Shown here piece after piece: positions 1-36,000 of a stretch of 36,000 nt of DNA. The stretch covers positions 1 through 36,000 of the forward strand of contig JABLWX010000020.1 of NCBI GenBank assembly GCA_013178315.1, in the 5' to 3' direction. The notes beneath the pieces are model-generated. The model saw only the letters and a program-made list of their open reading frames with translations, had not been told where the DNA came from and did not search any database. This DNA is from Candidatus Aminicenantota bacterium. GTDB lineage: Bacteria; Acidobacteriota; Aminicenantia; Aminicenantales; Saccharicenantaceae. Position 1 is the stretch's first letter. Each line of letters opens with the position of its first letter. Both the position numbers and the translations under genes were made by a program.

Positions 1-379
1 GACAGACTCAGGGCGGACTAGGCCGCCCACCAGGACCAGGAGGAAAGGCAGAAAGGTGCACCGATGAGGAGGGCTGTTTCACTTAAACCGGGCATCTTTG
101 CAACCTGCATCAGGCGTAATTTTAGCCGCAGAGAAAATTTTGTCAAGCAGATTGGATCAGTTTGTTGCAATTTGTTCTTACCATAAGAGGGAAGAGGGGT
201 TACCCCGAAGCCTGATTCCTATGAACAGGGACCTGGTTTTGATTGATTAAACGTTGCAGAGTGTTCATCAGCCCGTGGCTTTCTGGTTTAATATTCCGCT
301 CTGCTCACCATAAGCTATCCGCGGTATCATGCTCATTAGAAGGAAAGGGCGAGTGCTGTGACGAACCTTCCACCGCTCG
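1..379. other. Non-coding left edge
   Basis: No convincing coding region is seen here on either strand. The stretch holds one strong leftward promoter (119-146), so a gene transcribed to the left probably begins at or just beyond the window edge. The ORF that continues into the M28 peptidase can be opened with a GTG at 380, but the residues before 467 look like untranslated leader rather than protein. Confidence 0.5.
119..146 (-). promoter_or_regulatory. Leftward sigma70-like promoter
   Basis: On the minus strand a perfect -35 TTGACA (146-141) and a -10 TAAAAT (124-119) are separated by 16 bp. Transcription would start near 112 and run off the left edge. All three leftward frames were checked from about 95: two close quickly, and the third is open to the edge but has no standard start codon. 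The product therefore cannot be named. Confidence 0.55.
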
Positions 380-466
380 GTGTTGAGGCACCCGGCTACA
401 TTAAACTCAGGCTACAGGTTATGTTCTTTACATCTGCCCTCAAATTTCATAAATTACCAGAATAGA

Positions 467-2164
467 ATGATGCGTGATGTCAAGTTTCGCTGCCGGCTCC
501 CGCTGGCCCTTATCATCCTGTTTTCCTGCTTGAGTTTTATGCCGGGGAGTCAGACCGCTCCGCCGCTCCTCCTGGTCCAAGTTCAGAAAGGCCAGGCCGG
601 CCTGGAAACCGTCCTCTGGCAGGCAAAAGTAGAATGCCTGCAGGAACTGGAAGGGAGTTACCTGCTTCGTCTCGACCGGGAGGAAGTTCTTAAACTCAGA
701 AGCCGCGGAGTCAGGTTCAAGCGGCTGGCCTTCTATGACCGGAGGCTCATTTACCTGGTGGCCAGGATCAGCCGGGCGGCCGAGCTGGAATATATAACCT
801 CCCGTTTCACCGTCTTGCCGCTCGAGGGTTCGGATTACCTGCTCATAGCCCGGGGCCAGTTCGAACTGGAAGAGCTGCCGGTCACGGTCAGGCGAAGGCT
901 TCTTCCGGCCAGCGGGAAAACCCTCACCCCTGGAGTGATGCTACCCGGGGAATTTAGCTGGCGGCAGGTTCAGGATACACTCTATGAACTCCTGGCGGCT
1001 GAAGTCTCGGCCGACAACCTCAGGGCCAGAGTCACCGCCCTGCAGAACTTCGGGACGCGTTACGCCCCGACCGCTAACTGCCTCCAGGCGGGCCAGTACC
1101 TCTACGATTACTTTTCGAGCCTGGGCCTTCCGGTCAGTTTCCAGGATTTTTATTACAGCACCTACCTCTGCCGGAACGTGATTTCGGAAATCCGGGGCCA
1201 GACTTACCCGGAACAGGTGGTGATCATCTGTGCCCATTATGATTCGACCTCGGACCAGCGCTGGACCCTGGCCCCCGGGGCTGACGATAATGGTTCCGGC
1301 ACCGGGGCGGTGCTGGAAGCGGCCAGGATTCTGGCCGGTCGGCCGTTCGATTTTACCGTCCGGTTCATTCTGTTCTCGGCCGAGGAACAGGGGCTGGTGG
1401 GCAGCCTGCGCTACGTCCAGGAGAAGTTGAATCCTTCGGAAAATATCCTGGCGGTCATTAACCTGGACATGGTGGCTTATGCCGACCTGGTGCCAGAGGA
1501 CCTGGACTTAATAGGAAACCGCAGTTCCAGCTGGCTGGTGGACCGGGTGGCCGCCCTGAGCGCGCTCTACGGACCGGTGGCCGGGAAAAAAATCATCGAT
1601 GCTTCTTTTGTCTATTCTGACCATGCCTCTTTCTGGGACCGGGGGATAGCGGCCCTCTGCGCCATTGAAGATGCCAGCGTTCCCAATCCCTATTACCATA
1701 AAACCACGGACACGGTTGACACCCTGAATTTTGATTTTTACCGCTCGGCTGCGCGCGGCTCGTTGATCAGCCTGGTGGACCTGGCCCAGATCATCAGGCC
1801 CGGTTATCCTGCAACGCCAAAAAACTTCAACCTGGCTGTCGGCACCCAGGCTTCAATTTTCAACCACCTAAGAGGCGTATACCTTAGCTGGGAGGCGGTT
1901 CCGGGAGCCGCCGGCTATAATGTCTACCGCAGCACCGAGCCCCAGGCCAACTTTCAGAAAATCAACAGCAGTCTTATTTATGATTCTCGCTACGTGGATG
2001 TTCTGCTGGCTGCTATGACCACGTTTTATTACAAGGTTACGGCCGTGGACAGCCTCAACCGGGAAAGCAATTCCAGCCGGGTCATGGCGGTTAATGCCGG
2101 AGTAAACCCGGTTAACTCCTTTCGCTATCTTTTATGGTCCTTATTCGGTTTTTCATGGAATTAA
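467..2164 (+). CDS. Secreted M28 family zinc metallopeptidase with C-terminal Fn3-like domain
   Basis: Probable exported aminopeptidase of family M28 (565 aa from this start). The zinc/catalytic set is complete and in order: His-x-Asp in ICAHYDS, Asp in PGADDNGSG, the Glu pair in FSAEEQG, Asp in INLDMVAY, and a late His in YYHKTTDTVD. The start at 467 (or 470, two consecutive ATGs) is chosen because a typical signal peptide follows (basic residues, then LPLALIILFSCLSF). The longer GTG start at 380 would bury it. Roughly the first 120 mature residues form a pro-region-like part with two similar halves. After the peptidase a Fn3-like module of about 90 residues is seen (LSWEAVPGAAGYNVYRST). No Shine-Dalgarno is obvious. 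The next gene follows within 5 nt, so they are probably cotranscribed. Substrate is unknown. Confidence 0.9.
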   Translation: MMRDVKFRCRLPLALIILFSCLSFMPGSQTAPPLLLVQVQKGQAGLETVLWQAKVECLQELEGSYLLRLDREEVLKLRSRGVRFKRLAFYDRRLIYLVARISRAAELEYITSRFTVLPLEGSDYLLIARGQFELEELPVTVRRRLLPASGKTLTPGVMLPGEFSWRQVQDTLYELLAAEVSADNLRARVTALQNFGTRYAPTANCLQAGQYLYDYFSSLGLPVSFQDFYYSTYLCRNVISEIRGQTYPEQVVIICAHYDSTSDQRWTLAPGADDNGSGTGAVLEAARILAGRPFDFTVRFILFSAEEQGLVGSLRYVQEKLNPSENILAVINLDMVAYADLVPEDLDLIGNRSSSWLVDRVAALSALYGPVAGKKIIDASFVYSDHASFWDRGIAALCAIEDASVPNPYYHKTTDTVDTLNFDFYRSAARGSLISLVDLAQIIRPGYPATPKNFNLAVGTQASIFNHLRGVYLSWEAVPGAAGYNVYRSTEPQANFQKINSSLIYDSRYVDVLLAAMTTFYYKVTAVDSLNRESNSSRVMAVNAGVNPVNSFRYLLWSLFGFSWN

Positions 2165-2169
2165 AGAGA

Positions 2170-2784
2170 ATGACTCGAAGAAAAGGAACCGGGAGAAAAA
2201 TTACCCTGGCTGCCGCTCTGCTGGTTATATGCTGCCTTGGAGCTCAGGCCGCGGCTTCAGGGATAGAAGCCAGGCTTTCTCTTCTTTCCGGTCTTTTTAA
2301 TTTCCGGCAGGCTGAGTTCAGGGAAATCTACGGGCAGTTGCCGCTCTTTGGCCTATCTCTGGATCTGTATACTAAAAGCAACCTGGGACTGGAAGCCGGA
2401 ATTTTCAGGTACAGCGGCCGGGGGGAAACCATAACCCTTGAAGGAGAGCCGGCCGTCTATCCGGTTAAGTTCTACCGCTGGTGCTTTCCATTGCTCTTAA
2501 AATACCGGTTAAAAACCGGGCGCTTTCAGGTTTCAGCCGGGGCCGGCCCGGCCTTTTCTGTGTATGATGAAAGCTGGGTCGGGGTGGACCTCTCCTATCA
2601 TGGACAGAAGGTGCATTTCCGCGGGGAGCTGGCGGCCGAGCTCCTCCTGACCCGCAAAATTTACCTCCGGGCCGGGTTGACCTGGGATTCGATTGCCACC
2701 GGCGCCCGGTCGTTGCTCCTGGGGGGAGACCCGGTCAGGCTTGACGGGCTGAGCCTCGGGGGTGGCCTGGGGTACGTCTTCTAA
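2170..2784 (+). CDS. Small outer-membrane beta-barrel-like protein
   Basis: I do not recognise a named family. The 204-aa product has a clear signal peptide (MTRRKGTGRKITLAAALL, then an Ala-rich end AQAAAS). The rest alternates polar and hydrophobic residues with many Gly and aromatic residues and ends in LGGGLGYVF, a typical outer-membrane strand with terminal Phe. ATG 2170 is preferred over in-frame ATGs at 2134 and 2155 because it places the basic n-region first and lies 5 nt after the M28 stop, behind a weak AAAGAGA. It may be an OmpW/opacity-like small porin or an assembly partner; context with a secreted peptidase says only that both act outside the inner membrane. Confidence 0.65.
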   Translation: MTRRKGTGRKITLAAALLVICCLGAQAAASGIEARLSLLSGLFNFRQAEFREIYGQLPLFGLSLDLYTKSNLGLEAGIFRYSGRGETITLEGEPAVYPVKFYRWCFPLLLKYRLKTGRFQVSAGAGPAFSVYDESWVGVDLSYHGQKVHFRGELAAELLLTRKIYLRAGLTWDSIATGARSLLLGGDPVRLDGLSLGGGLGYVF

Positions 2785-2847
2785 ATCCTGTCGACAAATT
2801 TTGAAACGATAAAAAAATATAAAAGCCAGGACAGGGAGGAACGACTC

Positions 2848-4221
2848 ATGAAAAAGGATGAAACCAGGGAAATTGAGAATCCGGGACGGCGCGATTTTCT
2901 GAAAATAGGTCTAAGCGGCGCTGCCGGGCTCTGGCTGGGCAGCCGGGCCGGAAAGCTTGAGGCCAGGCCAGACATCCCTTCTGATTACGGACCGCTTTTT
3001 ACCAGCAAACCCCTGGAGGTGGTCCGCGTGGGCTTTGTCGGCGTGGGCGGCATGGGCTCGGTCCACGTCCAGAACTTCCTGAACATAGATGACGTCGAAA
3101 TCAAGGCCATCTGCGACATCGTGGAAGAAAAGGTGGCCAGGGCCCAGAAGTGGGTGGAAGAAGCCGGCTTCCCGAAACCGACCGGCTATTCCCGCGGTCC
3201 CTGGGACTTCAAGCGGATGTGCCAGGAGGAAGACCTGGACCTGGTCTTTACCGCCACTCCCTGGGAATGGCACGTGCCGGTCTGCGTTGAAGCCATGAAA
3301 AACGGCAAGCATGCCGCCACCGAGGTGCCGGCCGCGGTTACCCTGGAAGAATGCTGGCAGCTGGTGGAAACGGCCGAGAGGTTCAAGAAGCACTGCGTGA
3401 TGATGGAGAACTGCTGCTACGACCGGGTGGAGCTGATGAGCCTGAACATGGTCAGGCGCGGCCTGCTGGGCGAGGTGCTGCATGCCGAGGCCGGTTACCT
3501 TCACGACCTGCGCGATGTCAAGTTCAGCAGCGAGGGGGAAGGGCTGTGGCGCCGGCAGCATTCCTGGACCAGGAACGGCAACCTCTATCCGACTCACGGC
3601 CTCGGTCCCGTGGCCCAGTGCATGAACATCAACCGGGGTGATGTCTTTGATTACCTGGTATCAATGAGCTCGCCCTCGCGCGGCTTGCAGCTCTATGCCC
3701 GGGAAAAGTTCGGGCCCGACTCTCCCCAGGCCCGGGAGCGCTTTGCCCTGGGCGATGTCAATACCTCGTTGATTAAGACCAGGCTGGGCAAGACCATAAT
3801 TCTCATTCATGATACCAACCTGCCGCGTCCCTATACCCGGATCCATATGATCCAGGGGACCAGGGGCATCCTGCAGAAATGGCCCGACCGGATATACGTC
3901 GAGGGCCGCAGCCCGGCTCACCGCTGGGAGGACATTGAGAGCTATGCCGCGGAGTTCGAACATCCCCTATGGAAGAAGCTGAGCCAGATGGGAGAAGGCC
4001 GGGGCCACGGCGGCATGGATTTTATCGAGGATTACCGGCTGGTCCAGTGCCTGAGAACTGGCACACCAATGGACATGAACGTCTACGACGCGGCGGCCTG
4101 GAGCGCGGTCTCGGCCCTGAGCGAAAAGTCGGTGGCCAGGAAGTCGGAGCCGGTGAAATTTCCCGATTTTACCCGCGGCGCCTGGAAAAACACGCCGCCG
4201 CTGGGCATCATCGAGGGCTGA
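2848..4221 (+). CDS. Tat-exported Gfo/Idh/MocA protein, GH109-type glycosidase
   Basis: 457 aa. The N-terminus carries a twin-arginine signal (R14-R15 in RRDFLKIG, then a Gly/Ala/Leu stretch), so export through Tat with a bound cofactor is likely. A Rossmann NAD-binding start follows (VGFVGVGGMGSVH). The body matches glycoside hydrolase family 109, known for NAD-dependent alpha-N-acetylgalactosaminidases: ENCCYDRVELMSLNMVR, GYLHDLR with Tyr217, NGNLYPTHGLGPV with His250, and GRGHGG near the C-terminus. Family enzymes keep NAD tightly bound and act by a redox-assisted elimination mechanism. A strong Shine-Dalgarno (GGGAGGA) precedes ATG 2848. Specificity for GalNAc is inference; related family members act on other sugars. 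It stands behind the M28 peptidase, suggesting degradation of glycoprotein or polymer outside the cytoplasm. Confidence 0.85.
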   Translation: MKKDETREIENPGRRDFLKIGLSGAAGLWLGSRAGKLEARPDIPSDYGPLFTSKPLEVVRVGFVGVGGMGSVHVQNFLNIDDVEIKAICDIVEEKVARAQKWVEEAGFPKPTGYSRGPWDFKRMCQEEDLDLVFTATPWEWHVPVCVEAMKNGKHAATEVPAAVTLEECWQLVETAERFKKHCVMMENCCYDRVELMSLNMVRRGLLGEVLHAEAGYLHDLRDVKFSSEGEGLWRRQHSWTRNGNLYPTHGLGPVAQCMNINRGDVFDYLVSMSSPSRGLQLYAREKFGPDSPQARERFALGDVNTSLIKTRLGKTIILIHDTNLPRPYTRIHMIQGTRGILQKWPDRIYVEGRSPAHRWEDIESYAAEFEHPLWKKLSQMGEGRGHGGMDFIEDYRLVQCLRTGTPMDMNVYDAAAWSAVSALSEKSVARKSEPVKFPDFTRGAWKNTPPLGIIEG

Positions 4222-4400
4222 GCGCCGGGCAACCCTGCGCGATTCCGGCAGTTGTTTCCTGTCGGGCAGGGGCAGCTTTCCCCGGCCGGGAGGCGATTTA
4301 ATTCAATTCGCTTCTTTCAGTCCTTCACCAGTCAAAATTGATGCCGGCCGTTGACCGGAATCGGCTGCTGCTTTCCTTGGTGAGCACTAAAATAAAAATT

Positions 4401-4429
4401 CTTGACCCCGGTCCCTGGTCAAGTATAAT
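4401..4429 (+). promoter_or_regulatory. Promoter with overlapping palindromic operator of the tetR-efflux operon
   Basis: -35 TTGACC (4402-4407), 16-bp spacer, perfect -10 TATAAT (4424-4429). A perfect inverted repeat CTTGACC-N9-GGTCAAG (4401-4423) covers the -35 and the whole spacer and abuts the -10. Its size and place suit a TetR dimer that blocks RNA polymerase. The start codon (4436) lies exactly where transcription is expected to begin, so the regulator's mRNA is probably leaderless. Confidence 0.7.
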
Positions 4430-4435
4430 GAAACT

Positions 4436-5098
4436 ATGAAAACTAAAAAAGTATCATCAGTATCGTCGCCGCCGGCCGACCTGAAGCTCCGAATCCTGGA
4501 GCGGTCCCGGGAACTTTTCTTCAAGCACGGCTACAGCCGTCTGAGCATGGACGAGCTGGCCGAGGACCTGGGAATCAGCAAGGCCACCCTCTACCGCTAT
4601 TTTCCTGACAAGGAATCCCTGCTGCGGGCGGTCATGGCCGAAACCAGGGAATGGGTATTGAGCCAGCTGCAGGCCATCGTCAGGGACGACCGGCTTCCGG
4701 TCAAGGCCCGGCTGACCGCCTACCTTGAATTCGTCAGCCGGTTCCTGTCCGGCCTGAGCCGGGATTTTGTCCGGGACCTGAGGCAGAAGCTGCCCGACAT
4801 GTGGCAGGAAATGGATACCTTCCGCCGGCAACAGGTTTTTCCCCTGGTGTCGGAGGTCATCCTGGAAGGGGTCAAAAAGGGGGAAATAAAGTCGGACCTG
4901 GATGGCCGCCTGTTCCTGGAAATGTTCTGGTACCTGGTGCAGGAGTTCATGAATCCCGACTGGATAATCGGCCATGACTACTCTCCCTCGGAGCTCCTGG
5001 AAAGTATCATCGACATCGTTTTTTATGGAATTTTCGTGGAAGAGAAGGCGGGAAAGGTGGCCGGCCGCCGGCCAGCCAGGCAGGGGAGGAAAAAATGA
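4436..5098 (+). CDS. TetR/AcrR family transcriptional regulator
   Basis: 220 aa, the normal size for TetR regulators. The N-terminal DNA-binding domain (about residues 15-62) shows the usual helix-turn-helix pattern, LSMDELAEDLGISKATLYRYF followed by DKESLLRAV. The C-terminal ligand/dimer domain is not assignable to a ligand. It is the first gene of the efflux operon and its stop overlaps the adaptor gene start by 4 nt. It is therefore likely a local repressor of the whole operon, like CecR (YbiH) for ybhGFSR in E. coli, acting at the palindrome just upstream. The start lacks a Shine-Dalgarno and lies 7 nt after the -10 box; no other in-frame start would keep the HTH intact. The C-terminus is basic (GRRPARQGRKK). 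Confidence 0.9.
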   Translation: MKTKKVSSVSSPPADLKLRILERSRELFFKHGYSRLSMDELAEDLGISKATLYRYFPDKESLLRAVMAETREWVLSQLQAIVRDDRLPVKARLTAYLEFVSRFLSGLSRDFVRDLRQKLPDMWQEMDTFRRQQVFPLVSEVILEGVKKGEIKSDLDGRLFLEMFWYLVQEFMNPDWIIGHDYSPSELLESIIDIVFYGIFVEEKAGKVAGRRPARQGRKK

Positions 5099-6144
5099 GA
5101 AGTTTTGAGTCAGTTAATAAGGGGGATATAAATAAGAATAAGAATGGGAATAAAAAAAGACCCCGGTTGGTTCTTCCTTATTTTTTAGCCATTGCTTTTT
5201 TGGGGCTGGTGCTGAGCTTGAGTCCGGGTTGTCGAAAAGCTGCAAACAACGGACTGATACGGGTCACCGGAACTATCGAGAGCCGCTCGGCCAGAATCAG
5301 CCCCCGGGTCAGCGGCCGGGTGCTCAGGGTCGTGGTGGAAGAAGGCCAGTCGGTTGAACCGGGGCAGGTCCTGGTGGAGCTTGACCACGAATACCTTGAC
5401 CTGCAGCTGCGACAGGCCGAAGCCTCGGTGGCCGCGGCCCGGGCCCAGCTTGAGCTGTTGCGAAAAGGCGCCCGGAGCGAAGACATTGCCCAGGCCGAAC
5501 AGCAGCTCAAACAGGCGGAGATCAGCCTGGCCCAGGCCAGGAAAGATGCCGAACGGTTCCGAAGCCTTTATGAAAAGGGGAGTGCCACACAGAAACAGAA
5601 GGATGATGCTGAGACCAGGCTGGCCCTGGCCGAGGTCCAGTTCAACCAGGCCCAGGAAGCCCTGAAAAAATTAAAAAGCCTGGCCCGGCCAGAGGAAATC
5701 CAGGCGGCCGAAGCCCGGCTGCGCCAGGCGGAAGCGGCCGTGGACCTGCTTAGAAAAAACATTGAAGATTCCACGGTCATCTCTCCGGTTAAAGGAGTGG
5801 TCACCGAAAAGGCAGTGGAGCCGGGAGAGCTGGTCAACCCGGGCACAACCCTGGTTACCATTTCCTGTCTCGACCCGGTCCACCTCTGGGTTTATGTCAC
5901 GACCGGGGAGCTCGGCCGGGTCAGGCTGGGCGAGGTGGCCGAGGTCACCATAGATAGTTTCCCCGGGAAAACCTTTGAGGGAAAAATTATCTATATCTCG
6001 CCCGAAGCTGAGTTTACCCCGAAAAATATCCGGACCAGGGAGGACCGGGTAAAGCTGGTGTTTGCGGTTAAGATTGAACTGCCCAACCCGGAAGGACAGC
6101 TCAAGCCCGGGCTTCCGGCCGAAGCTGTTATCAGGACGGAATGA
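5095..6144 (+). CDS. HlyD-type periplasmic adaptor subunit of ABC efflux system
   Basis: 349 aa. After a 20-30 residue basic N-terminus there is one membrane segment (LVLPYFLAIAFLGLVLSL) followed by SPGC; a lipoprotein box is possible but poor. Then comes the split biotinyl-lipoyl domain (first half IESRSARISPRVSGRVLRV, second half VISPVKGVVTEKAVEPGELV). Between the halves lies a long Ala/Gln/Glu-rich coiled-coil hairpin of about 130 residues, and a beta-barrel domain follows. In such transporters this subunit bridges the inner-membrane permeases to an outer-membrane channel, which is not encoded here. Good Shine-Dalgarno (GGGGAGGA) inside the 3' end of tetR and a 4-nt ATGA overlap show translational coupling. 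By position it corresponds to E. coli YbhG. Confidence 0.88.
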   Translation: MRSFESVNKGDINKNKNGNKKRPRLVLPYFLAIAFLGLVLSLSPGCRKAANNGLIRVTGTIESRSARISPRVSGRVLRVVVEEGQSVEPGQVLVELDHEYLDLQLRQAEASVAAARAQLELLRKGARSEDIAQAEQQLKQAEISLAQARKDAERFRSLYEKGSATQKQKDDAETRLALAEVQFNQAQEALKKLKSLARPEEIQAAEARLRQAEAAVDLLRKNIEDSTVISPVKGVVTEKAVEPGELVNPGTTLVTISCLDPVHLWVYVTTGELGRVRLGEVAEVTIDSFPGKTFEGKIIYISPEAEFTPKNIRTREDRVKLVFAVKIELPNPEGQLKPGLPAEAVIRTE

Positions 6145-6147
6145 CCG

Positions 6148-7086
6148 ATGGCTGACCTGGCAGGAATGGTTCTCTCTGCCCTCAAGCTTAAAAAGTTCTA
6201 CGGGCCAGTTGAGGCCTTATCTTCATTTTCCCTGTCCCTGGAGGCTGGAGAATTTCTCTGCCTGGTCGGGCCGGATGGAGCCGGCAAGAGCACGGCCCTT
6301 AGGTTATTATGCGGACTGGAAAAACCGGACTCGGGAGAAATTGAGCTTTTCGGGCGGAGGGTCACCAGGTTCAGTTCGGACCTGAGGGCCCGCCTCGGTT
6401 ACCTGCCGCAGGGTTTCAGCCTGTACGAGGACCTTAGCATCGAGGAGAACCTGGTTTTTTTCGCCGAGCTCTACGGGGTTTCGAATTACCGGTCGCTCGT
6501 GGCTTCACTCCTGGACTTCACCCGTCTGGAGCCCTTCCGGGACAGGCTGGCCGGCCGGCTTTCGGGCGGGATGAAGCAGAAACTGGCCCTGGCCTGCACC
6601 CTGGTTCATGAGCCGGATATCCTCCTCCTGGATGAACCGACCACCGGGGTGGACCCGGTTTCCCGCCGTGATTTCTGGCAGATTCTTTTCTGGTTGCAGC
6701 AGCAGGGGAAATCCATCCTGATGACCACACCTTACCTGGACGAGGCCGAGCGGGCCAGCCGGGTAGCCTTCATACTCCAGGGCAGGATTATGGCCTGTGG
6801 CCGGCCGGAAAAGATCAAGGCAGAATTCCCGGCCCGGCTGGTGGAAATAGTCTCGCCGCACAGCCGCCATCTGCAGCGGGAACTCAAGCTCTGGCCCGGG
6901 CTGGCCGACCTTCAGCTCTTTGGCGACCGCCTGCACCTGGTGTTGGCGGAAGGATACGAACTCCGAAAGCTAAAAGAGGAGCTTTCCCGGCTCGACTGCC
7001 AAATTCTCAGCCTGACCGAGATTTCACCTTCCCTGGAAAATGTCTTCATGTTCCTGATGAGCAGGGAGAAAGAGAGCATAGCATGA
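6148..7086 (+). CDS. ABC transporter ATPase (YbhF N-half-like)
   Basis: 312 aa with a complete nucleotide-binding domain: Walker A GPDGAGKST, Q-loop YLPQGFSLYEDL, signature LSGGMKQKLALA, Walker B ILLLDEPTTGVD. The switch position is unusual: MTTPYLDEAE, with Pro where the H-loop His is normal. GPDGAGK and the SGGMKQKLALACTLV stretch closely resemble the first ATPase half of E. coli YbhF as I recall it. Here the halves are separate genes, this one ending in a 4-nt overlap with the second. It probably pairs with the next ATPase to energise the two ABC-2 permeases. Start ATG 6148 lies 3 nt after the adaptor stop. Confidence 0.88.
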   Translation: MADLAGMVLSALKLKKFYGPVEALSSFSLSLEAGEFLCLVGPDGAGKSTALRLLCGLEKPDSGEIELFGRRVTRFSSDLRARLGYLPQGFSLYEDLSIEENLVFFAELYGVSNYRSLVASLLDFTRLEPFRDRLAGRLSGGMKQKLALACTLVHEPDILLLDEPTTGVDPVSRRDFWQILFWLQQQGKSILMTTPYLDEAERASRVAFILQGRIMACGRPEKIKAEFPARLVEIVSPHSRHLQRELKLWPGLADLQLFGDRLHLVLAEGYELRKLKEELSRLDCQILSLTEISPSLENVFMFLMSREKESIA

Positions 7087-8018
7087 GAGCAGCGATTGAA
7101 GTGGACCGGCTGACCAAAAAGTTTGGCAGCTTTATCGCCGTTGACGGCATTTCCTTCGCTGTCGCCCCGGGCACCATCTTCGGCTTTCTCGGGGCTAACG
7201 GCGCCGGTAAGTCAACCACCATCCGCATGCTCTGCGGCCTGCTGCTGCCAACTTCGGGCCGGGCCCTGGTGGCCGGCTTCGATGTCTCCAGGGAAGCTTT
7301 CCGGGTAAAAAGGGTTATAGGCTACATGTCCCAGAAGTTTTCCCTGTACCTGGACCTGACCGTGGCCGAGAACCTGGAATTTTTCGGGAGGGTTTATGGG
7401 CTCGATGATAAAAAGCTGGTTGCCAGTCTGAACAGGCTAAAAAAGATCACCGGACTGGAAGGCTGGGAGAAAACCCTGACTTCAGAGCTTCCGACAGGCT
7501 GGCGGCAGCGGCTGGCCCTGAGCTGTGCCCTTCTCCACGACCCGGAGATAATCTTCCTGGACGAGCCGACGGGCGGGGTGGACCCGCTGGCCAGGAGGCA
7601 GTTCTGGGACCTGATTTATGAACAGGCCGAGCAGGGGAGAACGGTCTTTGTGACCACCCATTACCTGGACGAAGCCGAGTACTGTCACGAGCTGCGGATA
7701 ATTCATGCTGGAAGAATAATAGCCGCGGGCAGTCCCGGCGAAATAAAAAAGAAATATTTTCCAGAAAACCTGCTGGAATTGTCCTGCCAGAAGCCGCTCG
7801 AAGTCTATGAATGGTTGAAGAAGCTGCCCGAAGTCAGTCAGGTGTCCCTGTTCGGCCTGAAGCTGCACCTGCTGGTGGAACCGGGCGAGGTGGAGGGACT
7901 GCGCCGGGTCCTGGGCCAGTCCGGCCTGGGCCAGTTTGAGTTAAGGCCGATTGTGCCCAGCCTGGAAGACGTTTTCATCCGCCGCCTGGAAGAAGAAGCC
8001 GGAGAAAGAGGGAAGTAA
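7083..8018 (+). CDS. ABC transporter ATPase (YbhF C-half-like)
   Basis: 311 aa. Walker A GANGAGKST, Q-loop YMSQKFSLYLDL, Walker B IIFLDEPTGGVD and an intact switch His (VTTHYLDEAEYCHE). The signature is degenerate, LPTGWRQRLALS in place of LSGGQ. This resembles the second half of E. coli YbhF (LPLGFKQRLALA), so it is a family trait rather than damage. Together with the preceding ATPase, which has a good signature but no H-loop His, the pair would have asymmetric ATP sites. ATGA overlap with both the previous frame and a near-immediate next gene shows a tight operon. Confidence 0.88.
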   Translation: MRAAIEVDRLTKKFGSFIAVDGISFAVAPGTIFGFLGANGAGKSTTIRMLCGLLLPTSGRALVAGFDVSREAFRVKRVIGYMSQKFSLYLDLTVAENLEFFGRVYGLDDKKLVASLNRLKKITGLEGWEKTLTSELPTGWRQRLALSCALLHDPEIIFLDEPTGGVDPLARRQFWDLIYEQAEQGRTVFVTTHYLDEAEYCHELRIIHAGRIIAAGSPGEIKKKYFPENLLELSCQKPLEVYEWLKKLPEVSQVSLFGLKLHLLVEPGEVEGLRRVLGQSGLGQFELRPIVPSLEDVFIRRLEEEAGERGK

Positions 8019-8019
8019 G

Positions 8020-9156
8020 ATGAACCCGCGACGCCTGAAGCCGGTCATCAGAAAGGAATTTATCCAGATCCGTCGCGACCCGATCAGCCTGACCCTGCTC
8101 CTGATTCTGCCCGCTTTTATCCTGGTAATGTTTGGTTATGCCCTAAATTTTGATGTCAGGCACCTGGCCCTGGCCGTGGTCGACCTGGACCGGAGCCAGG
8201 CCAGCCGGGAACTGGTCATGAAGGTAACCTCGGGAGAATATTTCGACCTTAAATACCGCCTTGATTCCATTTCTGAAATCGACCCGCTTTTTGATACCGA
8301 AAAAATAAAACTGGCCCTGGTCATTCCCGGGAACTTCGCCCGCGATCTGGATTCGGGAAAGAGCCCGGAAATCCAGGTGCTGGCCGACGGCACCAATTCC
8401 ACCACCGCCCTGACCGGGCTGGGCTATCTGAGCAACATTCTGCTTCAGTATTCGACCCGGCTGAATCTGGGACTCCTGGAAAGGAGCGGATTGAAAAAGT
8501 TGGCCATGCCGGTGGATGGTCGGATTCGGGTCTGGTATAACCCGGAGCTAAAAAGCTCCAGGTTCCTGGTGCCGGGGCTTATGGCCTTTGTGTTGATGAT
8601 AATCATCGTCTTGGCCACGGCCCTGTCCATAGTCCGGGAAAAGGAACGGGGGACCATGAACCAGCTCCTGCTGTCACCCCTGGGCCCGGCCGAGATGATT
8701 GCCGGAAAGATCGTGCCATACCTTCTTCTTTCGCTCCTCGGAGCCCATCTTTTGCTTCTGGCCGGCTGGGGGCTGTTCGGTATTGCCGTCAGGGGAAGCT
8801 ATCCGCTGCTGCTGCTGGTGCTGGTGCTTTTCCTGTTCTGCGGGCTCAGCCAGGGAATCCTGGTCTCCACGGTGGCCACCTCCCAGCAGGTGGCTTTTCT
8901 GCTGGCCGGGCTGACCACTCTTCTTCCGACCTTCATTCTTTCTGGCTTTGTCTTTCCCATCAGAAACATGCCCCCGGTGGTGCAGGCCATAACCTACATC
9001 ATTCCGGCCCGGTATTTCCTGGTCTGCCTGCGGGCCATCATCCTGAAGGGGGCGGGCCTTTCGGCCTATTATCGAGAAATCATTTTCCTGGTTATCTACG
9101 GGCTGGCCATCACGGCATTAAGCCTGGCCAGGTTGCGAAAGAGTCTGGCAAGATGA
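8020..9156 (+). CDS. ABC-2 type permease (YbhS-like)
   Basis: 378 aa. Start ATG 8020 lies one base after the stop of the ATPase and behind GAGGGAAG; the longer reading from 7951 would start inside the ATPase gene and is not credible. The layout is that of ABC-2 exporters: a short basic N-terminus (RKEFIQIRRDP), first membrane helix (LTLLLILPAFILVMFGYAL), a large external domain of about 150 residues, then five C-terminal membrane helices. The phrase SIVREKERGTMNQLLLSPL is the conserved cytoplasmic loop. It forms a heterodimer with the next permease, the ATPases and the adaptor. Exported compound is unknown; in E. coli, YbhFSR is linked to cations and some drugs. Confidence 0.87.
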   Translation: MNPRRLKPVIRKEFIQIRRDPISLTLLLILPAFILVMFGYALNFDVRHLALAVVDLDRSQASRELVMKVTSGEYFDLKYRLDSISEIDPLFDTEKIKLALVIPGNFARDLDSGKSPEIQVLADGTNSTTALTGLGYLSNILLQYSTRLNLGLLERSGLKKLAMPVDGRIRVWYNPELKSSRFLVPGLMAFVLMIIIVLATALSIVREKERGTMNQLLLSPLGPAEMIAGKIVPYLLLSLLGAHLLLLAGWGLFGIAVRGSYPLLLLVLVLFLFCGLSQGILVSTVATSQQVAFLLAGLTTLLPTFILSGFVFPIRNMPPVVQAITYIIPARYFLVCLRAIILKGAGLSAYYREIIFLVIYGLAITALSLARLRKSLAR

Positions 9157-10277
9157 AAAGGCTGCTGGCTTTTATCAGGAAGGAGCTGCTCCAGGTCCGG
9201 CGGGACCGCCGCATGCTGCCCATCGTCATCATTGCTCCAATCTTTCAGCTCTTAATACTTGGCTATGCCGTCAGCCTGGATGTCAGGGATATTCCGGTGG
9301 TGGTGGTGGACCTTGACCATTCGGATAGCAGCCGGGATTTTCTGCGGGCGGTTTTTAATTCGGGCTATTTTGTGGAGGCCGGCCGGGAAGAGGTGGCCGG
9401 GAGGGTCGACCGCTACCTGGACAGCGGCCGGGCCTCGGTGGCCCTGGTAATTCCAGAGGGTTTTGAACGGGACCTGCTGGCCGGCAAACCGACCTCCTTT
9501 CAGGGTTTCGTGGACGGAACCGAAAGCCAGACGGCCACCATCGGGTTGAATTACCTGGAAATGATTGCCCGCAATTACAATCAGAAAATAATTCTTCAGG
9601 CCCTAGGAAAAATGGCGGCGGGAATGAGGCCGGTGGTTGTCAGGCCCGAGGTCCGGGTCTTCTTCAACCCGGCTCTGGTCAGTCGCAATTTTCTGCTACC
9701 CGGCGTTTTCGGCCTGCTGTTGATGGTCATGACGGTCATCCTGACGGCCATGGCCGTGGTCAAGGAATATGACCGGGGGACCATGGAACAGCTTATCGTC
9801 ACCCCGCTTCGACCGCTGGATATAATCCTCGGCAAGCTTCTGCCTTTTTTCATCATCGGCACGGTGGATGTCTTCCTGATTTTCGCGGTCACCCGCTTCT
9901 GGTTCCGGCTGCCTCTGCGGGGGAGCTTTCTGCTGCTTCTTGGCCTGAGCTTCGTTTACATGCTAAGCACCCTGGGTATTGGCCTGTTCATCTCGACCAT
10001 AACCCGGACTCCGCAGCAGGCCATGCTGACTTCCTTTTTCTTCATGATTCCGATGATGATGCTGTCTGGCTTTGTTTTTCCGATTGAAAACATGCCGAAG
10101 TTCTTTCAGTGGCTGACCTATATAATTCCGCTCCGCTATTACCTGGTCGTACTCAGGGGCATTTTTTTAAAGGGTGTGAACCTTTCAGCTCTTTATGATG
10201 AGGCCCTGTGGTTGCTGGGCCTGGCCGTGGCCATAAACCTGCTGAGCGTCAGCCGCTTCCGCCGGCGTTTGGACTGA
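9153..10277 (+). CDS. ABC-2 type permease (YbhR-like)
   Basis: 374 aa and clearly paralogous to the permease before it: the same N-terminal IRKELLQVRRDRRMLP, first helix, external domain beginning VVVVDLDHSDSSRDF, and five C-terminal helices with AVVKEYDRGTMEQLIVTPL. A 4-nt ATGA overlap couples its translation to the first permease. It closes the operon. No intrinsic terminator is visible in the 120 nt after it, and the next promoter (10402) is separate. Confidence 0.87.
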   Translation: MKRLLAFIRKELLQVRRDRRMLPIVIIAPIFQLLILGYAVSLDVRDIPVVVVDLDHSDSSRDFLRAVFNSGYFVEAGREEVAGRVDRYLDSGRASVALVIPEGFERDLLAGKPTSFQGFVDGTESQTATIGLNYLEMIARNYNQKIILQALGKMAAGMRPVVVRPEVRVFFNPALVSRNFLLPGVFGLLLMVMTVILTAMAVVKEYDRGTMEQLIVTPLRPLDIILGKLLPFFIIGTVDVFLIFAVTRFWFRLPLRGSFLLLLGLSFVYMLSTLGIGLFISTITRTPQQAMLTSFFFMIPMMMLSGFVFPIENMPKFFQWLTYIIPLRYYLVVLRGIFLKGVNLSALYDEALWLLGLAVAINLLSVSRFRRRLD

Positions 10278-10401
10278 TTGACTCGGATATATATAGCCAG
10301 AACAATCTATTGAGCCCAGATGATACCAATGATTGAATTTTTTTGCCTAGGAATATGTTAACTGGTGCCCGCCCGAACGACCTAATTGAAAAGGCCTGGG
10401 C

Positions 10402-10429
10402 TTGACATCTGGTGTAAATATTGTAAACT
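10402..10429 (+). promoter_or_regulatory. Promoter of the abiE toxin-antitoxin pair
   Basis: Perfect -35 TTGACA (10402-10407), 16-bp spacer, -10 TAAACT (10424-10429). Expected start of transcription near 10436 falls inside the palindrome 10426-10459, leaving a leader of about 25 nt before ATG 10461. Confidence 0.6.
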
Positions 10430-10459
10430 AAAAGTGCCCTTATATGGGCACTTTTAGTT
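10426..10459. promoter_or_regulatory. 14-bp-arm palindrome, probable AbiEi operator
   Basis: The left arm AACTAAAAGTGCCC (10426-10439) and the right arm GGGCACTTTTAGTT (10446-10459) are perfect inverted copies around a 6-nt AT loop. It overlaps the -10 box and ends one base before the antitoxin start codon. AbiEi antitoxins are known to repress their own promoter by binding inverted repeats, so an operator is the best reading. In RNA most of it would also fold into a hairpin just before the start codon. It resembles a terminator (stem then T/A bases), but no upstream gene is close. Confidence 0.65.
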
Positions 10460-10460
10460 C

Positions 10461-11051
10461 ATGAATGTTGGCATGGTCAAAGACCGTTTGGCGACTTTGC
10501 TCCGTTCAAAAAACACGGTATTTACTTCGGAAGAGCTTGCTTTAATCTGGAAGGAAACCGATACCAAACTTATTAAGAAATATGCATACCGGTACGTAAG
10601 AGGGGGAAAACTTTATCGAATACGCAAGGGAATCTATGCTAAGGATAAGGAATATGACAGGCTGGAACTTGCGGTAAAAATTTTCACCCCATCGTATATA
10701 AGCTTAGAAACAGTCTTAACAAGAGAAGGCATCGTTTTTCAGCATTATGATCAGATTTTTGTCATCAGCTATTTGAACCGCGAGATTTTCTGCGATGGCC
10801 AGATATATGTTTTCCGGCGCATGAAAGAGTCTATCTTGACGAACTCTGCAGGTATACAAAAAAGAGGTAACTACTACATTGCTTCTAAGGAAAGAGCATT
10901 CCTGGATACAATTTATTTGAACAAGAATTACCATTTTGACAACTTATCTTCAATAGACTGGGAAAAATGCTTTGAGATAATTTCCATATATGACAACAGA
11001 ACCATGGAACAAAGGCTGAAGTCTTACTATAGAATTGCTACAAATGCTTAA
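10461..11051 (+). CDS. AbiEi-type antitoxin (type IV toxin-antitoxin)
   Basis: 196 aa. The N-terminal winged-helix part (residues about 5-60) has the pattern of AbiEi antitoxins: FTSEELALIWKETD, then YRYVRGGKLYRIRKGIYA. The C-terminal part includes ISLETVLTREGI and SKERAFLDTIYL, which fit the antitoxin domain. It would protect against the downstream nucleotidyltransferase and repress the operon. No Shine-Dalgarno other than bases inside the palindrome is seen; ATG 10473 is an alternative start. The gene is distinctly AT-richer than its neighbours (many AAA, TTT, ATA codons), a sign of transfer. It overlaps the toxin gene by 8 nt. Confidence 0.85.
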   Translation: MNVGMVKDRLATLLRSKNTVFTSEELALIWKETDTKLIKKYAYRYVRGGKLYRIRKGIYAKDKEYDRLELAVKIFTPSYISLETVLTREGIVFQHYDQIFVISYLNREIFCDGQIYVFRRMKESILTNSAGIQKRGNYYIASKERAFLDTIYLNKNYHFDNLSSIDWEKCFEIISIYDNRTMEQRLKSYYRIATNA

Positions 11052-11736
11052 TCGAAATATCCATAAGGCAATCCTGCTTCAGTTACTCAAAGATATCTAT
11101 ACTGATGCTTCAATTGGTCCACTTATCGGATTTAAGGGTGGAACGGCGGCTAATCTTTTTTATGATCTTCCCCGCTTTTCAGTGGACCTCGATTTTGATC
11201 TATTGGATGAAGACAAAGAAACATTTGTTTTTGATAAAGTGGGAAAAATCATTTTGGAATATGGCGCCATAAAAGAAAAGTTCAGAAAGCAGCACACATT
11301 ATTGTTTGTTCTTTCCTATGACCAAAGGGCTCAGAACATTAAGGTCGAGATAAACCTGAGAACCTTCGGATCGCGCTATGAGTTAAAGAATTATCTTGGT
11401 ATTCCAATGCTGGTGATGTTAAAAGAAGATATGTTTGCCCATAAGCTTGTAGCCATGCTGGAGCGTACCAAAGGAGCAACCAGGGACGTATACGATGTCT
11501 GGTTCTTTTTAAGGAACCTCTGGCCGATCAATAAAGAAATTGTTGAACGGCGCACCAAAATGAGCTTCAAAGACTATTTAAAAAAGTGTATTGCTTATGT
11601 TGAGTCCCTTAGCGATAGAAGCATTCTGGCGGGTATGGGCGAGCTACTGGACGAAAAACAGAAAGCCTGGGTAAGAGAGCATCTAAAAAAAGATACTGTT
11701 TATTTGCTCAAGATAAGACAACAGCAGGAAGAATAA
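11044..11736 (+). CDS. AbiEii-type nucleotidyltransferase toxin
   Basis: 230 aa from ATG 11044; the reading that opens earlier uses TTG at 11035. The nucleotidyltransferase motif is intact: FKGGTAANLF followed by RFSVDLDFDLLDED, with the acidic residues that bind metal. Further family blocks are KEDMFAHKLVAMLERTK and RDVYDVWFFLRN. AbiEii toxins transfer nucleotides to an RNA target (tRNA in characterised relatives such as MenT) and arrest growth; some AbiE pairs give phage resistance. The start overlaps the antitoxin's 3' end by 8 nt without its own good Shine-Dalgarno, so translation is probably coupled to the antitoxin. It shares the AT-rich composition of its partner. Confidence 0.87.
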   Translation: MLNRNIHKAILLQLLKDIYTDASIGPLIGFKGGTAANLFYDLPRFSVDLDFDLLDEDKETFVFDKVGKIILEYGAIKEKFRKQHTLLFVLSYDQRAQNIKVEINLRTFGSRYELKNYLGIPMLVMLKEDMFAHKLVAMLERTKGATRDVYDVWFFLRNLWPINKEIVERRTKMSFKDYLKKCIAYVESLSDRSILAGMGELLDEKQKAWVREHLKKDTVYLLKIRQQQEE

Positions 11737-11916
11737 TGTTTTATAAAGAAATAATTTTACCCGGGTAAGATTTCGTATAGATTTAGATAAGACGAATTTC
11801 CTGCGTTATCTCGATATTTACTTGTGTCCTTTACCAAGAGCTCTTTCCCTAAACTGGAATCCATGCATTAGCCAAAGACTTAATGAAGTTATACTCTTAA
11901 ATAGCGGTCAGACTTC

Positions 11917-14319
11917 CTATTTCGGAAGCGGAAGCTTCATTTTCTTGACAATATCGAGAAACCCGGGGGTATCGGTCAGGGGATCGTAGATTCGTAGCGG
12001 CGTGGTGATGTAGGTCATCAGCGGGTCGTGCATCTCATATCCCTTCTCGATCCAGTCCATGGCCTTATCGAGCTTATTCGCTATAAGATACCTGAAGGCC
12101 ATATCGTGAGGGCCGACTGGGTTGCTTTCAGCGTATTTCTCCAGACGCTCCACGATCTTCTCATATGCGGGAACGATTCCCGACTCGCTGTAAATCCGCT
12201 CGATGTCACGATACTCATCATCCTCAAGCGGGAAGGGGAGAACATGCCGGACCGCTCGAATGGCTTTGTCGTACTGCTTCAGCTTGTGGGCGGCGATCTC
12301 GATCATCTGGTTGAGGTTGAAATTGTCCGGATCTTCGGCCAGGGCTTCTTCCGCGAAAGACAGGCTGGCCTGACATTCACCCGCCTGCAGCAACGTGCCG
12401 ATATTGAAGAGCTTTATCATCGGGTTCAGGGGGTCAAGGCTCAGCGCCAGCTCATTCTGGGCCAGAGCTTCATCCTTCCTTTGTAGAATCAACAAGAGCT
12501 GGGCATAAAATCCCCGGGAAAGGCCGTCGTTGGGGTTGATGGCCAGGGCCTTCAAGAACTCCCTCTCGCTCCTCTCCCAGTCCCAATCCACAAGATGCGC
12601 GATCATGCCACTGAGATAATGGGCTCCACCCAGATCCGGGTCCAGGGCCAGCGCCTTGTTCAGGTTCTCGATGATTTTGGGACCGGCCACGGACGGCTGT
12701 TCGAACGCGTTCTGTTGCATCCAGAGCCAGGCTTCGGCCAGTCCGGCATACAGAGGTGCCCATCCAGGGTTCTTTTCGATAGCGCTGTTGAGATATTCGA
12801 TGGCCTTGTTCAGGGCTTCCCTTCGACCATCGTAAACGTAAGAACGGGCCTTCAGATATTGATCATAAACGGTGAGGTCCGCGACCGGTATCTTCTCGAT
12901 GAGCTTTTTCTCTTCTGGGGATATGACCGCCCGAAGCTCCTCCGCTATGGATTTCGCGATCCTGATCTGGATATCGAAGATATCCTCGACATCGGTTATT
13001 TTTTGCTTGAAAGACTCCCCCCAGAGATGGGCTTCATGCTCGGCCTTGATCAGCTGGACTCTCAGGCGGAAGGCGTCGCCGTATTTCTGGGCGCTCCCTT
13101 CCACGATGTAGTTCACACCAAGCTCTTCGGCGATCTCCCGGACGGATTTCTTGCTGTCCCGGTATTGTTCGACCGAGGTGCGGGAGATAACCCGGAGTGC
13201 CTTAATCTTCTGGAGATTGCTAAGGATCTCCTCCATCACCCCATTGATGAAGTAGGTGTTCTCTTGATCGGGGCTATCGTTGATGAAGGGTAGTACAGCG
13301 ACAGATTTCTCGGGCTCGGAGGGCCGTGACCTGGCCTTGAGCGGTTTGAGGCCCTCGGCGACTGCCGCCAGGTCCTCCTGGAACTCCTCCATGGTCTGAT
13401 AGCGGTCGGCCGCCTTCTTGGTCAGAGCCTGGAAGGCTATGTGCTCCAGCTCGGGCGAAAGGGACGGGCATATCCTGACGAGCGATTCGGGCTCTTTGTG
13501 AAGGATGGAATAGATCACGGTCTGGTCGTGGTCGCCCTGGAAGGGGAGTCTGCCGGCAAGCAGTTCGTAAAGCACGACCCCCAGCGACCAGATGTCGGTG
13601 CGCTGGTCGACCTCTTCGCCTCTTGCCTGTTCCGGCGACATGTAGGCCACCGTGCCCAGGGTTGTCTGGCTCCTGGTCAACGACGACCCGCCCCGCAGCT
13701 TGGCCAGACCAAAGTCCATGACCTTGGCCTGGCCTTTCGGCGTGACCATGATGTTGGCGCTCTTGATGTCCCGGTGGATGATGCCCTTGTTGTGGGCTTC
13801 TCCCAGTCCAGCCGCAACCTGGGAGATGATATCCACGGCCTCTTCGGGTTTGAGCGGACCCCTCTTGAGCCTGTTCCGCAGCGTTTCACCCTCCACGAAC
13901 TCCATGGCGATGTAGGGCCGGTCTTCGCTCTCGCCAACCTCGTGGATGACGCAGATATTGGGATGGCTCAGGGCCGCGGCCGCCTGGGCCTCAATCAAGA
14001 ATCGTTCCTTGAGCTCCGGAGAGTTCGCCAGGTGGGGTGGCAGGAATTTCAGGGCCACACATCGTTTGAGCTTGAGGTCTTCGGCCTTGTAAACAACGCC
14101 CATGCCTCCCTGGCCGATTTCCTCAATGATGCGGTACTTGCCAGCGATGATGGTTCCTGGCTTGAGGACGTGAAGGGGTATTTCCAGGGTCCTGGTGAAG
14201 GTGGCACCTTCAGGGCCGAGGCCTGCCCCGGCTCCCACCTTTACTCCGAGCGACGACCCGCAGTTGCTACAGTACTTCGAGTCGTCCCGGTTTTCGGCCT
14301 GGCAAACTGAACACTTCAT
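11917..14319 (-). CDS. Zinc-ribbon Ser/Thr protein kinase with TolB-like domain and TPRs
   Basis: 800 aa from ATG 14319. Order of parts: zinc ribbon with two CxxC pairs (residues 3-20, CSVC and CSNC), linker, protein kinase (about 62-325; IGQGGMGVVYKAED, VALKF, catalytic HRDIKSANIM, DFGLAKL, AYMSPEQARG), TolB/adenylate-cyclase-associated-like domain (about 345-490; SVAVLPFINDSP, GVNYIVEGS), then TPR-like repeats to the end. All kinase catalytic residues appear present. I see no membrane helix, so it is likely a soluble Hanks-type kinase. The ORF is open back to a TTG at 14370, but ATG 14319 begins directly at the zinc ribbon. Partners are not encoded next to it; it stands alone with its own promoter. 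Confidence 0.88.
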   Translation of the reverse strand: MKCSVCQAENRDDSKYCSNCGSSLGVKVGAGAGLGPEGATFTRTLEIPLHVLKPGTIIAGKYRIIEEIGQGGMGVVYKAEDLKLKRCVALKFLPPHLANSPELKERFLIEAQAAAALSHPNICVIHEVGESEDRPYIAMEFVEGETLRNRLKRGPLKPEEAVDIISQVAAGLGEAHNKGIIHRDIKSANIMVTPKGQAKVMDFGLAKLRGGSSLTRSQTTLGTVAYMSPEQARGEEVDQRTDIWSLGVVLYELLAGRLPFQGDHDQTVIYSILHKEPESLVRICPSLSPELEHIAFQALTKKAADRYQTMEEFQEDLAAVAEGLKPLKARSRPSEPEKSVAVLPFINDSPDQENTYFINGVMEEILSNLQKIKALRVISRTSVEQYRDSKKSVREIAEELGVNYIVEGSAQKYGDAFRLRVQLIKAEHEAHLWGESFKQKITDVEDIFDIQIRIAKSIAEELRAVISPEEKKLIEKIPVADLTVYDQYLKARSYVYDGRREALNKAIEYLNSAIEKNPGWAPLYAGLAEAWLWMQQNAFEQPSVAGPKIIENLNKALALDPDLGGAHYLSGMIAHLVDWDWERSEREFLKALAINPNDGLSRGFYAQLLLILQRKDEALAQNELALSLDPLNPMIKLFNIGTLLQAGECQASLSFAEEALAEDPDNFNLNQMIEIAAHKLKQYDKAIRAVRHVLPFPLEDDEYRDIERIYSESGIVPAYEKIVERLEKYAESNPVGPHDMAFRYLIANKLDKAMDWIEKGYEMHDPLMTYITTPLRIYDPLTDTPGFLDIVKKMKLPLPK

Positions 14320-14687
14320 CTGGGATCTGGCTTCACTCGGGGAAAGTCTTATAAGATTTTTACCACTCAAAAGACGAGGTGAATATTCGGCCGGGGTAAA
14401 TAGGGGTGAATTGATTTGGTTGAAATTTTAATTAATAAAAAGGTGGCTGAATTGGAACACGGGGCGCAGCAAAAACTGCTGTTGGCATCCTTTGAGAAGG
14501 TAGGAATCTTTATAAGAATTTTCCCTCTCCCATCTGTTAAAATATAAAATAATCAATTTAATTCTGTCAAATTTATTTTCTTGCGTCCAGGAACATATTA
14601 GCCAGGAAAATCAAGATTTAAAAGAATTCAAAGGGGCGGGGGAGGAATCCAGGCTGAGGTTAATTCTTTTCTTAATAAAATAGCCGC
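14320..14687. other. Intergenic stretch between queA and the kinase gene
   Basis: About 370 nt, AT-rich, with no credible ORF. It contains a minus-strand promoter (14541-14570) and leaves a kinase leader of about 215 nt. A short hairpin, CAGCA-AAAAC-TGCTG (about 14466-14480), lies in that leader. No clear terminator for queA is seen. Confidence 0.5.
14541..14570 (-). promoter_or_regulatory. Promoter of the Ser/Thr kinase gene
   Basis: Minus strand: perfect -35 TTGACA (14570-14565), 18-bp AT-rich spacer, -10 TATATT (14546-14541). Transcription would start near 14534. Confidence 0.5.
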
Positions 14688-15740
14688 TCAGACAATCAGC
14701 ATGCAGTCGCCGTAGGAGAAAAAGCGGTAGCGTTCCCTGACGGCTTCGCGATAAGCGGCCATGACCAGGTCGTAGCCCGCAAAGGCGCAGACCAGCATCA
14801 GCAGGGTGGAGCGGGGGAGGTGAAAGTTGGTCAGCATCCGCTCGACCACCTTAAAATGATACCCGGGGTAAATGAAAAGGCGAGTAGTGTGTTCTCCTGC
14901 CTGCAGCCCATTCTCCGTCCAGGCGCTTTCCAATGTCCTGACCACCGTGGTTCCGACGGCCGTTATCCGGCGACCTTCTTTTCTGGCCAGGTTAATAGCC
15001 CCGGCAGTTTCCGGGCTGATGTAAAAAGATTCTTCCAGCATCCGGTGGTCCGTGATTTTTTCAACCCTGACCGGCTGAAAGGTGGCCAGGCCAACGTTCA
15101 GGGTTACATATTGAATATCAACGCCTTTTTGTTTTAGCTCGTCCAGAATATTTTCGGTGAAGTGCAGCCCGGCTGTGGGCGCGGCAATTGAACCATCCCT
15201 GGTGGCATAAACAGTTTGATACCTTTCGGCATCAATTTTCTTGAACCGCGGGTCGCCCTTCTTGCGCTTGATATAAGGGGGCAGGGGCGCCACCCCGATT
15301 TCCTTTAGCCTGGCCAGGACCTCGGTGGTGTTAAACTCCAGCAGCCGGTGGCCCAGCGGCCCGCGGCCTGTTACCCGGGCTTCCAGGTTGCTGTCAAAAA
15401 CCAGCGAGTCTCCTTCTTTAACCTTTTTTGCCGGACGACAGAGTACTTCCCAGGTTCCGGGCTTCTTTTCTTTAATGAAAAGGAATTCTATGCTCTTTCC
15501 ATCCCCGTCCCGCTTGACAGCCCAGGCCCTGGCCGGAATAACCCGGGAATTATTGAGCACCAGCACCTCTCCGGGCTCAAAAAAATTGGCGATCTCCTTG
15601 AACCGGCGATGCTCTATTGTCTTCAGGCTGCGGTTTAGGACCATCATCCTGGAGTCATCGCGCCCGGGCAGCGGTTGCTGGGCGATGAGTTCCGGCGGCA
15701 GCTCGTAGTCGTAATCTTTAAGAAGAATTTTTTCGGTCAT
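14688..15740 (-). CDS. queA: S-adenosylmethionine:tRNA ribosyltransferase-isomerase
   Basis: 350 aa, full family length. It transfers and isomerises the ribosyl part of SAM onto 7-aminomethyl-7-deazaguanine at position 34 of tRNA, making epoxyqueuosine. Diagnostic stretches are FDYxLP-like DYDYELPPELIAQQP near the start, FEPGEVLVLNNSRVIPAR, SIAAPTAGLHFT, ADHRMLEE-like DHRMLEESFYIS and NFHLPRSTLLMLVCAFAG. It is the last gene of the yebC-ruvCAB-queA operon, 11 nt after the ruvB stop; queA next to ruvB is a common arrangement. Confidence 0.97.
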   Translation of the reverse strand: MTEKILLKDYDYELPPELIAQQPLPGRDDSRMMVLNRSLKTIEHRRFKEIANFFEPGEVLVLNNSRVIPARAWAVKRDGDGKSIEFLFIKEKKPGTWEVLCRPAKKVKEGDSLVFDSNLEARVTGRGPLGHRLLEFNTTEVLARLKEIGVAPLPPYIKRKKGDPRFKKIDAERYQTVYATRDGSIAAPTAGLHFTENILDELKQKGVDIQYVTLNVGLATFQPVRVEKITDHRMLEESFYISPETAGAINLARKEGRRITAVGTTVVRTLESAWTENGLQAGEHTTRLFIYPGYHFKVVERMLTNFHLPRSTLLMLVCAFAGYDLVMAAYREAVRERYRFFSYGDCMLIV

Positions 15741-15751
15741 CTTGGAACTTT

Positions 15752-16765
15752 TCAGAACAGCTTTTTCTGGTTGGCCGGGGGCTTGAAGCCCAGGTGCTCA
15801 TAGGCCCTGGCCGTTAGCTTGCGGCCGCGAAGTGTCCTCTCCAGGAAACCCAGCCGCATCAGGTAGGGTTCGTAAATCGATTCTATGGTGTCTTTTTCTT
15901 CGTCTATGGCCGCGGCGATGGTATTGATGCCGACCGGCCCGCCGCCGAAATTTTCCATGATGGTCATAAGAATCTTGCGGTCAACATCGTCCAGGCCAAG
16001 CACATCGACTTCCATCTGGTCCAGGGCCCGGCGGGCAATCCTGGCGTCAATCTGTCCATCGCCCTTAACTTCGGCAAAATCACGGACCCGGCGGAGCAGG
16101 CGGTTGGCAATCCTGGGTGTGCCGCGGGCTCTTTTGGCAATTTCCTCGGCGCCGCTCTCTTCGACTTTAACCCCCAGGATCCGGGCCGAGCGCATTATGA
16201 TTTTCTTAAGGTCTTCAACCTGGTAATAATCAAGCCGGTGGACGATTCCGAAGCGGCTGCGCAGCGGGGCGGTGATCCGGCCAGCCCGGGTGGTGGCTCC
16301 GACCAGGGTAAACCTCTTTATCCTCAGCTTGTGGCTCCGGGCTCCGGGCCCCTGGCCGATGATGACATCCAGGCTGAAGTCTTCCATGGCCGAGTAGAGG
16401 ATTTCTTCAAGCGAGGGATGGAGCCTGTGAATTTCATCAATGAAAAGAACTTCCTTGTCCTGGAGGCTGGTCAGGATGGCCGACAGGTCGCCGGCTTTTT
16501 CAATTACCGGCCCGGAGGTCGGCTTGATGCCCACGCCGAGTTCCTTGGAAATCAGGTAAGCCAGGCTGGTCTTGCCCAGGCCGGGCGGGCCGTACAGAAG
16601 GACGTGGTCCAGGTGTTCACCCCTCTTCCGGGCAGCCTGGATGAAAATTTTCAGGTTGGCCTTGATGTTTTCCTGGCCGATGAAGTCGTCAAACTTCTGC
16701 GGGCGGAGGCTATCTTCGAACAGAACGTCTTCGCGGGTCTTGACCGGGGTCAGGATTGCCGGCAT
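15752..16765 (-). CDS. ruvB: Holliday junction branch migration ATPase RuvB
   Basis: 337 aa. The AAA+ motor that drives branch migration with RuvA. Seen: [19 protein letters not shown] near the start, Walker [13 protein letters not shown], Walker [10 protein letters not shown], sensor 1 LVGATTRAG, arginine-finger region APLRSRFGI, and the C-terminal winged helix ending in [21 protein letters not shown]. Cytoplasmic. It lies 42 nt after ruvA and 11 nt before queA on the same strand. Confidence 0.98.
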
Positions 16766-16807
16766 CTCTGGCCTGTGTTCCTTTCTATCCTATTCTATAA
16801 TATAAAA

Positions 16808-17395
16808 TCAGATTTTTGACATTCTTTTTAGGCATTCCCGGAGCAGCAGGTCAAACCCGGCCTGGGTGCCGAGGGAACCTATGGTCAGGTCAACCACCTG
16901 TTCCGATTCCTTGCGGCGGAAGCCGAGGTTGACCAGGGCCGAGACCAGGTCTTCTCTTTCTTTTGATTCCTTCCGGGAGAGGACCCTCTCTTTCTTCTCG
17001 ATCTTGTCGGCCAGCTCCATTATCACCCGCAGCGCGGTTTTCTTGCCGATGCCGGGTATCATCGACAGCCTGGTGACGTTGGTGTCGCGGACGGCCTCTT
17101 CCAGCTCCCCGGGTTCTATGCCGGAAAGAATATTGATGGCCATTTTAGGCCCGATTCCTGAAATGGTGATGAGCTTTAAGAAGATAGCCTTTTCTTCGGG
17201 CGTCAGAAAGCCAAAGAGCTGAAGCGAATCATCGGTCAGGTGGGTATAAACCTGGAGTTCAACTTCCGAGCCAGCTTCTCCCAGCTTGAAATAGGTGGAA
17301 AGCGGAATGAGCAGGGAATAACCCACGCCCCCGGTGGCCACCACCACTTCGCCCGGCTTTTTCTGAAGGATTTTTCCTTTGAGATAAGCAATCAT
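16808..17395 (-). CDS. ruvA: Holliday junction-binding protein RuvA
   Basis: 195 aa. Binds four-way junctions as a tetramer and recruits RuvB. N-terminal OB-fold (MIAYLKGKILQKKPGEVVV), tandem helix-hairpin-helix segments (ISGIGPKMAINILSG and IPGIGKKTALRVIMEL) and the small C-terminal RuvB-binding domain (ALVNLGFRRKES) are all visible. Its ATG overlaps the ruvC stop by 4 nt. Confidence 0.97.
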   Translation of the reverse strand: MIAYLKGKILQKKPGEVVVATGGVGYSLLIPLSTYFKLGEAGSEVELQVYTHLTDDSLQLFGFLTPEEKAIFLKLITISGIGPKMAINILSGIEPGELEEAVRDTNVTRLSMIPGIGKKTALRVIMELADKIEKKERVLSRKESKEREDLVSALVNLGFRRKESEQVVDLTIGSLGTQAGFDLLLRECLKRMSKI

Positions 17396-17904
17396 GTTTT
17401 CTCTTTCTTATGATTTTCTTCCAGCCCGAGCTCCAGCCTTCGGTTGTTCAGATGGCAGATGGCCGCGGCCAGGGCATCAGAGGCATCAAGCGGCATGCGG
17501 TCATCTTCCAGGTCAAGCAGGATCTTGACCATTCGCTGGACCTGGTCTTTCTCAGCCTGCCCGTAGCCGGTGACTGCTTTCTTAATCTCCAGGGCCGAAT
17601 ACTCAAAAAGAGGGCAATGCCTGGAGGCCAGGGCCACCAGGACCGCTCCCCGCACCTGGCCCAGGGAAATGGCCGTCCTGACGTTACGGGCATAGAAGGG
17701 ATTCTCGATGGCCACTTCATCCGGGGAAAATTGTTCGATAATCTTTTCCAGCTCGGTCCGGATTTCGTTCAGACGGTGATGAAACTCGGCCCGATTTTCT
17801 GGTTTGATGATTCCATAAGCAACGGCCTGGAGTTTTTCCCCCTCATTTTCGACGATACCAAAACCGGTCGACTGGAGGCTGGGGTCTATGCCGAGCACCC
17901 TCAT
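17392..17904 (-). CDS. ruvC: Holliday junction resolvase RuvC
   Basis: 170 aa. Cuts Holliday junctions as a dimer. The acidic active site is present: Asp in RVLGIDPSLQSTGFG, Glu in EVAIENPFYARN, and the Asp pair in DASDALAAAICH. GQVRGAVLVA and YGQAEKDQVQRMV are further family blocks. It follows yebC by 16 nt and overlaps ruvA by 4 nt. Confidence 0.97.
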   Translation of the reverse strand: MRVLGIDPSLQSTGFGIVENEGEKLQAVAYGIIKPENRAEFHHRLNEIRTELEKIIEQFSPDEVAIENPFYARNVRTAISLGQVRGAVLVALASRHCPLFEYSALEIKKAVTGYGQAEKDQVQRMVKILLDLEDDRMPLDASDALAAAICHLNNRRLELGLEENHKKEKT

Positions 17905-17920
17905 TTAGCAGGCCATTCCA

Positions 17921-18676
17921 TTAGCTGGCGGCGGAATACTTGGCTATTTCTTCTTCGTCTATGTCAAAATTGGCTGAAACCGACTGAACGTCGTCGTGGT
18001 CTTCCAGTTCTTCGATGAGCTTCAGGCATTGTTCGGCCTGCTTGCCTTCCAGCTTGACGTAATTCTGGGGCAGGTAACCGACGTTGGAGGTGGAGATTTC
18101 GATGTTGTTCTGTTTCAGGGCTTCCAGGACCGCTTCGTACTTTTCCGGGGTGGTGATTATTTCGAAGTTGCTGCCGTCGTCCCGGACGTCCTCGGCCCCG
18201 GCGTTCAGGGCAATCTCCAGGAGTTTTTCTTCGTCAGCCTTGGATTTTTCGACATCTATGTAACCCTGCCGCTTGAACATCCAGGCCACGCAGCCCGATT
18301 CACCCATGCGTCCACCGAACTTGGAGAAGATGTGCCTGAGTTCGGCCACGGTGCGGTTCTTGTTATCGGTCAGGGCGGTCAGGTAGATGGCCACTCCACC
18401 CGGCCCGTAACCTTCGTAGACGACTTCTTCGTAAGCGGCGCCCTCCAGCTGGCCGGTGCCCTTCATGATGGCTCTCTTGATGTTATCCGAGGGCATATTC
18501 ACGGCCTTGGCATCGGCGATGGCTTTGCGCAGTCGGGGGTTTTTTTCGGGGTCGCCTCCGCCTGCCCTGGCCGCCACGCTGATTTCCCTTATCAGCTTGG
18601 TGAACATCTTGCCTCTCTTGGCGTCAACGGCGGCCTTCTTATGCTTGATAGAATGCCATTTTGAATGTCCAGACAT
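17921..18676 (-). CDS. yebC: YebC/PmpR family protein
   Basis: 251 aa from ATG 18676. This start is fixed by a strong Shine-Dalgarno (TTAAGGAGC) six bases upstream and by the invariant family start [14 protein letters not shown]; the upstream-extended reading is rejected. Family members were long called transcriptional regulators; recent work ties YebC-type proteins to ribosome function on difficult sequences. The block [17 protein letters not shown] and the acidic C-terminus ([18 protein letters not shown]) are typical. It heads the ruv-queA operon. Confidence 0.96.
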
Positions 18677-18705
18677 GGCTTGCTCCTTAACTTGAGTGCG
18701 AAAAA

Positions 18706-18734
18706 ATTTTAGCATATTTAATCCTATCAAGCAA
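18706..18734 (-). promoter_or_regulatory. Promoter of the yebC-ruvCAB-queA operon
   Basis: Minus strand: extended -10 TGCTAAAAT (18714-18706) with a weak -35 TTGCTT (18734-18729) at 17-bp spacing. Start of transcription near 18699, about 20 nt before the Shine-Dalgarno of yebC. Confidence 0.45.
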
Positions 18735-18839
18735 ACCCGCGGCCTGTGGCCAGAATGACCTGTGTCCTGGCCTGTTTTCGGGAAAAAAGGTCGCCGGCTT
18801 GAACCAGATAATTTAAGGGGAAAAATATTCTCATGACTA

Positions 18840-18868
18840 TTGCATTGTAGCTTCCCTGTTCATATAAT
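18840..18868 (+). promoter_or_regulatory. Promoter of the diguanylate cyclase gene
   Basis: -35 TTGCAT (18840-18845), 17-bp spacer, perfect -10 TATAAT (18863-18868). It lies inside the longest open frame and so argues that translation starts downstream, at ATG 18903. Confidence 0.5.
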
Positions 18869-18902
18869 CTTATGGACTTATTTGAGCAGGATTAACCGAG
18901 AG

Positions 18903-20042
18903 ATGTCCAACTCGACCCTGAATCCGCTGACCCTGACCTTCGGCAACGCCGAGCTGGAAAAGAAATTCCTGGACAGCTACCACCAGCGGGCCGTGGTTCG
19001 TTTCCGCTGGGCCATAGCCCTGGCCATCTTTCTGTACTCGGTCTTTGCCGTCCTGGATTCGGTCAGCGTCGGTCCCCTCTGGTCCTGGATCTGGTTTATC
19101 AGGTTTGCCATCGTTAACCCGGTTCTTATTGTTTGCTTCCTGTTGTCTTTCAAAAAGGGATTTTTTATCCGGCACTACCAGGAGATAGCCTCCCTGGGAA
19201 TTCTGGCCGGGGGCGGAGGGATTCTGGCCATGCTGGCCCTCATTCCGGACCCGGCTCTCTATCTTTATTCTCAGGGACTGATGCTGGTCCTGATTTACAA
19301 TTACACTTTCCTGGGGCTGCGTTTTGTCCGGGCCTCGTTGAATTGCCTGCTGATCATCCTCGGTTTTGAATTGGTCAGCCTGTGGGTCAATCCCTTACCC
19401 AGGCACGTCTTCATCAACAACAATTTTTTCCTGATTTCGGCCAACCTGATCGGCATGGCCGTGGCCTATTACCTGGAAAGATTGAACCGGGATAATTTCC
19501 TCCACGGCATCTCTATGAGAAAGCTGGCCGAGGTGGACAGCTTGACCGGTCTGCTTAACCGGGGCTTTTTCATGGATGAGGCCAAGCGTTTGTTGAGCAG
19601 GAGAGAATCAAACGGGGAGCTTTCGGCCTTCTGCATCCTGGACCTGGACCGTTTCAAGGAAATAAACGACACCCTCGGCCACCTGCTCGGGGATGAAATC
19701 CTGATGAACCTGGGCCAGGTCATAGCCAGGAAGATGAGGTCTTCCGACCTGATTGGGCGCCTCGGAGGCGACGAGCTCGGGTTTTTCTTTCCTGAAGTAA
19801 AAAACGAGGTGGACATCCTTAACATTTTCATGAAGCTGAAAACTGAGTTCCAGACGATAAGCCAGGGGGTGGAGTGGCCGGTCACCTTTTCCGTCGGCTG
19901 CATCACCTTCGGTCGCGAGCTGCGGGACCTATTCCAGTGTTATGCCCGGGCTGACCGGGCCCTCTTAAGAGCCAAGCAGAACCGTGATTTCCTGGTCATG
20001 GTTGATTCTGCAGAAAAGATAGTTCTGGAAAGAAAACTCTGA
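18903..20042 (+). CDS. Membrane-bound GGDEF diguanylate cyclase
   Basis: 379 aa from ATG 18903. Residues about 35-190 contain about six hydrophobic membrane segments without a recognised sensor family. The C-terminal GGDEF domain (about 215-370) has SLTGLLNRGFF, LDLDRFKEINDTLGHLLGDEIL and the active-site loop RLGGDELGFF. The loop is GGDEL rather than GGDEF/GGEEF; the two acidic/Gly catalytic residues remain, so activity is plausible. RSSD lies exactly five residues before GGDEL, fitting the RxxD product-inhibition (I) site. It would make cyclic di-GMP in response to a membrane signal. It is a single gene divergent from yebC. Confidence 0.88.
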   Translation: MSNSTLNPLTLTFGNAELEKKFLDSYHQRAVVRFRWAIALAIFLYSVFAVLDSVSVGPLWSWIWFIRFAIVNPVLIVCFLLSFKKGFFIRHYQEIASLGILAGGGGILAMLALIPDPALYLYSQGLMLVLIYNYTFLGLRFVRASLNCLLIILGFELVSLWVNPLPRHVFINNNFFLISANLIGMAVAYYLERLNRDNFLHGISMRKLAEVDSLTGLLNRGFFMDEAKRLLSRRESNGELSAFCILDLDRFKEINDTLGHLLGDEILMNLGQVIARKMRSSDLIGRLGGDELGFFFPEVKNEVDILNIFMKLKTEFQTISQGVEWPVTFSVGCITFGRELRDLFQCYARADRALLRAKQNRDFLVMVDSAEKIVLERKL

Positions 20043-20184
20043 AGACGATCGGGGGGAGAACAAAACCGGCTCAGTCCAGACTGCTCGAAAACAGGCCCCA
20101 GGCTTTTTCGTCTTCTGTTTTATAATCGGGGGGTCCGAAACAAGGTCAGACCGATTGAAGCTCAATCATAACCCCAGATTCTTA

Positions 20185-20213
20185 TTGACTGGAAAGATAA
20201 AGTCGGCTAATTT
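20185..20213 (+). promoter_or_regulatory. Possible folD promoter
   Basis: -35 TTGACT (20185-20190), 17-bp spacer, weak -10 TAATTT (20208-20213). Position about 30 nt before the folD start codon supports it; the -10 is poor. Confidence 0.3.
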
Positions 20214-20243
20214 ATTGAGGCAGTCTTAATGAGGGAGGAGAAA

Positions 20244-21125
20244 ATGCCCGCTAAAATCATATCCGGGAAAGAAGTGGCCGCTTCTATCAGAGAGGAATTG
20301 AAAACCAGAGCTGCCACGCTCAAACAGAAGGGAGTAATCCCCGGTCTCGGTGTCATCCTGGTAGGGGAGGACCCGGCCTCGGTATCCTATGTGACGGCCA
20401 AAGCCAAGGGGGCTGAGGAAGTCGGAATCTTCGAAGAAACAGTTCACCTGCCGGCTGATTCTTCGGAGGAAGAAATTCTGAAAACGGTCGACCGGCTTAA
20501 CCGCGACCCCAGGTTTCATGGTGTCCTGGTGCAGTTGCCGCTTCCCAAGTGGGTTAACCCGGACAAGGTAATAAATTTTATCTCGCCGGAGAAGGATGTT
20601 GACGGCTTTCATCCCATAAATGTTGGCCGGCTGTTGCGGGGCGAGCCCTGCCCACTGCCCTGCACTCCCTACGGGGTCCAGCAGATGCTGGTTCGCAGCG
20701 GCTACAGCCCCGAGGGCAAGCACGTGGTGGTCTGCGGCCGCAGCAACATCGTCGGCAAGCCCCTGGTGGCCATGCTGATGCAGAAAAAACCCGGGGCCAA
20801 CGCCACCGTCACCGTCTGCCATACCGGCACGCCCGACCTGAAAAAGTTTACTCTCCAGGCTGATATCCTGGTGGCGGCCATGGGAGCTCCCCGGGCCATC
20901 ACCGCCGACATGGTCAGAGAAGGCTGCGTGGTGATCGATGTCGGTGTCAACCGCGTCCCCGACCCCACCTCACCCAAAGGTTTCAGGCTGGTCGGAGACT
21001 GCGACTTTGAAGCCATCAAGGAAAAGGCCGAGGCCATTACTCCGGTTCCCGGTGGGGTTGGCCCGATGACAGTTACGATGCTGCTCATGAACACCATTGA
21101 AGCGGCCGAACGCACGCTTGTCTAA
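20244..21125 (+). CDS. folD: Bifunctional methylenetetrahydrofolate dehydrogenase/cyclohydrolase
   Basis: 293 aa from ATG 20244, chosen over ATG 20229 because GGGAGGAG sits at the right distance. It interconverts 5,10-methylene-, 5,10-methenyl- and 10-formyl-tetrahydrofolate with NAD(P). Visible blocks: catalytic Lys in SYVTAKAKGAEEVGI, VQLPLPKWVN, DVDGFHPINVGRL, PCTPYGVQQML, NAD(P) site GRSNIVGKPLVAML, and GGVGPMTVTMLLMNT at the end. Monocistronic by context. Confidence 0.97.
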   Translation: MPAKIISGKEVAASIREELKTRAATLKQKGVIPGLGVILVGEDPASVSYVTAKAKGAEEVGIFEETVHLPADSSEEEILKTVDRLNRDPRFHGVLVQLPLPKWVNPDKVINFISPEKDVDGFHPINVGRLLRGEPCPLPCTPYGVQQMLVRSGYSPEGKHVVVCGRSNIVGKPLVAMLMQKKPGANATVTVCHTGTPDLKKFTLQADILVAAMGAPRAITADMVREGCVVIDVGVNRVPDPTSPKGFRLVGDCDFEAIKEKAEAITPVPGGVGPMTVTMLLMNTIEAAERTLV

Positions 21126-21260
21126 ATAGAAGCTTCGTAATTAAGAACTAAGGGCACCCGGGAAAAACCCTATAATTCCGTCCATATAATCCTGGCGATG
21201 GAGAACGGGCTTAAACCGCCTGTCCGGAGGCCATTCAGGTAGAGCTTTCTCCGAGGATGA

Positions 21261-21282
21261 CATATGAATATCTTTTCATATG
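21261..21282. repeat. Inverted repeat between folD and ccsB
   Basis: CATATGAA (21261-21268) and TTCATATG (21275-21282) are perfect inverted copies around six bases, followed by a run of five T. It lies in the 243-nt gap between the converging genes folD and ccsB. The stem is AT-rich, so it is at best a weak terminator; a protein-binding site is also possible. Confidence 0.3.
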
Positions 21283-21368
21283 ATGTTTTTCGGGCAGAAG
21301 TTATTATCGAGGGTGCAAATTTTTTAGCGGAGGCCAGCCGGGTGGTTTCGGGCTGGTTCCAGGCCATC

Positions 21369-22181
21369 TCAGGCGTAGCTGTGGAGTCCACTCAGGAAGT
21401 AATTAACGCCAAAAAAGGTAAACAGGGCAGCCAGAAAACCCAGGACTGCAATCAAGGCAGATTTTTTGCCCTTCCAGCCATGGACCAGCCTGGTGTGAAG
21501 GTAAAGAGCGTAAAACAGCCAGGTGATCAGCGACCAGACTTCCTTTGGGTCCCAGCCCCAGTAGCGTCCCCAGGCCTTGCTGGCCCAGATCATGCCGAAC
21601 ACCAGTGCCCCCAGGGTGAACAGGGGAAAGCCGACGGCCACGGCCCGGTAGGCCAGCTGGTCCAGTTTTTCTCTCCTGGCTTCCTGGCCGGGTTGGCTGA
21701 GTTTCTTTTCGGGGGTTAGAAGATAAAGAAGACTGGCCACGAAGGCCACGGCCAGGAAGGCTTCTCCCAGAAGCGTCACCGAAACGTGAAGCCACAGCCA
21801 GTAACTCTGAAGGGCGGGAACGAGCGGCGAAACTGCCTTGGGCAGGGCCGGCGATGAAGCCAGGGCCATCAGGGCCACCACCACCAGCCAGAGATAAGGT
21901 CCGGTTTTTTCCAGGCGAAATTTTCGTTCAAAGATGATGACCGCCAGGACACAGCTCCAGGCCAGGAAACTTACCGATTCGTACATGGTGGTGAAGGGGG
22001 CCTGGCCACTGTGAACCGTGCGCGTAATCAGGGAAACGCTGTGGAGCATCAGGCCGCCCAGTCCCAGGTAATAAGAAACCCGGCGCCAACTGCTTCCGGC
22101 CCTGAAGAAAGAAGTAAAGCCGGCCAGCATGGCCAGCAGGTAGGTGATAAAAGCCAGGAGCAGGAATGAAAATTCATTCAT
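21369..22181 (-). CDS. ccsB: Cytochrome c biogenesis protein CcsB/CcsA (System II haem handling)
   Basis: 270 aa, multi-spanning membrane protein with the tryptophan-rich haem-binding motif WGRYWGWDPKEVWSLITW. Conserved His residues on either side (WLWLHVSVTLLGE and LHTRLVHGWKG) are the expected haem ligands. With ResB it forms the System II (Ccs) synthase that moves haem out and joins it to CxxCH apocytochromes. It overlaps resB by 8 nt. No cytochrome gene is nearby. Naming of CcsA versus CcsB differs between lineages. Confidence 0.93.
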   Translation of the reverse strand: MNEFSFLLLAFITYLLAMLAGFTSFFRAGSSWRRVSYYLGLGGLMLHSVSLITRTVHSGQAPFTTMYESVSFLAWSCVLAVIIFERKFRLEKTGPYLWLVVVALMALASSPALPKAVSPLVPALQSYWLWLHVSVTLLGEAFLAVAFVASLLYLLTPEKKLSQPGQEARREKLDQLAYRAVAVGFPLFTLGALVFGMIWASKAWGRYWGWDPKEVWSLITWLFYALYLHTRLVHGWKGKKSALIAVLGFLAALFTFFGVNYFLSGLHSYA

Positions 22182-23532
22182 CGGTCTTGTCCTTCAATTC
22201 TTTTTTACCGGCCAGGCCCAGTAGATTGCTTACCTCCTGGCGGAAGCCTTCGCGGTTCTTCCGGGCATAGGTCAACAGGACCGGATGAGTCCCGGCCCTT
22301 TGCCCGAGGCGCACCTCTCTGTAAGGCAGGTAGAAAGAAGCCAGCAGGCCCAGGAGGAGCAGCCCTGAACCGACCCAGACCAGATTGGCTCCCGGGTCGG
22401 AAGAAGCTTCGAGCACCGAAAATGTCGGGGCGGAAAAGCTCTTAAGGTTGATTTTTAACCCGGGCAGTGTCTGGCGCTGATAACGGTTGTGATCGGGATG
22501 TCCGAAGAAGACCCAGCCCAGAAAAACCTGGCGGTCGCCCTCGACCATTTCCACCAGGGCGGCCGGATTGATAGCCTCCGGCGAGCGGCTATAGGCCTGG
22601 CCCCTGGAATCCACCTGGAAATCGGGGATAAAGGACAGTGCTTTTAACCTGGCCCCATTTTCCAGGTTTATGGATTCTCCAGTCTTGATACGGATGGTTT
22701 GAAGCCCCCCTTCGGGCCATCCTATTTCCAGTTCCAGGCTGGTCTGGTCCCAGTCCTGGCCGTAGCTCATCTGGAAGAAACTCAACCGGCCGTATTTCAG
22801 GGGATGGTTAACCTCGATGGTCTTCCGGAGCCTGACCTGGCCATTTTCCAGGACTGAAACCAGGCTCTTCCAGTCTCTGACCGAGCCATCGGGGTAATAT
22901 TCAGTCGTGAACCTGTCCAGCCGCAACAAAAAATTCTGGCCGGGGATTTTTTCAGTCTGCCCCTCGACCAGGGCGATGGATATTCTCTGGCTGAAGATGG
23001 CCGAAATCAACCCGCCAGCAATGATGACGATCAAACCCAGGTGAACCAGCTCCGGACCGAAAAGTCCAAGCAGGCCCTTTCTGGCCAGAAATACTTTTTT
23101 TTGTTCCGTGGTGACCAGTCGGACCCGGTACCGGCGTTTCCTGAAAATGGTCTCCAGCCTGGGCAGGTCATCTCCCAGCCATCGTTCCAGGCGGGAGCGG
23201 TCCCGCGGCTCAGGCACTTCTGAGCCGGTGCCCGTAATTGGTTCCTCCTGGATTCTCAGCCGCCTGAACCTGGCCGGCAACTGTTGCAGCGCGCAGAATA
23301 AAAGATTGAGCAGGAACAGAAAAACCAGGCTCAGGAAGAGGGGAGAACGATAGAGATGGTCAAGGTTGAGGAAAAGAATGAGAGCAGATGACCTCGGCAG
23401 GTGCTGCCTGTAGAAATCTGCTTCCTGTTCCTGGGGAATAAGGGTGCCGATTATGGCCAGGATGATTATTATAATGAGCAGAGCAATGGCCAGCCTGACC
23501 GAGGCCAGAAACTTCCAGGCTCCTGGGGTCAT
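22174..23532 (-). CDS. resB: Cytochrome c biogenesis protein ResB/Ccs1
   Basis: 452 aa. N-terminal membrane segments (VRLAIALLIIIIILAIIGTLI, then LFLSLVFLFLLNLLFCAL), a third segment with a His at its edge (PELVHLGLIVIIAGGLI), a large outer domain of about 230 residues, and a final helix (LVWVGSGLLLLGLLASFYLPYRE). This is the normal ResB layout. It is the partner of the next gene in System II cytochrome c maturation. It lies 16 nt after rrf2, which is unusual company and may link haem protein assembly to an Fe-S or redox signal. Confidence 0.92.
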   Translation of the reverse strand: MTPGAWKFLASVRLAIALLIIIIILAIIGTLIPQEQEADFYRQHLPRSSALILFLNLDHLYRSPLFLSLVFLFLLNLLFCALQQLPARFRRLRIQEEPITGTGSEVPEPRDRSRLERWLGDDLPRLETIFRKRRYRVRLVTTEQKKVFLARKGLLGLFGPELVHLGLIVIIAGGLISAIFSQRISIALVEGQTEKIPGQNFLLRLDRFTTEYYPDGSVRDWKSLVSVLENGQVRLRKTIEVNHPLKYGRLSFFQMSYGQDWDQTSLELEIGWPEGGLQTIRIKTGESINLENGARLKALSFIPDFQVDSRGQAYSRSPEAINPAALVEMVEGDRQVFLGWVFFGHPDHNRYQRQTLPGLKINLKSFSAPTFSVLEASSDPGANLVWVGSGLLLLGLLASFYLPYREVRLGQRAGTHPVLLTYARKNREGFRQEVSNLLGLAGKKELKDKTDE

Positions 23533-23548
23533 CTCGGGTTATAGACTT

Positions 23549-24001
23549 TCAGCCCCTGGGACTTCTGGGCTTGCGGCGGCTCTTTTTCTCGGCAATCCTG
23601 ACCATGTCCTGCAGGCTGACCGAGTCAAAGTAGTTCTTCATGACCGCGGTCCCTTCTTTCCAGATTTCGTGGGCAGCACAGTAACTGGAGCGGGGGCAAT
23701 GGTTCCTGTCGTCCACGCATTCCACCAGGCAGCAGTTGCCTTCGACCGCCTGCAGCACATCGCTCAACTTGATGGCGGCCGGGGGCCTGGACAGGGTGTA
23801 GCCGCCGCCGGCTCCTCTCTGGCTCTTGACCAGCCGGTGGTCGCGCAGCGGGATTATAATCTGCTCCAGGTAACGGATGGAAATATCCTCTTCCTCGGCC
23901 ACCTCTTTCAGTGAACGGGCCGGGGAGCTTTCCGGGTAGTGCAGGGCCAGGTTGAGCATCAACCTGGTGCCATATCGTCCCTTGGTGGAAATTCTGAACA
24001 T
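23549..24001 (-). CDS. Rrf2 family transcriptional regulator, likely Fe-S-binding
   Basis: 150 aa. N-terminal winged helix begins MFRISTKGRYGTRLMLNLAL, with RYLEQIIIPLRDHRLVKSQRGAGGGYTLSRP, the family hallmark. The dimerisation region carries several Cys in the Rrf2/IscR place: EGNCCLVECVDDRNHC and RSSYCAAHEIW. This pattern fits a [2Fe-2S] cluster, so it may sense iron-sulfur or redox state. A strong Shine-Dalgarno (GGAAGGAGG) precedes ATG 24001. It is first gene of rrf2-resB-ccsB and is divergent from iorAB-ACD, which makes it a candidate regulator of both. It is not iscR by context: no isc/suf genes follow. Confidence 0.88.
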   Translation of the reverse strand: MFRISTKGRYGTRLMLNLALHYPESSPARSLKEVAEEEDISIRYLEQIIIPLRDHRLVKSQRGAGGGYTLSRPPAAIKLSDVLQAVEGNCCLVECVDDRNHCPRSSYCAAHEIWKEGTAVMKNYFDSVSLQDMVRIAEKKSRRKPRSPRG

Positions 24002-24024
24002 CTGAGCCTCCTTCCCGGACGGAA

Positions 24025-24038
24025 ATCCCGGCCGGGAT
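24025..24038. promoter_or_regulatory. 14-bp palindrome in the rrf2 leader
   Basis: ATCCCGGCCGGGAT is a perfect 14-bp palindrome without loop, lying between the rrf2 promoter and its Shine-Dalgarno. It may be an autoregulatory operator. It does not match an Rrf2-family consensus that I can recall, so the assignment is inference. Confidence 0.35.
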
Positions 24039-24067
24039 GCTATGCAGCCATTATCTAATTTACCATA

Positions 24068-24096
24068 ATTCTATCGGAATAGTAGAGATGGGGCAA
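24068..24096 (-). promoter_or_regulatory. Promoter of rrf2-resB-ccsB
   Basis: Minus strand: -35 TTGCCC (24096-24091), 17-bp spacer, -10 TAGAAT (24073-24068). Its -35 lies 11 bp from the -35 of the divergent iorA promoter. Confidence 0.5.
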
Positions 24097-24107
24097 ATCT
24101 TATTTTC

Positions 24108-24137
24108 TTGACAGCTTTTGAGGTTAAATTGTATGCT
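24108..24137 (+). promoter_or_regulatory. Promoter of iorA-iorB-ACD
   Basis: Perfect -35 TTGACA (24108-24113), 18-bp spacer, -10 TATGCT (24132-24137). Start of transcription near 24144, about 44 nt before the iorA start. Confidence 0.5.
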
Positions 24138-24187
24138 AAGGACTAATCTGTCGGTTTCCGCGAAATAAATAAAAAAGGATTTATGCC

Positions 24188-25786
24188 ATGGAAAAAGTTG
24201 TCCTTCTCGGCGATGAGGCAGTGGCCCTGGCCGCCATCCAGGCCGGGCTGACCGCGGCCTATTCCTACCCCGGAACACCGGCCTCGGAAATAATGGAGTT
24301 CTTGATCAGGAATTCAGAGGGCGGCCGGAAGTACACGGCCAAGTGGTGTGTCAATGAAAAGGTGGCCTGCGAGGAAGCCCTGGGCGTGTCCTTTGCCGGC
24401 AAGCGGGCCATGGTCTCCTTCAAGCATGTCGGCCTCAACGTGGCCGCCGATCCTTTCATCAATTCGGCCATCACCGGGGCCAACGGGGGCCTGGTGGTGG
24501 TGGTGGCCGATGACCCGGGCATGCATTCCTCCCAGGACGAGCAGGACAGTCGCTATTATGCTGATTTTGCCCGTATTCTCTGCCTGGAACCGGCCGGCCA
24601 CCAGGAAGCCTATAACATGACCAGGGAGGCTTTTGACCTGTCCGAAAAGTTCAGGATCCCGGTGATGATCAGGCTGGTGACCCGTCTGGCCCACAGCCGG
24701 TCTTCGGTGGCAACGGCCGCGCCCCGCGAGCAGAATAAGGACCTGCCCTACGGTACCTGGCAGGACTGGACCCTGCTTCCAGGAAATGCCCGGCGGCGTT
24801 TCAGGATTCTCCTGGACAGGCAGAAAGAATTGCTGGAGTATTCCGAAAACAGCGGGTACAACCAGCTGGTGTTGAACCCCACGGGGGGACGACTGGGGGT
24901 GGTGGTTTCTGGAATTGCCTATAATTATTTCAAGGAAGTGGCCTCTTCGCTCCCGGGCGAGCCCTCATACCTGAAGGTCTCCACCTATCCATTTCCGGTA
25001 AACAAGCTCCGCCGGCTGATCGAGCAGGTGGATGAGATTCTGGTGATCGAAGAAGGTTATCCCTTCATTGAAAGGTTTCTGCAAGGGGTGGTCGGGATTT
25101 CCGGAAAGACCATCCGTGGCAAGATGGACGGAAGCCTGCCGGCCACCGGTGAGCTTACCCCGGACCTGGTGGCCAGGGCACTGGGCTTGCCAGAAAGAAC
25201 TGGATTGAAGACCGGGGATTTCAAGCTGGCGGGCAGACCCCCGCAACTCTGCGTTGGCTGTCCCCATGCCGATACCTATAAGGCCCTGAATGAAGCCATC
25301 AGGGATTTCCCCCGCCCGGTGGTCTTTTCTGACATAGGCTGTTATACGCTGGGAGCCCTTCCGCCCTATAATGCCATCCAGACCTGTGTCTGCATGGGAG
25401 CCAGCGTTTCCATGGCCAAGGGTGGGGCGGAAGCCGGCATTCATCCCTCGGTGGCAGTTATCGGTGATTCCACCTTTGCCCACTCCGGAATAACCCCGCT
25501 GCTTGATGCCGTTCACTCCAACACGGCCATGACGGTCATCATCCTGGACAACGGAACGGTGGCCATGACCGGCACCCAGCCCAGCTTTGGAACCGGGGAG
25601 CCACTCGACCGACTGGTGGCCGGCCTCGGTGTGGAACCAAACCACCTGCGGGTCATCGTGCCGCTGCCCAAGAATCACCAGGAAAACGTCAAGGTGATTA
25701 AGGAAGAACTATCCCATCAAGGCCTATCGGTCATCATCGCCCGCCGGGAGTGCATCCAGATCGTGGGCGAGAAAAAGAGGAGTTAA
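24188..25786 (+). CDS. iorA: Indolepyruvate:ferredoxin oxidoreductase alpha subunit, lacking the ferredoxin domain
   Basis: 532 aa. With IorB it converts aryl-2-oxo acids (indolepyruvate, phenylpyruvate, hydroxyphenylpyruvate) plus CoA to aryl-acetyl-CoA and CO2 with reduction of ferredoxin, using thiamine diphosphate. Seen: N-terminal pyrimidine domain (MEKVVLLGDEAVALAAIQAG, AYSYPGTPASEIMEF, CNEKVA-like VNEKVACEEALG), the CVGCPHADTYKAL block and the TPP domain (GDSTFAHSGITPLLDAV, ILDNGTVAMTGTQPS). Typical IorA is over 600 aa and ends in a two-cluster ferredoxin-like domain with CxxCxxCxxxCP motifs. Here the protein stops after IARRECIQIVGEKKRS and iorB starts 2 nt later, so no ferredoxin remnant exists. 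Confidence 0.92.
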   Translation: MEKVVLLGDEAVALAAIQAGLTAAYSYPGTPASEIMEFLIRNSEGGRKYTAKWCVNEKVACEEALGVSFAGKRAMVSFKHVGLNVAADPFINSAITGANGGLVVVVADDPGMHSSQDEQDSRYYADFARILCLEPAGHQEAYNMTREAFDLSEKFRIPVMIRLVTRLAHSRSSVATAAPREQNKDLPYGTWQDWTLLPGNARRRFRILLDRQKELLEYSENSGYNQLVLNPTGGRLGVVVSGIAYNYFKEVASSLPGEPSYLKVSTYPFPVNKLRRLIEQVDEILVIEEGYPFIERFLQGVVGISGKTIRGKMDGSLPATGELTPDLVARALGLPERTGLKTGDFKLAGRPPQLCVGCPHADTYKALNEAIRDFPRPVVFSDIGCYTLGALPPYNAIQTCVCMGASVSMAKGGAEAGIHPSVAVIGDSTFAHSGITPLLDAVHSNTAMTVIILDNGTVAMTGTQPSFGTGEPLDRLVAGLGVEPNHLRVIVPLPKNHQENVKVIKEELSHQGLSVIIARRECIQIVGEKKRS

Positions 25787-25788
25787 CG

Positions 25789-26364
25789 ATGAAGTACGAT
25801 ATCATCCTGGCAGGAGTCGGGGGGCAGGGCATCCTGTCCATTGCTTTTGTGATCGACAATGCCGCCCTGGAAGAGGGACTGTTTTTCAAGCAGGCCGAGG
25901 TTCATGGCATGTCCCAGAGGGGAGGAGCGGTCCAGTCGCACCTCCGCCTGGCCGATGGCCAGATCTACAGCGACCTGATTCCCCTGGGCCAGGCCGACAT
26001 GATCCTGAGCGTGGAACCGCTGGAAACACTGCGCTACTTTGAATACCTGAAGCCGGACGGGGCTGTCGTCTCCAGCAGGACTCCATATACCAATATCTCG
26101 GACTATCCGGTGCTGGAAGAGGTGTTCCGGGAGATAAAGAAAGCCCCGGTCCATGTCCTGATTGATTCCGAGAAGCTGGCCAGGGAAGCCGGAAGCGTCC
26201 GGGCCCAGAACATGGTTATGCTGGGAGCAGCTTCTATTTTCCTGCCACTCAAGGAAGATTCACTTAAAAAATACATCCAGGTCCTGTTCGAAAAGAGGGG
26301 ACCGCAGATTGTCCAGACCAACCTCAAGGCCTTCGACCTGGGAAGGCAGGCAGCCAGGGCCTGA
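25789..26364 (+). CDS. iorB: Indolepyruvate:ferredoxin oxidoreductase beta subunit
   Basis: 191 aa from ATG 25789, set by the AAGAGGAG site in the end of iorA; the earlier frame opening at 25750 lies inside iorA. This is the gamma-type domain of 2-oxoacid:ferredoxin oxidoreductases: IILAGVGGQGILSIA at the start, KQAEVHGMSQRGGAVQSHLR and AQNMVMLGAAS later, all typical of IorB. It completes the IorAB heterodimer. The next gene follows after 53 nt. Confidence 0.93.
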   Translation: MKYDIILAGVGGQGILSIAFVIDNAALEEGLFFKQAEVHGMSQRGGAVQSHLRLADGQIYSDLIPLGQADMILSVEPLETLRYFEYLKPDGAVVSSRTPYTNISDYPVLEEVFREIKKAPVHVLIDSEKLAREAGSVRAQNMVMLGAASIFLPLKEDSLKKYIQVLFEKRGPQIVQTNLKAFDLGRQAARA

Positions 26365-26417
26365 GGGGGGAAAGCCAGGCCGTTTGAAGGCCGGGATTTT
26401 CAGTGAAGGGATAAAAA

Positions 26418-28739
26418 ATGAAAGATAGCACTAAGGTCGTCAGCTCAATCCTGAAAAAGGCAGAGAAAGAAGGCCGCTATTTTTTGCTGGAGCCAGAGGT
26501 ATACGGGCTGCTGAGAGCCCGCGGCCTGTCGGTACCCAGGCATATCTTTCTCCCGAAAGGCAAGTCGCTTAGCGCAGCCGGTCTCAAGAGGCTGGGAACG
26601 GAACGGGTGGTGGTCAAAATTGTTTCCCCGCTCATCCTGCATAAATCTGACGTGGGCGGAGTGGCCATAGTCCGGGCCAGCCTGAAAGAAGTTCGGGCTG
26701 CGGTTGAGAAGATGTATGCTGAGATTCCTGCCAGGTACAGTCGCCTGTTCGGTCAGAACAAGGTTTCTCCGGAAGAAGTGGCGGCTTCCATCCGGGGGGT
26801 CCTGGTGGCCGAGCTGGTGGGTTTTGAACAGGTGGGTCTCGGTTCGGAGCTGCTGCTGGGCCTCAGGGTCTCAAAAGACTTCGGGCCTGTGGTGACTTTT
26901 GGTGGCGGCGGCCTGGACGTGGAATACCTGAATGCTCACCTGAAAGAAGGACATAGCCTGGCCATCCTGCCCTCTGAAGGCCTGGCGACCCGGGCCTTGC
27001 TTCCGGTCCTTGAGCCCCTGGCCGTTTTCGGAAAAATTGCCAGGGACTTCCGGGGACGCCGGGCTGTGGTCAGGCCGGAAGTTCTGGTCAGGGCGATTGA
27101 AGTCTTCCAGAAGCTGGCCGCCGACTTTTCTCCATTTAACCATAAAGAAGAATTTACCCTGGAGGAACTCGAGGTCAATCCGCTGGTCATAAGGAGAGGA
27201 AATGTCATTCCCCTGGATGGGCTGTGCCGGTTTTCCCGCCAGAAGCTGGAGCCCGCGGACAGGCCGGTGGAGCAGATAAAAAGACTTTTAGAACCGGAGA
27301 GTATCGGTATCATCGGTGTATCCGAAAAGATGAACGTGGGCCATATCATCCTCAATAACATCATCCAGAACGGCTTTCCCCGCGAAAAGATTTTCGTGGT
27401 AAAACCCGGGCTGGAAAGTATCGAGGGCTGCCGCTGCTTTCCGGACGTGGCCGCGCTGCCCGAGACTGTCGACCTTTTCATCCTCACCCTGGGTGCCGAC
27501 TTCGTCTACCCGGTGATGAAAGACCTGGTGGACCTGGAAAAGGCGCGGTCGGTAATAGTCATTGCCGGTGGTCTGGGGGAGAAAGCCGGGACCCAGAGCA
27601 TCGAGGCTGACATTCGAAGTCTGCTCCGTGAAAGACGAAGGCAGGGAAAACTGGCCCCGGTTATCAACGGGGGAAACTGCCTGGGTATTATTTCAGTTCC
27701 GGGTAAATATGACAGCACCTTTATTCCCGGGTATAAATTCCAGCGGCCCTCCGGTCTTCAGGCTGGACTGGCCGTTATCAGCCAGAGCGGGGCCTTCATG
27801 CTCTCCCGGATGAGTAACCAGGACAGGTTCGAGCCTCTCTATGCCATCTCAGTGGGCAACCAGCTGGACCTGACCCTGGGGGATTACCTTAACTATCTCC
27901 AGGGCCGCCCGGAAGTCAAGATAATCGCGGTTTATGCCGAGGGCCTGAAGCCGGGAGACGGCTGGAGGTTCCTGGAGGGGGCCAGGAAGGCAATTAGAGC
28001 CGGGCAAAAGGTCCTGGTCTATAAATCCGGGCGCAGCCCTGAAGGGCGAAAGGCCACCGCCAGCCATACGGCCTCGGTGGCCGGCGATTATGCAGTGGGC
28101 AAGAACCTGCTGAGTCAGGCCGGGGTCCTGGTGGCTGAAACCATAGACGAATTTGAGAACTACATCAGCGGCCTGATCCTGCTGGCCGGCAAAAGAATCT
28201 CCGGCAACCGGGTGGGTCTCGTCTCCAATGCCGGCTTTGAGTCGGTCATCATGGCCGACAACCTCAAGGGCGAAGATGGCGAGCTGGTGTTGCCGGAGTT
28301 TTCTGCCGACAGCGTGGCCAGAATATTGAAAGTGCTGCAGCCCCTGGGGATTGACCGGTTGCAGGATGTTCACAACCCCCTGGACGTTACGCCCATGGCC
28401 GATGATGCTACCTTCTGTGGCTGCGTCCGGGCGCTCCTGGAAGACCCCAATGTTGATTGTGCCGTGGTGTCCTGCGTCCCGATGACGGCAGCCCTGCAGA
28501 CCCTTCCTCCCGGGGAAGGCCACCGGGAAAATATTTTCGCGGCCAACAGTCTGGCTGACGGGCTGATAAAACTATTCCGGACAACCGGGAAGCCTTTTGT
28601 GGTAAACATTGATGCCGGCCGGCTCTATGACCCGCTATGCCGGCACCTGGAGAATAATGGTCTTCCGGTTTTCCGGCGTTGTGACCAGGCGGTAAGATTC
28701 ATGAGGAAACTGGTCAGTTCCGGAATAAATAAACTATAA
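26418..28739 (+). CDS. ADP-forming acyl-CoA synthetase, fused with ATP-grasp part first
   Basis: 773 aa. NDP-forming acyl-CoA synthetases turn acyl-CoA, ADP and phosphate into free acid, CoA and ATP. Residues about 10-260 are the ATP-grasp (beta) part: VVVKIVSPLILHKSDVGGVA, FGPVVTFGGGGLDVEYL and LEELEVNPLVIRRGNVIPLD. From about 285 the alpha part follows: CoA-binding Rossmann domain (PESIGIIGVSEKMNVGH), SQSGAFMLSRMSNQD, then the ligase domain with SHTASVAGDYAV, whose His is the likely phosphorylated residue (family motif SHTGxxAG; here the Gly is Ala). The order beta-alpha is the reverse of the common alpha-beta fusion. Placed after iorAB it would take the arylacetyl-CoA and yield ATP. Shine-Dalgarno AAGGG before ATG 26418. 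Confidence 0.88.
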   Translation: MKDSTKVVSSILKKAEKEGRYFLLEPEVYGLLRARGLSVPRHIFLPKGKSLSAAGLKRLGTERVVVKIVSPLILHKSDVGGVAIVRASLKEVRAAVEKMYAEIPARYSRLFGQNKVSPEEVAASIRGVLVAELVGFEQVGLGSELLLGLRVSKDFGPVVTFGGGGLDVEYLNAHLKEGHSLAILPSEGLATRALLPVLEPLAVFGKIARDFRGRRAVVRPEVLVRAIEVFQKLAADFSPFNHKEEFTLEELEVNPLVIRRGNVIPLDGLCRFSRQKLEPADRPVEQIKRLLEPESIGIIGVSEKMNVGHIILNNIIQNGFPREKIFVVKPGLESIEGCRCFPDVAALPETVDLFILTLGADFVYPVMKDLVDLEKARSVIVIAGGLGEKAGTQSIEADIRSLLRERRRQGKLAPVINGGNCLGIISVPGKYDSTFIPGYKFQRPSGLQAGLAVISQSGAFMLSRMSNQDRFEPLYAISVGNQLDLTLGDYLNYLQGRPEVKIIAVYAEGLKPGDGWRFLEGARKAIRAGQKVLVYKSGRSPEGRKATASHTASVAGDYAVGKNLLSQAGVLVAETIDEFENYISGLILLAGKRISGNRVGLVSNAGFESVIMADNLKGEDGELVLPEFSADSVARILKVLQPLGIDRLQDVHNPLDVTPMADDATFCGCVRALLEDPNVDCAVVSCVPMTAALQTLPPGEGHRENIFAANSLADGLIKLFRTTGKPFVVNIDAGRLYDPLCRHLENNGLPVFRRCDQAVRFMRKLVSSGINKL

Positions 28740-28893
28740 ATTGCTGCCTATTCTTATAACCTGAAAGCAAGGGTGGGGACTTTCTTTATTCCGATGATGA
28801 CTCTTATGCCCGTTTCAATCGGACCCACCGGAAAACATATTACCATTAATTGGGTATGCGGTATGCCCAGCACCCGGTTCAATCTTTAATAAA

Positions 28894-31800
28894 TCAGGCT
28901 GGCATGCTCAAACGGAAGAGAGTGCCCTGCCCGGGACGTGATTTAATTTCCAGTTTAGCCTCCAGCTGTTCGGTTAGGGCTCTTATTATTTCCTGCCCGA
29001 GGCCTGAGGAGGGAGAAGTGAAGAAATCCTCGGCTAGACCGGCGCCGTTGTCTGAAATTTCCAGAGCCAGCCGGTCATCCAGTTTCTCCAGCTTTAACCT
29101 GATTTCCCCCTTTTTTCTGTTGCCGAAGGCATATTTCAAAGCATTGGTTATGATTTCAGTAACGATGAGTCCAAGAGGAATAGCCTTTTTCACCTCGATG
29201 CTAACTGGCTGAAGGTCAAGGTTGAGCTCTATCCTGGCGGCAGCATAGCCTTTAAGAATAGATTGGCTGACGTCATGCAGGAAACGGTCCAGGCCGATTT
29301 CCTGGTATTTTTCGCCGGGGGTCAGCAGGTCATAAACCCGGGAGATGGAAATGATCCGGTTTTTCAGGTTTTCCAGGGGTGCCCGGATTTCTCTTTTGCC
29401 TGTCCGGTTGATTTCCAGACCGATGATGGAGTTGATAAGGGCAAAGGTATTCTTGACCCGGTGTTGAAGTTCTCGCAGTATGGCCTGCTTCTCTTCCATG
29501 CCTCTTTTCAGTTGCTGTTCCATCTTCAGGCGCTCGGTGATATCCACGATGATTGACAGAAGATATTTCCGGTCGCCGAAGATGATAGGGTGAGAGTGGA
29601 CTTCGACATCCCTGATTTCACCGGAAGCCAGACGGTGCCGGAAAATGAAATAGTTTGTTTGCCTGTCTTTGGCCTGGCTCAGTAGCTGATCGATTCGGTC
29701 GGGGGGCAGAGTGTTGATGTTTTTTATGTTAAGTTTCTTAAGTTGCTCGCGGCTGTGGCCGTAGAATTCCTCAGCCCGGTAATTGGCATCGACGATATTC
29801 CCGGTCTCCGGGTCGATGACCAGCATGACTGCCCCGGAATATTCAAAGATGGTCCGGAATCGTTCTTCGCTCTGGCGCAGGGATTCTTCAACTTTTTTCC
29901 TGTCTGTGATGTCTTCGGCTGAGAAAAAGACGCCCAGGAGTTCTTCCTGGCTCGCATAGACCGGGGCCAGATGAAATTCATACCAGACTGAATTACCACC
30001 GGCCACAGGTATTTCTCTTTCCACCCTGACCTGCTCTCCGGATCTTATTCTTTGCAGACTGGCAGTAAAGCTCGATTTAAACTTTTCCGGCAGGAGGTCA
30101 ATCAACTTCTGTCCGACCTGCAACTCCCGGCCCAGGATATCCTTCATTCTCTGGTTAGCTATGCTGTTAAATTTCAGTACCGCTCCGGCCGGGTCCAGGA
30201 AAATAAACGAAAAGGAAGGACTGTCCAGGAAAGCCTCCAGCACGGCCTCTGACTGCCTCAGGGCGCTTTCCATTTTGTATCTTTCCGTGAAGTCTTCGAA
30301 GGTGCCTATGCCACTGATGAAGTTCCCGTCGGCATCAAAAATCCCAGCGAAAAATCCCCGGGCCGGGGTGACCTTGTCGGCGGTTACCGATTGGTACACT
30401 CCTTCGTAATAGCCTATCCGTCCGGAAAGTGCTTCCCTGACCGCGTTTAAGACCTTTTCATCGCGGACCCTTTCCAGGATGTTGAAGCCGATGAGGGCCT
30501 CCCGGCTGGAGCCTATAATCTTGACGAAGGCCTCGTTGCAGTCGGTAATGATTCCGTTTCGATCAAACTGCAGAATTCCCAGCGGCGTGTTCTGGAAGAT
30601 CAGGCGGTAGCGGCCCTCTCTTTCCCTCAGTTCAATTTCCGCTCGTTTTTTTTCGGTGATGTCTTCGAAGACGGTTGAGAACAGGTCTTCGCCCATGGGA
30701 AAGGCGGTTATCTTGAATAATCGTTTCAGGGGTTCGAAATATGACTCAAAGGTGACCGGACGGCCAGTTTCCAGGCATTCCAGGTATTCCCTGAAAAAGG
30801 GAGGGCTTCCAGAACCATAAAGCTCTGAAGCTTTACGTCCGGTAGCCTGTTCTATGTTAATCCCGGTATGCCTTGTATAAGCCTCGTTGACCTCGAGCAC
30901 CTCGTAATCGACCGGCTGGCCGTGTTCATTTCGCACCAGGCGGTGAATGGCCACTCCCTCGGCCATGGATTGAAACAGCCGGAAAAACCTGATTTCGGTT
31001 TTCTGCTGTTCGAGCTGAGCTTCGATTCGGTCAGTTATGTCCCTGACCAGGGCCACGAACCTGTTCTGGCCGGGCCTGTTTTCTCCCTTCCGGCTGATGG
31101 TGGCTTCAAAATAGCGGGTGCCGGATTGAAGGTCCAGGCTGTAATCGAGCTCGCCCTGACCGGATTCGACAGCCTCCTTCAGGGCAAACTGCAATGAATT
31201 GGAAACGTCTTCGGGAAGAATCTCATTTATCCGGCGGCCGATGATCTCTTCCTTGGGGCGGTAGAGGAGCTCTGGCCGGGGTGCCCTGACGTCGATAATT
31301 GTCATCTGCTCATCAAGTTCGAACAGCAGGTCGGGCAGGGAGTTCAGGGTGGCCTCCAGGTGCTCGGTGGTAGCCTGCAACTTTTGCTGATGATCCAGCA
31401 GTTCCCGCTGGGTTTCCAGGAGCTTGTTGACCGCCTGGCTCAGGTTTTCGGCCAGTGTCTCCAGCTCGGATTTCTTCTTCAGCAATTCCTGGTGGGCGGC
31501 ATGGAGCCGGAAGGCCATATTGAGAGAGGCAAACAGGGCGGTTTCGCTATAGCCCTTGACTATGTAACCGTAGGAAGTAATGGCTTCGGTCTTGGCCAGG
31601 ATTTCGGGCTCGGTGTGGCTGGAGATAAAAACCACCGGGATATCTTTTTCAGCCAGCATCCGCCGGGCCGTTTCGCCTCCGTCCATTCCCGGCCCCAGGT
31701 CGATATCCATCAGCACCAGGTCCAGGTCTGGGTCGGAACTAAATATCTCCAGGGCCTGTTCCCCGGTCAGGGCAGTCACCACTTCGTAGCCCCCGCTCTG

Positions 31801-31896
31801 CAGGAGCTCGGATTCCATCAGGGCGATCAGGGCATCGTCTTCCACCAGCAGGATTTTTTTCTTTTTCTCCGCGGAAGTGAGCAGTTTTTTTTCCAT
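28894..31896 (-). CDS. Receiver-multi-PAS sensor histidine kinase
   Basis: 1000 aa. Order: receiver domain (about 13-130; ILLVEDDALIA, phospho-acceptor Asp in LVLMDIDLGPGMDG, FISSHTE, IVKGYS), a coiled coil (about 135-190), about five PAS domains (190-795, with PAC-like joints such as FVALVRDITDRIEAQ and SIIVDITERLKMEQ), then a HisKA_2/LytS-type kinase core: phospho-His in ELQHRVKNTFALINS, N box VTEIITNALKYAFGN, G1 ISDNGAGLAED and G2 SSGLGQEII. No membrane helix is evident, so signals are sensed in the cytoplasm. A receiver at the N-terminus means it may be controlled by another kinase or pass phosphate internally. No separate response regulator lies beside it. Signal unknown. Confidence 0.9.
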   Translation of the reverse strand: MEKKLLTSAEKKKKILLVEDDALIALMESELLQSGGYEVVTALTGEQALEIFSSDPDLDLVLMDIDLGPGMDGGETARRMLAEKDIPVVFISSHTEPEILAKTEAITSYGYIVKGYSETALFASLNMAFRLHAAHQELLKKKSELETLAENLSQAVNKLLETQRELLDHQQKLQATTEHLEATLNSLPDLLFELDEQMTIIDVRAPRPELLYRPKEEIIGRRINEILPEDVSNSLQFALKEAVESGQGELDYSLDLQSGTRYFEATISRKGENRPGQNRFVALVRDITDRIEAQLEQQKTEIRFFRLFQSMAEGVAIHRLVRNEHGQPVDYEVLEVNEAYTRHTGINIEQATGRKASELYGSGSPPFFREYLECLETGRPVTFESYFEPLKRLFKITAFPMGEDLFSTVFEDITEKKRAEIELREREGRYRLIFQNTPLGILQFDRNGIITDCNEAFVKIIGSSREALIGFNILERVRDEKVLNAVREALSGRIGYYEGVYQSVTADKVTPARGFFAGIFDADGNFISGIGTFEDFTERYKMESALRQSEAVLEAFLDSPSFSFIFLDPAGAVLKFNSIANQRMKDILGRELQVGQKLIDLLPEKFKSSFTASLQRIRSGEQVRVEREIPVAGGNSVWYEFHLAPVYASQEELLGVFFSAEDITDRKKVEESLRQSEERFRTIFEYSGAVMLVIDPETGNIVDANYRAEEFYGHSREQLKKLNIKNINTLPPDRIDQLLSQAKDRQTNYFIFRHRLASGEIRDVEVHSHPIIFGDRKYLLSIIVDITERLKMEQQLKRGMEEKQAILRELQHRVKNTFALINSIIGLEINRTGKREIRAPLENLKNRIISISRVYDLLTPGEKYQEIGLDRFLHDVSQSILKGYAAARIELNLDLQPVSIEVKKAIPLGLIVTEIITNALKYAFGNRKKGEIRLKLEKLDDRLALEISDNGAGLAEDFFTSPSSGLGQEIIRALTEQLEAKLEIKSRPGQGTLFRLSMPA

Positions 31897-31913
31897 TCCC
31901 TTTGCCCATCCAT

Positions 31914-31942
31914 ACTTTAAGGATTTGTGGTATAGCTGTCAA
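31914..31942 (-). promoter_or_regulatory. Promoter of the PAS histidine kinase gene
   Basis: Minus strand: perfect -35 TTGACA (31942-31937), 17-bp spacer, -10 TAAAGT (31919-31914). The leader would be about ten bases with AAAGGGA directly before ATG 31896. Confidence 0.5.
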
Positions 31943-31971
31943 CTGTCATCCGGGCCAGCCGACCAAATAAC

Positions 31972-32001
31972 TTGAAAATATTGTTTTCGTTTTAGTATCC
32001 T
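31972..32001 (+). promoter_or_regulatory. Promoter of the small outer-membrane-like gene
   Basis: -35 TTGAAA (31972-31977), 18-bp spacer, -10 TATCCT (31996-32001), followed by Shine-Dalgarno AAGGAG and ATG 32031. It is divergent from the histidine kinase promoter. Confidence 0.45.
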
Positions 32002-32030
32002 GATAAAGAAAATTTTGGAAAGGAGAAGCA

Positions 32031-32642
32031 ATGGTCAAGGCAACTTCAGGCAGAGTTAGGATTCTAACAGCCATTGGTTTGCTGGGCCTGATGGTATTCT
32101 TTCTGGTAGGCCCATCGTACGGTCAGGAAAAACGGCACGAGTTCTCGGTGGGTTATGGCCTGGTAACCTCCAGCCAGATAGTCGATATCTTCACCAACGT
32201 CCTGCTGATCACCATAACCATCGGCCAGGCCTCCAAGATTGACAATAAGTATCCGGGAGCCATCGTCCTGAACTATAAGTATTCCGGTCGTTCCAGACTG
32301 GCCTTCGGTTTTACCCTGGCCATCGACCGGGCCTCCGGCAACCTGGCCATGGCGAGCAACCCGGTGGGAACCTATTCCGAAAATTACTATACCGGGGCGG
32401 TGGAACTGGATTACCGTTTCATCAACCGCAAGAATTTTTGCCTTTATTCCGGGCTGGGTCTCGGGCTGACGATAAGAAGAGGGGAGTATCGCTATTCAGA
32501 TACAGAGACTTCATCCAATGCGCTGCCTGCTATTAACGTCACCCTCCTCGGGTTCAGGGTAGGGGATAAAATCGCCCTGTTTGGAGAACTTGGCGGTGGT
32601 TATAAAGGAGTCTTCCACGGGGGAATTAGATTCAGCCTGTAG
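32031..32642 (+). CDS. Small outer-membrane beta-barrel-like protein
   Basis: 203 aa, not recognised by name. A clear signal peptide (about residues 1-33; basic start, then ILTAIGLLGLMVFFLVG, cleavage after SYGQ or nearby) is followed by alternating strands rich in Tyr, Gly and Phe: HEFSVGYGLVTSS, GAIVLNYKYSGRSRLAFGF, AVELDYRFINRKNFCLYSG, GELGGGYKGVFHGGIRFSL. This is typical of eight-stranded outer-membrane barrels. Start ATG 32031 has a strong Shine-Dalgarno (AAGGAG). It is divergent from the PAS kinase and may or may not be under its control. Confidence 0.65.
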   Translation: MVKATSGRVRILTAIGLLGLMVFFLVGPSYGQEKRHEFSVGYGLVTSSQIVDIFTNVLLITITIGQASKIDNKYPGAIVLNYKYSGRSRLAFGFTLAIDRASGNLAMASNPVGTYSENYYTGAVELDYRFINRKNFCLYSGLGLGLTIRRGEYRYSDTETSSNALPAINVTLLGFRVGDKIALFGELGGGYKGVFHGGIRFSL

Positions 32643-32733
32643 TCATTAAAAAGCTGGACAGGAAGATTTGCTCAGAACCCGGCGGTATGGTTGACCAACT
32701 GCCGTCTAAATAAGGTCGTGTCCGTGAGAGGCT

Positions 32734-33048
32734 TCAGTGCCAGCCTACCTGGCGGAAGACCTCGGCAATGACCTTGTTACCCGGACCATCTCCTCTGGCC
32801 ACGCTAACCGAAACTGACGGACCGGCTACCTCCTGCAGCCTGGCCACTTCCAGGTGGGAAAAACCGGGGCAGAGAAGAACAGAATGCAGGCCTTCCTCGG
32901 CCACCAGCTTCCGAACCAGTTCGCAAGCCTGGTCGGTGGTTCTCACCACCTGGACCCATAGCTTCATCTTCTCGGTTTCGACCAGGGCTCTATGCTTTTC
33001 GGGATCGGCGTCCGGGGCTTTGCTGATAACGATGGTCTTGAATTTCAT
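32734..33048 (-). CDS. DUF6506-like small protein
   Basis: 104 aa, cytoplasmic, function unknown. The pattern KFKTIVISKAPDADPEKHR, then a short helix, LVAEEGLHSVLLCPGFSH, and VSVSVARGDGP resembles the DUF6506 family as I recall it; this cannot be checked here. Good Shine-Dalgarno (GGGAGG). It begins 42 nt after the stop of the TonB-dependent receptor on the same strand, so both are probably cotranscribed. Receptor and DUF6506 gene together suggest a small uptake or response unit, but no substrate is indicated. Confidence 0.65.
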   Translation of the reverse strand: MKFKTIVISKAPDADPEKHRALVETEKMKLWVQVVRTTDQACELVRKLVAEEGLHSVLLCPGFSHLEVARLQEVAGPSVSVSVARGDGPGNKVIAEVFRQVGWH

Positions 33049-33090
33049 CCGGCCCTCCCGTTTCCTCCCAACTTATATTATCTGCGGTCG

Positions 33091-35298
33091 TTAATAGGCA
33101 AAACTCAAGCCGAACAAGAAGTTCCGCCCCGGCTCCACCCTGGAATCCGGGTCCGGACGGGCCAGGTATTCCTTGTCCAGGACGTTATTGACCCGGAAGT
33201 AGAGCTTGAACCAGCGGTTAAGGTTATAAGTGGTTTTAAGGTTCAGAAGACCGTAGCCTGGAATGGCGATTTCCGCTGGGCCGGGCTCGTCCTGCTTGGC
33301 CTGCAGGTAGCCGTTGACCTCCAAACTGAATCGGCTGAACCAGACCCGGCTACCGATTATCAGTCGAGCCGGGGGAATGTCGTTTAGCGGGTTACCTGAA
33401 ACCCGGCTCTGGCCCTCGTACAGGTAGCCATTCCCAAAAAATGACAGGCGTGAAACCGGGAAGAATTCCCATTCCAGCTCCAGTCCTTTGATCCTGCCCC
33501 GGTCCACATTTCCATAGGTGTATAGGTCAGTATCGATCAGATACCTTTCAACCAGGTTATCTATGCTGTAGCTGAAGCCGTATAAACCAACGAAGAGGCG
33601 GCGGCCCGTTATTTTTAAGCCGGCATCAAAGTTCTGGCTGGATTCATTCTTGAGTTCCGGGTTGGCAATGATGAACCCCCGCCCGGTTATTCCGGTGTAG
33701 TATTTCTCGTTAAGGTCGGGAGCACGGTAGGCCTGTGAATAGTTGGCAAACAGGGAAACCCGTTCGAACAACTGGTAGGAGGCGGACACGAAGCCGGTCA
33801 GGGCTTCATTCCTGGTTGATAGGACTTCTCCACCGGTTTCAGCCCGGGACCTTAGAAAATCGAGCCTTAATCCGCCAACCAGGTCCAGGCCTGGCAGGCC
33901 GGAATAATCCAGAGTAGCGAACAGCCCGGCATCGGTCCGCCTGCCCCCGCGGTATGGATATTCGTCAATTGTTTCCGTGAGGTTGCCGGAACTGTCAAAA
34001 TTCAGGTACTGGTTATAAGCCTGAGCCCTGGCCCGGGCATAAAGGTCAACGCCGGTATTCAATCGAAGCTGGGGCCGCAGATGGTATTCCAGGGCCAGCT
34101 GCCAGCCAAAATCGGTGCTTTCGGTCCGGGCGAAACTCTCCTGTCTTTTGACCGAATTCTGGATCCGGTCGGCCCGGGTTTCCAGGAAATAGGGGTTTAT
34201 GTAGAAATGAAAATTTAGCTGAGCCTTCGGACCAAATGATTTTTCTTTCCAGTTGAACTGGAAAAGGTTCTGATTTTCACGGGGATACCAGGTGGGACGA
34301 GAGTCGGAGTTGCCGGCCGGCTTGCCGATGTTGTTGCCCCGCCCCATCAGGAAGCTGGCGCTAATCTCTCTTCGGTCTGAATACTTGACCACCTTGCCGA
34401 AGAGGCTGGACTGGGTGAAATAGGAGAGTGGGACCTCTCCCGAAGGCGCCCGGTAGTTATCGGCCTGGTCATTCCTGAGGGAAAAATAATAGCCAAGACC
34501 TTTGCTGGCACCGGTAAAGGCCAGGTTGACTTCCCTTTCGTCGTTAACGGTTCCGTACTTTAGGTTGCCGTTGACACGGAAATGGTCTTCGGCCGGTGGA
34601 GTGTAGGTCAGGAAATTTATCACCCCCCCGATGGCATCCGAGCCATAGTAGACCGAGGAAGGACTGCGCAGGATTTCAATCCTGGCCAGGTCTTCGGGAT
34701 TGAGAAAGGAAGCATTGGGGCCGGTGCGCCGGTCGCTGGACAGCCTGGCTCCATCCACCAGCAGGAGAATCCTCCTCCTGGCCAGGCCACGAATGGAAGG
34801 CACTATGGAAAAACCACCCGAACCCAGGCTGGCCACACCGGTGGCTTCCTGGACAATATCGGTGATGTGGGCGGGCAGCTTTTCCTCGATTGTCAGCGAG
34901 CTGACCACCGAGCTGGCCGCCGGCACCGAGGTCAGTGGTTCTGGAAACCTGGTGGCCGTGACCACCACCTCTTCTCTCTGGGGAATGAACGGGGTAAGAA
35001 CGAAACTTATGGCCTGGCCGGCGGGCGGCCTGTTGACCTGGAATTCCTGCTCGAAATAATCCGGGTGTTTGATCCTGAACTTCAGCTTTTTTTCGGGCGA
35101 GGGGACTTCCAGGCTGAACTGGCCCTGGTCATCGGTCAGCACCGATTGCCCCAGGTTAATCAGCGTAACCTCTGCCTGACCGACCGGAAGTCCGGCCGGG
35201 CTTAAGACCCGGCCTTTCAGGGTGTTGTTGGCAAAGAGGAGGGAATTTTGGAAAAAAATAACAATAATGACTGGTAGTATTTTTGACACGCGTTTCAT
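33091..35298 (-). CDS. TonB-dependent outer-membrane receptor
   Basis: 735 aa from ATG 35298, preceded by GGAG; the in-frame upstream start (35340) would put 14 polar residues before the signal peptide (KILPVIIVIFFQNSLLFA). Next is a carboxypeptidase-regulatory-like beta domain (about 22-105, LKGRVLSPAGLPVGQAEVTL), a TonB-box-like REEVVVTATRFPE, the plug domain (about 120-225, including GSGGFSIVPSIRGLARRRIL and RIEILRSPSSVYYGSDAIGG), and a 22-stranded-type barrel with RVNNVLDKEYLARPDP and a final FLFGLSFAY. It imports a scarce compound (siderophore, cobalamin or glycan) with TonB energy; which one is not clear. The plug and barrel are BtuB/FepA-like. Divergent from the methyltransferase. Confidence 0.93.
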   Translation of the reverse strand: MKRVSKILPVIIVIFFQNSLLFANNTLKGRVLSPAGLPVGQAEVTLINLGQSVLTDDQGQFSLEVPSPEKKLKFRIKHPDYFEQEFQVNRPPAGQAISFVLTPFIPQREEVVVTATRFPEPLTSVPAASSVVSSLTIEEKLPAHITDIVQEATGVASLGSGGFSIVPSIRGLARRRILLLVDGARLSSDRRTGPNASFLNPEDLARIEILRSPSSVYYGSDAIGGVINFLTYTPPAEDHFRVNGNLKYGTVNDEREVNLAFTGASKGLGYYFSLRNDQADNYRAPSGEVPLSYFTQSSLFGKVVKYSDRREISASFLMGRGNNIGKPAGNSDSRPTWYPRENQNLFQFNWKEKSFGPKAQLNFHFYINPYFLETRADRIQNSVKRQESFARTESTDFGWQLALEYHLRPQLRLNTGVDLYARARAQAYNQYLNFDSSGNLTETIDEYPYRGGRRTDAGLFATLDYSGLPGLDLVGGLRLDFLRSRAETGGEVLSTRNEALTGFVSASYQLFERVSLFANYSQAYRAPDLNEKYYTGITGRGFIIANPELKNESSQNFDAGLKITGRRLFVGLYGFSYSIDNLVERYLIDTDLYTYGNVDRGRIKGLELEWEFFPVSRLSFFGNGYLYEGQSRVSGNPLNDIPPARLIIGSRVWFSRFSLEVNGYLQAKQDEPGPAEIAIPGYGLLNLKTTYNLNRWFKLYFRVNNVLDKEYLARPDPDSRVEPGRNFLFGLSFAY

Positions 35299-35351
35299 CG
35301 CCTTTTCTCCCGTGGCCACAACCTTATCTGTGTAGCCCATTAAGAAGCAAA

Positions 35352-35381
35352 ATTTTATGTTATTGACGATATCTAAGTCAA
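35352..35381 (-). promoter_or_regulatory. Promoter of the TonB-dependent receptor gene
   Basis: Minus strand: -35 TTGACT (35381-35376), 18-bp spacer, -10 TAAAAT (35357-35352). The -35 and spacer include TTGAC-N9-GTCAA, a short inverted repeat. I see no cobalamin riboswitch box in the roughly 50-nt leader. Confidence 0.5.
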
Positions 35382-35403
35382 AATTCTTCCCTTATGGCCG
35401 GGG

Positions 35404-35432
35404 TTGACAGCCATCTGATTACCGGATATCTT
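35404..35432 (+). promoter_or_regulatory. Promoter of the methyltransferase gene
   Basis: Perfect -35 TTGACA (35404-35409), 17-bp spacer, -10 TATCTT (35427-35432). Start of transcription near 35439, about 23 nt before ATG 35462. Confidence 0.5.
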
Positions 35433-35461
35433 AGGTTCAAAATTTACCGTAAGAGCCCAGG

Positions 35462-36000
35462 ATGAACAAAACAGGTAATAAGAAGCATCAACCAGACCGG
35501 GTTGCCCCGGGGAAGAAAGTTTTGAGAGGCGGTCAATTGAAGGCTTCATCCCTGAACCATATGGAAAGAAGAAAAGAAATGTATGCTTCTTATGGTTATG
35601 ATATTGAACGAGAGAGGCAGGCCATCATCGAGACAGCGCAGCCCCTTTCGGGACGGATCCTGGAGGCTGGAACGGGCAAGGGTCATTTTGCGGTTGCCCT
35701 GGCCCGCCTGGGCTACCGCCTCGTAAGCTTTGATTTATCTGAAGAGCAGCTGCCGTTGGCTGCAGAAAACCTGGCTTCTCAGGGATTAAGCGACCGGGTT
35801 GAGCTCAGACAGGAAAACGGGGAAAGCCTCAGTTTTCCGGATGCTTCTTTTGACGCGGTTTTCTCCGTCAACATGGTTCACCACCTGGAAAATCCTTTCC
35901 AGGTCCTGCGGGAGCTGAACAGGGTCTTAAAACCGGGTGGGAAGCTGGTCATCAGCGATTTCAGCCCGGAGGGCCTGGCCATGATGGCCGAGGTGCACCA
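35462..36000 (+). CDS. Class I SAM-dependent methyltransferase (partial, cut by window end)
   Basis: The first 179 codons are open to the window edge with no stop. After a basic N-terminus of about 35 residues the Rossmann methyltransferase fold is plain: motif I ILEAGTGKGHFAVALARLG, acidic loop after the second strand (VSFDLSEEQL), motif for the adenine pocket (ENGESLSFPDASFDAVFS), HHLENPFQVLRELNRVLKPGG and LVISDFSPEG. This is the UbiE/Methyltransf_11 type. The substrate cannot be told; it is divergent from the TonB-dependent receptor. The Shine-Dalgarno is weak; ATG 35560 (in-frame MERRKEMYASYGYD) is an alternative start. Confidence 0.85.
   Translation, partial: MNKTGNKKHQPDRVAPGKKVLRGGQLKASSLNHMERRKEMYASYGYDIERERQAIIETAQPLSGRILEAGTGKGHFAVALARLGYRLVSFDLSEEQLPLAAENLASQGLSDRVELRQENGESLSFPDASFDAVFSVNMVHHLENPFQVLRELNRVLKPGGKLVISDFSPEGLAMMAEVH

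Follow-up and report, generated by a model that had tools for sequence, protein, structure and literature searches.

IorA comes in two designs, short and long, which annotation lumps together, and each is tied to its own route to ATP: the short form to an ADP-forming acyl-CoA synthetase (ACD) and the long form, where a partner is seen, to Pta and a kinase. We describe the short design in a Ca. Saccharicenans (Aminicenantia) genome, where iorA, iorB and acd follow one another as three intact ORFs on the + strand. This unit is probably catabolic and energy-conserving, turning the keto acids of aromatic amino acids into arylacetates with a gain of ATP.

A three-gene unit and its upstream region

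The window, which is the whole stretch of 36,000 nucleotides analysed (positions 1 to 36,000 of contig JABLWX010000020.1), contains the following features.

23549..24001, - strand: Rrf2-family regulator gene, divergent from iorA (Pfam)
24064..24085, no strand: conserved upstream motif, candidate operator (upstream alignment)
24108..24137, + strand: probable sigma70-type promoter (upstream alignment)
24188..25786, + strand: short iorA, 532 aa, POR_N and TPP-binding domain, no 2[4Fe-4S] domain (Pfam, NCBIfam, alignment, Foldseek)
25789..26364, + strand: iorB, 191 aa, PF01558, above the NF005324 cut-off
26418..28739, + strand: ADP-forming acyl-CoA synthetase (acd), 773 aa, beta (ATP-grasp) then alpha

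The identities and order of the three genes, proposed in a first-pass annotation made from the DNA letters, are borne out by Pfam, NCBIfam, the intact ORFs and the 2-nt gap between iorA and iorB. The gene iorB starts at an ATG with GAGGAG upstream and is separated from acd by 53 nt; no aminotransferase gene lies within the unit. IorB is a POR domain (PF01558) and exceeds the equivalog cut-off of NF005324, indolepyruvate oxidoreductase subunit beta (282 versus 222 bits). The third product carries, all above the gathering score, ATP-grasp_5 (15-267), CoA_binding_2 (295-401) and Succ_CoA_lig (450-582), and is thus the beta-alpha ACD expected from the first pass, although it falls below the cut-off of every curated NCBIfam ligase model. 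Two histidines of catalytic type, H75 (LHKSD) and H550 (SHTAS), are invariant in 13 sequences; by analogy with ACD1, H550 would be the alpha phosphohistidine and H75 the beta relay histidine. The specificity of this ACD for arylacetates, with formation of ADP rather than AMP, is a prediction.

Both elements of the probable promoter, TTGACA and TATGCT with an 18-bp spacer between them, are kept in most of the upstream regions aligned across the order. The Rrf2-family protein, which carries a cysteine cluster and whose gene faces away from iorA in a head-to-head arrangement at 37 loci within the order, is a candidate regulator of the unit, and the motif CATAATTCTATCGGAATAGTAG at 24064..24085 (CATAATTTTATAGGAATTAT in relatives) is its candidate operator.

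Domains, cysteines and electron exit of the short IorA

IorA contains POR_N and TPP_enzyme_C, with a sub-threshold PFOR_II match, and Foldseek matches it to OFOR alpha subunits. A Pfam search returned no 4Fe-4S family in it even at E 0.1, Fer4 families included, so that the absence of a ferredoxin domain noted at first pass stands. By a wide margin, its best NCBIfam model is IOR_alpha (TIGR03336), whose 595 positions align to IorA up to position 535, leaving the C-terminal part of the model unmatched and the score of 512 bits below the cut-off of 650.9.

Eight cysteines, those belonging to the 2[4Fe-4S] domain, are confined to long IorA and are all that the short form lacks; the four that bind the [4Fe-4S] cluster next to the TPP are invariant in both designs. 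In an alignment of 28 short IorAs these are C355, C358, C385 and C522. A profile alignment places C355 and C358 on the CxGC loop of StOFOR beta and C385 on its GIGC cysteine, at remote similarity, and C522 would, by its conservation, be the fourth OFOR cysteine. With four proximal cysteines, three of them aligned to StOFOR beta, and no ferredoxin domain, the protein has the make-up of a single-cluster OFOR. The predicted model is of low confidence in the region around C355.

Because the proximal-site cysteines are invariant, the electron exit from the TPP centre, thought at first pass to be removed with the domain, appears from the alignments to be shortened instead. Single-cluster OFORs without a ferredoxin domain have been crystallised, and ferredoxin has been modelled into the vacated pocket (PMC5020499). 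The genome encodes a stand-alone ferredoxin of 82 aa (contig C2, about 5878-6123), and short IorA probably hands its electrons to such a separate protein. An external carrier, as first suggested, would not be special to the short form, since in ordinary OFORs, too, the final acceptor is an external ferredoxin (PMC5020499). As for sinks further on, no [FeFe]-hydrogenase gene was found in the genome, and that candidate was rejected; NiFe-hydrogenase-type large subunits are present.

Spread, phylogeny and ATP-forming partners

Short IorA has 80 relatives across many phyla. About 80 homologues share the C-terminal end point of the IorA studied here, which rules out truncation or frameshift as its origin. 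The form is present in nearly all sampled members of the Aminicenantales, the order of the studied genome, and in most sampled Bacteroidales genomes, whose IorAs are nearly all short. In the IorA tree, comparing short with long forms as the first pass had proposed, every short form lies to the same side of a single branch (SH-aLRT 100), about one substitution per site away from long IorA. Short IorA is thus a common form that, judging from this topology, would have arisen by a single old event and would represent an old, widespread branch. The outgroup, fused IorAB proteins, is split up by long branches and does not hold together, and the root of the tree is therefore unsure.

Within the phylum, an ACD adjoins 28 of 34 short IorAB loci and Pta none, whereas long IorAB loci have an ACD in 0 of 34 and Pta in 12 of 34, with Ack also present; Pta/Ack is likewise ATP-forming. 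Ten single ORFs join IorB and ACD in one polypeptide, in Planctomycetes and one deltaproteobacterium, five of them confirmed by Pfam, and these natural fusions would provide a ready test of substrate channelling. Loss of the ferredoxin domain together with IorB-ACD pairing (a fusion in Planctomycetes) could let arylacetyl-CoA made at the TPP site pass directly to the ligase. That short IorA, as an old subfamily, forms one complex with the ligase, which could channel arylacetyl-CoA and may tolerate oxygen better than the long form, is a speculative and rather doubtful extension.

In keeping with a catabolic role, genes for the transport of peptides or amino acids lie 3' of the ACD gene at some loci (L034, L143). 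PaaK was considered as a usual partner of short IorAB and rejected: at the Bacteroidales loci read, mreC and an Omp85 gene come next and no acyl-CoA ligase adjoins, and none of 34 genomes of the studied family has PF14535, the domain at the C-terminus of PaaK. The lack of a ligase at these Bacteroidales loci, like that of an aminotransferase in our unit, is an observation that does not favour a catabolic role.

Proposed function and its alternatives

We propose that an unlinked aminotransferase would convert Phe, Tyr or Trp to the aryl-2-oxo acid, which, on the TPP of IorA, would be oxidatively decarboxylated with CoA to arylacetyl-CoA. The one cluster left in IorA, the proximal [4Fe-4S] site of C355, C358, C385 and C522, would pass two electrons on to a soluble ferredoxin of the 2[4Fe-4S] type, predicted to dock at the site of the lost IorA C-terminal domain, and the ACD would convert arylacetyl-CoA, ADP and Pi to arylacetate and ATP by phosphohistidine transfer. 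As an idea, this formation of arylacetates with ATP gain was already put forward at first pass, and it is supported by the IorAB-ACD linkage, the IorB-ACD fusions, BT0430 of B. thetaiotaomicron, whose deletion lowers 4-hydroxyphenylacetate (PMC10746243), and a C. difficile ligase encoded near an OFOR and active on the arylacetates PA, HPA and IA (PMC13285125).

The direction of the unit, which we take to be arylacetate formation, meets its main rival in arylacetate assimilation, left by the aromatic auxotrophy of the family. Run in reverse, ACD would activate imported arylacetates with ATP, and IorAB would reductively carboxylate the resulting arylacetyl-CoA with reduced ferredoxin, leading to aromatic amino acids. 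Every reaction is reversible, and an aryl-acid pathway exists in Methanococcus maripaludis, where such a route has been proposed (cited in PMC4162585). Matches to chorismate synthase are absent from 28 of 34 family genomes, the studied one included, as are those to prephenate dehydratase from 28 of 34; most family genomes therefore probably lack de novo synthesis of aromatic amino acids, and aromatics may serve biosynthesis instead of catabolism. However, short IorA is also retained where the family still has chorismate synthase (genomes G002, G014, G017, G021, G026, G032), related long IorAB loci carry the ATP-making pair Pta and Ack, deletion of Bacteroides IorAB cuts arylacetate output (PMC10746243), and the uphill carboxylation would be only weakly driven by a reversible ADP-forming ligase. 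We consider assimilation unlikely.

The substrate class, which appears to be aromatic, could alternatively comprise branched-chain or general peptide-derived 2-oxo acids, with the aromatic name carried over from the IOR families. Indolepyruvate oxidation is not readable from sequence, and aromatic specificity arises outside the IOR clades as well (PMC13290082); IorA and ACD also score below their model cut-offs, and IorA is distant from the long form. Yet no other model comes close to IOR_alpha for IorA, IorB exceeds the IOR-beta equivalog cut-off, and BT0430, whose deletion affects an aromatic product, belongs to the same kind of IorAB, which makes a non-aromatic substrate quite improbable. 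The notion that decay or mis-assembly has left short IorA non-functional, suggested by the missing reference-family domain, has next to no probability and is already refuted by same-length intact ORFs in about 80 loci, by a mean column identity of 63% across 28 aligned rows with invariant active-site and cluster residues, and by near full-length copies in 29 of the 34 family genomes searched.

Comparison with known systems

The unit shares with IorAB of Pyrococcus and Thermococcus (TIGR03336/TIGR03334) the two-subunit organization, with POR_N and TPP domain in IorA and a POR gamma-like IorB, as well as the proximal [4Fe-4S] cysteines; an ADP-forming acyl-CoA synthetase is often proposed alongside. 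It differs in lacking the C-terminal 2[4Fe-4S] domain with its eight cysteines, in scoring below the TIGR03336 cut-off and in belonging to a clade of its own, set apart by a long branch. StOFOR1/2 of Sulfolobus tokodaii (PDB 5b46-5b48) likewise have one [4Fe-4S] cluster and no intramolecular ferredoxin domain, but differ from IorAB in domain-to-subunit arrangement and in their pyruvate/2-oxoglutarate substrates, at remote sequence similarity.

The beta-alpha order of the ACD, called a reverse order at first pass, is not unusual and is already known from the ADP-forming 3-hydroxypropionate-CoA ligase of Nitrosopumilus maritimus (PDB 9y43), a single chain that it matches over its full length, in sequence and fold, with domains in identical order; the two are 22% identical by structural alignment, the substrate differs, and the score is 225 bits against an NCBIfam cut-off of 1300. 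The OFOR clusters of Peptostreptococcales share the chemistry, with a ligase or Pta/kinase alternating beside the oxidoreductase, but the assayed C. difficile ligase accompanies a VOR-like OFOR rather than IorAB, and the available part of that report (PMC13285125) mentions neither an IorB-ligase fusion nor a short IorA clade.

Finally, BT0430-0429 of B. thetaiotaomicron, a phenylpyruvate:ferredoxin oxidoreductase (PPFOR) needed for most of the 4-hydroxyphenylacetate formation (PMC10746243), is also an IorAB-type pair, and BT0430 is itself presumably short, as Bacteroidales IorAs nearly all are, whereas the Bacteroidales loci read differ from our unit in having no adjoining ACD. The short clade includes the type of enzyme with which gut Bacteroides produce arylacetates, and one structure of a small, single-cluster IorAB would inform both this production and the question of channelling raised by the IorB-ACD fusions.

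The gene unit and its candidate regulator

The unit is a fermentation-type oxidoreductase with its ligase, in a variant with one iron–sulfur cluster; it is real and mostly explained. It comprises three genes and lies beside a divergent regulator gene:

23549-24001, minus strand: Rrf2-family regulator gene, head-to-head with iorA
24188-25786, plus strand: iorA, open reading frame, 532 aa
25789-26364, plus strand: iorB, open reading frame directly after iorA
26418-28739, plus strand: acd, open reading frame after iorB, 773 aa, for an ADP-forming acyl-CoA synthetase (ACD)

The first-pass annotation had described an IorA without its ferredoxin domain and a ligase in beta-alpha order, and both descriptions were borne out: the 532-aa IorA has no Pfam hit to a 4Fe-4S family even at E 0.1, and Pfam orders the ACD as ATP-grasp_5, CoA_binding_2 and Succ_CoA_lig. 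NCBIfam IOR_alpha covers the IorA over model positions 2-535 of 595, scoring 512 bits against a cut-off of 650.9, and IorB lies above the cut-off of an NCBIfam IOR-beta equivalog. The window's genome belongs to Ca. Saccharicenans (Aminicenantia), and a genome-collection scan returned an identical IorA from a publicly available Ca. S. subterraneus MAG.

An Rrf2-family gene stands head-to-head with iorA at 37 loci of Aminicenantales, and at none of the long-IorA loci or other phyla sampled. The shared spacer carries, at 24064-24137, a conserved promoter, TTGACA-18-TATGCT, and a second conserved motif, CATAATTYTATMGGAAT, ~44 bp upstream of it. We infer that an Fe–S-sensing repressor or activator controls the unit.

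Two IorA designs and their ATP-forming partners

Short IorA, the form lacking the C-terminal domain, is common, as scans of the window's family, Acidobacteriota and Bacteroidales show, answering a question of frequency that had been left open. In the window's family, 29 of 34 genomes searched carry a near full-length short IorA (a fragment only in 2/34, a weak OFOR-level match only in 3/34), and no match in these 34 reaches the long-form cut-off. Across 347 Acidobacteriota genomes both forms are present, every match in the window's order being short and those in other orders of the class mostly long. Among 119 Bacteroidales genomes, 98 have IorA, none above the long-form cut-off, although a few matches extend to the model's end. 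The genome-collection scan gave 80 loci with at least 52% identity to the window's IorA, from Aminicenantes, other Acidobacteriota, Planctomycetes, Spirochaetes, Bacteroidales, Melioribacteraceae, Kapabacteria, Bipolaricaulota, betaproteobacteria and one Woesearchaeota bin. One Aminicenantes-like IorA-ACD locus (L051, JARYMI010000013.1, 66% identity) sits in a MAG titled Clostridiales that is probably mis-named or mis-binned, and one Acidobacteriota MAG (JAKPCG01) holds two iorA copies, L013 and L014 (74 and 73% identity), either two genes or two strains sharing one bin.

IorA tails past the last aligned residue are bimodal (short, up to ~40 residues; long, at least 61), with a CxxCxxCxxxC motif in nearly all long ones. 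In an 83-sequence tree all 57 short forms fall on one side of a branch (SH-aLRT 100, length ~1.05), on which evidence the split is one old event. The fused outgroup rows sit on very long branches and leave the root unsure; domain loss in the short clade is therefore likely, but gain in the long clade may formally have occurred instead.

In Acidobacteriota loci with enough flank, iorA has a same-strand ACD gene no more than 4 kb away at 28/34 short and 0/34 long loci, and Pta is nearby at 0/34 short and 12/34 long ones (nine of the 12 with acetate-kinase-family genes), counts that are non-independent as related species share history. The Pta-type long loci of other Aminicenantia and Acidobacteriota (L127, L138, L140, L175, L176, L178-L181, L184, L186) have a phosphate acyltransferase, mostly with acetate-kinase-family genes, and no ACD. 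The moderate interest of the unit lies in how cleanly the two IorA designs divide by ATP-forming partner.

Other lineages of the variant encode IorB and the beta-alpha ACD as a single ORF of ~1000-1180 aa. Such fusions occur at ten loci (L036, L040, L044, L047, L049, L050, L053, L055, L062, L072), mostly of Planctomycetes but including one deltaproteobacterial bin; in 5/5 examined, Pfam recognises POR, ATP-grasp_5, CoA_binding_2 and Succ_CoA_lig within the same polypeptide. Of all the evidence for the ligase using the IorAB product, this fusion is the strongest.

Substrate and direction

The proposed substrate and direction draw on published work. Deleting the IorA-type gene BT0430 of B. thetaiotaomicron lowers 4-hydroxyphenylacetate, and complementation restores it (PMC10746243); a C. 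difficile ADP-forming ligase adjoining an OFOR is active on phenylacetate, 4-hydroxyphenylacetate and indoleacetate (PMC13285125); and for Ca. Nitrosocaldus islandicus the same oxidoreductase–ligase pairing has been suggested (PMC5817080). Of the 34 family genomes, 28 have no match to chorismate synthase and 28 none to prephenate dehydratase, and the window's genome lacks both; this suggests that most of the family can no longer make aromatic amino acids and makes arylacetate assimilation possible instead of a purely catabolic role. However, the unit is retained in genomes that have the aromatic pathway, and related long forms adjoin the ATP-making Pta/kinase pair.

Ligase, candidate electron carriers and cluster site

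The 773-aa ACD aligns across most of its length with 9y43, an ADP-forming 3-hydroxypropionate-CoA ligase of identical domain order, so that beta-alpha order is a known variant. H75 (LHKSD) and H550 (SHTAS), which by ACD1 we take to be the relay and phosphohistidine positions, are invariant in 13 relatives.

A search of the genome for a ferredoxin, which the first-pass annotation had suggested, found a stand-alone 82-aa one on contig C2. NiFe-hydrogenase-type large subunits are also present, and no [FeFe] hydrogenase was found in this genome. On contig C70 (L167, 3022-7720), genes for NuoE/NuoF-like and Fer2_4/Fer4 proteins lie ahead of one for a glutamate-synthase-domain protein and form a possible ferredoxin-NAD oxidoreductase cluster. 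Elsewhere in the genome (L165:3615-4811, minus strand), an electron transfer flavoprotein alpha subunit carries a 2[4Fe-4S] domain at its N terminus, and its gene adjoins that of a probable beta subunit. In a Bacteroidales bin a flavodoxin gene directly after short iorAB (L082:8277-8765) is a possible alternative carrier.

C355, C358, C385 and C522 are invariant across 28 diverse short IorAs and have equivalents in 14/14 long ones compared; eight additional cysteines, forming two 4Fe-4S motifs, are restricted to long IorAs. A short-family profile alignment places C355/C358 on the CxGC loop and C385 on the GIGC cysteine of the beta subunit of StOFOR, the Sulfolobus tokodaii enzymes, and C522 is equated with the OFOR site by conservation only. 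The predicted IorA model (pLDDT 82.7, weak at ~344-357) best matches OFOR alpha subunits. Given the conserved proximal cysteines and the StOFOR precedent, short IorA most likely passes electrons from its proximal cluster directly to free ferredoxin. The earlier premise that the electron exit had been removed is not supported, the four cluster cysteines being invariant, and an external ferredoxin is the final acceptor of ordinary OFORs as well. StOFORs have one cluster and no intramolecular ferredoxin domain, the arrangement predicted for short IorA, and a ferredoxin was modelled inside their pocket at electron-transfer distance (PMC5020499).
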